From Opitutaceae bacterium (GTDB taxonomy: Bacteria > Verrucomicrobiota > Verrucomicrobiia > Opitutales > Opitutaceae), in contig JABTUS010000008.1 in assembly GCA_015075305.1 (NCBI GenBank), forward strand, positions 62,001-126,000: 64,000 bases of DNA, in the 5' to 3' direction. Of the stretch, positions 1-64,000 are shown in pieces. How positions within the stretch are numbered: the stretch's first letter is position 1; each line of letters starts with the position of its first letter. The notes beneath the pieces are model-generated. The model did no database searches and was not told the origin of the DNA. It was given only the letters and a program-made list of their open reading frames with translations. The position numbers and the translations under genes are program-made.

Positions 1-720
1 AAAGAAACGCTCGGGCAGCGTGCGGGGTTCGAACATGCAGACGCCCGGCTTGAGCCCGTAGGTGCGCGCGAGATTCGCGAGGCGGACCAGGTTGTTGAGA
101 TTTGCGTCGAGGTAGTGTCCCGGCCAGATGCCTTTTGTCAGATCGGTGTCGACGAAGTGGTTGAACCCGGGAGCGTACGTGTAGAACTGCGGATAGTATT
201 CGTGGGCGACGAAGTCCTCCAGCGGCATGTGAGCCTGCAGTCCGTTGACCTCGCAGTGCGTGAAGCCCGCCTCGGCGAGCGAGGCGACGTAGTGCTCCGG
301 ATTGAAGTTGCGGGCGCTGCGCCAGTACTGCGTGAGGCAGGCGTCCCAGTGGGGCCGGTGCCAGCCGAACGTCGCTGGCAGGAGAATGCCCGCGGCGAGT
401 TTTTCGCGGGTGAAATCGCTTGAGCCCCCGGCCAGGAGACGTGCTGCGGAGAACAGAAAGGATCCGTGAGTGGCGACGATTTCGCCTGTTCCGTTTTCAT
501 CGATCTGCATCCAGATCCATGCCTGTGAGTCGCGGCCCTTTGCCGGAAGCCGTGCAGGCAGGCCGCGGGAGGCGAGACGCACCCGGACTCCGGCTGCGGC
601 GCCGGTTTCGAGGGCCGCTCCGGTGATCCTGGCCAGTTCACGGGCTGCGGTGATTTCCGCGGCTTCGGCTGAGCTGGGAGTGGAGACGCGACTGAGGCGG
701 ACGGGAGAAGGGGACGACAT
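1..720 (-). CDS. Probable glycoside-hydrolase-like protein, N-terminal part (cut by window start)
   Basis: An open frame reads leftwards from ATG at 720 for 240 codons and runs off position 1, so only the N-terminus is present. Residues 1-110 look like the small alpha/beta domain that precedes the barrel in several glycosidases (GTGEIVATHGSFLFSAARLL about residues 75-95). After that the text changes to TIM-barrel-like phrases (EAGFTHCEVNGLQ, GLKPGVCMFEP). No signal peptide is visible. It diverges from the SDR gene at 870, with about 150 bp between them, so the two may belong to one sugar-catabolic locus. The glycosidase assignment rests on general look, not on a catalytic motif; the family is not identified. 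Codon structure and amino-acid composition make it a convincing real gene. Confidence 0.6.
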   Translation of the reverse strand, partial: MSSPSPVRLSRVSTPSSAEAAEITAARELARITGAALETGAAAGVRVRLASRGLPARLPAKGRDSQAWIWMQIDENGTGEIVATHGSFLFSAARLLAGGSSDFTREKLAAGILLPATFGWHRPHWDACLTQYWRSARNFNPEHYVASLAEAGFTHCEVNGLQAHMPLEDFVAHEYYPQFYTYAPGFNHFVDTDLTKGIWPGHYLDANLNNLVRLANLARTYGLKPGVCMFEPRTLPERFF

Positions 721-869
721 GCGTTCCTGAGCCGTGAACGCCGGATGCGGCACTTGGCAACAGCAAAACCGACTCTCTTCCATGGAACACAAAGAATTTC
801 CAAGAATTTCATTTCATTCGAAGATTGTTTGGCAGTGACGTCCGGGCGTGGCGGAGTTTTCCTTGGTGC

Positions 870-1631
870 ATGTCCCGCCTCAATTCTCTCAGTGCAATTG
901 TCACCGGAGCCGGCTCCGGCATTGGCCGCGCCATTGCCGAGCGATTTGCCGGGGAAGGAGCAGATGTCACGCTCCTCGATTTCAACGGTGATGCGGCCGG
1001 TGAGGTTGCGCGTGCGATCGTTTCGAAGGGGGGCCGGGCGCGTGCGATCGCCTGCGATGTTTCCGACACCGAGTCCGTGCGATCGGCGTTTTCGCAGATT
1101 CCGGCGCTCGACATTCTTGTCAACAACGCCGGCATCGCCCACATTGGCAATGCGCTCACGACGACGCCACAGGATCTCGATCGCCTCTATGCGGTCAATA
1201 TCCGGGGCGTCTACCACTGCCTGCACTTCGGTCTGCCGAAACTGATCGAGCGCAAGGGCGGAGTGATCCTCAATCTGGCGTCGATTGCATCCAAGGTCGG
1301 CCTTGCCGACCGTTTCGCGTACAGCATGACCAAAGGGGCGGTGCTCACCATGACGCTTTCGGTTGCGCGCGATTTTGTCGCACAGGGCATTCGCTGCAAC
1401 TGCATCTGCCCAGCGCGGGTGCACACACCCTTTGTCGACGGATTTCTCGCGAAGAATTATCCGGGCCGCGAGGCGGAGATGTTCGCGAAGCTTGCCGCTG
1501 CGCAGCCGATCGGGCGGATGGGGGAGCCGCAGGAAATTGCCGGCCTTGCCGTTTACCTGTGCTCGCCGGAGGCATCCTTCATCACGGGCTCCGCCTACGA
1601 CATCGACGGCGGCTCCACGCTCCTGCGCTGA
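870..1631 (+). CDS. SDR-family NAD(P)-dependent dehydrogenase
   Basis: A 253-residue classical short-chain dehydrogenase. The nucleotide-binding motif TGAGSGIG is at residues 12-19, NNAG at about 85-88, the catalytic serine lies in NLASIASKVG, and the catalytic YSMTK (Tyr151, Lys155) is present. The acidic residue after the second strand (LLDFNGD) suggests preference for NAD. Length is normal for the family. ATG at 870 is chosen because the Rossmann fold begins directly after it; an in-frame ATG at 825 would add 15 residues unlike the family. It is divergent from the glycosidase-like gene, so a role in sugar or uronate/fuconate oxidation is plausible, but the substrate is not readable from sequence. 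The IS630 copy inserted 55 bp downstream did not damage it. Confidence 0.9.
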   Translation: MSRLNSLSAIVTGAGSGIGRAIAERFAGEGADVTLLDFNGDAAGEVARAIVSKGGRARAIACDVSDTESVRSAFSQIPALDILVNNAGIAHIGNALTTTPQDLDRLYAVNIRGVYHCLHFGLPKLIERKGGVILNLASIASKVGLADRFAYSMTKGAVLTMTLSVARDFVAQGIRCNCICPARVHTPFVDGFLAKNYPGREAEMFAKLAAAQPIGRMGEPQEIAGLAVYLCSPEASFITGSAYDIDGGSTLLR

Positions 1632-1659
1632 ACCGAACATGGAATGCTGACGAACGCTG

Positions 1660-1673
1660 GGACAAGCGTGTCC
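1660..1673. terminator. Short hairpin after the SDR gene
   Basis: GGACA-AGCG-TGTCC forms a 5-bp stem with a 4-nt loop, followed by AATTT. It lies 29 bp after the SDR stop and could be a weak terminator or part of a small palindromic repeat. The T-tract is poor. Confidence 0.3.
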
Positions 1674-1687
1674 AATTTGGGAGGCTA

Positions 1688-1710
1688 GTGTTCTGTTGCT
1701 GAAATGACTA
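1688..1710 (+). repeat. Left terminal inverted repeat of the IS630 element
   Basis: 23 bp, matching the reverse complement of 2868-2890 with two mismatches; it is preceded by the TA target dinucleotide. Confidence 0.9.
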
Positions 1711-1743
1711 GACTTAAAAGTCGTTATCGTTCAACCTGCAAGC

Positions 1744-2859
1744 ATGAGCAGGAAACCGACGATTCTGACGGTCACGGCAGACCAACGTGGCGTTTTGGAG
1801 CGCTGGGTGGGCGCGCACGGTACGCCCCAGCAGGTGGTGAAGCGCTGCCGGATCATTTTGCGCAAGGCCGAAGGGCTGGACGATGCCACGATTGCGGAGG
1901 AGCTGGAGGTGAACCGGCACACCTGCCGGCTGTGGCGCCAGCGCTTTGTGTCCGCAGGTCCGCAAGGATTGTGGGACGTGGCGAATGGCCGCGGGCGCAA
2001 GCCGCGCCGAGGGCTGGCGAAAAGGATCGTCGAAGCGACGCTGCACACGAAGCCGCCGGGGCGGACGCACTGGAGCGCGCGAACCCTGGCGAAGGCGCAG
2101 GGCGTGCATGCGAGCACAGTCGCGCGTATCTGGCAGGAGCATGGGTTGCAGCCGCACCGACAGGAGACGTTCAAACTCTCCCGCGATCCACAGTTTGTGC
2201 CCAAACTGCTCGATGTGGTGGGCGTTTACCTCAACCCACCGCAAAACGCGGTGGTGCTCTGCGTGGACGAGAAAAGCCAGATTCAGGCGCTGGATCGCAC
2301 GCAACCAGGCCTGCCGCTGAAGCGCGGTCGCTGCGGCACCTGGACGCACGACTACGTGCGCCATGGCACGACCACGCTGTTTGCCGCATTGAACGTGGCC
2401 GCCGGCAAGATCAGCGGCCACTGCTTCCCGCGCCACCGGCACATCGAGTTCCTGAAGTTCCTGCGACAAATCGACGCGGAATATGCCGAGGCGGACGAGC
2501 TCCATCTTATCGTCGACAATTACGGCACCCACAAACACGAGCGGGTGCAGCGCTGGCTCGCCCGGCGTCCACGCTTCAAACTGCACTTCATTCCCACCAG
2601 TTCGAGCTGGCTCAATCTGGTGGAGCGCTGGTTTGCCGAACTCACCGGCAAGGCGGTGCGTCGCGGCAGCTTCTCCAGTGTTCCCGATCTGATCAACTCG
2701 ATCACCCGCTTCATCGAGCAATGGAACCAGGAGCCCACGCCATTTGTTTGGACCGCCAAGGCGGAGGACATCCTTGCCAGGATCGAACGCTGTCGTCGCC
2801 GGCTCGAGGCCATCCAGCCCGGTTGCACCCGGCGAAAGCCGCGCAAGAAGGCCGCATGA
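1744..2859 (+). CDS. IS630-family DDE transposase
   Basis: A 371-residue protein that cuts and rejoins the element ends. The N-terminal third holds two helix-turn-helix units: one with VKRCRIILRKAEGLDDATIA and one with WSARTLAKAQGVHASTV. The RNase-H-like catalytic domain shows VDEKS (Asp175), LIVDNYGTHK (Asp258) and NLVERWF (Glu294), which gives the D-D-35-E spacing typical of IS630. Length is normal for the subgroup that carries an extended N-terminus. The basic tail (RRKPRKKAA) is usual. A long open frame on the opposite strand is only a shadow of this GC-rich gene. No frameshift or internal stop is seen, so the protein is probably functional. Confidence 0.95.
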   Translation: MSRKPTILTVTADQRGVLERWVGAHGTPQQVVKRCRIILRKAEGLDDATIAEELEVNRHTCRLWRQRFVSAGPQGLWDVANGRGRKPRRGLAKRIVEATLHTKPPGRTHWSARTLAKAQGVHASTVARIWQEHGLQPHRQETFKLSRDPQFVPKLLDVVGVYLNPPQNAVVLCVDEKSQIQALDRTQPGLPLKRGRCGTWTHDYVRHGTTTLFAALNVAAGKISGHCFPRHRHIEFLKFLRQIDAEYAEADELHLIVDNYGTHKHERVQRWLARRPRFKLHFIPTSSSWLNLVERWFAELTGKAVRRGSFSSVPDLINSITRFIEQWNQEPTPFVWTAKAEDILARIERCRRRLEAIQPGCTRRKPRKKAA

Positions 2860-2867
2860 TATATGTA

Positions 2868-2890
2868 TAGTCATTTCCGCGACAGAACAC
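2868..2890 (-). repeat. Right terminal inverted repeat of the IS630 element
   Basis: Mirror of the left repeat (21 of 23 identical), followed by TA at 2891-2892. Confidence 0.9.
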
Positions 2891-2892
2891 TA

Positions 2893-3235
2893 GGAATGAG
2901 CATGGGAGCGGGCCAGGACAGGCAGGATCTGCGATAGAGGGGCGCTGGAGAACCAGTAGGATCGAAGCCAGCGGATGAGTTTTTATCAGAAATGTGCTCC
3001 ATGTGTGGCGCCAACCTGACCCTCAATGCATCTTCAAGCATAAGTTGAAACGATTTTCCGGGCGTCTTCCCGCCTTCGCAACGAGATTGCTCGCCCTCAC
3101 TCAATCCCCAATACAGGCCACTCTGAAGCCCATTCCAATCGCGCATTGTCGCTCCCAAGTTTAGTCATTCCGCAATCGTTCAATAGAGTAGTTTGGACGC
3201 CCTTGCGGCGCGTAGCGGTTGCCAACGGTGTCTTG
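2893..3235. other. Intergenic stretch with no convincing gene
   Basis: Between the right end of the IS630 copy and the tail of the small minus-strand gene. Open frames here are short and have no plausible start or composition. It is the native side of the IS630 insertion point, continuing the sequence interrupted at 1687. Confidence 0.5.
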
Positions 3236-3514
3236 TCAAGGTTTCCGACGTCTCCGCTTCACGAGAGTTTTGGACTCATCCAAGTTGGCCTCGGAGGAAA
3301 ACCCCTCGCTCCAAAACTCTTGGTCTAACGGATAACGATCAATATGGAAGCCAGCCGTGTACTTACGAAAACCAGGAGCTTTCTCAACGAGTCTCACTGC
3401 GGTTTTGGCACGGCCCTCAGTGCTAAACACACCGATAATTTTCACGTCCTCAGCGCCGTTATCCAAGTCGCGGGAATGTTGTACTAAGTATACCGACTGA
3501 TTTTTTGTTTTCAT
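3236..3514 (-). CDS. Small conserved protein, DUF7336-like
   Basis: A 92-residue soluble protein. The pattern VYLVQHSRD, IIGVFSTEGRAKTAV, and a closing segment of alternating charged and aromatic residues (HIDRYPLDQEFWSEGF) matches the look of small DUF7336-type proteins, which are usually of unknown function and often found in accessory regions. The start ATG at 3514 is preceded on the coding strand by the purine-rich GGGGGCGGATAA, an acceptable ribosome-binding site. The tail is basic (KRRRRKP). It stands alone among decayed mobile elements, so it may be a passenger of a former island. Family name is from memory of pattern, not from a search. Confidence 0.6.
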   Translation of the reverse strand: MKTKNQSVYLVQHSRDLDNGAEDVKIIGVFSTEGRAKTAVRLVEKAPGFRKYTAGFHIDRYPLDQEFWSEGFSSEANLDESKTLVKRRRRKP

Positions 3515-3602
3515 TTATCCGCCCCCACGATCCCCAAATTTCTTAATCTTGGGTTCTTCACGTTTTGTTGTGGGTAAGGGTCTGGGCAGTTAATTTGTGT
3601 GG

Positions 3603-3728
3603 ATGGAAGAAACCGTCAACGAGCATTACCGCCAGCTGTTGAAACTCGAGAAGCCTTGGAGGGTGACGAACGTGGAAAAGGATCTGGAACGGGTGGGCTT
3701 GCCTATTTGCTCACAAAAGTCGGAGTGA
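3603..3728 (+). pseudogene. Relic of an ISL3-like transposase N-terminus
   Basis: A 41-codon frame beginning with ATG at 3603 reads NEHYRQLLKLEKPWRVTNVE and then stops. The pattern of a short helix followed by LL-x-L-x-x-PW-x-V-x-x-V is that of ISL3-family transposase N-termini. The zinc-finger and catalytic parts that should follow are absent, so this is at most a decayed fragment. Confidence is limited by its short length. Confidence 0.35.
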
Positions 3729-4688
3729 ACAGCGCCTCTCCCGGCTCGGCCACAATCGCCTTTCACCCGCCTTGGAAGACGTCCCGTTCTCCTTCCAGAA
3801 CCGGTTGAATCTCGTTGAAACGGTGGTTTGCAGCTACTGCATCCTCTACTGCAGATTTCCGCACGGTGTGTCGACCGCAATACCACAATGGCTTCCCATC
3901 GCAACCCAGCCGTGCGCCACCCATCCCATCCTGATCACGCCGCTGCCAGGCTCTCCTCAAACGCTCGCTTCGCCTCGTCGTCCTTGAACATGCACTTCCT
4001 GCTGTTGCCTCAGCTGATAGCAAGAAAGCACGCGCCCCCGTACTCCATCTTCGCCTTGCCCGCTATCTTCCATCCTCTCGTTTTTCGAACGCACCCTCAA
4101 TGCAGAAGGTAAAGACTGACCCTTTATGCCCTTCCTCGCGGCCGAACGGATGATCCGGCCTTGCTGATCGAGTGCGATTACGAACGCACCCCGACGGATG
4201 CGCGCCAGCTTACCGGCAACGTGCTGTTGCTCATCCAAAACACGGATGTGCAGATGTCCCATGAAGTGACTGTCAGGGACCATGCCTACGGCGCGCAGCC
4301 CATCCGTCAGACCATCGCCGCCGGCGGGACGCGTGACGAGGATCGTGCTCGACACGCGCGCCAGCCGCGTCGAAACCGGCGCCGACGGCATCAGCGACCC
4401 CTGCATGGGAGAAAGCAGGAAGACGTCGTAGCCCAGCCCGGGCCTTTCGCTTCACGGGCGGCCCGCAATTTGTCGACCCGCTTGCGATCATACGAGGAAA
4501 CTTTCTCCACGAGGTGGAGAAACACCTCGCCAAGTTTTCCGCGAGATTCAACCAATTCAGGAAGGACTCCTATACACCCTTTTGAAAAATCCACCCCTGC
4601 TTCGCAGACCCTCAAACACCAACACGACCCGAAAATCGTCAATTCATCACTCCAATTGGCGAAGTCGGGCTAGCTTGTGCGAAAGGTG
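3729..4688. other. 960-bp decayed region, origin unresolved
   Basis: No intact gene is supported. On the minus strand several short coding-looking stretches are interrupted by stops: one near 3760-3860 (AVAANHRFNEIQPVLEGERD), one near 3920-4070 (FKDDEAKRAFEESLAAA at its end), a longer open run near 4130-4430, and a helical stretch near 4440-4600 (LVESRGKLGEVFLHLVEKVS). They may be pieces of genes broken by insertions and small indels. None can be assigned to a family. The stretch ends at the IS4-like element inserted at 4700. Confidence 0.4.
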
Positions 4689-4699
4689 AGGTTTGACCC
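4689..4699. repeat. Target-site duplication, left copy (IS4-like element)
   Basis: AGGTTTGACCC, identical to 6530-6540. Joining the flanks rebuilds the sequence also found near 52303-52333. Confidence 0.8.
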
Positions 4700-4717
4700 G
4701 AATGGCGCTTAGATAAG
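4700..4717 (+). repeat. Left terminal inverted repeat of the IS4-like element
   Basis: 18 bp; 16 of 18 positions match the reverse complement of 6512-6529. Confidence 0.8.
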
Positions 4718-5075
4718 GCGTAAAACTTTTTGTTGAGAGGTTTGCGGCGGACTGGATCCAGGAAGCGAGCGCGCATGATTTGACGGGATAGCCTGTACAT
4801 TTCGCGAGGATTTTTTGAGACGGCGGTGTTCGGCAATGGCTTGATCAAACCAGTCGGCCTGTTCCTCTGACAATGCGAGGCTGACTGTCTTTGCGTTCAC
4901 TTTTGTTGACCAGGGTGGAAACGATTTCCGTGCCGGCCTGGGGGCGTCGGTAAACTGAACCTTGGCTGAGGGGACCCGAGGGCTGCGAGTTCGGCCTGAA
5001 GCTGGGCGTAGCGTTGTTCCAGTCTGTCAATCGAGGGGCATCGAGGAACTGTTGGCGATCGAGGGGAACAAAGTC
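4709..5075 (-). pseudogene. Broken DUF6788-like passenger gene of the IS4 element
   Basis: Read right to left, the minus strand gives a helical start (RLEQRYAQLQAELAALG), then after a frame change VNAKTVSLALSEEQADWF, then after another change REMYRLSRQIMRARF, and ends with RRKPLNKK. This order (helix, a short region normally holding a Gly/Cys-rich finger, SEEQ helix, basic helix) is that of DUF6788 proteins, small companions of transposases. The usual GSLVER and CGKPGCRC-type centre has been lost here. At least two frameshifts are needed to join the parts. It lies wholly inside the inverted repeats, divergent from the transposase, so it travelled with the element. Confidence 0.55.
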
Positions 5076-5102
5076 AACACAGGACTGTCTATATACGGCC
5101 AC

Positions 5103-6467
5103 ATGCAAACGACTCTATTTCCCCTCCCTGCGGGCGCTCTGCGCCCCTTTGCCTGCCTCCGGCAGGCCGCCAGTTCAGCCGGTGACACGGGCGGCCTGTC
5201 CGCTCTGTTCGGATCCTTTTCCCAGGTCTGCTTGTTTCTCTGAAAAAGGCCCGGGCAGCCGCAGGCGTCAGTTCGGAAGAGTGGACATCTTCTGGGCCTT
5301 TCTCGCCCAGGTGCTCAGGCGCGGTGATTCATGCCGGGCCGCCTTGATTCGCCTTCAGGCCGCCATGGTGGCGCGAGCGCCGCCGGCCTTCGGACAACAC
5401 CAGCGCCTACCGCCGGGCTCGCCAGTCCCTTGATCTCTCATGGCTTCAGTCGCTGTTCGCATCAGTCAACCGATGGTTCACTCCCCGCACTCCCGGCGAC
5501 TGGCTCGGACGCACCGTGCGCATCATGGACGGGTCCTGTTTCTCGATGCCTGATTCAGCCGAAAACGCCCGCCAGTTTGACTATCCCGGATGCCAGAAGA
5601 AGGCTGCGGCTTTCCTCTCGGAAAGTTTGTCGGGTTGTTCTGCCTTCACAGCGGTCACCTGATCACTTTCGCCTACGCAACATGGAAGACCCATGAGCTC
5701 ACGCTGGCCAGAATGATCACCCACCATCTCAAGCCCGGGAATGTCCTCCGCCGACCGCCTCTACTGCGGCTATGAGTTTCTTCCGAGCTGCTGCGCAGAA
5801 GGGTCGACCGTCATCCGCCTTCATGGTTCTCGCAAGACCATTCGCAACGGCTGCGGCAGCTGGTGCGAAACTTCAAGCGCGGACCGAAATCCAAGGGGTT
5901 TCCTCGAGCGCCTCCAGCGCATGCCCGGTCAGATCACCGTGCGCCTTGTCCGCTCAAAGCACCCTGTCGCGGATACCGCACACAAACCATGACAATCGCC
6001 ACCTCTCTGTTGGATCGCTCTGCGTTTCCGATCACGCCATCGCGGCATTGTACATGCAGCGCTGGCACATCAGTGCACTACCGCCAGATCAAGACCAATC
6101 TCGGACTGGATGTTCTTCGCGGGCTTTCCCCGCCACAGTCGAGCGAGGGCTTTGGATGCACGCCATCGCCTACAATCTGATCCGCGCACTCATGCTCAAG
6201 GGCGCATTGACCGGCCAGATTCCCGTGGCGCGCCTCAGTTTCAAGGGCACCCTCGATCTTCTCATGAGCTGGGCACCACTTGCGACACGCAGGCGACTCC
6301 TGCGTCATTTGAAGCAGGAACTGATTGATCGCATCATCTCCGATCTCGTCCCCTTCCGCCCCGGTCGCTCCGAACCACGGGCAAAAAAGCGCCGACCGAA
6401 AAACTACCAGTTCCTCACCAAACCTCGTCACATCTTCCGCGTATCTGCTTCTCGTGCCCTCAAATAA
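5103..6467 (+). pseudogene. Frameshifted IS4-family transposase
   Basis: Fragments in different frames reconstruct an IS4-type transposase. The N-terminal zone has FGRVDIFWAFLAQVLRRGDS (about 5265-5325). The first catalytic zone has RTVRIMDGSCFSMPDSAEN (near 5510-5565; the Asp of MDG is catalytic). A later zone has ADRLYCGYEF (near 5750). The C-terminal part has the YxxRWxIE-like region degraded to LYMQRWHI plus HYRQIKTNLGLD, then RGLWMHAIAYNLIRALM, and it ends with the family-typical RPKNYQFLTKPRH. Several indels break the frame (near 5400, 5600, 5760 and 6060), so no functional protein is expected. The stop at 6465-6467 lies 45 bp inside the right inverted repeat. Confidence 0.8.
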
Positions 6468-6511
6468 TGCTTCCCTTCTCGCAACCATCACTGGATCGCT
6501 CCCCCTCGGGG

Positions 6512-6529
6512 CTTAACTTAGCGCCATTC
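6512..6529 (-). repeat. Right terminal inverted repeat of the IS4-like element
   Basis: Pairs with 4700-4717 (16 of 18) and is followed by the right copy of the 11-bp target duplication (6530-6540). Confidence 0.8.
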
Positions 6530-6540
6530 AGGTTTGACCC
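6530..6540. repeat. Target-site duplication, right copy (IS4-like element)
   Basis: AGGTTTGACCC, followed by CCTTTGGCT, which with the left flank rebuilds the recurrent motif also found at 52303-52333. Confidence 0.8.
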
Positions 6541-6729
6541 CTTTGGCTGGTCCGTGACCGGGCCGGATTTTTACTCCGCCCACACCTCCTCCGCTCAACT
6601 CCATCGCAGCCTGCGACCACAGCGCGGCTATTCGGCTACGAATTGCGATGCCAGTCCGGCCAATCCAAGAATATCCTTACACGCTCAGTTCGGCAAATTT
6701 TGTGATCAGAAAAAAATCGGTAACATCTA

Positions 6730-7066
6730 GCCGCCTTCTGCGGCTCCGCCGGCGGAACCGGCGCGGCGATTTCGGCCGCGCGCACGTCGGCAGCTTTAGC
6801 CGCTTCAGCAGCTAAAGAAGAAGGCGCGCGCGTGCCGTGTGACGACACGTCGGCCGACACTTTGCCCTTACCCATTTCGCCGAACGGCAACGCGGCGCGG
6901 AGCACGACGCCGAGGGATTTCTCGGGCGGAGTGACGGTGAGCGCGTAGGCGCACGCGTCCTGGCCGTGCGGAAACAGGACGCGTGCGCACTCGACGCCGT
7001 AGGCGGCGAGCTGCGCCGCGACCTCAGCCGCGCCGCGTTCGTGCGCGACACTTCGCGCACACGCCG
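6730..7066 (-). pseudogene. Relic of a CHC2/Toprim DNA-primase-like protein
   Basis: A minus-strand open run reads HERGAAEVAAQLAAYGVECA then RVLFPHGQDACAYALTVTPP, EKSLGVVLRAALPFGEMGKG. The run helix - GVEC-x-RV-x-FP-x-G-x-DA - TPPEKSLG is the look of the C-terminal half of the Toprim domain in mobile-element primases with a CHC2 zinc finger. The zinc finger, Toprim core and a start are missing, and the frame upstream is not coding. It is best read as a fragment left by a vanished integrative element. Assignment rests on remembered family pattern. Confidence 0.4.
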
Positions 7067-7187
7067 CCCCCGGCGGGGCAGGACTCCACCGGACGGAGCG
7101 CAAGCGGAGGAGGAAGCAGACGACGTGACAGCGGCTCGGCGCTGGCGCGGCGTGTGCCGCTTGGATCATTGACGACGTTGTGAACGG

Positions 7188-7571
7188 CTAACCCAAGTTT
7201 TCCGGCGCTAAGAAAAACGGCTTACACACCTTGGTCAGCTCGGTTTCCTGGGTTGCGCTGGGGAACATAATATCGAGATGAACCTGAGCGTTAAAGATGG
7301 TCTTGAAGATGGCCCCGATCTTTTCGGCCAGACCTCTATCCGGGCCAAACTGCGTCTTGAGGCAAAGTGCCACGCTAGTTTGCCCGCCAATATCCACTCG
7401 CGCCAGGTATGCAGCATGCACGCTCCGATCCTTTTGGAAAAACTCTGCCAAGCGGACTTTCAGCAACTGCTCTGCCGGCCCATCTTGCTCGCTCAGAAAT
7501 TGCACCTGCGGCACGCGGATTTCCTGCGGGTGCTGCATACTACGAGTGGAAGGTTTCAACCACGACATCAT
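7188..7571 (-). CDS. SseB C-terminal-domain-like protein, candidate immunity or accessory protein
   Basis: A 127-residue soluble protein. Residues 18-120 (beginning RVPQVQFLSEQ, with HAAYLARVDIGGQTSVALCL and later KICAKIF-like helices before LDIMFPS) resemble the C-terminal domain of SseB, the enhanced-serine-sensitivity protein, a domain that also occurs alone in small proteins. It begins with ATG overlapping the stop of the preceding gene by 4 nt (ATGA at 7568-7571), so it is translationally coupled to it and, through it, to the Rhs gene. The position directly after an Rhs toxin tail suggests an immunity or accessory role; this is inference from context. No signal peptide or membrane segment is seen, so it acts in the cytoplasm. 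It is the last gene of the operon. Confidence 0.75.
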   Translation of the reverse strand: MMSWLKPSTRSMQHPQEIRVPQVQFLSEQDGPAEQLLKVRLAEFFQKDRSVHAAYLARVDIGGQTSVALCLKTQFGPDRGLAEKIGAIFKTIFNAQVHLDIMFPSATQETELTKVCKPFFLAPENLG

Positions 7572-7957
7572 TGGGCCAGTTTATCGGCCTGAACAGCAGC
7601 TTCATCGCGTGTGCTAAAAATCATCGCCCACGCGATCAATTCGACCTGCTCGCGTTTGAACATGCGGGCCTCAATGACGTTCTCATCTAAGATCCGGGCG
7701 ACATAGACAGAGGCCGGCCAAGTCGTAATTGGAAAGAGCGTTTCGCCTTGGTGCCTTGTTGATATAATGAGGCGTGTGATGTCCTCACCGCCACGGCCAA
7801 AACTCTGACCGATCAGCGGTGGCTCGATCTCAATGAGCATGTGGTCGTCCCGCGCTTGATCGCGAAGCCTCTCCCTTGTCCAGCATGCTCGGGGCACACT
7901 GAGCGGTTTATATTCGCCAGCAGACGACAGAAAAAAATCCGGTGGCTTGTTCATCAA
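7568..7957 (-). CDS. Small protein directly after the Rhs gene, candidate immunity protein
   Basis: A 129-residue soluble protein of no named family that I can give. It has a beta-rich centre (DDHMLIEIEPPLIGQSFG, ITRLIISTRHQGETLFPI, WPASVYVARIL) followed by a helix (QVELIAWAMIFST). The start ATG (7955-7957) overlaps the Rhs stop as ATGA and the stop overlaps the next gene the same way, so the three are one tightly coupled unit. In Rhs and other polymorphic toxin loci the gene immediately after the toxin tail normally encodes the cognate immunity protein. That role is proposed here by position, size and cytoplasmic character, not by homology. Confidence 0.7.
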   Translation of the reverse strand: MMNKPPDFFLSSAGEYKPLSVPRACWTRERLRDQARDDHMLIEIEPPLIGQSFGRGGEDITRLIISTRHQGETLFPITTWPASVYVARILDENVIEARMFKREQVELIAWAMIFSTRDEAAVQADKLAQ

Positions 7958-10900
7958 AACGGCGGATTAACCCCGGAAACGTTCGTGATGTTAATTTGTG
8001 TTCCCGGCCTTGGCACAAACACTTCAGGCAGGCCGCCACCGACTCCTCCGGGACCAGGTGCAGCCGACCGGAAGATAACCCCTTCAGTATTATTCAGCGT
8101 CCCCTGCAAAAGAAACTGCCCCGAATTACCCGGGAACAAACCAGCCGTCTCGCGGAAGTTGGCGACCGCGCCGGGATTGGTCGTCGTATAATATTGCCCC
8201 AGACCTCTGGCCTCATCTCCAAAAACCCGGAAGAGCTGCGTGCCTTCACCCGCTAATCCACCACGGAATGCGCTGACTGTTGGCCCGGCAAGAGACGCGC
8301 CTCTCATAACTGCGATGTCCGCCATCAACGAGCCGCGGCCGTAAGGGCTTTGCAGCTTCATTTTCGTAGAGAGCAGGAAATTATCCAGCTTGCTACCGTA
8401 AGGCGTCAGTGGCTCTCGGATGGTTGTGAAACTGCGGTAAGCATCAATCGGGTGCGCTATCGCCGAACCGAGTGCGCTGAGCGTATTCCCGAATCCACGC
8501 AGAAAGGCTTTGCCTCCTTCTATACCCCAATCGGCACCCGGATCGCGATACGCACTGATCGTCCCTGGATTGTTTGGGCCGCCAGTGCCTGTCTTGGTTG
8601 CTCCGTTGAGCGTATCTTTCAAACTTGCCTCGGCCGCCTCTTGCAGGCTCCCCGAAAGGTCAGCCTGAATATCGCTGAGAACTTGATCTGCTATCGTGGA
8701 AATCCAAATTCCAGTGTAAAGCATGAAGCCATCAGCCCTCATGCGAGCACTTGTAACACGGTATGTGCCGCGATGGTTACTATACGTCTTTCCAACCTCC
8801 CTGGGTGCGGTGACTATAAAGGTTTCCATTACAACAGTCTCGCCATTATCGGTGAAGTTGAGTATGGTTGGTCCCAGAAGCCCAAGGCCCAGCCCCGGCC
8901 CGCCTGCACCGGGCCCGCCCCCGGCAGTGCCGTAAACCTTTTCCTTATAACGAGTGGTTTCGACCGTGACAGCGGGCAACTTGCGCGGCTCCTCGCCGCT
9001 TCCATCCGCATCCTTTGCGTACAGGCCTAAATAATCCCAGGATCCCGCAGGGTCATTGTTTGCATACGCATAAAGATTTGCACCCCCCAGTTCCTCGATG
9101 GGGTCTCTGGTCAGGAAACGGCCGGTTCGCGCATTGTAAACCCGATGATTGTAGTCCGCCAGTCCACTCTCGTAATCCACATACTTGCTCGCAAATCGAA
9201 ATGGATTGTCCGACGCGATGGGATCACCACCCAATGCGATCAGTTCTCCAAAGGAGCTGTAATCGTACCGTGCGGACAGGGCACCGGTGCTGCGGTCGAT
9301 CAATCCGCGGACGTTTCCGTTTGCACTCGAAATCACCAGGAAGGTTCCTCCGGAAACACCCGCCGCATTGATCTGCAACAATCCGCCAACACCGCCGCCT
9401 CCCCCCACTGAGTTGGTGTTGTCCAGTCCCCAGACGTAGGAACGTATGATGCTGTCAGCAGGCATCGGACCGCTTATTTCGGCGAGAAGACGCCAGCCTT
9501 GATATACCAGCTTTACATTGAGAAGAATGACACCGGCGAGGGTGGCTCCGCTACGAATCACCTTCTGTGAGCGCCGCCCGGCATAATCGTACCCAAACTG
9601 GATGTTCTGGGAGTTGTCCTTTTTTACCATCCAGGCGAGCCGGTTCTCACCGTCGTAATAGTAGCTCCAGATATTGTCGGATGTCAGGTTCCCGTCAAAA
9701 TCGTGGGTAAATGCCTCGGCTCCCCACCCGGTGACACCCGTGTATTGATTTACCTCATTGGGCGAAAAGGTGGAAGTGCCTGCTGTCCGCACTTCCTGCG
9801 TTCGGTTGCCCTGCCCGTCGTAGGTCCAGTCCCGTTGCCGGGTTGTGTCGAATGCTCCGACTGGCGCTCCGCTCGCATCCAGATGCCGCCGCTCGAGCCC
9901 GTCCAAAAAGTTCCTGAACGAATAGCTGTTCCAGTCCCTGTAGCCGTTCGGATAGGAAAAATCGCTCGCCAGAGTGCCTCGCACTTTTTCGCCCACCCGG
10001 CGCTCAAGCCAGTCGTAGTCATAGGTAAATTCGGCGCGGGATGCGCCGGACCAGGCGTAAGCGATATTGTCCTGCAGGTTGCGCCAGTTCTGCCAAGTGG
10101 CCGTCTTCACAAGGTTTCCCTGTGTCACAGTTTTCACCAAACTGGAGCCCGGCTCGTAGGTGTAGCTGGTGGTCGAGGTTTGCTGCGAATCGTTCAATCC
10201 ATAACGCCAGGCGGCGTCGATCGTGGAGATTCGTCCGGTGCCGGTGTCAAACCCGTACGTGACCCTCAAGCTGCGATCATCACCATTGAAACCCAACTGA
10301 TAGCCCCGGAACCGGCCCGGTATCGTGCCGTCATATTTGTAGGTCAGCGTCCGTTTGTTCGACGATGCATCCAAGCCAAATGTGGTCGGCAGAAGCTCGG
10401 ATTCGAGTAAGCGATCGACAGAACGATAGCTGAACAGCCTTTGCCCCATGCCATCATCGATCTGACCCACACGCCCATCCCTCGCATAGGCGTATGTGAC
10501 CGTCGCGGTGCCAAGGCCGGCGGGGTCACCCGCATAGCTCCTGGACTCGATCTCTCCCGTCCTCTGCCCGTATGAACTCCGATAGGTGTAGGTGGTGGTG
10601 GCTCCTCTCGCCCAAGTGCGAGTGGCAACACGATTCAATGCGTCATACGTGTAGGCCACCGCCTTCAGTTTCGCGTCGGTCTTGCTGATCAAGAGGTTGG
10701 TCGGATCGTCGTACTGCCATTGGGTAAGATCCCCAGTGGGGGGACTGCCAGGCCAGCTTGAACTTTCAAAGTGGACTCCGCTTCGGTAGGTGGTCTGCGC
10801 GCTCAATCGTCCATAGCTGTCGTATGAATATTCGACCGGCTCGACTCGGGGCCCCCACTGCCGATTCAATTTCCCTTGCGTCGAATAGCTATAATACGCC

Positions 10901-13900
10901 GACTTCCAATCGCCGTTGTCGTTCACCTTGTGCTCTGAAACCCGGCCGGCCGCGTCATAGACGAACTCCTGCCATTCCGAACCAATAACACCGGGATGAA
11001 GATACTGATTTCTCAGGTTTTTGATGAAACGTGTGCCATCATAATATACCCTGTCTTCCTTGACGTTCGATCGTCCCTGTGTCGAGACCGGTCTGCCAAA
11101 GGCGTCGTACGCAAAACTTACAACCTCTCCCCGGCTGCTGCGTTCCTCTTTTGGAAAGCCGTTCTGCTCGATCTTGCGGGAACTCGTGGTCGAACCTGGG
11201 ATCTGGCTTTCGGTGGTGATCGTCGCGGTGGAAGGCACCACTGTGGTCGTGGTTGCAAGCACATTGTTATTGCCGTCAATCACCCTCACTTCGGCGAGCA
11301 ATGTCGCGCTCAGGCCTGTCAGGCGAACCCGGCTTCGGGAGACGCGACTGGAAGCGGCTGAAGAGTAATCGTAATAGACTTTCGTGTCCTTCTGTGTCCA
11401 CCATGCGCCGCCATCGTATACGGTGTCGACCTGATATTCAGTAACGCGATCGTTCGACGCTGAAGCGCTGGTCAACGTCCCGTCTTCGTTCAAATCGAGC
11501 CCTTCTCGCAACAGTCCCCCCATGGAGTCATAGACGAACAAATAGGGGGACAACTGAGTTGCGCCAAAGCCGTTCTGTATTATTCTGGAGCCCAATTGGC
11601 CCGCGGCATTGTAATTGAAACTTTCTCTGATGGTGCCGCCGCCCGTGTTGGGCAGTGTCTGCCCGACTGTCCGTCCGAGCCAGTCGAAACGCATTTCCGA
11701 CCAACCTACCCCCGGAGAAGCACCAGACTGACGGCTTTGCCGGACCTGAATGCCACCCGTTTCGACTGAATAGCTAATGTGTTGCGGCACTTGCGCGGAG
11801 CCGGTAATGCCGGCCAGCGTTCCATCCAGATTGACCTCAGTGATCCGATCGCCACCACCCGGATAGACGATGCGCGCTATCCGCGGATTGCCTCCATAAC
11901 CATGTGTAATCGTGCTGGTCAGGCCACCCGAGGGTCCGGGCTCAGTGCTGCCCGTGAGCCGCCCGGCGGTGTCATAAGCGAAAGATTTGACTATATCTCC
12001 ACCCGAGGCTCCGGCTCCGTTTTGCAGTCTTTCAGTCAGCACCCTGCCCGCACCGTCAAGTGTCAGCAACCGCCACTGTTCCCCGGCCTGCGGCTGACCA
12101 GACTTTGCTTTTCTGGCCTCCCGCACCAACCGCCCCCCATTGTCGTAGGCATATTCAAAACGGGCGCCGGTTGCATCGACCTTCGCATCAAGCTGGCCAG
12201 CCTTCCATTCGTAGGAAGCAATCACCCCCAGTGGATTTCCGGCTCCATAGAAGAGGTATGAATGCGTTGGAAACACCGTGTCTGTGGACGCGAAATACGA
12301 CTCTGAGAATTCAATGGAGACCCAACCACTTGAGGTGTAAATCTGCTTCTCACGCCAAAGAGGGCGTCCATACGCGGCAAAAGTGGTGCTTTCGGAAACC
12401 GAACGCCCGGGAACCAGATAGAAATTCGATTCCGTCGACAGGGTTCCGAATGCACCGAATGATATTGAAGTGGTCAGAACTCCCCCTGTTGAAACGCTGG
12501 TGCCTTCATAGCTGATTTCCCGCCACAGCGATCCGCTGGGGTCTGGTATGAATTCCCTATAAGTCGGATTGCCGACATTTCCTCTCACATATAAAGTCAC
12601 CCGCATGGTGCCGTCCGGACGGATGACGGAGTGAATCTTCCCCGGCAGTCGATGATATAGCTCATCGGCATCCTCCCGGTACGTCTTGGTCACCGTCTGG
12701 ACATAATTTGTCGCATCTGAATAATCCTTCCGGGTCGCGACTCGCAGTGGCTGACCATTCTTCGTTTCATTAACATATGCAATCAACGTTTTACCCACCT
12801 GAACGTCGTTGATCTTTGTAACTATCGAACTCGGAAGAGTCGAAAGCCCCGTCCAATCCGAAACATAGTCAAACTCCTGGACTTTTCCCACGAAAGGGGA
12901 GGCACCGGCAGGCGTTGAAGGTGAATTCAAATAGGGCTCATACGTGCGGTGGACCATTCCGCGTCGAGCGGTATCGGTGTAATACTCATACTTCGTCCAC
13001 TCACCGGACGATTTGACAATCGACGTCATTTTGCCAACGCCGCTCGTTCCCGTGCTGTCGTACGCATAGGTTGTCGTTTCGGGATTTGCCAGCCCGTCTC
13101 CAAGCGTTTGTTGAGTAACTGAATCCCCCCAAAAGTAATTGGTGGAAAGCGTCCTGGTGTTGCTGGCGATTGCCCCTGTACCACTCTTTACCACCAGAGT
13201 TTCATCCCGGTCGAAGCCGGCCATCACCCACTCACGCTTTGAAGCGCCGACTGTGCCGAGCGACGTGTCGGTCCAATCAGTAGCCGTCCATGTCGGCGTG
13301 GAGCCGGTCTTCACGAGTTCAGTCCACCAAGTCTTGGAGTATCCATTCTGTTTGGTGGTCTTGGTGATCCGCACTCGATTCAACGCAGGATGATCAGGAT
13401 TGGTGACCGTATATTCGTATATGGGTTGCGCTCCAGGCACAACCTGCCAAAGCGAACCTGACTTTGAGCCCACATCAATCCTCTGGTAAAACCGAATGTA
13501 GTATGTCCACCCATTCAAGGCATCGATATCCACCAGACACTGGTCCGAAAGAATCTGCCGCAAGATACCGCCTGGACGGTAAATTTCGACCACGGTTTCA
13601 TCACAGTCGTAGTCCAGTACGTCAGGCTTGAAGGTGAGCGCGGATATCCCCGATTCGCGCAATGAAATGTTGCCTGCGCTGCCTCCGCCTCTAAGCGAGC
13701 CAACACCAAGCTCCCAAATCACGCGCCCGGCACGCAATTCCGTGGACTCGCCCATCGCGAGTTGCGTGTCACGTTCGATGCGGAATTTGAGGAGCGCACC
13801 GAGACCTGGGACAACCACCCTTCTTTGCTCAACTTCATCAATCAAGACCCTCCACCCGGATGTCACGTTTACACGAAGCTCACTGGAGTCGATGCTGGAG

Positions 13901-14187
13901 CCACTGCTGCTGATATAATATTCCTTTCCGGGCTTGATGGATGCGTACAAATTTCCCGCGAAATAGTATCCCGCCTTGGGCGCATTGTCATAGAGCGAAC
14001 TGGAGCCAAGCACGACAAAGACTTCTGCCGGGGAAAGTGGCGTTGTACCGATGGACGCAGTATAATTTATCCCGATTTCAACCGGCACATACAGTCCCTC
14101 TTGGTTCAATTGCCCCCAGGAGGTCAATCCACATAGAAAAGCGCAAACTGCGGCATGCAGCCGCACCCAACGGTATAGCGTAGGCAT
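7954..14187 (-). CDS. Exported Rhs/YD-repeat protein with C-terminal toxin-like domain
   Basis: A 2077-residue protein. Residues 1-25 form a signal peptide (VRLHAAVCAFLCGLTSWG). Several hundred residues of beta-rich, non-repeat sequence follow, then a long array of YD repeats (for example YDSYGRLSAQT, YDALNRVATRT, FDGNLTSDNIWSYYYDGENR). The Rhs-associated core closes near residue 1720 with YESGLADYNHRVYNARTGRF, DPIEELGGANLYAYANNDP. Beyond the core lies a tail of about 355 residues. Its last 100 residues (RVFGDEARGLGQYYTTT, NFRETAGLFPGNSGQF, GGLPEVFVP, NVSGVNPPF) look like a compact enzyme domain of the ADP-ribosyltransferase-like type often found at Rhs tips: Arg, then YYTT, then Glu in GGLPE. 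This enzyme guess is inference. It is preceded by a small exported gene 18 bp upstream and followed by two coupled small genes. Confidence 0.9.
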   Translation of the reverse strand: MPTLYRWVRLHAAVCAFLCGLTSWGQLNQEGLYVPVEIGINYTASIGTTPLSPAEVFVVLGSSSLYDNAPKAGYYFAGNLYASIKPGKEYYISSSGSSIDSSELRVNVTSGWRVLIDEVEQRRVVVPGLGALLKFRIERDTQLAMGESTELRAGRVIWELGVGSLRGGGSAGNISLRESGISALTFKPDVLDYDCDETVVEIYRPGGILRQILSDQCLVDIDALNGWTYYIRFYQRIDVGSKSGSLWQVVPGAQPIYEYTVTNPDHPALNRVRITKTTKQNGYSKTWWTELVKTGSTPTWTATDWTDTSLGTVGASKREWVMAGFDRDETLVVKSGTGAIASNTRTLSTNYFWGDSVTQQTLGDGLANPETTTYAYDSTGTSGVGKMTSIVKSSGEWTKYEYYTDTARRGMVHRTYEPYLNSPSTPAGASPFVGKVQEFDYVSDWTGLSTLPSSIVTKINDVQVGKTLIAYVNETKNGQPLRVATRKDYSDATNYVQTVTKTYREDADELYHRLPGKIHSVIRPDGTMRVTLYVRGNVGNPTYREFIPDPSGSLWREISYEGTSVSTGGVLTTSISFGAFGTLSTESNFYLVPGRSVSESTTFAAYGRPLWREKQIYTSSGWVSIEFSESYFASTDTVFPTHSYLFYGAGNPLGVIASYEWKAGQLDAKVDATGARFEYAYDNGGRLVREARKAKSGQPQAGEQWRLLTLDGAGRVLTERLQNGAGASGGDIVKSFAYDTAGRLTGSTEPGPSGGLTSTITHGYGGNPRIARIVYPGGGDRITEVNLDGTLAGITGSAQVPQHISYSVETGGIQVRQSRQSGASPGVGWSEMRFDWLGRTVGQTLPNTGGGTIRESFNYNAAGQLGSRIIQNGFGATQLSPYLFVYDSMGGLLREGLDLNEDGTLTSASASNDRVTEYQVDTVYDGGAWWTQKDTKVYYDYSSAASSRVSRSRVRLTGLSATLLAEVRVIDGNNNVLATTTTVVPSTATITTESQIPGSTTSSRKIEQNGFPKEERSSRGEVVSFAYDAFGRPVSTQGRSNVKEDRVYYDGTRFIKNLRNQYLHPGVIGSEWQEFVYDAAGRVSEHKVNDNGDWKSAYYSYSTQGKLNRQWGPRVEPVEYSYDSYGRLSAQTTYRSGVHFESSSWPGSPPTGDLTQWQYDDPTNLLISKTDAKLKAVAYTYDALNRVATRTWARGATTTYTYRSSYGQRTGEIESRSYAGDPAGLGTATVTYAYARDGRVGQIDDGMGQRLFSYRSVDRLLESELLPTTFGLDASSNKRTLTYKYDGTIPGRFRGYQLGFNGDDRSLRVTYGFDTGTGRISTIDAAWRYGLNDSQQTSTTSYTYEPGSSLVKTVTQGNLVKTATWQNWRNLQDNIAYAWSGASRAEFTYDYDWLERRVGEKVRGTLASDFSYPNGYRDWNSYSFRNFLDGLERRHLDASGAPVGAFDTTRQRDWTYDGQGNRTQEVRTAGTSTFSPNEVNQYTGVTGWGAEAFTHDFDGNLTSDNIWSYYYDGENRLAWMVKKDNSQNIQFGYDYAGRRSQKVIRSGATLAGVILLNVKLVYQGWRLLAEISGPMPADSIIRSYVWGLDNTNSVGGGGGVGGLLQINAAGVSGGTFLVISSANGNVRGLIDRSTGALSARYDYSSFGELIALGGDPIASDNPFRFASKYVDYESGLADYNHRVYNARTGRFLTRDPIEELGGANLYAYANNDPAGSWDYLGLYAKDADGSGEEPRKLPAVTVETTRYKEKVYGTAGGGPGAGGPGLGLGLLGPTILNFTDNGETVVMETFIVTAPREVGKTYSNHRGTYRVTSARMRADGFMLYTGIWISTIADQVLSDIQADLSGSLQEAAEASLKDTLNGATKTGTGGPNNPGTISAYRDPGADWGIEGGKAFLRGFGNTLSALGSAIAHPIDAYRSFTTIREPLTPYGSKLDNFLLSTKMKLQSPYGRGSLMADIAVMRGASLAGPTVSAFRGGLAGEGTQLFRVFGDEARGLGQYYTTTNPGAVANFRETAGLFPGNSGQFLLQGTLNNTEGVIFRSAAPGPGGVGGGLPEVFVPRPGTQINITNVSGVNPPF

Positions 14188-14205
14188 GACAACAGGTCGA
14201 TTCTG

Positions 14206-14757
14206 CTAGTTGATACGACCAGCCCTCATGGCTTCCTGCTCTCGCTGGAACCTGAGCGAAAGCTGCTCACGCGAAGCCATTCGCTCCAATCCCCTTTTTG
14301 CACGCGCGTTGTCGGCGGAATTCATCAACGCATTCCGATAGGAGGCCTTTGCGGCCTCGAAGTCGTCCAGCAGCCTTTCTTCAATCTCTCCGACTTGTGC
14401 CCACGCATCGGCCGTCACCAACTTGTCCGCCTGCCCCAGTGGAATCTTCCTCAGCTCAGCGGCTACCTCGGGAAGTCCCGACTTCTCCCCGGCGAGGAGG
14501 ATCACCGCAACGTCTTGCAGCAGATCAAGACGCCGGAGAACAGGGTTCCTGGCAGATTTAGATCCAGCGAGAAATGTGTCAAGTTTGCCCAAGGCGAGCT
14601 CCGGCCGCCCAAGCGAAAACGCCTCGGCGATCTCATTTAGATCCCTGAAATGATCCCGTTTTGCCTCCTGAGCATCCGCACGTCCGGATATTGCACATGA
14701 AGCTGCCAGGATCATGGCCGCAAGAGACAGTGATGATAGAAAAGTTTTCATGTTCAT
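14206..14757 (-). CDS. Exported TPR-like small protein, first gene of the Rhs operon
   Basis: A 183-residue protein with a signal sequence (FLSSLSLAAMILAASCAISG); the cysteine after AAS could be a lipidation site. The mature part is all helical with TPR-like pairs (LGRPELALGKLDTFLAG, AAKASYRNALMNSADNARA) and ends with a charged coiled stretch (REQLSLRFQREQEAM). It lies 18 bp upstream of the Rhs gene on the same strand, so they are co-transcribed. A role in handling or surface display of the Rhs protein is possible but nothing in the sequence shows it. The start ATG at 14757 is followed 6 nt later by a second in-frame ATG; either could be used. Confidence 0.8.
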   Translation of the reverse strand: MNMKTFLSSLSLAAMILAASCAISGRADAQEAKRDHFRDLNEIAEAFSLGRPELALGKLDTFLAGSKSARNPVLRRLDLLQDVAVILLAGEKSGLPEVAAELRKIPLGQADKLVTADAWAQVGEIEERLLDDFEAAKASYRNALMNSADNARAKRGLERMASREQLSLRFQREQEAMRAGRIN

Positions 14758-14804
14758 ATTGGGATCATTCCGGTTATTGCACTATGTGAACGTCGCATAG
14801 ACGT

Positions 14805-14810
14805 ATTATA
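14805..14810 (-). promoter_or_regulatory. Candidate -10 box for the Rhs operon
   Basis: TATAAT on the minus strand, about 48 bp upstream of the start of the TPR-like gene, in a locally AT-rich stretch. No good -35 box stands out at the right distance. Confidence 0.4.
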
Positions 14811-15142
14811 AATAATGGAGCAGTCGGCCGGAAGGTCGGGCTCCGAAGACGGCGCTGGAATTGTCCTGCGACCGCCGTTTCGCGGAAAGGTTTCAAATTT
14901 TGTTTTCACTTCTGGTGACCGCTCACAATCAGGATGCGATTTCTCAACTTGAGGCCTTTCTGGATTCAACGCATTGTCAGTTAATATGATATATTCTACA
15001 AATTTTTGGGTGGTTGCCGAAAATGATTCCAATGCAAAAATAAACCCTGAAGCACGCACTTTTATATACTGTCCTTCAAACACTTATGCGCTTGTAAAGG
15101 AAGTGTAAATCCTAAATTCGGCGGAGCCGAAACCAGGAGTTG
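14811..15142. other. Intergenic stretch without a supported gene
   Basis: AT-richer than its surroundings. The open frames present are short and of non-protein-like composition. It probably holds the upstream control region of the Rhs operon on its left side and the boundary of the direct-repeat islet on its right. Confidence 0.5.
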
Positions 15143-15183
15143 TGTCCCACGTCATGGTGTTTCCTGAAGACGGGAGTGGATTT
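15143..15183 (+). repeat. 41-bp direct repeat, left copy
   Basis: Matches 18033-18073 in the same orientation at 37 of 41 positions; the 3' parts share the run GAAGACGGGAGTGGATTT. The pair brackets 2.85 kb that hold the HipA-type gene, a recombinase relic and HicBA. It could be an attachment-site duplication or two copies of a dispersed repeat. Confidence 0.6.
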
Positions 15184-15343
15184 GGTCAGGGTGGGAGCGA
15201 CAGTGGTCTGAAGGATCGGGTTTGGAGCGTGGTGGGGGTTGGGGTGAAGACACACACATCGCAATCTACGCCGTCGCGCACAGGACTCTCTCGAATTGGA
15301 TTTGCCGGAGCCTGACATCCCTTCGGTGGATGGATCGTTACTC

Positions 15344-15405
15344 CCCGACGGAAATCCCTACTTGGGGATGCGGAACAACCCACTTTCCTACATCGATCCT
15401 GATGA
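15344..15405 (+). pseudogene. Relic of an Rhs core end
   Basis: In one frame the plus strand reads GNPYLGMRNNPLSYIDPDE, close to the terminal Rhs-core phrase N-x-Y-x-Y-x-x-N-NP-x-x-x-x-DPxG. Neither side continues as an Rhs gene: the sequence after it degenerates within about 60 codons. It suggests that a second, plus-strand Rhs gene or tip cassette once lay here. The match is short, so confidence is modest. Confidence 0.4.
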
Positions 15406-15693
15406 GCGCGTTCCCGTGATCGTGCTGGTAGTCTTGGCTGAGCGTAGAGCGCTAAGTGAGCCAGCTGGCGAAACTGCCGAGCCGTCTGTGGCGTGGCTTG
15501 GTCAGCTCGCAAACTTGCGTTACAGAGCTGGGGGGACACGTATACTGCGCGTTGAGGTGTCGGTTGGAAAATCGACAACTGCTTGATGAATATTCTCTAA
15601 TAAATCATTTCATTAAAAATGATTGGAACATAGGAAACAATTGACATAAAGCGAGTAACATAAAAAGTATCGTGTTTGATATCCTTTCACTAA
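15406..15693. other. Upstream region of the HipA-type gene, no gene seen
   Basis: Degenerate sequence followed by an AT-rich stretch (about 15580-15690) directly before the start of the HipA-type gene. Its AT content and position make it the likely promoter zone, but no clear -35/-10 pair was picked. Confidence 0.4.
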
Positions 15694-17079
15694 ATGGCTC
15701 GGCCTATTCCAGATCCCAGGCAGCTCACACTTATTCTCCAAGTCCGTGGAGCGCTTTCGGGCAGGGCATTGGCCGAGGCGATGGGTGTGAGTGAACCTAC
15801 TGTGACGCGGCTGATCAAACGCCTCGGTTCTTCCATCGAACGCGTGGGCGCAGCCCGCAGTTCACGGTATTTGTTGAGGCGCGTGGTCCGCAATTTTGGC
15901 GATCAATGGCCGGTCTATCGCTTGGATGCGGACGGTCGTCCGCGAGTCTGGGGACAACTGCGTGCGTTGCACGGCGGTTTCCGTTTTATTCCGCAAGGTC
16001 CTGCGCCCGCGTGGATGCAGGCGGATTATCCCGACGGCCTGTTTTCCGGTCTGCCTTTTTTCCTGCAGGAAGTTCGACCTCAAGGCTATCTCGGTCGCGC
16101 GATTGCGCGCGATTTTGCTGCGCGTCAGGGAGCTCCGACCGATCTCCGCCAATGGAATGACGATGATGTGCTTTCGTATTTTCTGACTGACGGTCATGAT
16201 TTGCCCGGGGATATGATTGTGGGCGACCGCGCGATGGAACGTGCCCATCGGAGCGCTGAAAATGTGTCGACCACGGCCGTCGCAAACGACGATCGTTCTC
16301 GAGTGTATCCGGAGCAGGCGGCGGCGGCGCAGCGAGGAGAGTTGATCGGTTCTTCCGCAGGCGGAGAACAACCGAAGTTCCTGACCCATGTTTCCCGGCA
16401 ACCCGGCCAGTTCCAATCCGTGCTGGTCAAGTTTTCGTCCGCAGACCCTTCACCGGTTTCACAGCGCTGGGCTGATTTGCTTCGGTGCGAACATCTCGCA
16501 TCCGAAACGATGCGTGCGCGCGGCATCATTGCCGCGCGCACTGAAATCATCGACGCCGGCGGTCGTCGCTTTCTTGAAGTTGAACGTTTCGACCGGATCA
16601 ACGCCTGCGGCCGTCGCGGGATGATTTCGCTCGGCGCCCTCGAGGACGCATTTCTTGCTCAGCCGTCCGCGGATTGGTCGGTCGCAGCGTCATTGCTTGA
16701 AGGAGAAGGTTGGATTTCCGCTGCTGAAGCCCGCTCCCTTCGCTGGATCTGGTGCTTCGGTGATCTCATTGCCAACACCGACATGCACCGCGCCAACGCG
16801 AGTTTTTGGTTTGGCGAGAAGCGGCCTTTTACGCTCACGCGGTTCTACGACATGCTGCCCATGCTCTATGCGCCAGGGTCTCAGGGCGACTTATCTGAGC
16901 GGGCGTTTTTCCCCCGTCCTCCACTTGCTTCGGTCCTGGACGTTTGGCCCGATGCAGCCACTGCGGCTGCGGGATTCTGGGAGCGGGCCGGGGCGGACGC
17001 AGGGCTTGCCCCTTCATTTCGCGCCATCGCTCAGGCGAACTTGTTGGCACTGCGGCGATTGATGGAACGCTTCGTTTAG
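15694..17079 (+). CDS. yjjJ: HipA-family toxin kinase, YjjJ-like, with fused winged-helix N-terminus
   Basis: A 461-residue protein. Residues 10-60 form a DNA-binding winged helix (LSGRALAEAMGVSEPTVTRL) and the rest is a HipA-type Ser/Thr kinase. Visible kinase features are the glycine-rich SSAGGEQPKF near residue 222, a lysine in QSVLVKFSS, a catalytic-loop-like GDLIANTDMHRANASF near 355-370 (Asp and Asn present), and RFYDMLPMLYAP near 382, where HipA has its metal-binding Asp. This arrangement is that of YjjJ (HipH), which lacks a separate HipB because the DNA-binding part is fused. HipA kinases stop growth by phosphorylating translation components; the target here is not known. It stands alone in an islet bounded by direct repeats. 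Confidence 0.88.
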   Translation: MARPIPDPRQLTLILQVRGALSGRALAEAMGVSEPTVTRLIKRLGSSIERVGAARSSRYLLRRVVRNFGDQWPVYRLDADGRPRVWGQLRALHGGFRFIPQGPAPAWMQADYPDGLFSGLPFFLQEVRPQGYLGRAIARDFAARQGAPTDLRQWNDDDVLSYFLTDGHDLPGDMIVGDRAMERAHRSAENVSTTAVANDDRSRVYPEQAAAAQRGELIGSSAGGEQPKFLTHVSRQPGQFQSVLVKFSSADPSPVSQRWADLLRCEHLASETMRARGIIAARTEIIDAGGRRFLEVERFDRINACGRRGMISLGALEDAFLAQPSADWSVAASLLEGEGWISAAEARSLRWIWCFGDLIANTDMHRANASFWFGEKRPFTLTRFYDMLPMLYAPGSQGDLSERAFFPRPPLASVLDVWPDAATAAAGFWERAGADAGLAPSFRAIAQANLLALRRLMERFV

Positions 17080-17092
17080 ACCATTGGATTGG

Positions 17093-17130
17093 ATGGGATA
17101 GGGGCTTCGGTCTTTTCTAGAGCCTGTCCC
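17093..17130 (+). terminator. Imperfect hairpin after the HipA-type gene
   Basis: TGGGATAGG (17093-17101) can pair with CCTGTCCCA (17122-17130) with one G-T wobble. There is no T-tract after it, so termination is uncertain. Confidence 0.25.
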
Positions 17131-17442
17131 ATGACGCCAGCAAGAGCCCGATGAAACCCGAAAGCGCCCAAAATAGAAAACGAGAGGAAAAGGAGAGGGA
17201 AGGAGCGAGGGAAAGTCTCAATGGACACCCTGCGGGAACCGTTCCGCCCGGCAAAGCCTGACGGGCAGCCCAAAGCGAGCCTTGGCTGGCGGCCGGAAAC
17301 GGCGTCTTCAAGCGTAGGCAGCGAACTGCAAAGCCGTGTTACCGAGTCCCGAATTTCTCAAAATGGGGGGGCCGCGGTGTTGGGACATCGTGGGCAGCAC
17401 CGAAGCGCCGATAAGGTTTGGCGTAGAGGAGCCTAACGGAGC
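17131..17442. other. Intergenic stretch without a supported gene
   Basis: Purine-rich on the plus strand near 17170-17215. Two minus-strand frames of about 65 codons look hydrophobic, but their starts and composition are not convincing. The right end grades into the recombinase relic (a VLGHRG-like phrase near 17380 is reminiscent of the LGH motif). Confidence 0.4.
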
Positions 17443-17562
17443 CTGGAGACGACCACGATCTATGCCGAGGTGACGATCACCCAGTTGAACGAGGTCCACG
17501 CCAGATGCCATCTGGTCGGGCGGGCGGACACGGCGCTTGCCGTACCGGCATCCGCACCGTAA
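17443..17562 (+). pseudogene. C-terminal relic of a tyrosine recombinase (phage-type integrase)
   Basis: An open stretch ending in TAA at 17560-17562 reads SLETTTIYAEVTITQLNEVH. The phrase TTxIYAxVxIxxLxEVH is the end of XerC/D- and phage-type integrases, including the catalytic tyrosine in IYAE. About 70 bp upstream another frame gives AAVLGHRG, resembling the LGH box, so the gene has been broken by frame changes and lacks its N-terminal and central parts. It probably marks the integrase of the element that brought the islet. Confidence 0.5.
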
Positions 17563-17563
17563 A

Positions 17564-17776
17564 ATGTCCGCCATGAACGAACTCGTTTTCCAAATCACCC
17601 AGGAGGCCGATGGCGGCTACGTCGCCGAGGCCCTCGGTGAAAGCATCATCACGCAGGCCGACACCTGGGAGGGGTTGCGCGCCAACGTGCGCGAGGCGGT
17701 GACGGCGTTTTACTTCGACCGTCCCGCCCCGAAGGTGCTGCGCCTGCATCTGGTCCGGGACGAAGTGCTCGCATGA
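17564..17776 (+). CDS. hicB: HicB-like antitoxin
   Basis: A 70-residue protein (67 if the ATG at 17573 is used) with the partial RNase-H-like fold of HicB: FQITQEADGGYVAEAL, a short strand, then WEGLRANVREAVTAFYF. No C-terminal DNA-binding domain follows, so it is the short form. Its stop overlaps the start of the HicA gene as ATGA (17773-17776). HicB neutralises HicA by binding it. The two closely spaced in-frame starts cannot be separated from the sequence. Confidence 0.82.
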   Translation: MSAMNELVFQITQEADGGYVAEALGESIITQADTWEGLRANVREAVTAFYFDRPAPKVLRLHLVRDEVLA

Positions 17777-18012
17777 GGTTGCCGCGCGATCTTTGCGGCC
17801 GCGATCTGGCGCGCGTGCTCTGCGCCCGGTGGGCTTACACGAAGGTCAACGAGGTCGGCAGCCACATCATTTTGCAGACGGAGACCCCGCGGCATCACCG
17901 CGTCTCGGTGCCCAATCACAAGCCGCTGCGCATCGGCACGCTCAACGCCATCCTGCGCGAGGTCGCTGTCGCCAAGGGTATCACGCGGGAGGACATCCTC
18001 GCCACGCTCTGA
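17773..18012 (+). CDS. hicA: HicA-like mRNA interferase toxin
   Basis: A 79-residue double-stranded-RNA-binding-fold toxin. It has the helix CGRDLARVLC, then WAYTKVNEVGSHIILQ with the conserved catalytic histidine in GSHIIL, and a closing helix with GTLNAILREVAVAKGIT. It is translationally coupled to the antitoxin in front (ATGA). HicA cleaves mRNA and slows growth when free of HicB. The order antitoxin-then-toxin is the less common but well-known HicBA arrangement. The pair lies 21 bp before the right 41-bp direct repeat. Confidence 0.85.
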   Translation: MRLPRDLCGRDLARVLCARWAYTKVNEVGSHIILQTETPRHHRVSVPNHKPLRIGTLNAILREVAVAKGITREDILATL

Positions 18013-18032
18013 CGGCCGCAAATCTGCGATCC

Positions 18033-18073
18033 TGTCCCGCGGCACGGTGTTTCCAGAAGACGGGAGTGGATTT
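18033..18073 (+). repeat. 41-bp direct repeat, right copy
   Basis: Same orientation as 15143-15183, 37 of 41 positions identical. It begins 21 bp after the HicA stop. Confidence 0.6.
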
Positions 18074-18074
18074 T

Positions 18075-18461
18075 TTGTGGAGCCGGCTGCAGGGGGAGCA
18101 TCCTGTGGAAGTAGCGCTGGGATTGGTGCGCCTGCAGGAGGCGCGTCCAAACTTGGTTTCCGTTGAATTGATCCGAGATCGATTTCGTGAGCACCTCAAA
18201 AGCCAGGGCGAATCTGAAACGTTGAAACGAGCCGTCGTTCAGCTTCTGGCAGAGTATGATCCGGCCACAGCGGCTTTGGATGCGCGCCGGTTTCTCGACG
18301 CGTCCAACTCGGGCATCATGCTGAAAGCTTCGGCAATCGCCACCCTTGGACTGGCCGGTGGAAAGGAAGACCGGACATTGATCGAGCCTTACATGACAAG
18401 TGCGGATATCCGCCTAAGCGAGGCTGCCAAGGCAGCCCTGAAGCGAATGGAAACCAGGTAG
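18075..18461 (+). pseudogene. C-terminal remainder of a helical-repeat (HEAT-like) protein
   Basis: About 128 codons of helical sequence: PVEVALGLVRLQEARPNLVS, ETLKRAVVQLLAEYDP, SNSGIMLKASAIATLGLAGG, RLSEAAKAALKRMETR. The regular pairs of amphipathic helices suggest HEAT/PBS repeats. There is no good start: the frame enters from the 41-bp repeat, and only TTG (18075) or GTG (18105) codons are available. It reads as the tail of a larger gene cut off when the islet arrived, although a short gene with a non-ATG start cannot be excluded. Confidence 0.5.
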
Positions 18462-18535
18462 GAGGAGGTGCGTGCATTCCACGCTCCTCTGCTGAGCGGA
18501 CTCCAACTTGGCGACGACCGAAAGAATCCCGCGCC

Positions 18536-19627
18536 TCAGAGGATGAGCATCGCGTCGCCGTAGCTGAGAAACCGGTATTTCCTTGTGATCGCCTCGACAT
18601 AGATCTCGTGGAGGAAGGGAATGCCATCGACCGAGCCGGGGGCGAGGAATGCGGCCACGAGGCAGAGCAGCGTCGAGCGGGGCTGATGAAAATTCGTGAT
18701 GAGCGCGTCGACTCCGGAGAATGTCCGTGGCGGATGGATGAAGAGAGAGGCCTCGCCAGTGAAGGTTTGAAAGGGCGGAAGAGGCTCCGGGTGTTTGCGG
18801 AGAAAATCCTCGATGCATCGCACTGATGTCGTGCCGACCGCGACTCGACGCCCGTCACCGGGGTGGAAGATGCGCGCCTGTGCGTCCGTGGGCATTTCAT
18901 AGGTTTCGCGGTGAATGGCGTGTTCCTCCACGGTGGGAGTCGAGATCGGCTTGAACGTGCCCAGGCCAACGTGGAGCGTGACATCGGTGGTGTGCACGCC
19001 GGATTGGTGAAGCGAGGCAAGCAGCTCCGGCGTGAAATGCAGTCCGGCTGTTGGCGCGGCAACGGCGACCTGCCGATCCAAGCGGGCGTAGACGGTTTGA
19101 TAGCGCTGCAGGTCCGTTTCCCGCGAACTGCCTTCGGGGTCGTCCCGGTTGATATAGGGAGGAAGTGGAACCGCACCGAGGCGGTTTGCGACCGAGACAA
19201 TCGATTCGGCACCTTCCGTTTCAAACCGGACCCGGGCGCAGCCTTCGGCATCCTTTTCCAGAACCGTTGCCGCAAAGCCGCCTTCGCGGGAGAAATGCGC
19301 GCCGATCGGCAGCTTCTTTCCCGGGCGAAGCAGGCACCACCAGGTGTTGTTTTCCTGAGTGGGGCGCAGGAGCAGGCACTCGCACGCCCCGCCCCCCGTG
19401 CGTTTTGCGAGCAGCCGCGCGGGCAGAACAGCGGCGGAGTTGCGGATCAGGCAATCTCCCTGCCGCAGGAACGCCGGCAGATCCGAGAAGACATGGTGGG
19501 AGATTGTGTGTCGCCCGCGGTCGACAACGAGTAGGCGAGACTGGTCGCGCCTCGCGGCCGGAGTCTGTGCGATCAGGTCCGGCGGAAGTGAGTAGTCAAA
19601 AAGGTCGGTGGCCAGCGGTGGTGTCAC
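18536..19627 (-). CDS. queA: S-adenosylmethionine:tRNA ribosyltransferase-isomerase
   Basis: A 363-residue protein that transfers the ribosyl part of SAM to preQ1 in tRNA, making epoxyqueuosine. The family signature runs through FDYSLPPDLIAQTPAARRDQ, SRLLVVDR, then VAAPTAGLHFTPELL, HVGLGTFKPI, HAIHRETYEMP and a C-terminal FHQPRSTLLCLVAAF. Length and order are normal. The start is GTG at 19627; the family N-terminus fits it exactly. It is convergent with the broken helical-repeat gene and monocistronic here; no tgt gene lies beside it in the window. Confidence 0.97.
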   Translation of the reverse strand: MTPPLATDLFDYSLPPDLIAQTPAARRDQSRLLVVDRGRHTISHHVFSDLPAFLRQGDCLIRNSAAVLPARLLAKRTGGGACECLLLRPTQENNTWWCLLRPGKKLPIGAHFSREGGFAATVLEKDAEGCARVRFETEGAESIVSVANRLGAVPLPPYINRDDPEGSSRETDLQRYQTVYARLDRQVAVAAPTAGLHFTPELLASLHQSGVHTTDVTLHVGLGTFKPISTPTVEEHAIHRETYEMPTDAQARIFHPGDGRRVAVGTTSVRCIEDFLRKHPEPLPPFQTFTGEASLFIHPPRTFSGVDALITNFHQPRSTLLCLVAAFLAPGSVDGIPFLHEIYVEAITRKYRFLSYGDAMLIL

Positions 19628-19817
19628 GATTGAAGCGGGAAACGACAGACTGGATTGGCGCTCAATTCAACCGCAAGGCGTGCCATCGGGAAGACGCACC
19701 ACTCAATTCCCGGCCTCCCGGCCGGCGTCATGCTGTGTGACGAAATTGCTTGCTGCGGGCGGAAGCGGGCACCTAATACCCTTCGCCCGTTTTAGGACGG
19801 GTGGCTGACCCGGTTTC

Positions 19818-19892
19818 GCCGATGTAGCTCAGTGGTAGAGCAACGCTTTCGTAAAGCGTGGGTCGTCGGTTCAATCCCGACCATCGGCTCCA
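19818..19892 (+). tRNA. tRNA-Thr (anticodon CGU)
   Basis: The cloverleaf folds: acceptor GCCGATG with CATCGGC, D-arm with AGCTCAGTGGTAGAGC, anticodon stem ACGCT/AGCGT around loop TTCGTAA (anticodon CGT in DNA), and T-arm GTCGGTTCAATCCCGAC. CCA is encoded at 19890-19892. Anticodon CGU reads ACG (Thr). Confidence 0.96.
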
Positions 19893-19923
19893 GCTTGGGA
19901 GCGCGGGCTGATTGAAGCCCGGT

Positions 19924-20601
19924 TCAATTGTTCCCGATGGCGTCGTCGGGCAGGCTGCCCTGCAGGCGCTTGCGGAGCTTTATGGCTGCGATTTCGCCGC
20001 GAAGCTGATGTGAAAACAATTGAAGGCGCTGGTTGACGTCGAGGGTTTCCAGAAGGGTCTGTTTGACGGCTGCGTTTTCGCAGAGATTGAAGGCCGCGAT
20101 GTCCACAAAGATCTCCGGGTCATCAACAGTCTGGAGAAACTGGGCGAAATTGCTGTGCGGCTCGCCGTTCAGGTGCTGGCGGATGGACAGCAACCGTTCG
20201 ACCCGGGCGCAGAGCCGCTTGTTTTCCCTCGGGGCAGCGCCGTCCACGCTCGACAAAGGTCTGATGCGGATGTGCCGAAACGGTTGATGTCTGGTCGTTT
20301 CTATGATTTCGATACGGGTCAATCCCTGAAGCAGGAGATTGGATGTTCCGTTCTCGTTCTCCTGACATGCCCTGACGATTCCGACACTGGCTACTTTGTG
20401 CAGGGGTTCAGGCTCACCGGAGGTATTGTTGGGATCGATGCCAGCGACAGCAAAGAGCCGATGGGTCGCCAGAACACTCTTGAGCATCAATCGATAGCGC
20501 TCCTCAAAAATGTGAAGCGGCAGGAGAGCTTGGGGAAAGAATGCGACGTCCCGAAGCGCCATGACTGCGATTTCGTCTGGAACCAGAATTTCAGCCTCCA
20601 T
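19924..20601 (-). CDS. LON-substrate-binding-domain protein
   Basis: A 225-residue cytoplasmic protein made mainly of the N-terminal substrate-binding domain of Lon protease, without ATPase or protease parts. It has EIAVMALRDVAFFPQALLPL, HIFEERYRLML, and SVGIVRACQENENG, then a helical half (RVERLLSIRQHLN, DVNQRLQLFSHQLRGEIA). Such stand-alone LON-domain proteins are widespread but functionally unclear. ATG at 20601 is preferred because AGGCG stands 7 nt before it and the domain starts right after; an upstream ATG at 20652 would add 17 unlikely residues. It is divergent from dnaK, with the TGTGAC-rich control region between. Confidence 0.88.
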   Translation of the reverse strand: MEAEILVPDEIAVMALRDVAFFPQALLPLHIFEERYRLMLKSVLATHRLFAVAGIDPNNTSGEPEPLHKVASVGIVRACQENENGTSNLLLQGLTRIEIIETTRHQPFRHIRIRPLSSVDGAAPRENKRLCARVERLLSIRQHLNGEPHSNFAQFLQTVDDPEIFVDIAAFNLCENAAVKQTLLETLDVNQRLQLFSHQLRGEIAAIKLRKRLQGSLPDDAIGNN

Positions 20602-20644
20602 TGATTTCGCCTGTTTATATGCGGTTTGGGCGCGACACGCAAGG

Positions 20645-20702
20645 TGTGACACTCCTGTGCCTCGTCACAGGATTCCTGAATGATCCTGTCACAAACTGTG
20701 AC
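20645..20702. promoter_or_regulatory. Cluster of TGTGAC/GTCACA boxes between the LON-domain gene and dnaK
   Basis: TGTGAC occurs at 20645-20650 and 20697-20702, and GTCACA at 20664-20669 and 20688-20693. They form nested inverted repeats: GTCACA-AAC-TGTGAC is perfect, CCTGTG-N6-CACAGG is perfect, and GTCACAGGAT-N9-ATCCTGTCAC pairs at 9 of 10. They lie about 130-180 bp upstream of the dnaK start and at the start of the divergent LON-domain gene. No CIRCE element is seen here, so these may be the binding sites of another regulator. Confidence 0.5.
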
Positions 20703-20827
20703 TTACTGACGCGCCGCACGTGGTTGCGATCAAAATGCAGGGCGACGATCAATTTTTTAAGTTATTGATGTGCAGCGCATTGATTTGATATGCAAAATTG
20801 AGGAATGCCCATTGCTGATCAGAGTGC

Positions 20828-22777
20828 ATGAGCCGAATTTTAGGTATCGATCTTGGAACCACCAACTCCTGCATGGCCGTCATGGAAGGCGGCGAGCCCG
20901 TGGTGATTCCCAATGCCGAAGGTGCACGCACGACACCATCAGTGGTGGCCTTCACAAAATCGGGCGAGCGGCTGGTTGGCCAGGCAGCGAAGCGCCAGGC
21001 CGTCACCAATCCCAAGAACACCATTTTTTCCGCGAAACGCTTGATTGGCCGCAAGTTCTCAGAGACCCGTGAGGAGTCCAAGAATTTTCCCTTCAAGGTT
21101 GTGGAGGGCAAGAATAGCGACGCGTATATCGAAGTGCAGGTCGGGGACAAGTCCGAGCAGTTTGCGCCGCAGCAGATTTCCGCGTTTGTCCTGGGTAAAC
21201 TGAAGGCCGATGCCGAAGCCTATCTTGGTGAGAAGATCACCCAGACAGTCATCACGGTTCCGGCCTATTTCAATGATTCGCAGCGCCAGGCCACGAAGGA
21301 TGCGGGCAAGATTGCGGGTCTTGAAGTGCTGCGCATCATCAACGAGCCCACGGCGGCGTCGCTGGCGTACGGGCTCGACAAGAAAAAGGACGAAAAGATC
21401 GCCGTATTCGATCTGGGCGGCGGAACGTTCGACGTGTCGATCCTCGAGATCGGCGACGGTGTGTTCGAGGTAAAGGCCACCAACGGTGACACTCATCTTG
21501 GCGGCGACAACTGGGACGAAGCACTGATCACCTGGCTGGTTGAAACCTTTCAGAAGGAAAACGGCATCGATCTGCGCAAGGATCCGATGGCGCTTCAGCG
21601 TTTGAAGGAAGAGGCTGAGAAAGCCAAGATCGCGCTTTCATCGACTCAGAGCTACGACATCAATCTGCCCTTCATCACGGCGGATGCGACAGGTCCGAAG
21701 CATCTGACCGTGTCCCTCAGCCGCTCGAAAATGGAGCAGATCTGCGATCCCCTTTTCCAGCGCTGCATTCCCCCGTTCAAAAGCTGCCTGAAGGATGCGG
21801 ATCTCGCCAACGACAAGATCGACGAACTCGTCCTGGTCGGAGGCATGACCCGCATGCCGAAGGTTGTGGAAATCGCCCGTCAGCTCGGCGGAAAACCGCC
21901 TCACCAGGGAGTCAATCCCGACGAGGTTGTTGCCGTCGGCGCCGCCATCCAAGGTGGCGTGCTCAAGGGCGACGTCCGTGATGTCCTCCTGCTCGATGTC
22001 ACTCCGCTGACACTCGGCATTGAGACCGCGGGCGGTGTCTCGACGGCGATGATTTCGCGCAATACGACGATTCCATCCAAGAAGACGCAGGTGTTTTCCA
22101 CTTATTCCGACAATCAGCCGTCGGTGGAGATCGTCGTCCTGCAGGGTGAGCGTCCGATGTCGCGCGACAACAAGACGCTTGGAACCTTCCGTCTCGACGG
22201 CATCCCGCCGGCGCCGCGCGGAGTGCCGCAGGTCGAGGTCACGTTCGACATCGACGCAAACGGCATTCTCCACGTGTCCGCAAAGGATCTTGGCACCGGC
22301 AAGGATCAGAAGATTACCATCCAGGGCTCCTCCGGACTCTCGAAAGAGGAAGTCGAGCGCATGACGAAGGAAGCGGAGCTCAACGCCGAATCCGATCGCA
22401 AACGCAAGGAATCGGTCGAGACCAAGAATCAGCTCGACAGCATCACCTACCAGCTCGAGAAGACGCTCAAGGAGGCGGGCGACAAGGTGCCAGCCGACAA
22501 GAAGACCGCGATCGAAGCGGCCATTGGTGAGGCAAAGAAGGCACTCGAGTCCGACGATGCCGACAAGATGAAGGCAGCCATGGAGAACCTCTCCAAGGTG
22601 GGTGCCGACCTTTATGCCGCGGCTGCGGCGGCAGGCGCCGCTCCGGGTGCGGACGCTGCACAGGGCGCATCAGGAGCCGCTGCAGGCGCCGCGTCCTCCG
22701 ACGAGGGCAAGAAAACGGAAAAGAAGGCCAACGTTGTCGACGCCGACTTTGAGGTCGTCGACGAGGACAAGAAGTAG
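20828..22777 (+). CDS. dnaK: Molecular chaperone DnaK (Hsp70)
   Basis: A 649-residue Hsp70. The N-terminal ATPase begins [19 protein letters not shown], followed by [39 protein letters not shown], and [18 protein letters not shown]. The substrate-binding domain follows from about residue 390 ([15 protein letters not shown]), then the helical lid and an Ala/Gly-rich tail ending [12 protein letters not shown], typical of bacterial DnaK. It folds and protects client proteins with DnaJ and GrpE, which are not in this window. It is followed by groES and groEL on the same strand, with about 100 bp and a strong hairpin before groES. Two cysteines in the central part ([12 protein letters not shown]) are unusual but do not touch known catalytic residues. 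Confidence 0.98.
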
Positions 22778-22805
22778 ACACAAATTTCTGATGCGGGCGC
22801 GCGAG

Positions 22806-22830
22806 GGTTGCCGTGTGTTGCACGGCAACC
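22806..22830 (+). promoter_or_regulatory. Strong hairpin in the dnaK-groES gap
   Basis: GGTTGCCGTG-TGTTG-CACGGCAACC: a perfect 10-bp stem with a 5-nt loop. No T-tract follows, so it is not a standard terminator. It could stabilise the dnaK end of a processed transcript, pause transcription or bind a protein. Confidence 0.6.
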
Positions 22831-22876
22831 GACGCTCCTCGCTCGAATACACACAATCCATCCCAAGAATACTCAT

Positions 22877-23173
22877 ATGGCAAAAGTCAAAATCAAGCCG
22901 ATCGGCGATCGCGTGCTCGTGAAGCACATCGAAGAAAAGGAGCAGGTCCGTGGAGGCATCATCATCCCGGATTCCGCCAAGGAAAAGCCGCAGGAGGCCG
23001 AAGTGATCGCTCTCGGCACGGGCAAGAAGGATGAAAAGGGCAATGTCGTCGCCTTCGAGGTGAAGGTCGGTGACAAGGTCCTGATCAGCAAGTACGGCGG
23101 CACTGAGGTGAAGATCGAAAATGAAAAGTTCACCCTGGTCCGTGAAGACGACATCCTTGGCGTGATCGCCTGA
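22877..23173 (+). CDS. groES: Co-chaperonin GroES (Hsp10)
   Basis: A 98-residue protein that caps GroEL. It begins [20 protein letters not shown] and contains the mobile loop [20 protein letters not shown] and the end [11 protein letters not shown]. The ATG at 22877 gives the family N-terminus; an upstream ATG at 22808 would add 23 residues with no counterpart. It lies 46 bp before groEL, in the normal order. Confidence 0.97.
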
Positions 23174-23219
23174 GGATTCACCACAATCGCCAGCAATTTA
23201 GGAAAAAACACAATTTATC

Positions 23220-24857
<1,638 letters not shown>

Positions 24858-24906
24858 GACTCTACTGCGTAAGCACGGGTGCTGTGCGCCCGTCTTCGCT
24901 AGGCAG

Positions 24907-24935
24907 GGCCGGTTCCGCAAGGAGCCGGCCTTTTT
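24907..24935 (+). terminator. Rho-independent terminator after groEL
   Basis: GGCCGGTTCC-GCAA-GGAGCCGGCC forms a 10-bp stem with one G-T pair, followed by TTTTT. It lies 50 bp after the groEL stop. Confidence 0.85.
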
Positions 24936-25037
24936 CATGCCTGCGTGCGGTTCCGCGACTCCGGGGCGGCTCGACGGAAAGGCAGGAGGGCGAGGTTTTC
25001 CCTTTCCTTTCCCCGGAAGCGGCGTTTCGGTCGCTGC

Positions 25038-25817
25038 ATGGAGGTGATCTTTCTCGGCACCGGTACTTCCCAGGGAGTTCCCATGATTGCGTGCAGCTGT
25101 GCGGTCTGCACTTCGGCGGATCCCCGCAACAAGCGGAGCCGGGCCTCGATTCACGTGGTGATGGACGGTTTGCGCATCCAGGTGGACGCCGCTCCCGAGT
25201 TCCGGCTGCAGTGCCTGGAGAACAGGATCGAATGGATTGACCTCTTCATCCTCACGCACGGCCATGCCGATCATGTCACGGGGATGGACGATCTCCGGCG
25301 CTTCTGCGATCTGCTGGGAGGGAATGCGATGAGCGTGTATTCCACGGAGGAAGGAATGGCGCGGATCCTCGCGATATATCCCTATACCATCATTGAAAGG
25401 CCGATCGTGCGCGGCTATGCGGCGTTCAAACTCATGCAGATGCCTACGAGGCTGGACCTGCCCCAAGGCACGATTGAATCGACCCTGCTTCCCCATGGCG
25501 GACTGAACACGCTGGGATTGGTATTCACCGAGCGCAGCTCAGGTCAGAAATTCACCTATTACACCGATTGCAAGTGTGTGACGCCGGAAGCGCGGGAATT
25601 GGCCAGGGGATCCAGCGTGGTTGTTCTCGACGGATTGCGGCCGCAACCGCATCCGTCGCACATGAGTGTGCATGAGGCGATAGCGGCAGCTCGCGAGATT
25701 GCCGCACCGCAGACCTACCTGACACACATCACGCATTATATGGAGCACGCTGCCTGGTGTGCGGAGCTGCCACCGGGAATCACATTCGCCCATGACGGGC
25801 TGCGTCTCAGGATCTGA
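25038..25817 (+). CDS. Metallo-beta-lactamase-fold hydrolase (PhnP-like)
   Basis: A 259-residue MBL-fold enzyme. EVIFLGTGTSQGVPMIACSC begins the fold, and the metal-binding HxHxDH is seen as LTHGHADHVTGMDDLR. Later metal ligands are in LLPHGGLN, YYTDCK and LTHITHYMEH. The N-terminal cysteine pair CSCAVC, near the start, is shared with PhnP-type phosphodiesterases, which cleave cyclic phosphates; the exact substrate here is not known. ATG at 25038 starts exactly at the fold. It is monocistronic, after the groEL terminator. Confidence 0.9.
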   Translation: MEVIFLGTGTSQGVPMIACSCAVCTSADPRNKRSRASIHVVMDGLRIQVDAAPEFRLQCLENRIEWIDLFILTHGHADHVTGMDDLRRFCDLLGGNAMSVYSTEEGMARILAIYPYTIIERPIVRGYAAFKLMQMPTRLDLPQGTIESTLLPHGGLNTLGLVFTERSSGQKFTYYTDCKCVTPEARELARGSSVVVLDGLRPQPHPSHMSVHEAIAAAREIAAPQTYLTHITHYMEHAAWCAELPPGITFAHDGLRLRI

Positions 25818-25925
25818 GGGCTGAATTACCAGAAAGAAATGCGATTGAATCAATAATTTGTTATTTATAGGATTTTGCGTCATTAGTTTAGTTTGTCCAT
25901 GAACATATATTTTTATCCTTGAAAC

Positions 25926-25952
25926 CAATTCATAGTAAACCACTCTGAATTG
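25926..25952. promoter_or_regulatory. Candidate operator in front of the Rrf2 regulator
   Basis: CAATTCA (25926-25932) and TGAATTG (25946-25952) form a perfect 7-bp inverted repeat with a 13-bp spacer. It ends 10 bp before the start of the regulator gene and lies in an AT-rich stretch that is likely the promoter. A site of autoregulation by the Rrf2 protein is a reasonable guess. Confidence 0.45.
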
Positions 25953-25962
25953 ATTCGCTTGA

Positions 25963-26544
25963 ATGAAACTTTCCAAGAAAGGGGAGTATGCGCTGCGTGC
26001 GCTGATCGATCTCGGAATTGCAGCCGAGGCGGGGCGGACGCTTCTGCAGGTTGGGGAAATCGCGTCGAAGGAGCGGTTGCCGATGAAGTTCCTTGAGCAG
26101 GTGATGCAGAGCCTCAAGGAGGGAGGGTTTGTCGAAAGCCAGCGTGGAAAGTTTGGCGGCTATCGCCTGGCTCGCCCTGCGTCGCGGATTTCCATGGGGG
26201 AGGTCATTCGCCTGATCGACGGTCCTCTTGCACCCATCGGTTGTGTTTCCCATTCGGCCTATGAGCCATGCAGTTGTCCGGACGAGGAGCACTGCGGCCT
26301 GCGCATGCTCATGCTGGATGTGCGCCACGCGATCGCAGGGATTCTCGACCGGTATTCGCTTGCTGATGTTGTCGAGGTGACGATTCGGAAACTGCGTCGC
26401 GACGAATTTCCGCTCCCCTTCAGCGAGTCCTCACCGGCCGCCAATCACGGCAGGCCCGTGCACTCTCATCCCCATTCATCGCGCGCACGCCTGCAGCCTG
26501 TGGAAGGACTGATTCACAACCTCATTTTTGATTACACGATCTAA
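25963..26544 (+). CDS. Rrf2-family transcriptional regulator
   Basis: A 193-residue winged-helix regulator. It starts MKLSKKGEYALRALIDLG, with the recognition region KERLPMKFLEQVMQSLKEGG and the wing GKFGGYRLARP. The cysteines expected of the iron-sulfur or sulfur-sensing members are present as CVSHSAYEPCSCPDEEHC near residues 94-111. The C-terminus after residue 150 is longer than usual and histidine-rich (HGRPVHSHPHSS). It heads a sulfate uptake and cysteine cluster on the same strand, so a CymR/IscR-like sensor of sulfur or Fe-S status is plausible. The operator-like inverted repeat in front suggests autoregulation. Confidence 0.9.
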   Translation: MKLSKKGEYALRALIDLGIAAEAGRTLLQVGEIASKERLPMKFLEQVMQSLKEGGFVESQRGKFGGYRLARPASRISMGEVIRLIDGPLAPIGCVSHSAYEPCSCPDEEHCGLRMLMLDVRHAIAGILDRYSLADVVEVTIRKLRRDEFPLPFSESSPAANHGRPVHSHPHSSRARLQPVEGLIHNLIFDYTI

Positions 26545-26628
26545 AATACGAATTTTTCTGCGTCTGCCTGCAGACATAGTCTCGTCGCGGCGCGTTTGTT
26601 TGGTCAGACTTTTCAAACAGGCGCGCCC

Positions 26629-28044
26629 ATGCTGCATCCGTCTGGCATTCTGATGAGCTCTCGCATTCCATTGGCCCTCCTTGCTGCCGGCGTGATGTCA
26701 CTTTTCGCGCTTGAGCAGCCATGCGCGCGCGCGCAGGACGCCGATCGCGAGGAAATCCGCCAGCTTCGCGAACAGATCCGGCTTCTTGACGCGAAGCTCC
26801 GGAAGCTCGAGAGGAAACAGGAGGAGAAGGAGCGCCGCGCCGTTGCCGACAGTCCGCCATCGGTTGTGTCCGCGGATGGCTCGGGATTCTCGATGGAATC
26901 GGCTGACAAGCGGTACAGGCTCGCCTTGAAGGCGCTCGTCCAGGTGGACCATCGCCTGTTCTTGAACGACAAGAGGATTCGCGGCACGGAAACGCCTGTG
27001 GCACAGAACACATTCCTGCTGCGGCGTGTTCGACCCGCGCTTGCCGGCACCTTGGGCGGCATTTTTGACTTCACGATAGTTTCCGAGCTGGGAGCTGGAG
27101 ACGCCACCAGTTCATCGGCCCGCGTACAGGATGCCTGGATTTCGGCCCGGTTGACGTCCACGCTGGCGATCAAGGCGGGGAAGTTCACTTCGCCGATCGC
27201 GCTCGAGGCCGGAACCAGCCGTCATTTCATTGAGGCGCCGTTCGTCAACGCCATCCTGCCCAATCGAGACATCGGGGTGGAGTTCATGGGGACGATTGGC
27301 GACGGACGCGTGGCGTATAGAGTGGGTGGCTACAATGGCTCCCGCAACAACACGGCGGACTTCGCGGAGGATGTGGACAACGGCAAGAGCATCGCCGGAA
27401 GGCTCACTTTCAATCCGTTCATCGGGACGGACGGAGGATTGAAGGGGTTGAGCCTGGGCGTTGGTGCGGGCGTTTCGCGTGAGGAAGGCGATCCAGCGGG
27501 CACGCTGGAGGACCCGGTCACCAACGGCCAGCAGACGCTGCTCAGCTACGGTTCGCTCGCCGCCGACGGCAGACACGTGCGCATTTCCCCGAGCGCCTCC
27601 TACTATTCGGGTCCCGTGAGCCTGGTGGCGGAATACGCATGGACGCGGCAGCGGCTGCTCAGGGGAGCCACGGGCTTCGATGCGAAGACCCGCGCCTGGC
27701 GCGCGACCATCGGCCATGTCCTCACCGGGGAGGAATCCACGCCGGGAGGCGTGACTCCCCGCGTCAATTTCCTGCGGGGCGAGTCCTGGGGAGCGTTTGA
27801 AATCGTCGTTCGGATCAGTGGCATCGATTTTGACGATGACCTATTCGCTCCGGACGCTGGCGCATTGCCGAATGCGCCGACTTCGATCAACTCCACTGGA
27901 GCCACTGCCTATGGCACCGGGATCAACTGGTTCATGTCGCGCAATCTGATTTTTCTCGTCAATTACGAGTACACAGATTTCGACGGCAGCACCCTGCGTC
28001 CCGCTGAAAGCGCACTCTTCTCGCGCGCACAACTGCGGTTCTGA
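26629..28044 (+). CDS. OprP/OprO-like anion-selective outer-membrane porin
   Basis: A 471-residue porin. A signal peptide ([18 protein letters not shown], cut near ARAQD) is followed by a coiled-coil stretch ([20 protein letters not shown]) and then the phosphate-porin-type beta barrel with [51 protein letters not shown] and a terminal aromatic residue (FSRAQLRF) as in outer-membrane barrels. Family members let phosphate or pyrophosphate through; here the gene leads directly into the sulfate ABC transporter, so sulfate is the likely cargo. Start codons at 26629 or 26653 both give a usable signal sequence. The gap after the Rrf2 gene is 84 bp. Confidence 0.85.
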
Positions 28045-28070
28045 TCCTTCAAGGCATCACAGGAACACTC

Positions 28071-29069
28071 ATGATCATCAAGGCTTGCCGCTTCGTCCTC
28101 CTGCCCGCGCTCCTCCTTGGGAGCCTGGCGTCGGCGAAGTCGGTTGCCATGCTGAATGTTTCCTACGATCCCACGCGCGAATTCTATCAGGACTACAACA
28201 AGGCGTTCTCGGACTACTGGAAACACAGGACCGGAGATGATGTCACGATCAAGCAATCGCATGGGGGTTCGGGAAAGCAGGCGCGCTCCGTGCTCGACGG
28301 AATACCCGCGGATGTGGTGACGCTTGCCCTGGCGAACGACGTCAACGCGCTGTACACCGTTGGGCGGATGATTGACAAGGACTGGCAGAGTCGCCTGCCG
28401 AACAATTCCGCGCCATACACGAGCACCATTGTGTTTTTGGTCAGACGGGGAAACCCGAGGAACATCCGCGATTGGGATGATCTTGCAAGATCAGGAGCAA
28501 GTGTTGTCACGCCGAATCCGCGAACCTCCGGTGGTGCGCAGTGGAATTACCTTGCGGCGTGGGAGTACGGGCGCCGCAAGTACGGCGGCGATGCGGCCGC
28601 GAAGGAGTTCGTGTCGCGGCTCTACCACAATGTGGCGGTCCTCGATTCCGGAGCGCGCGGATCGACGACGACATTTGCGCAGCGTGGCATCGGGGACGTC
28701 CTCATTTCATGGGAGAATGAGGCGTTCCTGGCGTTGAGGAAATTCGACAACGGCGACTTTGAAATGGTTGTTCCATCGCTCAGCATTCTCGCGGAGCCTT
28801 CGGTTTGCGTGGTCGATCGTGTTGTGAAGCGGCGGAAAACTGAGGCGGTGGCGACGGCGTACCTGGAATACCTCTATTCCGACATCGCGCAGGAAATTGC
28901 GGCCCGCCACTTCTATCGTCCGCGTTCCAAGGAGATCATGGCGAAGCACGCGTCGCTCTTCCGTCCCCTCGAGCTGTTCACGATTGACGATGCCTTCGGC
29001 GGTTGGAGCAAGGCGGCGAAGGTGCATTTCAGTGATGGCGGGACCTACGACCAGATTTCGTTGAGATGA
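28071..29069 (+). CDS. Sulfate ABC transporter, periplasmic substrate-binding protein
   Basis: A 332-residue exported protein. The signal peptide ([16 protein letters not shown]) is followed by [20 protein letters not shown], the entry to the sulfate-binding lobe in Sbp/CysP proteins. [17 protein letters not shown] and [16 protein letters not shown] carry the serine/glycine anion-binding loops. It hands sulfate to the CysT/CysW channel. It lies 26 bp after the porin gene, and the next gene starts one base after its stop, so it is part of one operon. Sbp and CysP cannot be told apart with certainty. Confidence 0.95.
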
Positions 29070-29070
29070 C

Positions 29071-29964
29071 ATGAGCATGGCCGCGTCACGACGTTCCGTT
29101 CTGCCAGGCTTCGGCCTTTCGCTGGGTTTCACATTGACCTGCCTCAGCCTCATTGTGCTCATCCCGCTGTCGGCCGCCTTCATTCGCACGGCCGGAATGA
29201 CGTGGTCGGAATTCGTCAGTGCCGTGACATCGCCGCGCGTGCTTGCGTCGTACCGGCTGAGCTTCGGGGCGTCGTTCGGGGCGGCCCTCATCAATGCGTT
29301 TTTCGGCCTCGTGGTGGCCTGGGTGCTCGTCAGGTATTCTTTTCCGGGCAAACGCATCATCGACGCCTTGGTTGACCTTCCCTTCGCGCTTCCGACCGCG
29401 GTGGCCGGCATCGCGTTGAGCGCGATTTATGCGCCCAGCGGATGGCTTGGATTTCTGGATCCGCTGTGGGGAGGTGTGGTGGCATGGCTCGACAGAACGA
29501 TACCGGGCGTGGCGTGGAAGGAATGGCTGGGGGTGCAGATTGCATTTGACCGCCCCGGGGTATTCATAGCGCTGACGTTCATCGGCCTTCCCTTTGTGGT
29601 GCGCACGCTGCAGCCGGTCCTTGAGGAGCTGGAGCCGGAGCTGGAGGAAGCCTCGGCGAGTCTGGGTGCGTCGCGGTGGCAGACCATGGTCAGGGTTGTG
29701 CTGCCGGAGCTGACGCCCGCGCTCATCACGGGTTTTTCCATGGCGTTCGCGCGCGCTCTCGGTGAGTACGGTTCGGTGATTTTCATCGCGGGGAACCGGC
29801 CGATGCACTCCGAGATCACCCCGCTTCTGATCATCTCCAAACTGGAGCAGTACGACTATCGTGGCGCGACGGCCATTGCCACGGTGATGCTTGTTGCATC
29901 GTTCGTTTTGCTTCTTCTGATAAATCTGCTCCAGAAATGGAGCCGCCGTCACAACCGGATCTGA
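29071..29964 (+). CDS. cysT: Sulfate ABC transporter permease CysT
   Basis: A 297-residue inner-membrane protein with six predicted helices (for example LSLGFTLTCLSLIVLIPLSA and ALINAFFGLVVAWVLVRY) and the EAA loop LEEASASLGASRWQTMVRV, which docks to the ATPase. With CysW it forms the sulfate channel. The family motif DLPFALPTAVAGIAL is present. It begins 1 bp after the stop of the binding-protein gene; an ATG 6 nt further on is also possible. Confidence 0.95.
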   Translation: MSMAASRRSVLPGFGLSLGFTLTCLSLIVLIPLSAAFIRTAGMTWSEFVSAVTSPRVLASYRLSFGASFGAALINAFFGLVVAWVLVRYSFPGKRIIDALVDLPFALPTAVAGIALSAIYAPSGWLGFLDPLWGGVVAWLDRTIPGVAWKEWLGVQIAFDRPGVFIALTFIGLPFVVRTLQPVLEELEPELEEASASLGASRWQTMVRVVLPELTPALITGFSMAFARALGEYGSVIFIAGNRPMHSEITPLLIISKLEQYDYRGATAIATVMLVASFVLLLLINLLQKWSRRHNRI

Positions 29965-29970
29965 GGAAAC

Positions 29971-30900
29971 ATGGCTTCAGTCGTCACAGGCCTCGGTTCG
30001 CGCTCCGCCGGCTCACGCGGCGCCTCGTCGTCGGTCATCCAGGATTCGCGCTGGGTGCGCTGGGCGCTCACGGGCATCGCGCTGCTTTTTCTGGCCTTTT
30101 TCCTGGTCCTCCCACTGATTGCCGTGTTTGCCGAGGCACTGCGCGAAGGAGTCAAGTCCTACCTTGCGGCGCTCGTGGAACCCGATGCGCTCGCCGCGAT
30201 AAGGCTCACCCTGCTCACTGCGGCCATCGCTGTTCCGGCCAATGTTGTCTTCGGAGTGTCGGCGGCTTGGGCGATTTCCAAATTTTCATTCCGCGGGAAA
30301 AGCGTCCTCATCACCTTGATCGACCTGCCATTTGCGGTGTCCCCTGTGGTATCCGGCCTCATTTACGTGCTGGTGTTCGGTCTTCAGGGATGGATGGGAC
30401 AGATCCAGAATGCCGAAAATCCGTGGTTTCCCTGGCTGCAGGCGTGGCTGAATGATCACGACATCCGGATCATCTTTGCGGTCCCGGGAATAGTCCTTGC
30501 GACGACTTTCGTCACCTTCCCGTTCGTTGCCCGCGAGCTCATTCCGTTGATGCAGGCGCAGGGGACGGACGAGGAATACGCGGCGATCACGCTCGGAGCG
30601 GGAGGCTGGAAGACATTCTGGCGGGTGACGCTGCCGAACATCAAGTGGGGGCTTTTTTACGGAGTCATCCTTTGCAATGCCCGGGCAATGGGGGAGTTTG
30701 GCGCGGTGTCCGTCGTCAGCGGGCACATCCGGGGGGAAACCAACACGATGCCCCTGCACGTGGAGATTCTTTACAACGAGTATCAGTTTTCTGCGGCTTT
30801 CGCCGTGGCGTCACTCCTGACGCTGCTCGCGATTGTCACGCTGGTCATCAAGTCGCTGATAGAATGGCGCCATGCGAGGCTTCGCTATGCGGAGACCTGA
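29971..30900 (+). CDS. cysW: Sulfate ABC transporter permease CysW
   Basis: A 309-residue inner-membrane protein, partner of CysT. Helices such as [18 protein letters not shown], the motif [20 protein letters not shown], and the EAA loop [20 protein letters not shown] identify it. The tail [20 protein letters not shown] is typical of CysW. It starts 6 bp after cysT. Confidence 0.95.
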
Positions 30901-30915
30901 AGGAAACGCATCCGA

Positions 30916-31965
30916 ATGAGCATTGTTACATCACTGATCAGCAAGCGGTTTGGCGGCTACACGGCCCTCGACAATGTCAGTCTGACGGTGCCGAGCGGCA
31001 AACTGGTCGCCTTGCTGGGGCCTTCGGGATCGGGAAAAACGACGCTCCTGCGCATCATTGCGGGGCTGGAGCATGCGGATCCGGGGAGCGGGCGGATTCT
31101 TTTTCACGGGGAGGATGTCACGGATCGTTCGGCCGGAAAGCGGCGCGTCGGATTCGTTTTCCAGCACTATGCGCTCTTCCGGCACATGACGGTGTTTGAG
31201 AACATCGCCTTTGGACTGAAGGTCCGCAGGTGGCGGGATCGGCCGAAGAAGGCGGAGATCATCGACAGGGTGCGCAAGCTGCTCAAGCTGGTCCAGCTCG
31301 AGGAACTCGGAGGGCGCTTTCCGACGCAGCTCTCAGGTGGGCAGCGTCAGCGTGTCGCGCTTGCGCGGGCGCTCGCTGTGGAGCCCAGGGTGCTTCTGCT
31401 CGACGAACCCTTTGGAGCGCTTGACGCAAAGGTGCGCAAGGAGCTGCGGCGCTGGCTGCGGCAGTTTCACGAGGAGGTCCACCTGACGACGGTGTTCGTC
31501 ACGCACGATCAGGAGGAGGCGCTGGAGATCGCGGATGAAGTCGTGATCATGAACCAGGCGCGCATCGAGCAGGTGGGTTCCCCGCAGGAGGTGTACGACC
31601 GTCCTGCATCACCCTTCGTCTATCAGTTCCTCGGAAATGTGAATCAGGTCAGGCTTCCCATCCGCGGATTGGAAACGGTCCGGGAACTGACGACATCGGC
31701 GGACGGCGCGGTTGCCTATGTGCGTCCGCACGACATCCACCTCACGCGCTTCGAGGCGGGCAGCCCCGGTGAGCCCGCGCTCGTGCGTTCGATACATGCG
31801 GCGGGACCGTTTGCGAGGGTTCGCTGCACCCGGGGGCGCGACGATGAAATTGTGGAGGCCGAACTGCCGCGCTCGCGCCTCGGCGAGCTTCGCCTCGCCG
31901 TCGGCGACGCCGTGCTCCTGCGCCTTCAGAATCCGAGGGCGGTCGGCGAGGACTTCAGCATTTGA
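30916..31965 (+). CDS. cysA: Sulfate ABC transporter ATP-binding protein CysA
   Basis: A 349-residue ATPase that powers the CysTW channel. Walker [20 protein letters not shown]-loop [16 protein letters not shown], signature [16 protein letters not shown], Walker [13 protein letters not shown] and the switch histidine in [11 protein letters not shown] are all intact. A C-terminal regulatory TOBE-like domain follows ([15 protein letters not shown]). It starts 15 bp after cysW and is followed, 22 bp on, by cysK. Confidence 0.96.
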
Positions 31966-31987
31966 ATTGCGCACACCCATTTTTCCC

Positions 31988-32965
31988 ATGGCTAAAATAT
32001 ACAAAGACATCACAGAAACTATCGGTAATACCCCGCTCGTTCGCCTCAATCGCACCGCGGCCGCACACGGTGCCCTGGCGGATGTTCTTCTCAAGCTCGA
32101 GTTCTTCAATCCACTCTCGAGCGTCAAGGATCGGATTGGCCTGGCAATGATCGAGGAAGGTTTTCGCACCGGCGCGATAAACTCGAAAACCGTGCTGATC
32201 GAGGCCACCTCGGGAAACACAGGCATCGCCCTGGCATTTGTCGCGGCATCGAAGGGATTGAAACTCATCCTGACCATGCCGGAGACAATGTCCATGGAGC
32301 GCCGCAGACTTCTCAAGGTGCTTGGCGCGCGTGTCGTGCTGACCGAAGGGCCGAAGGGCATGAAGGGCGCGATGGCGAAGGCCGAGGAGATTCACGCGAA
32401 GATTCCCAACAGCGTCATTCTCCAGCAGTTCAACAATCTTGCCAACCCGGCCATCCACCGGAGGACAACGGCTGAGGAAATCTGGAGGGATACCGACGGG
32501 AAGGTTGACATTGTCGTATCCGGCATTGGCACCGGCGGCACGATCACGGGCGTTGGCGAAGTGCTGAAGGCTAAAAAGCCTGGTGTGAGGATTGTTGCGG
32601 TGGAGCCGGACTCGTCCGCCGTTCTCTCCGGCGGCGCGCCAGGTCCGCACAAGCTTCAGGGCCTCGGCGCCGGATTCATTCCCGCCGTTCTCAACACTAA
32701 GATCTACGACGAGGTCATCCGCGTGAAGGAGGCGGACTCCGCTCCGATCAGCAAGCAGGTGAACACCCAGGATGGCATTCCGGTCGGCATTTCCTCGGGC
32801 GCCGCAATATGGGCCGGGCTGCAACTGGCCAAGCGGCCGGAGAATTCAGGAAAGCAGATTGTGGTCATCGTGCCCTCCAGCAGCGAACGTTACCTCTCCA
32901 CCTGGCTCTTTGCCGACATCAGTTCCGAAAGCGATTCCATCGAGGATCTCCTCGCTGGTTCCTGA
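31988..32965 (+). CDS. cysK: Cysteine synthase A (O-acetylserine sulfhydrylase)
   Basis: A 325-residue pyridoxal-phosphate enzyme that makes cysteine from O-acetylserine and sulfide. The N-terminus ITETIGNTPLVRLNR, the PLP lysine in NPLSSVKDRIG, the substrate loop EATSGNTGIALAF, and the glycine-rich phosphate loop SGIGTGGTITGVG are in place. ATG at 31988 gives the usual start. It closes the sulfur cluster, linking sulfate uptake to cysteine. The reductases that turn sulfate into sulfide are not in this window. Confidence 0.96.
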   Translation: MAKIYKDITETIGNTPLVRLNRTAAAHGALADVLLKLEFFNPLSSVKDRIGLAMIEEGFRTGAINSKTVLIEATSGNTGIALAFVAASKGLKLILTMPETMSMERRRLLKVLGARVVLTEGPKGMKGAMAKAEEIHAKIPNSVILQQFNNLANPAIHRRTTAEEIWRDTDGKVDIVVSGIGTGGTITGVGEVLKAKKPGVRIVAVEPDSSAVLSGGAPGPHKLQGLGAGFIPAVLNTKIYDEVIRVKEADSAPISKQVNTQDGIPVGISSGAAIWAGLQLAKRPENSGKQIVVIVPSSSERYLSTWLFADISSESDSIEDLLAGS

Positions 32966-33004
32966 GCAGGCACGTTCTGAAAGGCTCAGCGTGGTCGGAC
33001 GAGC

Positions 33005-33805
33005 TCATGGCGGAAGCTGCTCCCTGCGGCTTCCGCTTTGCTTGTACCACTTGTAGAAGGCAATGCCGACGACCAGCACCGTGACGGCCATGCCGCCGAG
33101 TTTCATGATGGCTGCGGCGAGGAGTTGATCGTCTTCCGGGCCGAATCCGGCGATTATGCGCGGCGCGAACTCGTAGGTTGGATAGAGGATTTGGTCGGAA
33201 AAGGCGATGTAGGCAAACAGCGGGGTCATCCCAATGGTGACCGCGATCAGATAGAGGATCTGCGCTCCCGGCTGGATTGCGGGCAGCTCGCGCGCCGGGC
33301 TCGCAATCGGCCACCAGAAGAAAAGTGCGGCGCCGAAGAACATGATGTGCTCGATGACGTGCACGGTCTTGTCCCTCAGGGCCCAGTCGTAGAGGACGGG
33401 CATGTGCCATGCGGAGAGCACGGCGACGTAGATCACGAAGCAGGTGATCGGATGGAAGAAAAACGCCAGCGTGCGGCGCACGGCTGAATGCCGGGCAATG
33501 GGAGCGAGCAGCCATTCCGGAATGCCGCGAAGGAAAAGAATCGCCGCAGGGTAGATCAGCAGCAGGTGCTGCACCATATGGGCGCTCAGAAGGAAGCGTT
33601 CGCCCGCCTGATCAAGGGGGGATCCGACCGCGAGATAGAAGATGACCAGTGAGCTGTAGAACGCCCACGCCTTCCGGCGCGGGAAATCGGCATCGGAAGT
33701 CATCCAGTGCCGCAGCGGCCCGCACAGCAGGCCGTAGAGCCATCCCAGAACAATGAGACCGCCGATGAGGTAGGGTTCGTTATGCCAGTGGCGCCAGTCG
33801 ATCAT
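33005..33805 (-). CDS. ctaG: Cytochrome c oxidase assembly protein of the CtaG (caa3) family
   Basis: A 266-residue membrane protein with about seven helices (for example IGGLIVLGWLYGLLCG, AWAFYSSLVIFYLAVG, MVQHLLLIYPAAILFL). Conserved histidines lie in LSAHMVQHLLL, LSAWHMPVLYDWAL and HVIEHIMFFGAALFFWWP, as in CtaG proteins that help insert copper in caa3-type oxidases. It is the last gene of the oxidase operon, 60 bp after the subunit IV gene. Confidence 0.9.
   Translation of the reverse strand: MIDWRHWHNEPYLIGGLIVLGWLYGLLCGPLRHWMTSDADFPRRKAWAFYSSLVIFYLAVGSPLDQAGERFLLSAHMVQHLLLIYPAAILFLRGIPEWLLAPIARHSAVRRTLAFFFHPITCFVIYVAVLSAWHMPVLYDWALRDKTVHVIEHIMFFGAALFFWWPIASPARELPAIQPGAQILYLIAVTIGMTPLFAYIAFSDQILYPTYEFAPRIIAGFGPEDDQLLAAAIMKLGGMAVTVLVVGIAFYKWYKQSGSRREQLPP
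33010..33036. terminator. Hairpin at the convergent ends of cysK and ctaG
   Basis: GCGGAAGC and GCTTCCGC form a perfect 8-bp stem around an 11-nt loop, followed by TTTG. It lies inside the last codons of the oxidase-assembly gene and 45 bp after cysK, and could stop both transcripts weakly. Confidence 0.4.
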
Positions 33806-33865
33806 GGACCCAGGCTGCGGCCGGGAGGCGGAGCGCCCTCAGGTGTGCTCCGGCCCCGTCCGCCT

Positions 33866-34258
33866 TCAGGCAACGCTGACAATGGGGGCGGGACGCGGGC
33901 TGGCCAGCGCGGTGTCGTAGGCCGAGCCGGTGGGCTTGCTGGCGGTCGCCGAGAACAGCGCATGGAGTGCGATGGCGGTGCCTCCTGCAAGCACCAGACC
34001 CAGGAAAAACAGCAGGGTGCAGAACACCTTGTCCCAGCGCAGGTGCATGAAGATGAAAATGACGAACATGAACTTGGCCAGCGACAGAATGGCCAGGGTC
34101 ACGAACACCGCAAAGTACGGCAGGGGCAGGTAGATCACGACGATCTCGAGGCCGGTGATGACCGCGAGAAGCATCGCAACCTGGACAAAGATATGGAACT
34201 TGCTCGCCTCGTGTCCGGAGTTGGAGGAGGAAGCGTGATCAAAGGTGGTGACACTCAT
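33866..34258 (-). CDS. ctaF: Cytochrome c oxidase subunit IV (caa3 type)
   Basis: A 130-residue membrane protein with three helices (VAMLLAVITGLEIVVIYLPL, YFAVFVTLAILSLAKFMFV, KVFCTLLFFLGLVLAGGTAI). The phrase FVIFIFMHLRWD between helices two and three is a hallmark of small subunit IV proteins of caa3 oxidases. ATG at 34258 is the fitting start. It lies 65 bp after subunit III. Confidence 0.85.
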   Translation of the reverse strand: MSVTTFDHASSSNSGHEASKFHIFVQVAMLLAVITGLEIVVIYLPLPYFAVFVTLAILSLAKFMFVIFIFMHLRWDKVFCTLLFFLGLVLAGGTAIALHALFSATASKPTGSAYDTALASPRPAPIVSVA

Positions 34259-34323
34259 GGATGCAGGGAGCGGAAGGATTTCGTCAGGTATGCCGAGGGG
34301 GAGTTTTCGAGAAAAGCCGCGGA

Positions 34324-35175
34324 CTAGAAGTACTCGAGCAGGTAGACCACGGGGAAAATAATGATCCACACGATGTCGACGAAGTGCCAGTAGAGGCCCA
34401 TCGACTCGACGTCGATGGCGTGGGATTGATTGAAGTCCACGGCGCCCGACTGGCGGCCCATCGCATAGAGTCCGGCCAGGCTGACGAGCAGGCCGATGAG
34501 CGCGAGCGCGTGTCCCGCGAGAAAGCCGCCGATGGCAAATGCGGGCGTCTGTATCTGGTGGGCGAGGGAAACGACCACATGAACGCCGAGGACGACGGCC
34601 ACCGCGAAAACGAGGAAGTGGGCGATGCTGACAATGAACCAGGGTTTGCGCGACGCGTCGGCGTTCTCCGGCTTGAACGTGCGAATGTACATGAAGATCA
34701 GCCACAGCACGCCGATCGCCACGTGGCACCCGTGAGTGCCGGTAAGGGTGTAGAAGGTCGAACCGAACAGACTGCTCGAAAGGGTCAGGCCTTTCTCATG
34801 AACGAAGTGCTGGAACTCGTAGATCTGGCAGCCCAGGAAGATCAATCCGAAGAAGATCGTGCCAAGCAGATTGCGCCGCGTGCTCTGGAGGTTGCCCTTC
34901 TGGATGGCGTTCACCGCGAGAGCCATCAGCAGCGACGACATCAGCAGGATGAATGTCGAGAAGGATGTGAGCTCGATCGAGAAGATGGAGCGCGGGTCGG
35001 GTGATCCCGCCGGAGGATGCACGCGATAGACGACATGCATCGAGATCAGCGATCCGAAGAACATGCAGTCCGACGCCAGGAAGGTCCACATGAACAGCTT
35101 CTTGTTCGGAATGCCGGTCGACGTGGTGGCGTCGTGATGATGATCGATGGTGGCCTGGGCCGCTTGACTGCTCAT
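34324..35175 (-). CDS. ctaE: Cytochrome c oxidase subunit III
   Basis: A 283-residue protein with seven helices. It shows KKLFMWTFLASDCMFFGSLI, TGTHGCHVAIGVLWLIFMY (the conserved HG-x-H region), and the end GLYWHFVDIVWIIIFPVVYL, all typical of subunit III. Subunit III stabilises the proton-pumping core. It starts 36 bp after subunit I. Confidence 0.96.
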   Translation of the reverse strand: MSSQAAQATIDHHHDATTSTGIPNKKLFMWTFLASDCMFFGSLISMHVVYRVHPPAGSPDPRSIFSIELTSFSTFILLMSSLLMALAVNAIQKGNLQSTRRNLLGTIFFGLIFLGCQIYEFQHFVHEKGLTLSSSLFGSTFYTLTGTHGCHVAIGVLWLIFMYIRTFKPENADASRKPWFIVSIAHFLVFAVAVVLGVHVVVSLAHQIQTPAFAIGGFLAGHALALIGLLVSLAGLYAMGRQSGAVDFNQSHAIDVESMGLYWHFVDIVWIIIFPVVYLLEYF

Positions 35176-35211
35176 GAGTGATGCGAAATTCGGACGTGTT
35201 GCGCGTTCGGC

Positions 35212-37173
35212 CTAGTGGGCGGAATGGGAGCCCTTGTTTTCCGGGATCTCATTGCCGTCCTTGTCGAGGTGGATGTGGTAGCCACCCGGTCCCTCCCACG
35301 CCCACAGGTAGGCGAAAACAACAATGCAGACTCCCGCACAGATCGCCCCCTTGAAGTTGTGATCCGCAAAGAACAGGCTGCCTGCGAGAATGGACATTGC
35401 GGTGAAGAACGGGAACCAGGACTGGCTTGGCATGTGAATACCGCCGTGCGCCTGCTCGGCCCTTCCATGCTCGGCGTTCTCCGTGGCGATTTCGGCCCGG
35501 TGCTGCTTTTCATACCAGTACGCATCCCGGGCGTGAATGGTGGGAATCACCGCAAAATTGTACTCGGGCGGCGGGTTCGGAAGCGCCCACTCCAGCGTTC
35601 GCGCCTGCCAGGGGTCGCGTCCAACACGCTGGCCCCTGTAGTAGGTGTAGATCATCACGGAGAAGTACACGGCGATGCCGATGCCCAGGATGATCGCGCC
35701 GATGGTGGCGATCAGATTGGCGGAATTCCAACCCATGTTGCCGTCGTAGGTGAATGTGCGGCGCGGCATGCCGTTCAACCCGAGGAAGTGCATCGGGAAG
35801 AACGTCACATTGAAGCCGATGAAAATCATCCAGAAGGAGAGTTTGCCCCAGAGTTCAGAGACCTTGCGTCCGAAGATGAGCGGGAACCAATAGTGGATGC
35901 CCGCGAGAAGCGCGAAGAGTGATCCGCCGATGAGCACGTAGTGGAAATGCGCCACCACGAAGTAGCTGTCCTGCTGCTGCGCGTCGGCGGGCGCGGCGGC
36001 GTGCATGACACCGGAGAATCCGCCGATCATGAAGGTCCACACGAATCCAAGCGCGAACATCATGGGAGTTCGCATGTGAAGCTGTCCGCCCCAGATCGTG
36101 CCGATCCAGTTGAAGATCTTCACGCCGGTCGGCACCGCGATGGTCATGGTCGCCAGTGCAAACGCCGCGGTTGCGACGGTGCCCATGCCCGTGGTGAACA
36201 TGTGGTGGGACCAGACTCCGAAACCGAGCGTGCCGATCACGGCGCCTGAGAAAACAACGATCGGATAACCAAAGAGGGGCTTTCGCGAGAAACACGGGAG
36301 AATCTCCGAGATGATGCCCATTGCCGGAAGGATGAGGATGTACACCTCCGGATGGCCGAACACCCAGAAGAGGTGCTGCCAGAGAATCGGCAGCCCGCCG
36401 CTGGACACCTCGAAGAAATTCGCTCCGAACTGACGGTCCATCATCAGGCCTACCAGCGCGATGGTGATCGCGGGAAAGGAAAGCACGATCATGAATGCGG
36501 TGAACAGTGTCATCCAGGTGAACACCGGCAGGCGCATCATCGTCATGCCCGGCGCGCGCAGATTGAAGATGGTGACGATGAAGTTGAGCGAGCCTATCAC
36601 CGAGGAAACACCGAGCACCTGAAGTCCCATGACCCAAAGGTCCGTTGAGATGTCCGTGGCAAAGGTGTTCGAGAACGCCTTCGACGTCAGCGGTGCGTAC
36701 CCGAACCAGCCCACGTCGGGCACGCCCGACTTGATGAACCAGCCGACATTCAGAATGATCGCCCCTGCCAGAAACAGCCAGTAGGCGAATCCATTGAGAC
36801 GTGGAAACGCGACGTCGCGAGCCCCGATCTGCAGCGGCATGATGTAGTTGAAGAACGCGGCTGAGAGCGGCATGACCGCGAGGAAGATCATCGTCGTCGC
36901 GTGCATGGTGAACATCTCGTTGTAGGTGTGCGCGCTCAGCAGGGTGTTGTTGGGCACGGCGAGCTGCAGGCGGATAAGGAGGGCCTCGGCTCCGCCGACG
37001 AGGAAGAAGAAGAGCGCGGAGATCCCGTAGAGAAGGCCGATGCGCTTGTGATCGACGGTCGTCAGCCAGCTGACGATGCCGGTCTTTGCCGTGGGGCGTG
37101 TGAAAATTGCGGGGCGCTCGGAGGATGCCGGTGAATCCTTGCCGATGAAATCTGTTTTGGCTGTGACGTCCAT
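35212..37173 (-). CDS. ctaD: Cytochrome c oxidase subunit I (haem-copper catalytic subunit)
   Basis: A 653-residue core subunit. The low-spin haem histidine lies in YNEMFTMHATTMIFL. The CuB histidine and cross-linked tyrosine are in FWVFGHPEVYILILPAMG (near residue 274), the HH pair in FGVWSHHMFTTGMG (near 324), and the high-spin haem histidine in VVAHFHYVLIGG (near 408). Two further helices near the C-terminus (WFPFFTAMSILAGSLFF) make it longer than the classic subunit I, as in caa3 oxidases. ATG at 37173 is preferred; the upstream frame to 37284 has no membrane or family character. Confidence 0.97.
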   Translation of the reverse strand: MDVTAKTDFIGKDSPASSERPAIFTRPTAKTGIVSWLTTVDHKRIGLLYGISALFFFLVGGAEALLIRLQLAVPNNTLLSAHTYNEMFTMHATTMIFLAVMPLSAAFFNYIMPLQIGARDVAFPRLNGFAYWLFLAGAIILNVGWFIKSGVPDVGWFGYAPLTSKAFSNTFATDISTDLWVMGLQVLGVSSVIGSLNFIVTIFNLRAPGMTMMRLPVFTWMTLFTAFMIVLSFPAITIALVGLMMDRQFGANFFEVSSGGLPILWQHLFWVFGHPEVYILILPAMGIISEILPCFSRKPLFGYPIVVFSGAVIGTLGFGVWSHHMFTTGMGTVATAAFALATMTIAVPTGVKIFNWIGTIWGGQLHMRTPMMFALGFVWTFMIGGFSGVMHAAAPADAQQQDSYFVVAHFHYVLIGGSLFALLAGIHYWFPLIFGRKVSELWGKLSFWMIFIGFNVTFFPMHFLGLNGMPRRTFTYDGNMGWNSANLIATIGAIILGIGIAVYFSVMIYTYYRGQRVGRDPWQARTLEWALPNPPPEYNFAVIPTIHARDAYWYEKQHRAEIATENAEHGRAEQAHGGIHMPSQSWFPFFTAMSILAGSLFFADHNFKGAICAGVCIVVFAYLWAWEGPGGYHIHLDKDGNEIPENKGSHSAH

Positions 37174-37201
37174 GACCTGGAGAATTTGACGATTGAGAGT
37201 G

Positions 37202-38464
37202 TTACTTGAGGCTGTGCAGGTAGGCGACGAGCGCATTGGCCTCCTTGTCGCTGACCGTGAAATTGGGTTTCCATTCACCGGCATCGTTGCGCGCCATGTA
37301 GCCTCCGAACCACATCTTGTTGCCTGGTTTCACGTGGTTGGGTTCGACGAGCCATCGGTGCAGATTCTCCTGCGTGTTTTCCAGCAGGCCGCCGGCGATG
37401 GTTGTTCGTGCGCCAACATGGGTGAGGTCCGGGCCGGTGATGCCCAGGCCTTCATGTCCGCGGATGGTGTGGCAGCCCACGCAGGTCTTCTCCATGAAGA
37501 TCTTCCGCCCCTGGGCAACCAGCTCGAGATCGTCGTTGACGGTTATCTCCTGCTGCTTTTTCCATGCCGCGAACGGCTGCTGGTCAAAAGCCTCGCTCCA
37601 GCCCGGGGCATTGAGCCTGTGCTTTTCGTAGGTGTAGGACGCGAACTGTATGCGCGGCTGTTCGAGAGCGCCGGCAAAGAGCGATCCGGCCTTTCGGGCG
37701 GGATGCTTCTGGTTGGCGAGCCACGCGTTGAAGTCGTTTTCCGCGAGCGCAATCACGCGAAAACGCATCACGGCGTGCGACTCGCCGCAGTATTCCGCGC
37801 ATTGCCCCCAGAAGTAGCCCGGCTTGTCCGCCTGGAGCCAGAGGAAGTTTCCGCGGTTCGGAATCATGTCGACCTTTCCGGCGAGCTTGGGAACCCAGAA
37901 GGAGTGGATGACATCGACGGTGCGCAGATTGACGCGGACGGGCCTTCCCGCGGGGACAACCAGTTCGTTGGCTGTCACCAAGTTTCCCGAGCCGTCGATC
38001 TGCTCCTTGGGATATTCAAACCTGAACCACCATTGGTAGCCTGTCGCCGTGACCTCATAGGCGTTCGCACGCTCCGCTTCGGGAACGTCATAAGTGTAAA
38101 GGATGCCGTGAATCGTGGGCACTGCTATGATGACCAGTGCCATGATGGAGGCACCGATGAGGCTGATCTCGACCACCGGATTACCGTGGCTTTGTTCCGG
38201 AGGTTCACGTGCGGGATCGTTGTCCTTCGCCTTGAACTTCAATGTGGCGTAGGCGAGCACCCCGCCGACAATGACAAAGATGATGGTGCACACCCAAAGT
38301 GTCACATAGAAGAGATCCAGTTGTGACCTGGCCACGGGGCCTTCGGCCTCGAAGGTGGATTGCGGACCATAGATCCATCCGCCCGTGAAAAGCGGCAGGC
38401 AGGCAACAGCCAATGCCTGGTACGCGCGCCGTACCGGAATGCAAGGAAGAGAGGGAAATGTCAT
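37202..38464 (-). CDS. ctaC: Cytochrome c oxidase subunit II with fused cytochrome c (caa3 type)
   Basis: A 420-residue protein. Two membrane helices (FYVTLWVCTIIFVIVGGV, ISLIGASIMALVIIAVPT) are followed by the CuA cupredoxin: TATGYQWWFRFEYP, HSFWVPKLAGK, and the ligand run GQCAEYCGESHAVMRF. A cytochrome c domain follows with the haem site CVGCHTIRGHEG near residue 328 and a methionine further on (GNKMWFGGYM). It accepts electrons directly from cytochrome c or a quinol-linked complex and passes them to subunit I. ATG at 38464 precedes a plausible signal sequence. It is the first gene of the operon. ctaB, cyoE or sco genes are not seen nearby. Confidence 0.95.
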   Translation of the reverse strand: MTFPSLPCIPVRRAYQALAVACLPLFTGGWIYGPQSTFEAEGPVARSQLDLFYVTLWVCTIIFVIVGGVLAYATLKFKAKDNDPAREPPEQSHGNPVVEISLIGASIMALVIIAVPTIHGILYTYDVPEAERANAYEVTATGYQWWFRFEYPKEQIDGSGNLVTANELVVPAGRPVRVNLRTVDVIHSFWVPKLAGKVDMIPNRGNFLWLQADKPGYFWGQCAEYCGESHAVMRFRVIALAENDFNAWLANQKHPARKAGSLFAGALEQPRIQFASYTYEKHRLNAPGWSEAFDQQPFAAWKKQQEITVNDDLELVAQGRKIFMEKTCVGCHTIRGHEGLGITGPDLTHVGARTTIAGGLLENTQENLHRWLVEPNHVKPGNKMWFGGYMARNDAGEWKPNFTVSDKEANALVAYLHSLK

Positions 38465-38643
38465 GTCGCCGGAAAAGAAATGGCAGCGGTCCTGAGGACG
38501 CCGGTAAGTTCCAGCGTCGACAGCCGGCGTTCGCATTTCAAGCCATTACTTTGACTTCTGTCCCGCGGATTCCTTGCGCTGGATCAAGCAATTGATGAAA
38601 TTTCGTGGCGGATTGGGCGATTGTCGCGGTTCGATTTCTGGCT

Positions 38644-39759
38644 TCAAGTTGCGCGCCTCATGCCTTGATGCCCGGCGATCAGGCCGGCGACGACCGTGCC
38701 GACTGTCTCCTCGCGATTGAAATGCTCGTAGATGCGGCGGCGGGCTGCGCGGTCGAGCGCAAGGGCCTGCTCGCAGGCTTCACCAAGTTCGCGCAGATTC
38801 CCGTGGCCGTAGCGGAGGATGAGTCCCGCTTTCGCAAGGCTCTCCAATCTGCCCCCCGCCGCGGAATCCTCGCTGACAGGAACCATGCCCATGCAGCCTG
38901 ACCAGAAGGGCCGGTCCGTGTGCGTGGCCGCCATTGCCGGCGTCGCGAACTTTCTGCCCTCGGGACAGAGGCTCACCTTGTAGCGGCGAAGCTGGGATCG
39001 TTCGGCCACGGCAATGGAGTGGTCGGCAAAAAGCCTGAACGCATCCTTGAATGTCTTCTCAAGAAAATCGACCTGCCGCTGGCGGTGTGGCGTGAGCCCC
39101 ATTTTCGATCCGAGGAAAACAATGGTCCGTTCAGGCTCCTCCTCAAACGGCACCGAGAACGGCAGGCAGTTGGCCACCCAGCTGCGATGAAGCGCGAGGC
39201 AGTCAGTTCTCAGCTGCGACCTTGCCTGCGGTTCCAAGGGGCATTCGTCGTGGACAAGGATGTCGAGGTGCGGGGCCAATTCCTGAAAGCAGGGCATGGT
39301 GCGGCTCGCCTCGTCGAAGGCGTAATAAAGGATGCGGACATCCAGTTTTCGCAGCATCGGTCCAAGGCTGCGCCAGATTCCGGCAAGGCCCTGCGGATGC
39401 TGCCCCATGAAAACGAGCCACCAGTCTTCGCTGGCCGGTTTCCCGCGGCAACGTTGGAGAAATTCCGCCATGTGGTTCGCGCCGACAACGTGGGCGGGTT
39501 CAAAGCGGAGCGCCGGATGGGCGAGCGCGTCAAACACCCGCACGTTTTCCGCATGCCAGTCGCAGTCGAGACGCGCAAGGGCGATCAGGGTCTGGTCGTG
39601 CGGGTCGCTGACTTTCCGGCTGACATCGAGTCGGGGCAGCCGCGCGAGATAGTCGGCTGCGGTTTCCAGGCGGTCCGCCCAGGTGGTGAAGTGGAAGATG
39701 CGCTGGACTCGCTGCTGCCTCTGCCTGGCGGAATGCGTCGGGACCGGGGCCACACTCAC
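38644..39759 (-). CDS. Putative glycosyltransferase
   Basis: A 371-residue soluble protein. The C-terminal half has the look of a sugar-nucleotide transferase of GT-B type: RTIVFLGSKMGLTPHRQRQV, then RYKVSLCPEGRKFATP, THTDRPFWSGCMGMVPVSED and SLAKAGLILRYGHGNLRELG. The phrase SLCPEG-x-KF with D-x-PFW-x-G-x-x-P-x-S-E is frequent in capsule and O-antigen transferases. The start is GTG at 39759, overlapping the stop of the 85-codon gene in front as GTGA, so they are coupled. It lies beside sugar-nucleotide genes on both strands, which supports a surface-glycan role. Donor and acceptor are unknown. Confidence 0.7.
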   Translation of the reverse strand: MSVAPVPTHSARQRQQRVQRIFHFTTWADRLETAADYLARLPRLDVSRKVSDPHDQTLIALARLDCDWHAENVRVFDALAHPALRFEPAHVVGANHMAEFLQRCRGKPASEDWWLVFMGQHPQGLAGIWRSLGPMLRKLDVRILYYAFDEASRTMPCFQELAPHLDILVHDECPLEPQARSQLRTDCLALHRSWVANCLPFSVPFEEEPERTIVFLGSKMGLTPHRQRQVDFLEKTFKDAFRLFADHSIAVAERSQLRRYKVSLCPEGRKFATPAMAATHTDRPFWSGCMGMVPVSEDSAAGGRLESLAKAGLILRYGHGNLRELGEACEQALALDRAARRRIYEHFNREETVGTVVAGLIAGHQGMRRAT

Positions 39760-40013
39760 GCAGCATCGTCGCCGAACGGATGGTCGGTCCAGAGCGCGAC
39801 CGGAGGGGTCGACGGCTTGCCGATGGAGGCCATCAGTAGCTCGTGCAGCGACGGCATGGAGGGGACCATTTCATCGATTCCGGCATCGTCAATACCAACG
39901 TCTCCGCCCCACCTGTATTCGGCCGACTCAATGTCGCGGAAAAGCGCGTCCTCCCAGCCGAGGTTGACCCTGCGCACGGAAGATTGCGGAAGCGACGGAA
40001 TCGAGGAAGTCAT
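39756..40013 (-). CDS. Small acidic protein coupled to the glycosyltransferase
   Basis: An 85-residue soluble protein. It begins TSSIPSLPQSSVRRVNLGWE and has a strongly acidic middle (DIESAEYRWGGDVGIDDAG) and a tail with SMPSLHELLMASIG. There is no signal or membrane segment. It is translationally coupled to the glycosyltransferase (GTGA overlap), which is the main reason to believe it is real; composition also fits a protein. It may be a partner subunit of the transferase. No family is recognised. Confidence 0.55.
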   Translation of the reverse strand: MTSSIPSLPQSSVRRVNLGWEDALFRDIESAEYRWGGDVGIDDAGIDEMVPSMPSLHELLMASIGKPSTPPVALWTDHPFGDDAA

Positions 40014-40161
40014 GTGCCCTGAAATCGAACCACCCTTGCCGGCGATTGAAGGAATAATTGCGCCATAGGGGAAAAACTCGATCGAATCCGGGAATGCGAG
40101 GGGGCATTGCCGGCGAGTCCGCCCAGGTTGGTCGAAGACCTGGCTGGAAACTGCGCCGTCG

Positions 40162-40818
40162 ATGTGCGTGAGTCCAGCAGTGGCAACACAGCATCCAGCC
40201 AATACTTGCGGCGCTCCGGCGGATGGGAAGACCCCGCCCAATCCCTGCAATGCCGGCCGTCGCGCCTTGTTCCTCGACCGGGATGGTACGTTGATCGTGC
40301 ATGTTCCCTACCTTCACATGCCTGAAGAAGTGAAACTGATCGCAGGTGTTAGTGCCGCGCTTGGGGAGGCGCGCGCGTCGGGATTTGAGCTGTATCTTTT
40401 CACCAACCAATCGGGAGTGGGCCGCGGGCTGTTCGACCTGGACGCCGTTCATGCCGTCAATCAGCGCATGCTCGAGCTCCTGGGTGGTGGCGACGATCTT
40501 TTTGCCGACGTGTGCATCGCGCCCGAGGCGCCGGATGCGCCGGCCGTCTACCGCAAACCGTCGCCGCGATTCATCCTGGAAACGTGCCGCGCCGATGGGC
40601 TCGATCCCCGGCAAAGCTGGATGATCGGGGACTCCCCGTCCGACTGGGAGGCGGGCCTCGCCGCGGGAATCAACGTAGCCGCGGTCGGCTGCAACGCTGA
40701 GGAGCCGGAGCAGAATCGCCGCCTGCGCGAGGCGAGGGGTGTTCCGGGTTATTCAAGTCTCCAGGAGGCGGTTCGCGCCATAGTCGCTGCGGTTTCGCAT
40801 CCGGACTCGAAGCGTTGA
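40162..40818 (+). CDS. HAD-IIIA hydrolase, GmhB-like sugar bisphosphate phosphatase
   Basis: A 218-residue HAD phosphatase. Motif I is LFLDRDGTLI near residue 36, motif II YLFTNQSGVGRGLFD, and the later motifs include YRKPSPRFILETC (motif III lysine) and WMIGDSPSDWEAGLAAG (motif IV). This is the pattern of D-glycero-D-manno-heptose 1,7-bisphosphate phosphatase (GmhB) and histidinol phosphatase; the PNRxxx-type zinc loop is less clear (CIAPEAPDAPA lacks the usual cysteine cluster), so it may be a zinc-less member. Residues 1-34 are an extra N-terminal stretch and the true start may be inside. Convergent with the epimerase gene 17 bp away. Confidence 0.75.
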   Translation: MCVSPAVATQHPANTCGAPADGKTPPNPCNAGRRALFLDRDGTLIVHVPYLHMPEEVKLIAGVSAALGEARASGFELYLFTNQSGVGRGLFDLDAVHAVNQRMLELLGGGDDLFADVCIAPEAPDAPAVYRKPSPRFILETCRADGLDPRQSWMIGDSPSDWEAGLAAGINVAAVGCNAEEPEQNRRLREARGVPGYSSLQEAVRAIVAAVSHPDSKR

Positions 40819-40834
40819 TTGCCGCGCGGCGCAT

Positions 40835-41803
40835 TCAGATCCGTGACGCTACAGGCTCGCGCCGGCTCGCATCGGGTGCATTTTCCACGAGCGAACTGCG
40901 CACCCACGCGATCACGGGTCCAAGGCCGGTCGCCAGCGACACCGGATCGAACGCAGGCCACAGGCGCCTGAGGCGGTCGATCTCCAGGCACTTCGAGCGC
41001 GCGCCCGTGTAGCGGCTGGTGTCGTATTCGATGCACGAGGGATCGTAACCGACCTGCAGGCAGATCAGTTCGGCGAAAGTGCGGATGGGAAACTCCTCGC
41101 CCGCGCCGACGTTGACGAGCTGGCCTTCCACTCGGGGGCTGAGTTCGAGTGCGACGCGGACAAAGTCGTCGACGTGGATCAACTCGCGGCGCTGGTGTCC
41201 GTTCCCCCAGAGCACCACCGGCTCATTGTGGAGATGGCCGCGCAGAATTTTTCGGATCAGGTCGAAGATGAAATGTAGCTGCCGCCCGTCCGCATGGTAG
41301 CCCGGTCCGTACAGCGTGGACGGAATGAGCGTGAGATGCTTCAAGCCGTACTGCTTCGCGAGCGCAAGCTGGCCGATCCACAGCATGCGCTTGGTCATGG
41401 CGTAGGTGAAGAGGCTGTCGATGGGCTGACCGTCGAGGTAGTTCTCCTCGCGGAGCGCGCGATCCGGCGCGTACGCGCAACTCGTACCGATGGAAATGAG
41501 TTTGGCTTGGGGTTGGCGCGATGACCACCAGTCGAGCAGGGTGGTGTTGATGCGCTGATTGTGCACCCACTGCTCACCCGGATGATGCAGGCAGAAGTCC
41601 CCGGCCTGCGTCCAGGCGGCGAGATGGTAGATGCGGTCAAACCGCTCTGCGTCCCAGGGCGCGAGCGCGCCGGAGTTGAGCAGATTGCACTCCTGTGATC
41701 GCGGGGCGACGACGCGATGGCCAGCCTTCTCCAGCGCTGCTGTGAGGTGACGCCCGAGAAAGCCGTTCCCGCCGGTGACGAATATCGAAAGCGAATCGCT
41801 CAT
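40835..41803 (-). CDS. NAD-dependent epimerase/reductase, GDP-fucose-synthase-like
   Basis: A 322-residue extended SDR. The NAD site is SIFVTGGNGFLGRHL near residues 7-18, and the catalytic YAMTK (Tyr and Lys) is present with SIGTSCAYAP before it. The run STLYGPGYHADGRQLHFI and the HVDDFVRV segment are close to GDP-L-fucose synthase and related 3,5-epimerase/4-reductases. ATG at 41803 overlaps the stop of the methyltransferase (ATGA). It is the last gene of the minus-strand sugar-nucleotide operon. Confidence 0.82.
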   Translation of the reverse strand: MSDSLSIFVTGGNGFLGRHLTAALEKAGHRVVAPRSQECNLLNSGALAPWDAERFDRIYHLAAWTQAGDFCLHHPGEQWVHNQRINTTLLDWWSSRQPQAKLISIGTSCAYAPDRALREENYLDGQPIDSLFTYAMTKRMLWIGQLALAKQYGLKHLTLIPSTLYGPGYHADGRQLHFIFDLIRKILRGHLHNEPVVLWGNGHQRRELIHVDDFVRVALELSPRVEGQLVNVGAGEEFPIRTFAELICLQVGYDPSCIEYDTSRYTGARSKCLEIDRLRRLWPAFDPVSLATGLGPVIAWVRSSLVENAPDASRREPVASRI

Positions 41804-43002
41804 GTGTCGCGTGGGTTGACCGGAAAATAGAATTCGACTCCGCGTGCGATCAGGTGCGCGTAACGCGCGAGAATCTCCTGCTTGAAGTTCCATGCGAGCA
41901 CGTAGTACACGTCGGGCACGTCGGTGAATTCATCCTCGATCCGGACCGGGATGTGGCTGCCGGGCGCTACAAGGCCGCGGCGATGCGGATTGCGCTCGGT
42001 CAGGCACTCGATCAGGTCCGGGCCGATCCCGTAGTAGTTGAGCAGGGTGTTGCCCTTGACCGGTGCGCCGAGGCCGAACACGCGTTTTCCGGCCAGTCGG
42101 CACTGCTGCAGATAGGCCCGGTTTTCCTCGCGGCGCGTGGCGATGCGGCGGGCGAATGCCTGGTACCAGGGGAGTGAATTTGCTCCGGCGGCATCCTCGA
42201 CGGCGATGAACTCCGCAAGCCGTGCGCTGGGTTTCGCCGAGCCTGCGTGCGTCGCGTGCGCTATGATGGATCCACCGTGGATCGGTGAAAGCTCGGCGTC
42301 GAAGAGCGCGAGTCCGTGCCGGCGGAGCAGCACGTCGAGCGTGCGCACATTGTAGTACAGCAGGTGCTCGTGATAAATCTGGTCGAACGCGTCGTTCTCG
42401 ACGATGCGCTTCATGTAGAGAAACTGGATGATGAAGACACCGTCCGGTGCGAGGCAGGCACGGATGCCTTTCGTGACGGAATGCAGTTCCTCCAGATGGA
42501 AGAAGACTCCCGAGGCGTTGATGACCTCGAAGGTGCGGTCGAGGGCGCGCGCGGTCTGCTCGTTGAAGAAGGCGCGCACCGTGGTGAGGCCCGCGGCGTT
42601 TGCGAGGTCGGAGGGAAGTTTTGCCGGTTCAACACCAACGATGTCGTATCCCAGCGCGCGATAGTGTCGGAGCTGCGTTCCGTCGTTTGATCCGATGTCC
42701 AGCATCGCCTTGCCGACGCGATTCCTGAAGTAGCGCTCGTCGACGGATCTGGCGACAGCCTGAAAGTGATCGCTCAGGGTTTTGGTGGTGCCCGACAGAT
42801 AAGTGTGGTCCTCAAACATTGTCTCCTTCGGAACCGTGTGGTCAAGTTGAGCGGTCCCGCAGCGATCGCACAGCACGACGGAGAGCGGATAGAAGGGCTC
42901 GCTGCCCGCGTCCGCCGGCTTGAGGAAGTGGTTGGCCCACGGCTGGCGTCCGAGATCGACAGCCGGAGTGAGCTGGGTGGAATCGCAGACGCGGCAGATC
43001 AT
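41800..43002 (-). CDS. Sugar-nucleotide C-methyltransferase
   Basis: A 400-residue SAM-dependent enzyme of the TylC3/NovU type, which adds a methyl group to carbon 3 or 5 of a nucleotide-linked sugar. The N-terminal zinc finger has cysteines in MICRVCDS and VLCDRCGTAQ. The SAM site is MLDIGSNDGTQLRHY. A conserved central stretch is FDQIYHEHLLYYNVRTL, and the C-terminal nucleotide-binding half contains GKRVFGLGAPVKGNTLL and YYVLAWNFKQEI. It is coupled to the guanylyltransferase upstream and the epimerase downstream by 4-nt overlaps. Confidence 0.9.
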   Translation of the reverse strand: MICRVCDSTQLTPAVDLGRQPWANHFLKPADAGSEPFYPLSVVLCDRCGTAQLDHTVPKETMFEDHTYLSGTTKTLSDHFQAVARSVDERYFRNRVGKAMLDIGSNDGTQLRHYRALGYDIVGVEPAKLPSDLANAAGLTTVRAFFNEQTARALDRTFEVINASGVFFHLEELHSVTKGIRACLAPDGVFIIQFLYMKRIVENDAFDQIYHEHLLYYNVRTLDVLLRRHGLALFDAELSPIHGGSIIAHATHAGSAKPSARLAEFIAVEDAAGANSLPWYQAFARRIATRREENRAYLQQCRLAGKRVFGLGAPVKGNTLLNYYGIGPDLIECLTERNPHRRGLVAPGSHIPVRIEDEFTDVPDVYYVLAWNFKQEILARYAHLIARGVEFYFPVNPRDT

Positions 43003-43733
43003 GCAAAATGGCTCCGGTGGGCTGTGATGAATTTCTCGGCGGCCCGGAGTGTTTCGGGCGTGCCGATGTCGAGGAAGGGCGCGGTCACGGTTGTCACTTG
43101 CATGCGATGGTTCAGCGCGAGCGATGGAAAGACGTCGAATTCGAAGCTGAGAGGGCGGGTGGCGGGCAGCGACCGGAGCGCGCGTTCGCTGAAGGCATAG
43201 ACACCCGCGTTGATGGTGCCAGCACCGGGGGATTTTTCGCGAAAGGATTTGAGGAATCTGTCGGGACCAATCTCGAGCGTGCCGAAGCGCGAGGCATCAG
43301 GCAGGGCGAGACCGAGCAGCGCGGCGTCCGCGACACCGGCGTCAATGGGAGCGAGTAGCGGGCGCGGGTCGGTGAGAACGAGCGAGTCGCCATTCACCAC
43401 GAGCCATCGGCGGCTGTCGTCGATGACGGCGGGCAGCGCGTGGATGCATCCGCCAGCGGTGCCCAGCGGACTGGTCTCCGGGCGGCAGGTGACGGAGATG
43501 TTCGGGACGGGCTGCGATTTGAAATGATTTCCGACCACCTCCGCCAGGTGACCGGTTGCCAGGAAGAAATCGCGGCATCCCCAGCGGGCGAAGGCGCGCA
43601 CGACCCACTCGACGAATGGGCGCCCCGCGACGGGTGCCATGGGTTTGGGCACGCCCGGCAGCAGGTGACTCACCCGCGTGCCGAAACCGCCGGCAAGCAC
43701 GATGACGCCGGGCGGAGGTGTGCGTTCAGACAT
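42999..43733 (-). CDS. Sugar-1-phosphate nucleotidyltransferase, HddC-like
   Basis: A 244-residue nucleotidyltransferase. The signature VIVLAGGFGTRVSHLLPGVP with PKPMAPVAGRPFVEW is the nucleotide- and phosphate-binding loop, and NGDSLV carries the metal Asp. Short members like this include HddC, which makes GDP-D-glycero-alpha-D-manno-heptose. Together with a GmhB-like phosphatase nearby, a heptose substrate is a good guess, although mannose- or glucose-1-phosphate cannot be excluded. It overlaps the preceding epimerase gene by 8 nt and the methyltransferase gene by 4. Confidence 0.82.
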   Translation of the reverse strand: MSERTPPPGVIVLAGGFGTRVSHLLPGVPKPMAPVAGRPFVEWVVRAFARWGCRDFFLATGHLAEVVGNHFKSQPVPNISVTCRPETSPLGTAGGCIHALPAVIDDSRRWLVVNGDSLVLTDPRPLLAPIDAGVADAALLGLALPDASRFGTLEIGPDRFLKSFREKSPGAGTINAGVYAFSERALRSLPATRPLSFEFDVFPSLALNHRMQVTTVTAPFLDIGTPETLRAAEKFITAHRSHFA

Positions 43734-44658
43734 TGCTGTAACGGGAGTTTCGCAGGATCGTGTACCCCTTGATCAATTCGCGGATGCCCCGGTCGAGGTT
43801 CCACTGCGTGCGGAAGCCCGTGGAGAGAAGGCGCTGGTTGGAAACGATATAGTCGCGTTTGTCGGGATCCTCGCCGACCGGCGCCTCGAGAAAGGTGAAG
43901 GTCGGCAGGTGCTTCCTGATGACCGCGCACAATTCGAGTTTGGAAAGATTGGCCTCCTCGAGGCCCGCATTGTAGGCGCGGCCCTTCATGCGTTCGAAAT
44001 TCTGGAGGGCGAAGGAGAAGGCGCGCGCGACGTCCTGGATGTGGATGTAGTTGCGCTTGAAGTGTCCCTCGAAAATGACGACGGCGCGATCGGTCACGGC
44101 GCGGTGCACGAAATCGTTCACGAGCAGGTCGACGCGCATCCTCGGTGAAAGGCCGAAAACGGTGGCGAGACGGAAGCTCAGGCTGTTCGTTCGGCTGAGC
44201 ACGGCGGCCTCGGCGGCGACCTTTGTCGTGCCATAGAGTGAAATCGGGCGGAGTGGGGTGTCTTCCGTGCAGAACTTGCCGGATTCGCCGATGCCATAGC
44301 CGCTGTTGGTCACCGGGAGCAGGATCCACTGCGACGGGGAGGCGAGCCGGCAGATCATCTCCACGGCATCCTGATTGATGGTCCGCGCGCCGATGGCGTC
44401 GGCCTTGCAGAGCGGCGCGCCGACCAGCGCGGCCAGGGGGATGATGGTGTCGGCCTTTGCGAGCAGCGGCTTGATCAATGCCTCGTCGCGACAGTCCCCG
44501 CGCACGGGATGGAAGCCCTCGTATTTGCAGCAATCGAGCAGGGTCGATTGTCCGAACATGAAGGTGTCGAGGACAGTGACTTCGTGGCCTTCGGACAGGA
44601 GGTGGGGAGTGAGGACGGAGCCGATGTAACCGGCTCCCCCGGTAATGAGGAGTTTCAT
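43726..44658 (-). CDS. NAD-dependent epimerase/dehydratase
   Basis: A 310-residue extended SDR. It starts KLLITGGAGYIGSVLTPHLL, with the catalytic ISLYGTTKVAAEA (Tyr and Lys of YxxxK) and FRLATVFGLSPRMRVDLLVN before a HIQDVARAFSFAL segment. It may be a nucleotide-sugar epimerase or 4,6-dehydratase; the family is broad. ATG at 44658 matches the Rossmann start; an AGGAG-like run (GGAGGTGGGGAG upstream on the other strand is unrelated) is not needed, as TGAGGAGTTT overlaps. First gene of the minus-strand sugar-nucleotide operon. Confidence 0.85.
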   Translation of the reverse strand: MKLLITGGAGYIGSVLTPHLLSEGHEVTVLDTFMFGQSTLLDCCKYEGFHPVRGDCRDEALIKPLLAKADTIIPLAALVGAPLCKADAIGARTINQDAVEMICRLASPSQWILLPVTNSGYGIGESGKFCTEDTPLRPISLYGTTKVAAEAAVLSRTNSLSFRLATVFGLSPRMRVDLLVNDFVHRAVTDRAVVIFEGHFKRNYIHIQDVARAFSFALQNFERMKGRAYNAGLEEANLSKLELCAVIRKHLPTFTFLEAPVGEDPDKRDYIVSNQRLLSTGFRTQWNLDRGIRELIKGYTILRNSRYSNV

Positions 44659-45046
44659 CGCGTTGCGGCGTGGCTGGACTGAAAACATACACCTATACGG
44701 CACGCCGCGTTGGGAAATTATTGTCAAAATCCGTTGGCAGGCGCTCACCACACCCAAGCAACGCCGCCACGCCATGGATCGATTGGTATGGTGCTGCCCC
44801 AGAGCCCCGTTCGAGACCTCAGGCACGCCTCTGAATCATCCAAGCAATCCCGACGAACGCGCACGCCGCAAAAGCTGGACAACAAACCCCAATTGGAGGG
44901 GCACGCTCCGTCGTGACCTGGATTCGCGCATCCCAGAACCGCGCGGGTTGGGCTTCGTGGTGCCTGGGTTGGACCAGATGCCTTGGAACCCGCTTCGTGA
45001 TCCTTTGTGTCTTGCGTCGTGTCTTACGACGGTTTTCATTTCAGAC
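44659..45046. other. Intergenic stretch between the sugar operon and the toxin-antitoxin pair
   Basis: No gene is supported. It should contain the promoters of two divergent units. Near 44897-44917 GGGGCACG-CTCCGT-CGTGACC forms a small imperfect hairpin that resembles dispersed palindromic repeats. No clear -10/-35 pair was picked. Confidence 0.4.
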
Positions 45047-45289
45047 ATGTCTGAATCGCTCACCATTCGTCTGCCCGCAGCCCATCGGAAGGCCTTGCGT
45101 GCGCGTGCAGCCGCTTCGGGACGGACCGAGTCCGAGCTGGTGCGTGAGCTGATTGCCGGGCAGTTGCTGCGGCCGGGCACAGTGGGCGAGCGGGCCGGAC
45201 GCCACATGGGCCGCCTTGACTTTGCACCGATGTTCCAGGGCGGGGATCCCTGGCGGAAGCACCTGCTGCGCATGAACACCCGGTCGTGA
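45047..45289 (+). CDS. Ribbon-helix-helix antitoxin (VapB-like)
   Basis: An 80-residue protein with an N-terminal RHH fold: ESLTIRLPAAHRKALRARA then SGRTESELVRELIAGQL. The C-terminal part (ERAGRHMGRLDFAPMFQG) would wrap the toxin. It binds its own promoter and neutralises the PIN-domain toxin encoded next; its stop overlaps the toxin start. ATG at 45047 starts the ribbon directly. Confidence 0.8.
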   Translation: MSESLTIRLPAAHRKALRARAAASGRTESELVRELIAGQLLRPGTVGERAGRHMGRLDFAPMFQGGDPWRKHLLRMNTRS

Positions 45290-45711
45290 CCTACTGGTTG
45301 CTGGATACCGGTCCCTTGGTGGCGGCTCTAAACCGGGGAGACCCTCAGCATGAACGGTGCGCCAGAGTTCTGTCTGGATTTTCCGGAACCTTGCTGACCA
45401 CGGGAGCAGTCGTGACCGAGGCCATGCATTTCATCGGCGGGCAGGCGAAGGGCGCGGAGGTGTTGGTGGAGTTCCTGGATGACGCGCAGATTGGCATTCG
45501 GGACTGCTTTGCCCCGGAGCAGCTTCGCGCGGCATCCCGGCTGATGGGCAGGTATGCGGACACACCGATGGACTTTGCCGACGCCACATTGGTCCTGCTC
45601 GCGGAGGAAACAGGCTTGGACAAGATTCTGACGCTTGATGAGCGCGGCTTCCGGACCTACCGGCGCCACGGTTCGCGCCGTTTTCGATTGGTCTTGGACA
45701 AGATCGATTGA
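45286..45711 (+). CDS. PIN-domain ribonuclease toxin (VapC-like)
   Basis: A 141-residue PIN domain. The acidic active-site residues are in LLDTGPLVAALNRGD (first Asp), TEAMHFIGG (Glu), and MDFADATLVLLAEETG (Asp), with ILTLDERGFRTYRR at the end carrying the fourth. VapC toxins cut tRNA or rRNA when free of VapB. It starts with GTG at 45286, overlapping the antitoxin stop, so the two are coupled. It has the phrase order of the larger PIN group (KILTLDERGF). Confidence 0.87.
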   Translation: MTYWLLDTGPLVAALNRGDPQHERCARVLSGFSGTLLTTGAVVTEAMHFIGGQAKGAEVLVEFLDDAQIGIRDCFAPEQLRAASRLMGRYADTPMDFADATLVLLAEETGLDKILTLDERGFRTYRRHGSRRFRLVLDKID

Positions 45712-46238
45712 GGCGCGGAATCGGCGAAGGCGTCAGTCGAGGTCGAGCGTGCTCTACGAAGTGAGCCCGCATGTCTCCTGGATTTTCACATCTGTGACCC
45801 TCGTGCTTCCGGGGCTGGCGCAGCCGGCCAGACAACTGCCAAAGTGGCGAGCGGGTTCCTGGCTGTCACCGATTGTGGCGAGGCCGAATGCCAAGGCCAA
45901 AACGGAGTCGCAATGCAACGCGCGCGGCAGCGTGACAGGCCTTGGGATGTCGTAATGTGCGCCTTTCGCATGAATGGAATGGAGAAGAGTGCAGCGGAAA
46001 ATCCTCCCGCAAGCGGGAGATCAGTGCGTTGTGCTAAAGTGGGGAGTTGGCAGGGGCCGCGGCGGTGTGTACGGGATGCGGCCTCACCACCGGGACCGAT
46101 TGATGCCCCACGTGCGGAATTCCCGGACGGACTGCAACAGGATCGTCAGGCTTCTTCGTTTCAGGAAACCTCCGCCTTCTGCGTGCGTCTCAATCCTTGA
46201 TTCCTCCCCAACCGGGAAAGCCTGTCCCCTCACCCATC
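45712..46238. other. 527-bp gap without a supported gene
   Basis: Open frames are short and poor in composition. A hairpin CTCCCGC-AA-GCGGGAG occurs at 46004-46019. The last stretch should hold the promoter of the DUF2911 gene. It may contain an old, decayed gene, but none can be named. Confidence 0.4.
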
Positions 46239-46835
46239 ATGAAAATCATTCACTCCACCGTTGTCCTGCTCGCCCTCGCCGTCGCCGTCGCGAGCCTGCG
46301 CGCAGAAACCGACACCGTGCGCCCCATCCCCGCCGCTCGCGCCCGCCTGAGCCCCCATGAAACCGTAAGCGCCGTGATCGGTGGGAACCGCCAGACGGGC
46401 TCCCGCGTCACGATCACCTACGGCAGGCCGCACACCAAGGATCCCAAGTCGGGCGAGATGCGCAAGATCTGGGGCGGCCTGGTCAAGTGGGACAAGGCCG
46501 ACCGCCTCGGCGCCGACGAGGCCACGCTGCTCCTCACCGAAAAACCGCTGGAGATCGCCGGGACGACCGTTCCGGCGGGCGCCTACACCCTGTACATCGT
46601 GCCCTCGGAAAACGGTGCCACGAAACTCGCCTTCAGCACCGCCCTCGGAAAATGGGGCATCCCCGTCGACGAGACCCATGACGTCGCGCGCTTTGACCTC
46701 GCGAAGGCACCGATCGAAACACCCGTAGACCAGTTGACAATCGCCGTGGCAAAGGATCCGGCCACGGGCGGAGGTGAGATCAAAATCCAGTGGGAAACCA
46801 CCCAGTTCTCGCTCCCGTTTACGGTTAAGAGCTGA
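46239..46835 (+). CDS. DUF2911 exported protein
   Basis: A 198-residue protein with a signal peptide (HSTVVLLALAVAVASLRAE). The DUF2911 body has ITYGRPHTKDPKSGEMRKI, WGGLVKWDKADRLGADEATL, AGAYTLYIVPSENGATKL and a closing segment with IKIQWETTQFSLPF. DUF2911 proteins are periplasmic or surface beta-rich proteins of unknown function, common in Bacteroidota and Verrucomicrobiota. ATG at 46239 is the only good start. Convergent with the sensor-kinase gene. Confidence 0.9.
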   Translation: MKIIHSTVVLLALAVAVASLRAETDTVRPIPAARARLSPHETVSAVIGGNRQTGSRVTITYGRPHTKDPKSGEMRKIWGGLVKWDKADRLGADEATLLLTEKPLEIAGTTVPAGAYTLYIVPSENGATKLAFSTALGKWGIPVDETHDVARFDLAKAPIETPVDQLTIAVAKDPATGGGEIKIQWETTQFSLPFTVKS

Positions 46836-46850
46836 CACGCCCTGCTGGCC

Positions 46851-49800
46851 TCAGGTTGCGGTCAAGGTCGGCGGTCGGGAATTCTTGTCTCGCGCGACGA
46901 TCCACGTGTGAGCGCGTGCAAGTCCGTCGGCGAGTTTTTCCAACTGCACCGGTTTGCCCATGAAGTCGTGCATGCCAGCCGCGGCGCAGGCGTCCTGGTC
47001 GTCCTTGCGAGCGTTGGCGGTCAGGGCGATCACGTAGGGGAGGCGGCCTGCGGGGATGACCTCGGGCATCCTGCGCGTGGCTTCGAGGCCGTCCATTTCG
47101 GGCATCTGCAAATCCATCAGAACCGCGTCGTAGGACTGATGCGCGAGGCTCTCGACCGCTTTTCGTCCATTGTCCACCCAGTCGGCGGCGTACCCGAGGC
47201 GTTTGAGCAGGAGCTGGGCGACACGCGCGTTCACCGGATTGTCCTCGACCAGCAGCACGCGCAGGGGGTGCCTGGCAGCAAACTCTTCGCCAAACACCGG
47301 GCCTTTGGGAGCGATGTCGGGCGGCTTGCGCAATCGGCCCGCCGCCTTGAGCACGGCGGCGTGGAGCGTTCGCGGCTTCACCGGCATCGGCACCTCGAGA
47401 AATGCTTCGGTCGCGGCATGGCTGCGCTCGCCGCGCCGCCACACCAGGCGGACGATGGGGCTGGGGTCGCCCGCTCCGGTGCTTGACGTCTCGATCTCCA
47501 CACCGTCGGCGAGCAACATGGCGTCGAAGGCGGTCTGGACATCCGCCGGCGAGGCGATCCATCGCACCTGCGCCCCCCATTCCTCCAGTTGAAGCTTGGC
47601 GCCCTGGGTCGCGATGGTCTCCGGGCCGACCAGAATGACACGGCATTTGTCCAATGCGGAGAACTCGGGCAGCGTGCGCATCGGTTCGGCGGGTGCGCGG
47701 ATGGTAAAGAAGAAATGCGACCCCCGTCCGACCTCGCTTTCGACGCCGATGCTTCCGTCCATGAGTTCGACCAGACGACGGGCGATCGCCAGCCCGAGCC
47801 CGGTTCCGCCGAAGCGGCGCGTGGTGGATGCATCAACCTGGGAGAACATCTTGAAAAGGCGCTCCATGCGGTTTGCCGGGATGCCCACCCCGGTGTCCCG
47901 CACGGAAAACAGCAACCCTTCGCCGCCCGCGACCGATCGGTCGGTCGAAACGTGGATCGTGACTCCGCCGCGTTCGGTGAACTTGATGGCGTTGCCGACG
48001 AGATTGCCGAGCACCTGGCGCAGCCTGGCCGCGTCGCCGACGACGATGCGCGGCAGGTCCCGCGCGAAATGCACGGCCAGGTCGAGGTGGCGTTCGCGAC
48101 AACGCGCGGAAAAGAGATCGATGGTGGCCTCCACGCAGCCGCAGAGATCGAATGGCTGCTGATTGATTTCGAGGCGGCCGGCCTCGATCTTGGAAATGTC
48201 CAGGATGTCGTCGATGATTGCCAGCAGGGCTTCCGCGCTCGATTGGATCGTCCGGACGCCCTCGCCGGTTTCCGAGGGCAGATTCTCATCCATGAGGAGG
48301 CTGGACATGCCGATGATGGCGTTCATCGGGGTGCGCAGTTCATGGCTCATGTTGGCGATGAACTCGGTCTTGGCCCGGTTGGCGTTTTCCGCGGTGTCGC
48401 GCGCGGTGCGCAGGGCTTCCTCCGCCTCCTTGCGGAGCGTGTTGTCCCGGGAAATTTCCACGAAACCCGCGCCGTCCGTCAGGCGGGACAGCGTGACATC
48501 GACCCAGAAACGGGTTCCGTCGCGGCGCACGCGCCAACCCTCGAAGGCCTCCCTCCCGGTTGACTGCGCCGCGGCAAGCAGACGCGCGGGCACTCCCGCC
48601 GCGCAGTCCTCCGGCGAGAAGAGACCTGCGTAACCCAGCCCCTGCGCCTCGCTCGCGGAGTGGCCCAGCAGCCGTTCCGCCGCGGCGTTCCAGCGAAGGA
48701 TCCGCCCGCTCGCGTCGACTGCGCAAATCATGTGGTCGCGCGCGCTTTCAATGATCAGGCGCAGTTGCTCCTCACTCTCGCGCAGACGGGCGTCGGTGGA
48801 GCGGAGCATGTCGACCGTGCGTTCCAACTCCGTGCGGGACGCGAGCAGATTGGCGGTCATGTGATTGAAGGCGCCGGCCAGTTCCCCGCACTCGTCGTTG
48901 GAAAACCTTTCGACGCGGTGGCTGAAATCGCCCCGGCCGACCGCTTCGGCGCTGTCGCGGAGCTGGCGCAACGGCCGCGTGATGCGCCGGATCAGGAGCC
49001 AGACTGCGGCGGAACTGACGGCGATGCCAATGAGGCTCACGCTCACCAACAGAAACCTGATGTCGCGCAGCGCCTGCAGGCTTGCCTCGTATGAAGACAG
49101 GAGCAGGTAGTGAAACCCGGGCTGTCCGGCTGTTGCCGAGTAGTCGCCCGAGAGGGCGAAAAAGTGCTGCCCTTCGACGACGATCGGAAAAATCAGCTGC
49201 GAATTCGGGTTTTCGCCTGGTCCTATCTCGTCTTCAGACAGGAGCGGAAGCTCGTGCAGCATGGTTGTGGCGGTGAGCTGCTTGTCATGGAATACCGCGA
49301 TGTCCGCGCGCGTCAGAGATTTCAGTTCCTGCAGTGAACGGTCGCCGAAGGCCAGTCCGATCGTGAGCACACCGGCAACGGCCAGCCGGTCTGTCGACAA
49401 TACCGGTACGCAGACGACGTTGTAATGCGATCGCCCGACAAATACAGTACCGACGACCGCTTCACCCTCGAAGGCGGTTTTCGCCAGGCGGGTCGTTGGA
49501 GACAGGAATGCGCCGAAATCGACGCGGGTTTCACGACGGGCGCCGGCCAGCATGGTGCCGGGGCGGACGGAATACGTCAGGAATTCGACCTCGCCACCCA
49601 GTTCATCCAGGGAGTCGCGCAGAAACTCGGTCATCGTATTCGCGTCGCCCAATTGCGCGATCGCCTTGAAACGCGGCTCGTTGACGAATCCGCGGAAGCG
49701 GCTGGCCAGTCCCCGTTCGAGGATGTCGAGGGAATTTCGGAAGACGGCGTCGGCGGCGGTGAGGGTCCGCCGGCTCTCGACGACCGCCCCGGCGCTGACG

Positions 49801-49910
49801 TGGCGGTTGATGATCCAGATTGTCACCATCGGCAGCAGGACGAGGAACGCCAGCACCGGCGCGAGCACTTTGGCCTGAAAACTGAAACGCAGCGCAAGGC
49901 GGGGCTTCAT
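46851..49910 (-). CDS. Hybrid sensor histidine kinase with cache, HAMP, PAS and receiver domains
   Basis: A 1019-residue inner-membrane protein. A membrane helix (VLAPVLAFLVLLPMVTIWII, about 15-35) and a second near 290-310 enclose a large periplasmic cache-like sensor. Then follow HAMP (311-363), PAS (about 390-490, LIIESARDHMICAVDASGRI), HisKA with the phosphorylated histidine in NMSHELRTPMNAI near 522, and the ATPase with GNLVGNAIKFTERGG and GGTGLGLAIARRLVEL. A degenerate receiver without a clear Asp (about 755-860) precedes a true receiver (about 895-1010) with the phospho-Asp in VLMDLQMPEMDG. No DNA-binding output is fused. It is the last gene of a three-gene unit with a cupredoxin-like and a porin-like protein. 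Confidence 0.93.
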   Translation of the reverse strand: MKPRLALRFSFQAKVLAPVLAFLVLLPMVTIWIINRHVSAGAVVESRRTLTAADAVFRNSLDILERGLASRFRGFVNEPRFKAIAQLGDANTMTEFLRDSLDELGGEVEFLTYSVRPGTMLAGARRETRVDFGAFLSPTTRLAKTAFEGEAVVGTVFVGRSHYNVVCVPVLSTDRLAVAGVLTIGLAFGDRSLQELKSLTRADIAVFHDKQLTATTMLHELPLLSEDEIGPGENPNSQLIFPIVVEGQHFFALSGDYSATAGQPGFHYLLLSSYEASLQALRDIRFLLVSVSLIGIAVSSAAVWLLIRRITRPLRQLRDSAEAVGRGDFSHRVERFSNDECGELAGAFNHMTANLLASRTELERTVDMLRSTDARLRESEEQLRLIIESARDHMICAVDASGRILRWNAAAERLLGHSASEAQGLGYAGLFSPEDCAAGVPARLLAAAQSTGREAFEGWRVRRDGTRFWVDVTLSRLTDGAGFVEISRDNTLRKEAEEALRTARDTAENANRAKTEFIANMSHELRTPMNAIIGMSSLLMDENLPSETGEGVRTIQSSAEALLAIIDDILDISKIEAGRLEINQQPFDLCGCVEATIDLFSARCRERHLDLAVHFARDLPRIVVGDAARLRQVLGNLVGNAIKFTERGGVTIHVSTDRSVAGGEGLLFSVRDTGVGIPANRMERLFKMFSQVDASTTRRFGGTGLGLAIARRLVELMDGSIGVESEVGRGSHFFFTIRAPAEPMRTLPEFSALDKCRVILVGPETIATQGAKLQLEEWGAQVRWIASPADVQTAFDAMLLADGVEIETSSTGAGDPSPIVRLVWRRGERSHAATEAFLEVPMPVKPRTLHAAVLKAAGRLRKPPDIAPKGPVFGEEFAARHPLRVLLVEDNPVNARVAQLLLKRLGYAADWVDNGRKAVESLAHQSYDAVLMDLQMPEMDGLEATRRMPEVIPAGRLPYVIALTANARKDDQDACAAAGMHDFMGKPVQLEKLADGLARAHTWIVARDKNSRPPTLTAT

Positions 49911-49928
49911 GGTGGGGCCGGTCGGCGG

Positions 49929-50630
49929 CTAGTCGTGTGCGGAGGCACCCAATCCGAGGACAAAATTCACCTCAACGATTCCATCGGCGGGCACGATCAC
50001 TTCCTTGATCTTGCTGGGCAGTCGCTCATGCCATGCCCGGAGCTTGTAGGTGCCAGCCGGCACGTTGGGGATGACGAAGTGGCCCTTGTCGTTCGCGTGG
50101 GAGAACCAGGGGTTCGGCAACACCAGCACGATGCAGCTCATCTTGGTATGGATGGAACAAAATATCTCCATGCGACCGGTCTTGGAAAACACCACGCTCC
50201 TGGCCTGTTCGCCCCGCTTGTAGAGTCCGAGGTCGAATGGGGTGCTCTCCGCCATGCAGAACACGTTGTGAAAGACGTCGTCGGCATTCGGCCAGTCGAC
50301 CTCCGTGCCCACGAGCACCGGCAATACATGAGGGACGAAGACGCCGTCGCGCTGTGTCACTGTGGCCCGGGGGGGCGGCTGATCGGCGGGCGGGGGGGCA
50401 TCGACCCCGTCGACATTTACCACAAAATTCCGCAGCTTGCTGTAGTCGATTCTCTCAAGAAATTTGTAGCGGCGGCTGCCATAGCCGCCGCCCGCGTCGC
50501 CGGCGGCCTCATCGGTCACACCTCGCGCCTCGACATGCCCGGTGATGGTTCCCGCGCTTGTGGGTGCGGCGAGAATGGCGAGAACCGCGAGCGATCCGAA
50601 AAGCGGGAGGCAATGGCGATGGGAGGGCAT
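49929..50630 (-). CDS. Exported cupredoxin-like protein
   Basis: A 233-residue protein with a signal peptide (LPLFGSLAVLAILAAPTSAG). The body contains a blue-copper-like ligand set: His in DDVFHNVFCMA near 122, then the run IFCSIHTKMSCIV near 157-163 (Cys, His, Met). This is the plastocyanin/methylamine-utilisation type seen in many exported Verrucomicrobiota and Planctomycetota proteins. The C-terminal part (GHFVIPNVPAGTYKLRAW) is a carboxypeptidase-regulatory-like beta fold. ATG at 50630 follows the porin stop by 10 nt; an ATG at 50651 would overlap that gene and spoil the signal n-region. Probably an electron carrier or copper-binding protein. Confidence 0.8.
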   Translation of the reverse strand: MPSHRHCLPLFGSLAVLAILAAPTSAGTITGHVEARGVTDEAAGDAGGGYGSRRYKFLERIDYSKLRNFVVNVDGVDAPPPADQPPPRATVTQRDGVFVPHVLPVLVGTEVDWPNADDVFHNVFCMAESTPFDLGLYKRGEQARSVVFSKTGRMEIFCSIHTKMSCIVLVLPNPWFSHANDKGHFVIPNVPAGTYKLRAWHERLPSKIKEVIVPADGIVEVNFVLGLGASAHD

Positions 50631-50640
50631 CTGAGCGGGG

Positions 50641-51942
50641 TCAGAATCCAACCGCTGCCTGCGCTGCGAACATGCGGTTGTCGCGATCGGTGTCCGTGGT
50701 GAGTTCGCCTTGTTCCAGCGTGTAGTTCACCTTGATGAGCAGCGAGGGATTGAAACGGTAGCCGCCGCCCAGGCTCAGGCGTTCAAGCTCGCGGGTCTGC
50801 AGGCTGCTGAAAAAGTACTTCTTGAAATTGCCGATCCCGGCGAGTGGGTAGCCGCGGTCGGCTCGCAGCGAACTGTAGCGCAGCGCGCCGTAGAAATTTC
50901 CCCAGAGAGACTGGACGCCCTCGATCTGAAAATAGGTGAAGCGGCGGGTGTTGTCGGCGACAGGGTCGTTGTCGCGGTACCGTGCGCGACCGCCCGCGGC
51001 CCAGAGGTGCCCGGAGCTCCACGTGTACCGTGCGTCGATCTCCGCCATTTCCGCCTCATGCGTGGTGGAGCGCGCGGAGCCAATGTTGCGAAAGAAACTG
51101 TTGCCGATCCAGATTTCCGAAAGAGGTTCCGCTGCGGAATTCAACTCCCCCGTCCGCATGGCGCTGGCGCTGACGTGCAGGCGCGGGAGGACACCGAATC
51201 CAACGCGCAATGCGACCGACTTGTCGGCGTTGAAATCCCGCGAAATCTTTGAGCCGCCGTTCAGCACGGCCAGGGCGTAGTCGACGCGGCCGAGTTCGCC
51301 ATGGAGTTCGATGCCCTCATCCGTACCCCAGACGTCGCTCACCGAATGGGCGATGAGCGGGTTCGTGAGCGGATCGCGATTCTGGTATTCCTCGCCAAAC
51401 GGAACGTCGACGCGGCCTAGCCGCACGTTGACCAGTCGCTCGGGGCCACCCAACGCGCCTGATACATCCTCGAATTCAAGGTAGAATTCCCCGAGGTGGA
51501 AATTTTCGTCCGACGATTCGTGTTTCGAGAGCTGCAGCTCGCCGGAGAAGTAGGTGCGCCGGGAGATTTGCGCCTCGAGGCGGAGGTTGGCGTCGTCTAC
51601 GCGGAACTCCTCGTTGCGATACTGGCCGTCATTGCTTGACGCGAAGAAGGACAATCCCACTTCGCTGGAGATGGCGATTCGCCGTCCGGAGGTCTCCTCG
51701 CGTGGCGCGCCTTCCTCCCGGGGGGCTGATGCGGATTCCCGCATGACACTCATCTGGACGCGCAATTCGTCGAGCTGCCGCTGCTGGGCTTCCAACTGGG
51801 CGCGCATGAGTTTATTCTGCTCGATCAACTCCTGCAGGGGGGCGGCGGACGCGGACGCCGCGCAGCCGAGGACGCAGGCTGCCAGGCCACGGAAGAGGCT
51901 CCAGTGCCGGCGGTGGCGGAAAAGCGGACGCGAAAGGAGCAT
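50641..51942 (-). CDS. Porin-like outer-membrane beta-barrel protein with N-terminal coiled coil
   Basis: A 433-residue exported protein. The signal peptide (FRGLAACVLGCAASASAA) is followed by a coiled coil (LIEQNKLMRAQLEAQQRQ) and then beta-barrel strands (VGLSFFASSNDGQYRNEEF, RRTYFSGELQLSKHESSDE, LVNVRLGRVDVPFGEEYQN). The terminal residue is Phe (AAQAAVGF), as required for barrel insertion. The coiled coil next to the signal is usual in trimeric OprB/OprP-type porins. Cargo is unknown. ATG at 51942 starts the signal sequence; the upstream frame is not signal-like. First gene of the three-gene unit. Confidence 0.78.
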   Translation of the reverse strand: MLLSRPLFRHRRHWSLFRGLAACVLGCAASASAAPLQELIEQNKLMRAQLEAQQRQLDELRVQMSVMRESASAPREEGAPREETSGRRIAISSEVGLSFFASSNDGQYRNEEFRVDDANLRLEAQISRRTYFSGELQLSKHESSDENFHLGEFYLEFEDVSGALGGPERLVNVRLGRVDVPFGEEYQNRDPLTNPLIAHSVSDVWGTDEGIELHGELGRVDYALAVLNGGSKISRDFNADKSVALRVGFGVLPRLHVSASAMRTGELNSAAEPLSEIWIGNSFFRNIGSARSTTHEAEMAEIDARYTWSSGHLWAAGGRARYRDNDPVADNTRRFTYFQIEGVQSLWGNFYGALRYSSLRADRGYPLAGIGNFKKYFFSSLQTRELERLSLGGGYRFNPSLLIKVNYTLEQGELTTDTDRDNRMFAAQAAVGF

Positions 51943-52190
51943 GGAAGTTGAAAGAGAGCGCTTCTCATTCCTTTTACGGATCGGAGAGCCCCTCACTTGA
52001 ACTCCCGACTCCCCTCCGGCGGGACTTCCTGGCCAGTTTGTTCAGGGTCTGCGGAGGGAGCGGCTAAATGCGTCGATCGGTCAATTGTATGCGGATGACA
52101 TGGATCGGGCCTGCCGAACGATCCTGATGTCGCAATTCATCTGATTTTTGCGCTCACGGCCCTTGTAAAGTTCGAGGAACGACGCGGGGT
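51943..52190. other. Upstream region of the porin-like gene, no gene seen
   Basis: GC-rich on the left and slightly AT-richer near 52075-52150. It should contain the promoter of the porin-cupredoxin-kinase unit, but no clear promoter boxes were picked. Confidence 0.35.
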
Positions 52191-52316
52191 GGACGCAAGA
52201 AATTCGCACGCGAATATCGCGTGGAGTTCGTCCGGTTGGAGATCGACGCCCTGCGCACCCGCTGGCGCGCGTTCATGGCTGGGAGTGGAAAATGGATTGA
52301 AAAGTGCGAAAAGTGA
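52191..52316 (+). pseudogene. C-terminal relic of an unidentified gene
   Basis: An open frame that enters from upstream and ends in TGA at 52314-52316 reads KKFAREYRVEFVRLEIDALR then TRWRAFMAGSGKWIEKCEK. Its composition is protein-like but there is no start and no further upstream coding signal. It stops within the recurrent AGGTTTGACCC motif. It looks like the tail of a gene, perhaps of a mobile element, left by a deletion. The family is not recognised. Confidence 0.35.
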
Positions 52317-52333
52317 GGTTTGACCCCTTTGGC
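52303..52333 (+). repeat. Recurrent motif that also served as IS4 target
   Basis: The run GTGCGAAAAGTGAGGTTTGA continuing into CCCCTTTGGCT is found here intact. The same motif is rebuilt by joining the flanks of the IS4-like element (4677-4699 with 6541-6549), with one base different. A dispersed repeat family in this genome is likely. Confidence 0.55.
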
Positions 52334-52435
52334 TTGGGAACCGGACTTTTGATTTTGTCGGAGATGGGCTGGGTGGGGGGATGCGGGCTGCCGGCTGCGT
52401 TTGGAAGGCGTGGGTGCGCCGGTGCTCGAGATTGA

Positions 52436-54478
52436 TCAGGGATCGAGCCGACTGCCCAGGGCCGCGCGAATGTCGGGAAGGTCGAAATCGTGCAGGACGC
52501 CGGGCACAAGGATCTCCAGCAGCCCCCGGTGGGTCGGTGCCTGAGATAGAGCCAGATACGAATCCGGTCCGCTTTCGGCGGTGAGGCGGGCGATGCGCGG
52601 CTCGAGCATCGCGGCGAACAGGGCCGGCACCGTGCCATTGCCCCTTGCGATCAGACGAATGTGGTCGGCCGCGACATCGGTCCGGCGCGCAAGGAGGTCG
52701 AATGCACTCAGGATGTCCTCCGTCTGCATCGCCGGAAGGTTGCGGCCAACCAAAAGTGCACGCATGGCTGTCGAGTATTCGGGCGAGTAGCCGCCAACGA
52801 TCCGGCCACGTGGCGCGCTGCGTCCAAATCCACGGGGATCCACCGCGAGCACGATGTTTCCAGCCCGCACCAGCGCCTCAATCCGGGTTTGGTTGGCACC
52901 CGTCGTCATGGCTCCCGCCGGATCCAGGTAGATCACGGCGGACTTCTGTTTGGGTCCGCCATTGGGTACAAACAAGGAGGCGGGCAGGACGATCCCCGGC
53001 TCGGGAACCAGATCGAATGTTTCCACCCGGTAGCCGTCATGGTTGACAGTTCCCTTCGGCTCCTGAGCTGCCGATCGGCGGAGTTCTGTCACACCGAGAC
53101 GCCGCCGGACAATGCCAGTCAGATCGGTTGCGTGAGCGGCGGTCCTGTGCGGATATATCGTCCGCGCAAGGGCCGCATTCAGCGTCTGAATTGATTCGGC
53201 GTCTGGATACGATGTCATCACCTGGCCGGTCTTCGTGCAGTTGAGCGCCTCGACAGACACCGTGGGGGAATCCTGCTCAGCGCCATCTTCCGTGCGGTTC
53301 AGCAGCCATCGGGCGAACCATCGATACGTGGCCTCGCGGCGCGGTTTCGACCAACCGTGGGTGTCGTCGAACTCAAAGAAGGCGACGCGTTCCGCGGCGC
53401 CGAGGGCGGTGTAGATGCGCTGGGCTTCCGCAAACGTGGCCTTTGCGCCGGCGATGGGAAAATAGTCGCGCGTGGCGGTCGCCATCTGCAGGGGCTTTGG
53501 TGCAAAGGAAATCAGGAAATCCCCGAAGTTGAAGCCGTCCGCAATGAAGCCTGGAAAGACTTGCTCCGCGTCCTGCGGTCCACGCGTGGGCCACAGCGTT
53601 TCCCAGGAGGTGAGATAGCAGGAAGGAGCCGCCACGGCGATTCGTGGTTCGAAAGCGGCCAGGTAGCTCGTCATGGTGCCGCCCCCTGAGTTGCCCGCAG
53701 CGCCGATCCGGGCGGGGTCCACGTCGCCTCGCGTCAGCAGATAGTCCAGCGCGCGCATCCCGTCCCAGATAAAGTACCGCGCGACGCTTGTTCCCGTCAG
53801 CAGGCATTGGATGCCGGCCATGGTGTGCTCACCCGGGCCGCCTCCCTCGTACAGGGATTTTTTCCCGCTGGCATCCAGATATTGGAATCGCTCCCCCTGG
53901 CCGGGCGGATCCCAGGCAAGGACCAGGATGCCACGCTTGACCATTCCGACCCAGGCCCGCTGGTAGACTTCAGCCGCCTTGCCCGAGCCGCTGTGACCCG
54001 CCGCACCGAGTACGGCCGGAAACGGTGGACGCGCGTTTTTGGGCACGTAGACATTTGCCGTCACGTAGTATCGGGGCAGGCTTTCAAAAACGACTTTTTC
54101 CACGGTGTAGTCACCGCCATCCAGAACTCCGGTCACTTTTGCACGAAGCGGGGTCCGCTCGTTCGGCAAACCGCCGATCTCGGCCAGGAGCCGCTCGCGG
54201 ATGTATTGCTGCCGGGCCTCGATGGCCGCCGGTGTTTCCAGGGATTTGACCTCCGCAGCGCGCCGGGCCAGTTGTTGCTCGGCGATCGGCGTGAGGTAGC
54301 GGTCGATCATCCTACTGTAATCGGGTTCAGGGGCCGCGCCCGACGCGGCTGCTGCCATGGCCAACAACGGCAGCATTAGGCGGGAGATTCTGTCTGCTCC
54401 TTGCCGGAAGCCTGATCGTAGGTCGACGGCTGAGCCGCAAGATGTCCTGGTGTGGGCTGTGTGAGCGGGCGGGTGCAT
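52436..54478 (-). CDS. Exported tandem alpha/beta-hydrolase protein (acetyl-xylan-esterase-like)
   Basis: A protein of up to 680 residues. A hydrophobic signal-like stretch (MLPLLAMAAAASGAAPE, from Met35, 54376) makes 54376 the alternative start. The first hydrolase domain (about 90-400) has PFPAVLGAAGHSGSGKAAE, LAWDPPGQGERFQYLD, the nucleophile elbow GAAGNSGGGTM (Ser near 264) and a histidine in FDDTHGWSK near 374. The second domain (about 450-680) has AVIYLDPAGAM, LAVDPRGFGRSAPRGR and an elbow RLIARGNGTVPALFA in which Asn-Gly stands where Ser should be, so it is probably non-catalytic. Similar proteins act on acetylated or sulfated polysaccharides. It is divergent from the haem-protein module at 54671. 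Confidence 0.8.
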   Translation of the reverse strand: MHPPAHTAHTRTSCGSAVDLRSGFRQGADRISRLMLPLLAMAAAASGAAPEPDYSRMIDRYLTPIAEQQLARRAAEVKSLETPAAIEARQQYIRERLLAEIGGLPNERTPLRAKVTGVLDGGDYTVEKVVFESLPRYYVTANVYVPKNARPPFPAVLGAAGHSGSGKAAEVYQRAWVGMVKRGILVLAWDPPGQGERFQYLDASGKKSLYEGGGPGEHTMAGIQCLLTGTSVARYFIWDGMRALDYLLTRGDVDPARIGAAGNSGGGTMTSYLAAFEPRIAVAAPSCYLTSWETLWPTRGPQDAEQVFPGFIADGFNFGDFLISFAPKPLQMATATRDYFPIAGAKATFAEAQRIYTALGAAERVAFFEFDDTHGWSKPRREATYRWFARWLLNRTEDGAEQDSPTVSVEALNCTKTGQVMTSYPDAESIQTLNAALARTIYPHRTAAHATDLTGIVRRRLGVTELRRSAAQEPKGTVNHDGYRVETFDLVPEPGIVLPASLFVPNGGPKQKSAVIYLDPAGAMTTGANQTRIEALVRAGNIVLAVDPRGFGRSAPRGRIVGGYSPEYSTAMRALLVGRNLPAMQTEDILSAFDLLARRTDVAADHIRLIARGNGTVPALFAAMLEPRIARLTAESGPDSYLALSQAPTHRGLLEILVPGVLHDFDLPDIRAALGSRLDP

Positions 54479-54670
54479 GGGGGAATGGGAGAATGGTTGT
54501 GCTTCCGTTGGATCAAGAACGAACTACATTGAGGAGGAAAGGCTCCCGTTGGGCAGCAGCTTGTCGATGAAATTTCATCACTGTGCAGTTTTCTTGGAGT
54601 TACGAGGGATAGCGCTTGGCCTTGGACTTGACGACGGTAGGTTTTCCCCGGTTCCTGCCGGCTTGTTTTC

Positions 54671-57600
54671 ATGAGTGATACCCGCTTTTCAGCATCGAAT
54701 TTTCAACGCGTGCGCGACCCGATTCATGCAGCGTTTGTTTTTCTGGCGATCTTTGCGGTCAGGGGCAGCGGTGCTGCGGAGACCAGTGATGTCAAAGGCA
54801 GGCTTGCCTTCAATGAGCACATTCAGCCGATCCTGGCTGAAAACTGCTACCAATGTCACGGGCCGGATCCGGGGTCGCGCAAGGCGGGGCTGAGGTTGGA
54901 CCGCCGCGAGTCCGCGTACGCGCCGGGCAAGGATCGTGGTCCCGCGATCGTTCCCGGCGACACGGAAAAGAGCGCCTTGGTGCAGCGAATTGAGTCGGAG
55001 GATGAGGATGAGCGGATGCCTCCGCTTGAGGCGCACAAGACCCTCAAACCTGCCGAGATCGCGCTGTTGCGCCAGTGGGTCAAGGAAGGCGCCGAGTATC
55101 AGGAGCACTGGGCGTTCATCGCGCCGGTTCGACCCAAGGTGCCGGCGGGGACTGCGGTTGCCGGAGCGCGTTCAGCTGTGGATGCGTTCATTCTCGAACG
55201 ACTCGCCAAGGCTGGCCTCAAGCCGTCGCCCGAGGCCGATCGCTCCAGCCTGTTGCGCCGGGTCACCTTTGACCTCACGGGACTGCCGCCGACACCGGGT
55301 GAGGTCGCCGCGTTCGCGGCCGACACGGCGCCCAACGCCTATGAGCGCGCGGTCGATCGCCTGCTGGCGAGCCCGCACTATGGAGAGCATCGCGCCCGCT
55401 ACTGGCTCGACTATATCCGCTACGCGGATACGCACGGCCTGCATTTCGACAACCTGCGATCGATCTGGCCCTATCGCGACTATGTCATCCGGGCTTTCAA
55501 CGCCAACAAGCCGTTCGATCGTTTTGTCCGCGAGCAGCTGGCGGGCGATCTCATGCCCGCGAAATCGATCGAGGAGATCGTGGCCACGGGGTTCATGCGC
55601 TGCAATCTGACTACCAATGAAGGCGGCACGATTCCCGAGGAAGTTTTTGTCAACCAGACCCGCGACCGCGTGGAGTCCTTTGGGGTCACGTTTCTCGGTC
55701 TGACCACAGGTTGCGCGGCGTGTCACGATCACAAATTCGATCCCATCACCCAGAAGGACTTTTACGGCCTTGCCGCATTTCTTGGAAACACGGCTGAAAA
55801 GGCGTGGGATCTCAATGTGGCGGATCCGGATCCCGTCATCTGGCTGCCGGATGCCAAGTCCCGCGCCGCGATGGACGGTGCAGTGGCTTGGCGTGGCAGG
55901 CTCCAGGCCCGATTGGATGATTTGCGGCGCACCGCTGACGGGCGCTTCGCCGCCTGGCTTGCGGCGGGCAACAAGCTCCATTCGGTTTCAGACGATCAGC
56001 TCGAGCTGCGCCTGCGCCTCGATGAAGGCAAGGGTGATGTTGTCGCAAACTCCGCACCCAACGCCGGCACCGCGAGTTTCAAGGCTGACACCAATCCGCT
56101 GGTGTGGGGGGAGAACGCACTTTTCTGGCCGAGCATGCGCATGGATATCGCGAGTCAGCTCCCGCTGGGACAGGTCGGCGCGGTGGACGGATCGCAGGCA
56201 TTTTCCGGTGGAGGCTGGGTGCTGCGGCGCCAGAAGGTCGGCGGAGGCAGCACGGGCTCGGGCGCGCTGATTTCCCGCATGCGCGAAACCGGATCGAAGC
56301 AGACCCAGGGGTGGGAATTGTACCAGAATGATCAGCGACTGACGCTCACGCTTTCCCACGGGGAGGGCGAAAAATCCATCGAGGTGACCACCATGGAGCG
56401 CGTCATCGCCTTCGACTGGGCGCATGTCTTTTTCACCTACGACGGGTCGGGCAGGGCGGCGGGCGTGCGCATTTACGTGAATGGCAAGCCGGTCGCCATG
56501 GAGATTCGAAGGGACAGCCTGGCCGGTGCGAGCATCGCCACACAGGCGACGACGCAACTGGGCCGGCGGGATGATGGGGAACCCCTGCGTGAAACGTCCT
56601 TTCAGGATGTGAGGATCTATCGCCGCGAACTCACTCCGGACGAGGTCACCCGCCTGCCCCTTGAGGCTGTCGCCGCGGAAATCGTGGCCCGCAGTCCTGA
56701 CATGTCCACCTGGACGCCCGAGGAGAAGGACATGCTCGTCGACCGTTTCTTTGAGGGCACGATCGACACGGAGGCGATGGAGACGGCGTCGGAGATCGCT
56801 CTGTTGGACGATGCAATCGGGCAGTACGGCAAGGACGGAGTGCCGACTTTGATTGCGCGCGAGAAACCGACACCGGGGTCGTCGGACATCCTCAAGCGCG
56901 GCGACTACTATGCAAGAATGGGCCGCGTGCCGCCGCTGACCCCCCACTTCCTGCCGCCGCTCGCCGCCGGCGAGCGCGATGACCGGGCCGGTCTGGCTGA
57001 CTGGCTTCTGACGGACGAACAGCCTCTCTTTGCGCGCGTCACGGTGAACCGGATGTGGCAGGAGATCTTCGGTACTGGATTGGTGGATACACCCGGCGAT
57101 TTCGGGGTGATGGGATCCAAGCCCTCGCATCCGGAGCTGCTGGACTGGCTCGCGGTGGAATTTCGCGAAAGTGGGTGGGACGTGAAGCGCATGTACCGCC
57201 TGCTTGTGGCATCGGCCACGTACCGGCAGACGTCCCGGGTGACGCCGGAACAGCTTCTGAAGGACCCGGCCAACAGGCTTCTTTCGCGCGGCCCCCGCTT
57301 CCGCATGGATGGTGAGATCCTGCGCGACGCGGCGCTCGCCACATCGGGTCTTCTCGTTGACAAGCTGGGGGGCCCTCCCGTGAAGCCGTACCAGCCGCCG
57401 GGAGTCTGGGAAGAGGTGGCAATGCCGGAATCGAACACGAAGTCGTATGTCGACGACCAGGGGGCGGGCCTGTACCGGCGCAGCCTCTACTCGTTCTGGA
57501 AGCGGGCATCGCCGCCGCCGAGCATGGAAACGTTTGATGCACCGTCGCGCGAGACCGTTTGTGTGCGGCGCGCGCGGAGCAACACGCCCCTCCAGGCCTT

Positions 57601-57925
57601 TGTGACCATGAACGACACGCAGTGGGTTGAGGCCGCGCGCACAATGGCCGGGCGGGCCATGCATGCACAAACGGGTGCGGAGGCGCGCATCGACATGCTG
57701 GCGATGCTGACACTCGGCCGGCGCCTCGACGCTGGCGAGCGCGCGGTGATTGCGAAGTCGCTCGACGGATTCATGCGCTACTTCCGCGAGTCCAAGGGAG
57801 CGTCCGGAGAGTTTCTTGCGGTGGGCGAGAGCGTGGCCGACTCCGGGCTCGATCCCGTCGAACTTGCCAGTTGGACGATGGTGGCGAGCCAGTTCTACAA
57901 TCTCGATGAATTCCTGACAAAGTAA
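54671..57925 (+). CDS. DUF1549/DUF1553 haem protein with cytochrome c and laminin-G-like domains
   Basis: A 1084-residue exported protein. A signal-like segment (IHAAFVFLAIFAVRGSGA) leads to a planctomycete cytochrome c domain with haem site ENCYQCHGPDPG (Cys59, Cys62, His63). DUF1549 follows (about 170-380; RVTFDLTGLPPTPGEVAAF, YADTHGLHFDNLRS), then a laminin-G/concanavalin-like domain (about 500-660), then DUF1553 (about 770-1070; LFARVTVNRMWQEIFGTGLV, PSHPELLDWLAVEFRESGW). This order is a hallmark of Planctomycetota and Verrucomicrobiota. Function is not established; links to polysaccharide breakdown are suspected because such genes sit beside hydrolases and sulfatases. The next gene on the same strand is the usual DUF1501 partner. 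Confidence 0.93.
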   Translation: MSDTRFSASNFQRVRDPIHAAFVFLAIFAVRGSGAAETSDVKGRLAFNEHIQPILAENCYQCHGPDPGSRKAGLRLDRRESAYAPGKDRGPAIVPGDTEKSALVQRIESEDEDERMPPLEAHKTLKPAEIALLRQWVKEGAEYQEHWAFIAPVRPKVPAGTAVAGARSAVDAFILERLAKAGLKPSPEADRSSLLRRVTFDLTGLPPTPGEVAAFAADTAPNAYERAVDRLLASPHYGEHRARYWLDYIRYADTHGLHFDNLRSIWPYRDYVIRAFNANKPFDRFVREQLAGDLMPAKSIEEIVATGFMRCNLTTNEGGTIPEEVFVNQTRDRVESFGVTFLGLTTGCAACHDHKFDPITQKDFYGLAAFLGNTAEKAWDLNVADPDPVIWLPDAKSRAAMDGAVAWRGRLQARLDDLRRTADGRFAAWLAAGNKLHSVSDDQLELRLRLDEGKGDVVANSAPNAGTASFKADTNPLVWGENALFWPSMRMDIASQLPLGQVGAVDGSQAFSGGGWVLRRQKVGGGSTGSGALISRMRETGSKQTQGWELYQNDQRLTLTLSHGEGEKSIEVTTMERVIAFDWAHVFFTYDGSGRAAGVRIYVNGKPVAMEIRRDSLAGASIATQATTQLGRRDDGEPLRETSFQDVRIYRRELTPDEVTRLPLEAVAAEIVARSPDMSTWTPEEKDMLVDRFFEGTIDTEAMETASEIALLDDAIGQYGKDGVPTLIAREKPTPGSSDILKRGDYYARMGRVPPLTPHFLPPLAAGERDDRAGLADWLLTDEQPLFARVTVNRMWQEIFGTGLVDTPGDFGVMGSKPSHPELLDWLAVEFRESGWDVKRMYRLLVASATYRQTSRVTPEQLLKDPANRLLSRGPRFRMDGEILRDAALATSGLLVDKLGGPPVKPYQPPGVWEEVAMPESNTKSYVDDQGAGLYRRSLYSFWKRASPPPSMETFDAPSRETVCVRRARSNTPLQAFVTMNDTQWVEAARTMAGRAMHAQTGAEARIDMLAMLTLGRRLDAGERAVIAKSLDGFMRYFRESKGASGEFLAVGESVADSGLDPVELASWTMVASQFYNLDEFLTK

Positions 57926-57946
57926 TCCTTGGAATTTTCACGGCAC

Positions 57947-59494
57947 ATGCACCTGCACGATCAACACGACCCCCATGCCCATCTCTGCTCGGACCATGCC
58001 GGGGAGGGGCCGACGGTCTGGGATCTTCCCATTCCTCTTTCCCTGAAGCGGGAGTGGCTGCAACTGGAGACGCGGCGCCATTTTCTCGGGCGCACGGGCA
58101 AGGCGCTGGCGTGGGCCGGGCTGGCGAGCATCCTCGGCAGGAGCATGCCCCAGGCCTTTGCGAACATGACCTCGCGGCAGAGCGTCGTGCCCCACTTTGC
58201 GCCGAGGGCGAAGCGCGCGATTTATCTTTTCATGGCCGGTGCGCCGTCGCAGATCGAAACGTGGGACTACAAGCCGATGCTGTCGGACCTCTTCGACAAG
58301 GACCTTCCGGAGTCCGTGCGCGGCGGGCAGGTGCTGACGGGCATGACCGCGAGCCAGGCGCGGCTGCCGATCGCCCCGAGTCCGTTTGGATTCAAGCAAT
58401 ACGGCAAGTCCGGGATGTGGGTGTCCGATCTCTTTCCCTGGACGGCGAAGGTGGCGGATGAGCTGACGGTCATCAAGTCGCTGCACACCGAGGCGATCAA
58501 TCACGAGCCGGCGATCCTGCAGATCACCACGGGAAACATGTTTGCGGGCAAGCCCTCGCTGGGATCGTGGCTCTCATATGGCCTCGGAGCGATCAATGAC
58601 GAACTGCCGTCCTTTGTCGTGCTGACATCGAAGATGCCTGTGACGAAGAACGTGCAGGCCCTTTCAAATCGTCTGTGGTCCTCCGGGTTTCTATCGCCCG
58701 AGCATGCGGCGGTGACTTTGCGGCCGGGCGGCGACCCCGTGCTTTATCTGCAGAACCCGGCCGGGATCGATGGGGAGGCCAGGCGGACGATGATCGATGG
58801 AGTCAATGCGCTCAACCGCGATCTCTTCGAGCGTGTCGGCGACCCCGAGATCAACGCGCGCATTGCCCAGTATGAAATGGCGTTCCGCATGCAGACGTCG
58901 GTGCCGGAGCTGACCGACGTCTCGAAGGTGCCGAAGTCGACCTGGGATCTGTACGGAGAGAAGGCGAAGGAGCGCGGCACGTTTGCGTACAACTGCCTCA
59001 TGGCGCGCCGGCTGGCGGAGCGCGGCGTGCGGTTCACGCAGATATTCCTGCGGAGCTGGGACACCCACGGCGAGGTGCCCAGCCGCCTCACGGCGCTGTG
59101 CGAGGACTGCGACCGGCCCACCTACGGGCTCATCACGGACCTCAGGCGGCGCGGGCTGCTTGACGACACGCTGGTCATCTGGGGCGGTGAGTTCGGGCGC
59201 ACGGTGTATTCGCAGGGCGGGCTCAAGCGCGACAATTACGGCCGCGATCATCACCCGCGCTGTTTCAGCATGTGGATGGCGGGAGCCGGGGTGAAGCGTG
59301 GATTCACGTACGGGGAAACCGATGACTTTTCCTACAACATCACGAAGGATCCCGTCCACATCCGCGATCTGCATGCAACGATCCTCCATCAGTTCGGACT
59401 TGATCACAACAAGTTGACTTTCAAGTTCCAGGGGCTCGACCAGCGCATGACCGGCGTTTTGCCGGCTGAAGTGATTTACGATTTGCTGGCGTGA
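57947..59494 (+). CDS. DUF1501 protein, partner of the DUF1553 haem protein
   Basis: A 515-residue protein with a Tat-like start (ETRRHFLGRTGKALAWAGLA), suggesting export of the folded protein. The body has the alkaline-phosphatase-superfamily-like DUF1501 features: KRAIYLFMAGAPSQIETWDY, ITTGNMFAGKPSLGSWLSYG, TQIFLRSWDTHGEVPSRL, and TLVIWGGEFGRTVYSQGG with RDHHPRCFSMWMAGAGVKRG. It almost always follows a DUF1553 gene, here 21 bp after it. ATG at 57947 is preferred over the TTG at 57929. Enzymatic activity is unproven; a hydrolase of sulfate or phosphate esters is likely from the fold. Confidence 0.92.
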   Translation: MHLHDQHDPHAHLCSDHAGEGPTVWDLPIPLSLKREWLQLETRRHFLGRTGKALAWAGLASILGRSMPQAFANMTSRQSVVPHFAPRAKRAIYLFMAGAPSQIETWDYKPMLSDLFDKDLPESVRGGQVLTGMTASQARLPIAPSPFGFKQYGKSGMWVSDLFPWTAKVADELTVIKSLHTEAINHEPAILQITTGNMFAGKPSLGSWLSYGLGAINDELPSFVVLTSKMPVTKNVQALSNRLWSSGFLSPEHAAVTLRPGGDPVLYLQNPAGIDGEARRTMIDGVNALNRDLFERVGDPEINARIAQYEMAFRMQTSVPELTDVSKVPKSTWDLYGEKAKERGTFAYNCLMARRLAERGVRFTQIFLRSWDTHGEVPSRLTALCEDCDRPTYGLITDLRRRGLLDDTLVIWGGEFGRTVYSQGGLKRDNYGRDHHPRCFSMWMAGAGVKRGFTYGETDDFSYNITKDPVHIRDLHATILHQFGLDHNKLTFKFQGLDQRMTGVLPAEVIYDLLA

Positions 59495-59542
59495 CGCCGC
59501 GCGGGAAAACGGCAGGGTAGTTGGACTATCCCGTCCTGACGC

Positions 59543-61069
59543 ATGCCCGAGACAGCAGAAATTTCCAAACGTGTTTCCCGCGGAAGCTCCCACCGTCCCC
59601 TTGCCGGCGTCTTCTGGTTCTCAGCGATCGTGCTGCTTGCGCTGCTTTCGCTCGCTTTCCCTCCAGACGGCGCGCAACGCTCCACGCTCCCGCAGTTCAT
59701 CGGACGATTTCATCCGCTTGTCGTTCATTTCCCCATCGCCCTTCTTTTTCTCCTTCCCGTGATCGAAGTCTGCGCACTCTTCCGCCGCGGCCACGCCCTT
59801 AGAGGCGCACCCGCATTCCTGCTCTGGATCGCCACCGCGACGGCGATTCTTGGGACCGCACTTGGCTGGCTGCTGGCGCGCTTTGGCGGCTACAAGGGGG
59901 ACCTTGTCATTGCGCACATGTGGAGCGGGTGCGCACTCTCCCTGATCTGCCTGCTCGCGCTGCTCCTTCGCAGACGGTGGCAGATCGACGGCTTCTGGGG
60001 TTTTGGCATTCTTTATGCGCCTGTGCTCATGCTCGCGGTAGGAGTCATGGCGTTCACGGCGCATCAGGGCGGGCAGTTGATCTATGGCGACAAGTACCTG
60101 ACCGAATACATGCCATCCGCACTGCGATCGCTGCTTGGTCTGCCGGTCGGAGCGCCGTTCCTGAAGTCCGCGCCCGGCCCCTCCGTTCCGCCCGGCGCGT
60201 CGGATGGAGCGCCCGTGGTGGAGAAAGCGGACAAAGAGGACATCTCGTTCTACAATGCGCGGATTGAACCTGCCTTGGAGCGGACCTGTCGGTCCTGCCA
60301 CGGTCCCAAGAAGACGAAGGGAGGACTGCGGTTGGACACCTATGCGCTCATGCTGCAGGGCGGCGACAGCGGCCCTGCGGTAGTCGCGGGAAAGCTGGAC
60401 GACAGCGAGCTATATCGTCGCATCACACTTCCGCACGACGACGAGGAGTTCATGCCTGGCGGGAACAAGAAGCCGCTCACGGCGACGGAGACCAAGTGGA
60501 TTGAGCTCTGGATTGCAGCGGGTGCGTCTGAAACCGCTCCGTTGAGCAGCTTCAGCCAGGCGCCGTCTCCGCCGGAGGAAAAACAGAACGAAGCCGTGGC
60601 TTGGGCGCCTGACTATCGACCCAGGCTGGAAGTGGCGAAAGCGCTGGCAGAGCGGCTTGGGATCCGGGTCGTCGCCAGGTCGCAACAGCCGGGTGATGGC
60701 CTTGTCGTCCGCACGGCGAGCGCACCGGCTCATTGCACTGATGACGCAATCGCGGCGCTGGCTCCGCTGTCGGATGTGATCGTCGAGGCTGAACTCGCGC
60801 GCACCCGGGTCACTGACAAGGGGCTCGCCTCGATTTCAACCTGGAAGAATCTGCGCCACCTCGATCTCACGGCGACCGCTGTCACCGCCGAGGGGCTCCG
60901 TCCTGTCGCGGCGCTTGACAAGCTTGAGATTCTGAACGTCACGGATTCGCAGGTTGATCCAGCGGGCCTGCCGCCGGGGCTTGTGCGACGCGATGGACTG
61001 ACGATCTACGGTGCCACGCCCATTTCTGAAGAGACCGCCGGCTCCCAGCCCGCGCCCGCCACGCACTGA
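59543..61069 (+). CDS. DUF2231 membrane protein fused to cytochrome c and leucine-rich tail
   Basis: A 508-residue protein. The N-terminal half is DUF2231-like with about five helices (FWFSAIVLLALLSLAFPP, LVVHFPIALLFLLPVIEVC, WIATATAILGTALGWLLARF), including the histidines in GRFHPLVVHFPIAL that may hold haem. A planctomycete-type cytochrome c follows with CRSCHGPKKTKGG (Cys249, Cys252, His253). The tail has leucine-rich-repeat-like pieces (SISTWKNLRHLDLTATAV, VAALDKLEILNVTDSQV). It lies 48 bp after the DUF1501 gene and may anchor the module to the membrane and take up electrons. Confidence 0.85.
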   Translation: MPETAEISKRVSRGSSHRPLAGVFWFSAIVLLALLSLAFPPDGAQRSTLPQFIGRFHPLVVHFPIALLFLLPVIEVCALFRRGHALRGAPAFLLWIATATAILGTALGWLLARFGGYKGDLVIAHMWSGCALSLICLLALLLRRRWQIDGFWGFGILYAPVLMLAVGVMAFTAHQGGQLIYGDKYLTEYMPSALRSLLGLPVGAPFLKSAPGPSVPPGASDGAPVVEKADKEDISFYNARIEPALERTCRSCHGPKKTKGGLRLDTYALMLQGGDSGPAVVAGKLDDSELYRRITLPHDDEEFMPGGNKKPLTATETKWIELWIAAGASETAPLSSFSQAPSPPEEKQNEAVAWAPDYRPRLEVAKALAERLGIRVVARSQQPGDGLVVRTASAPAHCTDDAIAALAPLSDVIVEAELARTRVTDKGLASISTWKNLRHLDLTATAVTAEGLRPVAALDKLEILNVTDSQVDPAGLPPGLVRRDGLTIYGATPISEETAGSQPAPATH

Positions 61070-61075
61070 GCTGAA

Positions 61076-61996
61076 ATGATGAGTGCGCCGGCAGTGGAGG
61101 TGAGGGGGCTGCGCAAACGCTACGGCGCGGTCGAGGCGGTTCGCGGAGTCAGTTTCACGGTTCTACCCAACGAGATCTTCGGACTGCTCGGACCGAACGG
61201 CGCGGGAAAAACCTCGACACTGGAGTGCCTGGTCGGACTGCGCGAACCTGACGCCGGGGAATTCTCGATATCGGGAGTCGATGCACGGAAAGATCCCCGG
61301 GCCGTGAAGGAAAGGATCGGGGTGGCGCTGCAGAGCACGTCGCTTCAGGACAAGCTGACTTCGCGGGAGGCGCTGACGCTGTTTGGTGCGTTTTACCGTG
61401 AGCAGGAGGAGGTGCAGGCCCTGCTTTCGCGCTTCGGACTGGAGGAGAAGGCTGACATGCCCTTCGACGCGCTATCTGGCGGGCAGCGCCAGCGGCTGGC
61501 CCTGGCGATGGCGTTTGTGAACCGACCGCAGGTGCTGATCCTTGACGAGCCGACGGTGGGGCTCGATCCGCACGCAAGGCAGGAGCTTCATGAGGAGATC
61601 CTGCGCATGAAGGCGGAGGGTCGCACGATACTGCTGAGCACGCATCATCTTGAAGAGGCAGAAAAACTTTGCGACAGGATCGCCATCATCGATCGCGGCG
61701 TGGTGATTGCCAGTGGCACACCGGGAGAACTGATGGCGGGTCTGGATACGGCGCAGACAGTTGCCTTGAAGTGTGACCGCCCCGTGCCGAAAGCATGGAT
61801 CGAGGCGCTTCCGGGGGTTGGCGAGATAACCGGATCGGATGTGGAGTATCGTTTTCTCACGGCGTCAGCGAGTGAGGCAGTGGCCGGACTGGCGGAGAAA
61901 CTCGTGCGCGAGCGCGTGGAAATTGTCGAACTGCAGGTTCGAAGGTCCTCGCTTGAGGATGTCTTCCTGAAACTCACCGCCCGGGGAAAATCATGA
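61076..61996 (+). CDS. ABC-2-type transporter ATP-binding protein
   Basis: A 306-residue ATPase. Walker A is LLGPNGAGKTSTLECLVGL, Q-loop IGVALQSTSLQDKLT, signature [19 protein letters not shown], Walker B VLILDEPTVGLDPHA, and the switch histidine in LLSTHHLEEAEKLCD. The C-terminal domain (about 225-306, ending RRSSLEDVFLKLTARGKS) is the DUF4162-type tail seen in exporters of the DrrA/CcmA group. The stop overlaps the permease start by 4 nt (ATGA at 61993-61996). It begins 6 bp after the haem-protein gene; a longer Met-Met start is used. Confidence 0.95.
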   Translation: MMSAPAVEVRGLRKRYGAVEAVRGVSFTVLPNEIFGLLGPNGAGKTSTLECLVGLREPDAGEFSISGVDARKDPRAVKERIGVALQSTSLQDKLTSREALTLFGAFYREQEEVQALLSRFGLEEKADMPFDALSGGQRQRLALAMAFVNRPQVLILDEPTVGLDPHARQELHEEILRMKAEGRTILLSTHHLEEAEKLCDRIAIIDRGVVIASGTPGELMAGLDTAQTVALKCDRPVPKAWIEALPGVGEITGSDVEYRFLTASASEAVAGLAEKLVRERVEIVELQVRRSSLEDVFLKLTARGKS

Positions 61997-63453
61997 GCGG
62001 ATTCCTTCAACACCTGAACGTGTGCATCCGCCTGCATTTTCGGAATCGCATGGCGCTGATCTACGGCTACCTGTTTCCGCTTGTTTTCCTGCTGGCATTC
62101 TGGGTTCTCTATCGGCACGAGAAGATTCCCCTGCTTCATCACATGGGCGAACTGCTGACTGTGAGTGTGCTGGGCGGGGCGTGCTTCGGACTGCCGACCA
62201 CACTGGTCAGCGAACGTGAGCGTGGGGTCTGGAAGCGGTATCGCCTGGCTCCGATGTCGACGGGGCTTTTTGTGGCAAGCACGGTCCTTGCGCGATTCGT
62301 GATCATTGCAACAGCCGGGCTGGTGCAGCTTGGCGCGGCGCTCGCCGTGGGCATGACCGCGCCGGGGCACCCGCTGGCCCTGGCCGTGGTGTTTTCCTGC
62401 GTGACGCTCTCGTTCATCGGGCTGGGTCTGGTGCTTGCGATGATGGCCGACACCGTTCCCGCGGTTCAGGCGCTGGGACAGTGCATCTTTCTGCCGATGC
62501 TCATCATTGGTGGTGTTGCGGTGCAGCTTGTGAGTCTGCCGGAATGGGCGCAGCACCTCTCCGCATTTTTCCCCGGACGTTATGCGGTGGGAGCGATCCA
62601 GCAGTGCGTGACCGGTGGCGGTTTTTCAGCCGTCGGTTTTTCCCTGATCGTCCTCACGCTGATGGGCGTGGCCGGATTTCTAACTGGTGCGAAGCTCTTC
62701 CGCTGGGACACCCAGCAGCGCTTTTCGCGGATGCCTGGAAAGTCATGGCTGCTCGTTCCGCTGGCTGCGTGGATGGCTTCGGGTGCGCTTGCGGAATGGA
62801 AGGGTGTGGCTGTTCTGTCAAAGGACGGGCCGGACACGGCGTCCGACGTGGTCCGAAAGCCGGAGCCGGCATCAACACCCGCGCCGGCGCCGGTCCCGGT
62901 CCCGACGCTCGCGCCGAGCCCGATCCCCATGCCCACACCCACACCTTCGCCCACGCCACGTCCAACTCCGAAGCCAGTGTGGGCCTCGATCACCCCGGAG
63001 CAGACAGCCGGGCTCGATTTCAACGTGCCGCCGGACCGCGGAGTTGTCGCGCCATTTGCCGCAAGCGACGAGCAGCCTGATGACTACTCGGCGCCGGAGA
63101 TTGAGGCGGTGCGACGCAACATCGCGACCTGGAAACCTGGTCTGGTTCCGGACGAGATTCAGGCGATTCGAAACTATCTCTACATTGCCGCGGTTCCCGA
63201 TGCGATCCAGATGCCCGTTGAGCGTTATGTTCCGGTCGTTGTATTCGAGTTCCTCTCGGAAACGTATCCGAAGGACGAGCTCATCAAGATCCTCACCTGG
63301 ATAGCGCTGCATCCGGACGAAGGCACGGTCATGTCAGGTGTGAGTGACATTGGAATTTCAGGAACCGTGGGCGACACTTGGGTCGTGCGGGAGCGGGCGT
63401 ATCTTTACGCGATCAAGTTCATCGCGCGTTTGACCGGGAGAACGACCGACTAG
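61993..63453 (+). CDS. ABC-2-type permease with proline-rich linker and extra C-terminal domain
   Basis: A 486-residue protein. Residues 1-255 form an ABC-2 permease with six helices (MALIYGYLFPLVFLLAFWVL, VSVLGGACFGLPTTLVSERE, AVVFSCVTLSFIGLGLVLAM, FSLIVLTLMGVAGFLTGAK). A seventh hydrophobic stretch (SWLLVPLAAWMASGALAEW) follows. Then comes a proline-rich linker (about 292-332; PTPTPSPTPRPTPKP) and a soluble domain of about 150 residues with EIEAVRRNIATWKPGLVP, EIQAIRNYLYIAAVPDAI and ETYPKDELIKILTWIALHP. Such a tail is not a standard part of ABC-2 permeases. Its cargo is unknown. It is coupled to the ATPase gene in front. Confidence 0.85.
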   Translation: MSGFLQHLNVCIRLHFRNRMALIYGYLFPLVFLLAFWVLYRHEKIPLLHHMGELLTVSVLGGACFGLPTTLVSERERGVWKRYRLAPMSTGLFVASTVLARFVIIATAGLVQLGAALAVGMTAPGHPLALAVVFSCVTLSFIGLGLVLAMMADTVPAVQALGQCIFLPMLIIGGVAVQLVSLPEWAQHLSAFFPGRYAVGAIQQCVTGGGFSAVGFSLIVLTLMGVAGFLTGAKLFRWDTQQRFSRMPGKSWLLVPLAAWMASGALAEWKGVAVLSKDGPDTASDVVRKPEPASTPAPAPVPVPTLAPSPIPMPTPTPSPTPRPTPKPVWASITPEQTAGLDFNVPPDRGVVAPFAASDEQPDDYSAPEIEAVRRNIATWKPGLVPDEIQAIRNYLYIAAVPDAIQMPVERYVPVVVFEFLSETYPKDELIKILTWIALHPDEGTVMSGVSDIGISGTVGDTWVVRERAYLYAIKFIARLTGRTTD

Positions 63454-63486
63454 CGTGCGGTCGGACGCGGTCGGCCTGGAAAATTC

Positions 63487-64000
63487 ATGAAGTCACCTTC
63501 CTTTCGTCTGGTCAGAATGGTACTGTTTGTCCTGTTTGTGATGGCGCTGGTGTGCGCGCCCTTTGTGATCTGGGGGGAGGATTTTGTGATGCCGCTGCTC
63601 AATGCACAGGAGCACAGGGTGGAGTGGCTGGTGGCGATTGCGATCATCCTGCTTGCGGCGGATTCGGTGGCTCCCGTGCCGGCGACGCTCGTCATCATGT
63701 TTCTGGCCGCGAAGGCGGGGACGATCGCCGGCATTGTTGGCGGCACCCTGGGCATGACAGCGGGCGTGCTGGCCGCCGGCTGGTTCGGCCGCGTTGCCGT
63801 GGGCCGCATTGCGCCGCGCTTTTTTCCCGACCAGGAGCTCGTTCGCCTGCGCGAGGCATTGCAGACCAGGCTTGCGCTCACGCTTGCGTGTCTTCGCAGC
63901 GTGCCGGTGCTGGCTGAGACGTCGGTCATCGTGGCTGCGGCCATGGGCATTCCACTGAAACGGATCGTGCTGCTCACGCTGCTGCCGAACCTCGCGGTGT
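63487..64000 (+). CDS. VTT/DedA-type membrane protein, N-terminal part (cut by window end)
   Basis: About 171 codons are visible before the window ends. Helices include LVRMVLFVLFVMALVCAPFV, LVAIAIILLAADSVAPVPAT, GIVGGTLGMTAGVLAAGWFG and LALTLACLRSVPVLAETSVI. The phrase SVAPVPAT and the G-x-x-x-G-rich middle with R-SVPVLAE correspond to the SNARE-associated/VTT fold (DedA, TVP38), thought to move lipids. The start ATG at 63487 follows the permease gene by 33 bp, so it is likely in the same transcript. Confidence 0.75.
   Translation, partial: MKSPSFRLVRMVLFVLFVMALVCAPFVIWGEDFVMPLLNAQEHRVEWLVAIAIILLAADSVAPVPATLVIMFLAAKAGTIAGIVGGTLGMTAGVLAAGWFGRVAVGRIAPRFFPDQELVRLREALQTRLALTLACLRSVPVLAETSVIVAAAMGIPLKRIVLLTLLPNLAV

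Follow-up and report, generated by a model that had tools for sequence, protein, structure and literature searches.

A sigma-54 promoter has been described at the hrcA-grpE-dnaK operon of Chlamydia, where it lies in tandem with a sigma-66 promoter and is served by the NtrC-family activator CtcC and the sensor kinase CtcB (PMC7482065, PMC8762339). No separate internal dnaK promoter was found in the chlamydial operon (PMC12282069). In a position-matrix survey, sigma-54 control of GroEL, GroES, GrpE, DnaJ, DnaK, and IbpA was predicted in Bacteroidota and Planctomycetota (PMC12316311), and groESL3 of Bradyrhizobium is listed among RpoN-dependent genes (PMC4842269). Verrucomicrobia and Lentisphaerae are reported to lack HrcA, and AtoC is reported to be conserved across the PVC superphylum (PMC4989314).

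Here we consider the dnaK locus of an Opitutaceae bacterium, contained in a stretch of 64,000 nucleotides that we call the window. A cluster of TGTGAC-type boxes lies between dnaK and a divergent LON-domain gene (Table 1). Comparison of these upstream sequences and of the regulators encoded in the same genomes suggests, with a probability of roughly 0.8, that the boxes are the enhancer of an NtrC-family regulator, encoded in this genome by L066, which would turn on dnaK-groESL via sigma-54.

Table 1. Features of the dnaK locus and related features elsewhere in the genome. Positions are those of the window unless a contig of this genome (G000) is named.
Feature	Position	Strand	Details
HipA-like kinase domain protein with N-terminal winged-helix stretch	15694..17079		PF07804
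LON-domain (PF02190) gene, 225 aa	19924..20601	-	Pfam 1.4e-27; divergent from dnaK; relatives start at matching ATG
Probable LON sigma-70 promoter	20614..20642	-	-35 TTGCGT 20637-20642, 17 nt, -10 TATAAA 20614-20619
Distal boxes	20645..20669	.	TGTGACA 20645-20651, TGTGCC 20656-20661, GTCACA 20664-20669
Box TGTCACA	20687..20693	.	108 bp before -24 GG; relatives' counterparts at 108-110 bp
Putative core enhancer dyad TGTGACT-TAC-TGACGCG (TGTGACTTACTGACGCG)	20697..20713	.	88 bp before -24 GG; centre about -122 from predicted start
A/T-rich spacer	20750..20798	+	A/T runs recurring with about the helical period; CAATTTTTTAA at 20750
Predicted sigma-54 (-24/-12) promoter GGAATGCCCATTGCT	20802..20816	+	GG = -25/-24, GC = -13/-12; 12 nt before dnaK ATG
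dnaK, 649 aa	20828..22777	+	PF00012 2.7e-266; NF001413 over cut-off
groES	22877..23173	+	PF00166 1.1e-33
groEL	23220..24857	+	PF00118 2.4e-80
PAS-HisKA-HATPase kinase	C5:39279-40583		directly upstream of L066
L066 regulator, NtrC family, 487 aa	G000:C5:40681-42144		REC-Sigma54_activat-HTH_8 by domain search
Predicted sigma-54 promoter TGGCACGCGCATTGCA (L124)	G000:C3:190353-190367		14 nt before flgB-like gene (flagellar rod, by eye); no boxes

An earlier note on this DNA had reported four TGTGAC-type half-sites before dnaK, and these are real. The exact TGTGAC/GTCACA words stand at 20645-20650 (+), 20664-20669 (-), 20688-20693 (-), and 20697-20702 (+). Four such words in 58 bp is a packing that none of 300 dinucleotide shuffles reached (largest shuffle count, 3). 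Across the whole 64-kb window the word shows no excess, with 24 copies compared to a chance mean of 26.3. The gap of 175 bp given by the note rested on a GTG start of the LON-domain gene at 20652. Because the start common to relatives is the ATG at 20601, the gap is corrected to 226 bp (20602-20827). The earlier list included neither two degenerate boxes, TGTGCC at 20656 and TGACGCG at 20707, nor the -24/-12 element adjoining dnaK. A half-site of the form TGNGNCA starts with TG and ends with CA, so the same half-sites can be read as both direct and inverted repeats, which may explain the overlapping inverted repeats that were described.

HrcA-CIRCE, sigma-32, and CRP/FNR are the usual systems that might be expected to control dnaK, and RpoH is said to be encoded by planctomycetes (PMC4989314), but the evidence at this locus makes control by any of them highly improbable. 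HrcA (PF01628) was found neither in this genome nor in any of the class genomes searched (0/141), and the same model gave matches in 7 of 14 control genomes. No CIRCE element (TTAGCACTC-N9-GAGTGCTAA) occurs in the 64-kb window at three or fewer mismatches, which agrees with its previously noted absence near dnaK. Likewise, exact GCACTC-N9-GAGTGC does not occur in the wider-group dnaK upstreams that were scanned. The best sigma-32 site (CTTGAA-N11-17-CCCCAT) in the gap has 3 of 12 mismatches, and sites this good or better occur in 16 of the 82 family upstreams compared to 23.4 in shuffles. The likeness of the boxes to CRP/FNR sites had also been pointed out, but it does not hold: TGTGA-N6-TCACA is absent from the gap at up to two mismatches, the window as a whole contains 17 such matches where 19 are expected by chance, and what is conserved is a TGNGNCA-N3-TGNCNC unit in phase with a sigma-54 promoter. 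The proposal that a different regulator acts on the chaperone genes or on the LON-domain gene is partly supported. That HrcA was found in none of the 141 genomes indicates a regulator other than HrcA-CIRCE, and the persistence of the boxes where no LON neighbor is recognized (see below) indicates that it mainly serves the chaperones.

To place the locus among its relatives, we read dnaK upstreams from public assemblies of mixed quality, with the dnaK start set at the closest ATG before the DnaK motif. The counts cover 82 Opitutaceae upstreams (of 83 loci taken; the family search gave 110 genomes with a match), 8 from the same order, 52 from other orders of the class (132 of 141 genomes with a match), and 28 of 29 from outside the class (110 of 115 genomes in the phylum search). 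Rows left out were L224 (no DnaK start), L353 (incomplete), L329 (a second row from the genome of L207), and the repeats L011, L055-L059, and L062; L060 and L061 were read but stand outside the counts. The genome that yielded L207 and L329 (G163) has two DnaK genes, with 70% and 64% identity to the window DnaK, and it was the upstream of the first gene that was read.

Immediately before dnaK, the family shares a block of the form GGGCACATGCATTGCT and similar. Such a block is a classic sigma-54 -24/-12 element. Within the genus, GG[AT]A[CT]-N6-TGCT is present in the gap of all nine genomes (of ten) that yielded this DnaK, with 12 or 15 nt between the TGC and the dnaK ATG; from the tenth (G003), no such DnaK was recovered. 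In 71 of the 82 Opitutaceae upstreams, a strict core (GGHAY-N6-TGC) precedes the dnaK ATG by 10-21 nt, whereas shuffles give a mean of 0.09 (largest 2) and the reversed pattern gives 0. When the search is extended to 150 nt, the core is present in 71/82 Opitutaceae, 5/8 other Opitutales, 41/52 upstreams from other orders of the class, and 23/28 from outside the class (composition-shuffle means of 1.33, 0.05, 0.37, and 0.28, respectively). This amounts to 140 of 170 upstreams where about 2 are expected; because the upstreams share descent, shuffle counts overstate their independence, and the safeguard is that the core recurs in many families, including some outside the class. Among 162 control ORFs (non-dnaK, at least 200 aa, mostly from activator loci), the core occurs at 10-21 nt in 2, both of which are activator genes, and at 10-136 nt in 8.

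The strict core is lacking from 30 of the 170 dnaK upstreams. Seven Opitutaceae (L045, L173, L175, L180, L225, L231, and L242) keep the block except for a substitution at one of the two G positions of the -24 GG. The window itself has GGAAT at -24 compared to GGCAC in the family, and its element is weaker than most. The predicted transcription start of dnaK is near 20827, one nucleotide before the ATG at 20828. Genome-wide, sigma-54-like sites number 70 compared to 127 for the reversed pattern and thus are not enriched. A search of this genome for rpoN gave one PF04552 match (E 6.5e-58). As judged from these comparisons, the dnaK promoter looks like a sigma-54 -24/-12 promoter across most of the sampled members of the phylum.

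The GG-N10-GC block might instead be a translational element near the start codon rather than a promoter, given that it lies 11-18 nt before the ATG in all 71 Opitutaceae that have it. This constancy is not kept elsewhere, where the TGC-to-ATG distance is 11-143 nt (median 34 nt) for the other orders of the class and 30-86 nt (median 55 nt) outside the class, with the dyad still upstream. Furthermore, no Rfam match was found in 20400-21200. We therefore regard a translational role without a promoter as most improbable.

The best-conserved unit upstream of the promoter is a 17-bp dyad, TGNGNCA-NNN-TGNCNY, for which the Opitutaceae consensus is TGTGACA-NNN-TGGCNYG. The dyad of the window is among the weaker ones, as its boxes end in T and G. 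Only upstreams with the strict core were counted, using the pattern TGNGNC-N4-TGNCN[CT] at 70-125 bp before the GG. By this measure, the boxes are kept upstream of dnaK in related genomes: the dyad is present in 95 of 140 upstreams (0.3 expected) and absent from this interval in 45. By group, it occurs in 54/71 Opitutaceae, 2/5 other Opitutales, 26/41 from other orders of the class, and 13/23 from outside the class, compared to shuffle means of 0.17, 0.01, 0.10, and 0.04. Its position is also kept, with 48 copies at 86-90 bp in the 71 Opitutaceae upstreams. The TGNGNC boxes of this family peak at 96-98, 108-110, 129-131, 138-141, and 150 bp from the -24 GG, or approximately whole helical turns. 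The distal boxes of the window, at about 130-150 bp before the dnaK -24, are matched in relatives by boxes near 140 and 150 bp. Near-perfect repeated dyads occur outside the Opitutaceae, such as TGTGACATTTTGTCTC followed by TGTGACAATATGTCCC in L295 (family f8) and TGTGACATTTTGTCAC in L359. The half-sites additionally recur as direct repeats every 10-12 bp. A pure direct-repeat reading, as for a response regulator of the PhoB type, was not adopted, since conservation is strongest in the 17-bp dyad.

Between the dyad and the promoter, the commonest letters of the spacer (at least 45% of 71 Opitutaceae) read AA.TTTTTTAA...TT..TTA..AA....TTAA, with runs about ten bases apart. It is possible that the spacer bends the DNA. 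The IHF consensus is found between enhancer and promoter in only 5 of 71 upstreams (shuffle mean 0.59, largest 3), so a bend is a guess, and we make no claim for IHF.

The boxes might also regulate the LON-domain gene, with their nearness to dnaK being incidental. In 22 of 50 LON upstreams (shuffle mean 0.2), the TTG of the LON -35 has a box no more than 3 nt upstream of it; in the window, the distal TGTGACA is just upstream of the LON -35. A sigma-70-like pattern, TTGNNN-N16-18-TANNN[TC], is present in 41 of these 50 upstreams (shuffle mean 1.36), and the window promoter, whose -10 ends in A, is among the 9 that miss the strict pattern. This -10 ends 12 nt before the ATG in the window and 6-7 nt before it in most of the printed relatives with a full match, and the LON-domain mRNA may be nearly leaderless. 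However, 32 of the 82 Opitutaceae upstreams have no recognized LON neighbor within 400 bp, and of the 26 among these that have the promoter, a box occurs at 94-101 bp in 16 and at 136-153 bp likewise in 16. In addition, the distance of the dyad to the dnaK -24 is kept, and the dyad precedes dnaK outside the class as well. Regulation of the LON-domain gene alone is therefore very unlikely. Because the boxes remain where no such neighbor is recognized, dnaK is the likely main client, and the position of the distal box directly upstream of the LON -35 suggests that the same regulator may touch the LON-domain gene too.

Sigma-54 needs an activator to open any promoter, and genomes with a single activator thus point to a candidate. 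Exactly one sigma-54 activator gene (E 1e-40) is present in 7 of the 141 class genomes. In a maximum-likelihood tree of 57 activators, 29 of which come from other genomes and are top Pfam scorers rather than a random draw, all seven sole activators fall within one 15-member clade (support 100/99). The same clade holds L066 and, from seven further genomes that encode two or three activators, one apiece, such that each of the 15 genomes with a full activator comparison is represented. Where the dnaK upstream of a sole-activator genome was at hand, the core is present in 6/6 and the dyad at 70-125 bp in 5/6 (four at 86-88 bp). The sixth of these upstreams, L054, has looser boxes only, and in the seventh sole-activator genome, G222, no DnaK match was found. 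Another genome, G128, has no activator at 1e-40, but it makes an unclean negative control because its dnaK upstream keeps boxes and a TGGCAC block.

L066 has the REC, Sigma54_activat, and Fis-type HTH (HTH_8) domains that characterize the NtrC family. No NCBIfam subfamily (AtoC, NtrC, or ZraR) scores over its cut-off, the best being AtoC with 476 bits compared to the 714 needed. A kinase gene immediately precedes the regulator in three of six loci (that of this genome, L368, and L369), and motif searches of the other three (L366, L367, and L370) did not find an adjacent kinase.

Some genes of the clade appear to carry the operator themselves. A dyad lies within 100 nt before the start of 4 of the 15 clade genes (L320, L321, L323, and L326), compared to a mean of 0.09 in 500 shuffles (largest 2), and before none of 7 non-clade activators. 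These counts use a looser two-strand pattern, by which no dyad was found before the other 11 clade genes, L066 included. The stricter one-strand pattern finds none in 17 activator loci, five of which have scattered sigma-54-like cores. In L321, L323, and L326, the dyad is within 30 nt of the regulator start, a placement that would suit self-repression. In L284 and L308, which belong to the wider group holding L063 of this genome, a sigma-54 core lies 12-15 nt before the ATG of the activator gene, and autoregulation is possible there.

If the sigma-54 promoter is real, the boxes could still bind a different activator or a repressor, either another of the six clear sigma-54 activators in this genome or a regulator that recognizes direct repeats of 10-11 bp. 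The 10-12 bp recurrence of the half-sites would suit the latter, L066 has no dyad before its own start, and in any genome with several activators, another of them could bind the dyad. We nevertheless consider this unlikely, given that five of the six sole-activator genomes keep dyads upstream of the dnaK core, that their activators form one clade with L066, and that four genes of this clade carry the dyad themselves. Recognition of the boxes by the L066 clade remains our preferred reading.

We read all 70 sigma-54-like sites of the genome in context in search of a second regulon member. Besides dnaK, only L120 and L126 have two boxes within 170 bp, and these are far apart from each other. The flgB-like gene and genes for PEP-CTERM-like proteins have plausible promoters with one box or none. 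The latter sites, at C4:195331, C4:201368, C1:668620, and C14:16523 (L130, L131, L111, and L171), precede proteins that look secreted by eye. The activators L064 and L065 are PrsR-like by eye.

In the mechanism that we propose, sigma-54 RNA polymerase would sit on the GGAATGCCCATTGCT element and wait. The PAS kinase, which is encoded elsewhere in the genome, would read a signal and phosphorylate the REC-AAA-HTH_8 regulator. The regulator would then bind the dyad and the half-sites around it, some 90-150 bp before the -24, contact the polymerase across the A/T-rich spacer, and remodel it to open the promoter. The product would be a nearly leaderless dnaK-groES-groEL mRNA, with a longer leader outside the Opitutaceae. 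This scheme draws on sequence-based support, namely that HrcA is not found, rpoN is present, the core and dyad are conserved and phased, and one activator clade accompanies them. From these features we infer that the promoter is used, that the regulator binds the boxes, and that the operon reaches groEL. The signal is presumably protein-folding or heat stress, and the distal box may also affect the LON-domain gene.

More tentatively, and with less than an even chance in our estimation, the heat-shock response of Verrucomicrobiota might rely on activation, wherein a dedicated and possibly soluble PAS kinase and its NtrC-family regulator sense folding stress and fire sigma-54 at dnaK, without repression by HrcA or a heat-shock sigma factor. 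Such a system would be ancient in the phylum, and the chlamydial branch would have kept HrcA and lost the DNA-binding domain of the regulator.

The analysis names a promoter class, an operator, and a likely regulator for dnaK in a form that lends itself to testing in cultivated members of the group, and it offers a lead on the function of this activator. If true, the main chaperones would come under the direct control of a two-component system. This is an unusual design because sigma-54 promoters are silent until an ATP-driven activator opens them. Among the best-ranked titles and abstracts on sigma-54 and dnaK or heat shock in Verrucomicrobia and Akkermansia, which include few subscription journals, we found no description of such a promoter, enhancer, regulator, or dnaK control, and neither "dnaK" nor "Verrucomicrob-" occurs in the main text of PMC3162934.

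Several known systems resemble parts of this arrangement. NtrC-type enhancers are dyads located about 100-150 bp before a -24/-12 promoter, with half-sites about one helical turn apart. Dyads upstream of a -24/-12 element are likewise found here, but the half-site is TGNGNCA and the target is a chaperone operon. The groESL3 operon of Bradyrhizobium is NifA-controlled and is one of several groESL copies. It is likewise a chaperonin operon with an RpoN-dependent promoter, whereas dnaK-groESL would be controlled here. The predicted Bacteroidota and Planctomycetota chaperone cluster also has sigma-54 promoters before heat-shock genes. However, the chaperone passage of that survey does not include Verrucomicrobiota, which are named for motility, nitrogen fixation, a transporter, and rpoN, and its passages on these subjects mention no enhancer or activator for dnaK (PMC12316311). 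The CtcB-CtcC (AtoC) system of Chlamydia trachomatis is alike in that the dnaK operon has a sigma-54 promoter, with a sensor kinase and an activator of the NtrC family, but Chlamydia keeps HrcA/CIRCE and a sigma-66 promoter, and CtcC is without a DNA-binding domain (PMC7482065). Here, by comparison with the published description of CtcC, HrcA is not found, the regulator has HTH_8, and the enhancer is phased. The proposed arrangement also suggests why the hrcA-grpE-dnaK operon of Chlamydia should have a sigma-54 promoter. Because sigma-54 control of chaperones has already been published for Bacteroidota, Planctomycetota, and in part for Chlamydia, it is not new as such. What is new is that the predicted promoter precedes dnaK in most sampled members of the phylum and comes with its own putative enhancer and a candidate activator, while HrcA is found in no genome searched in the class.
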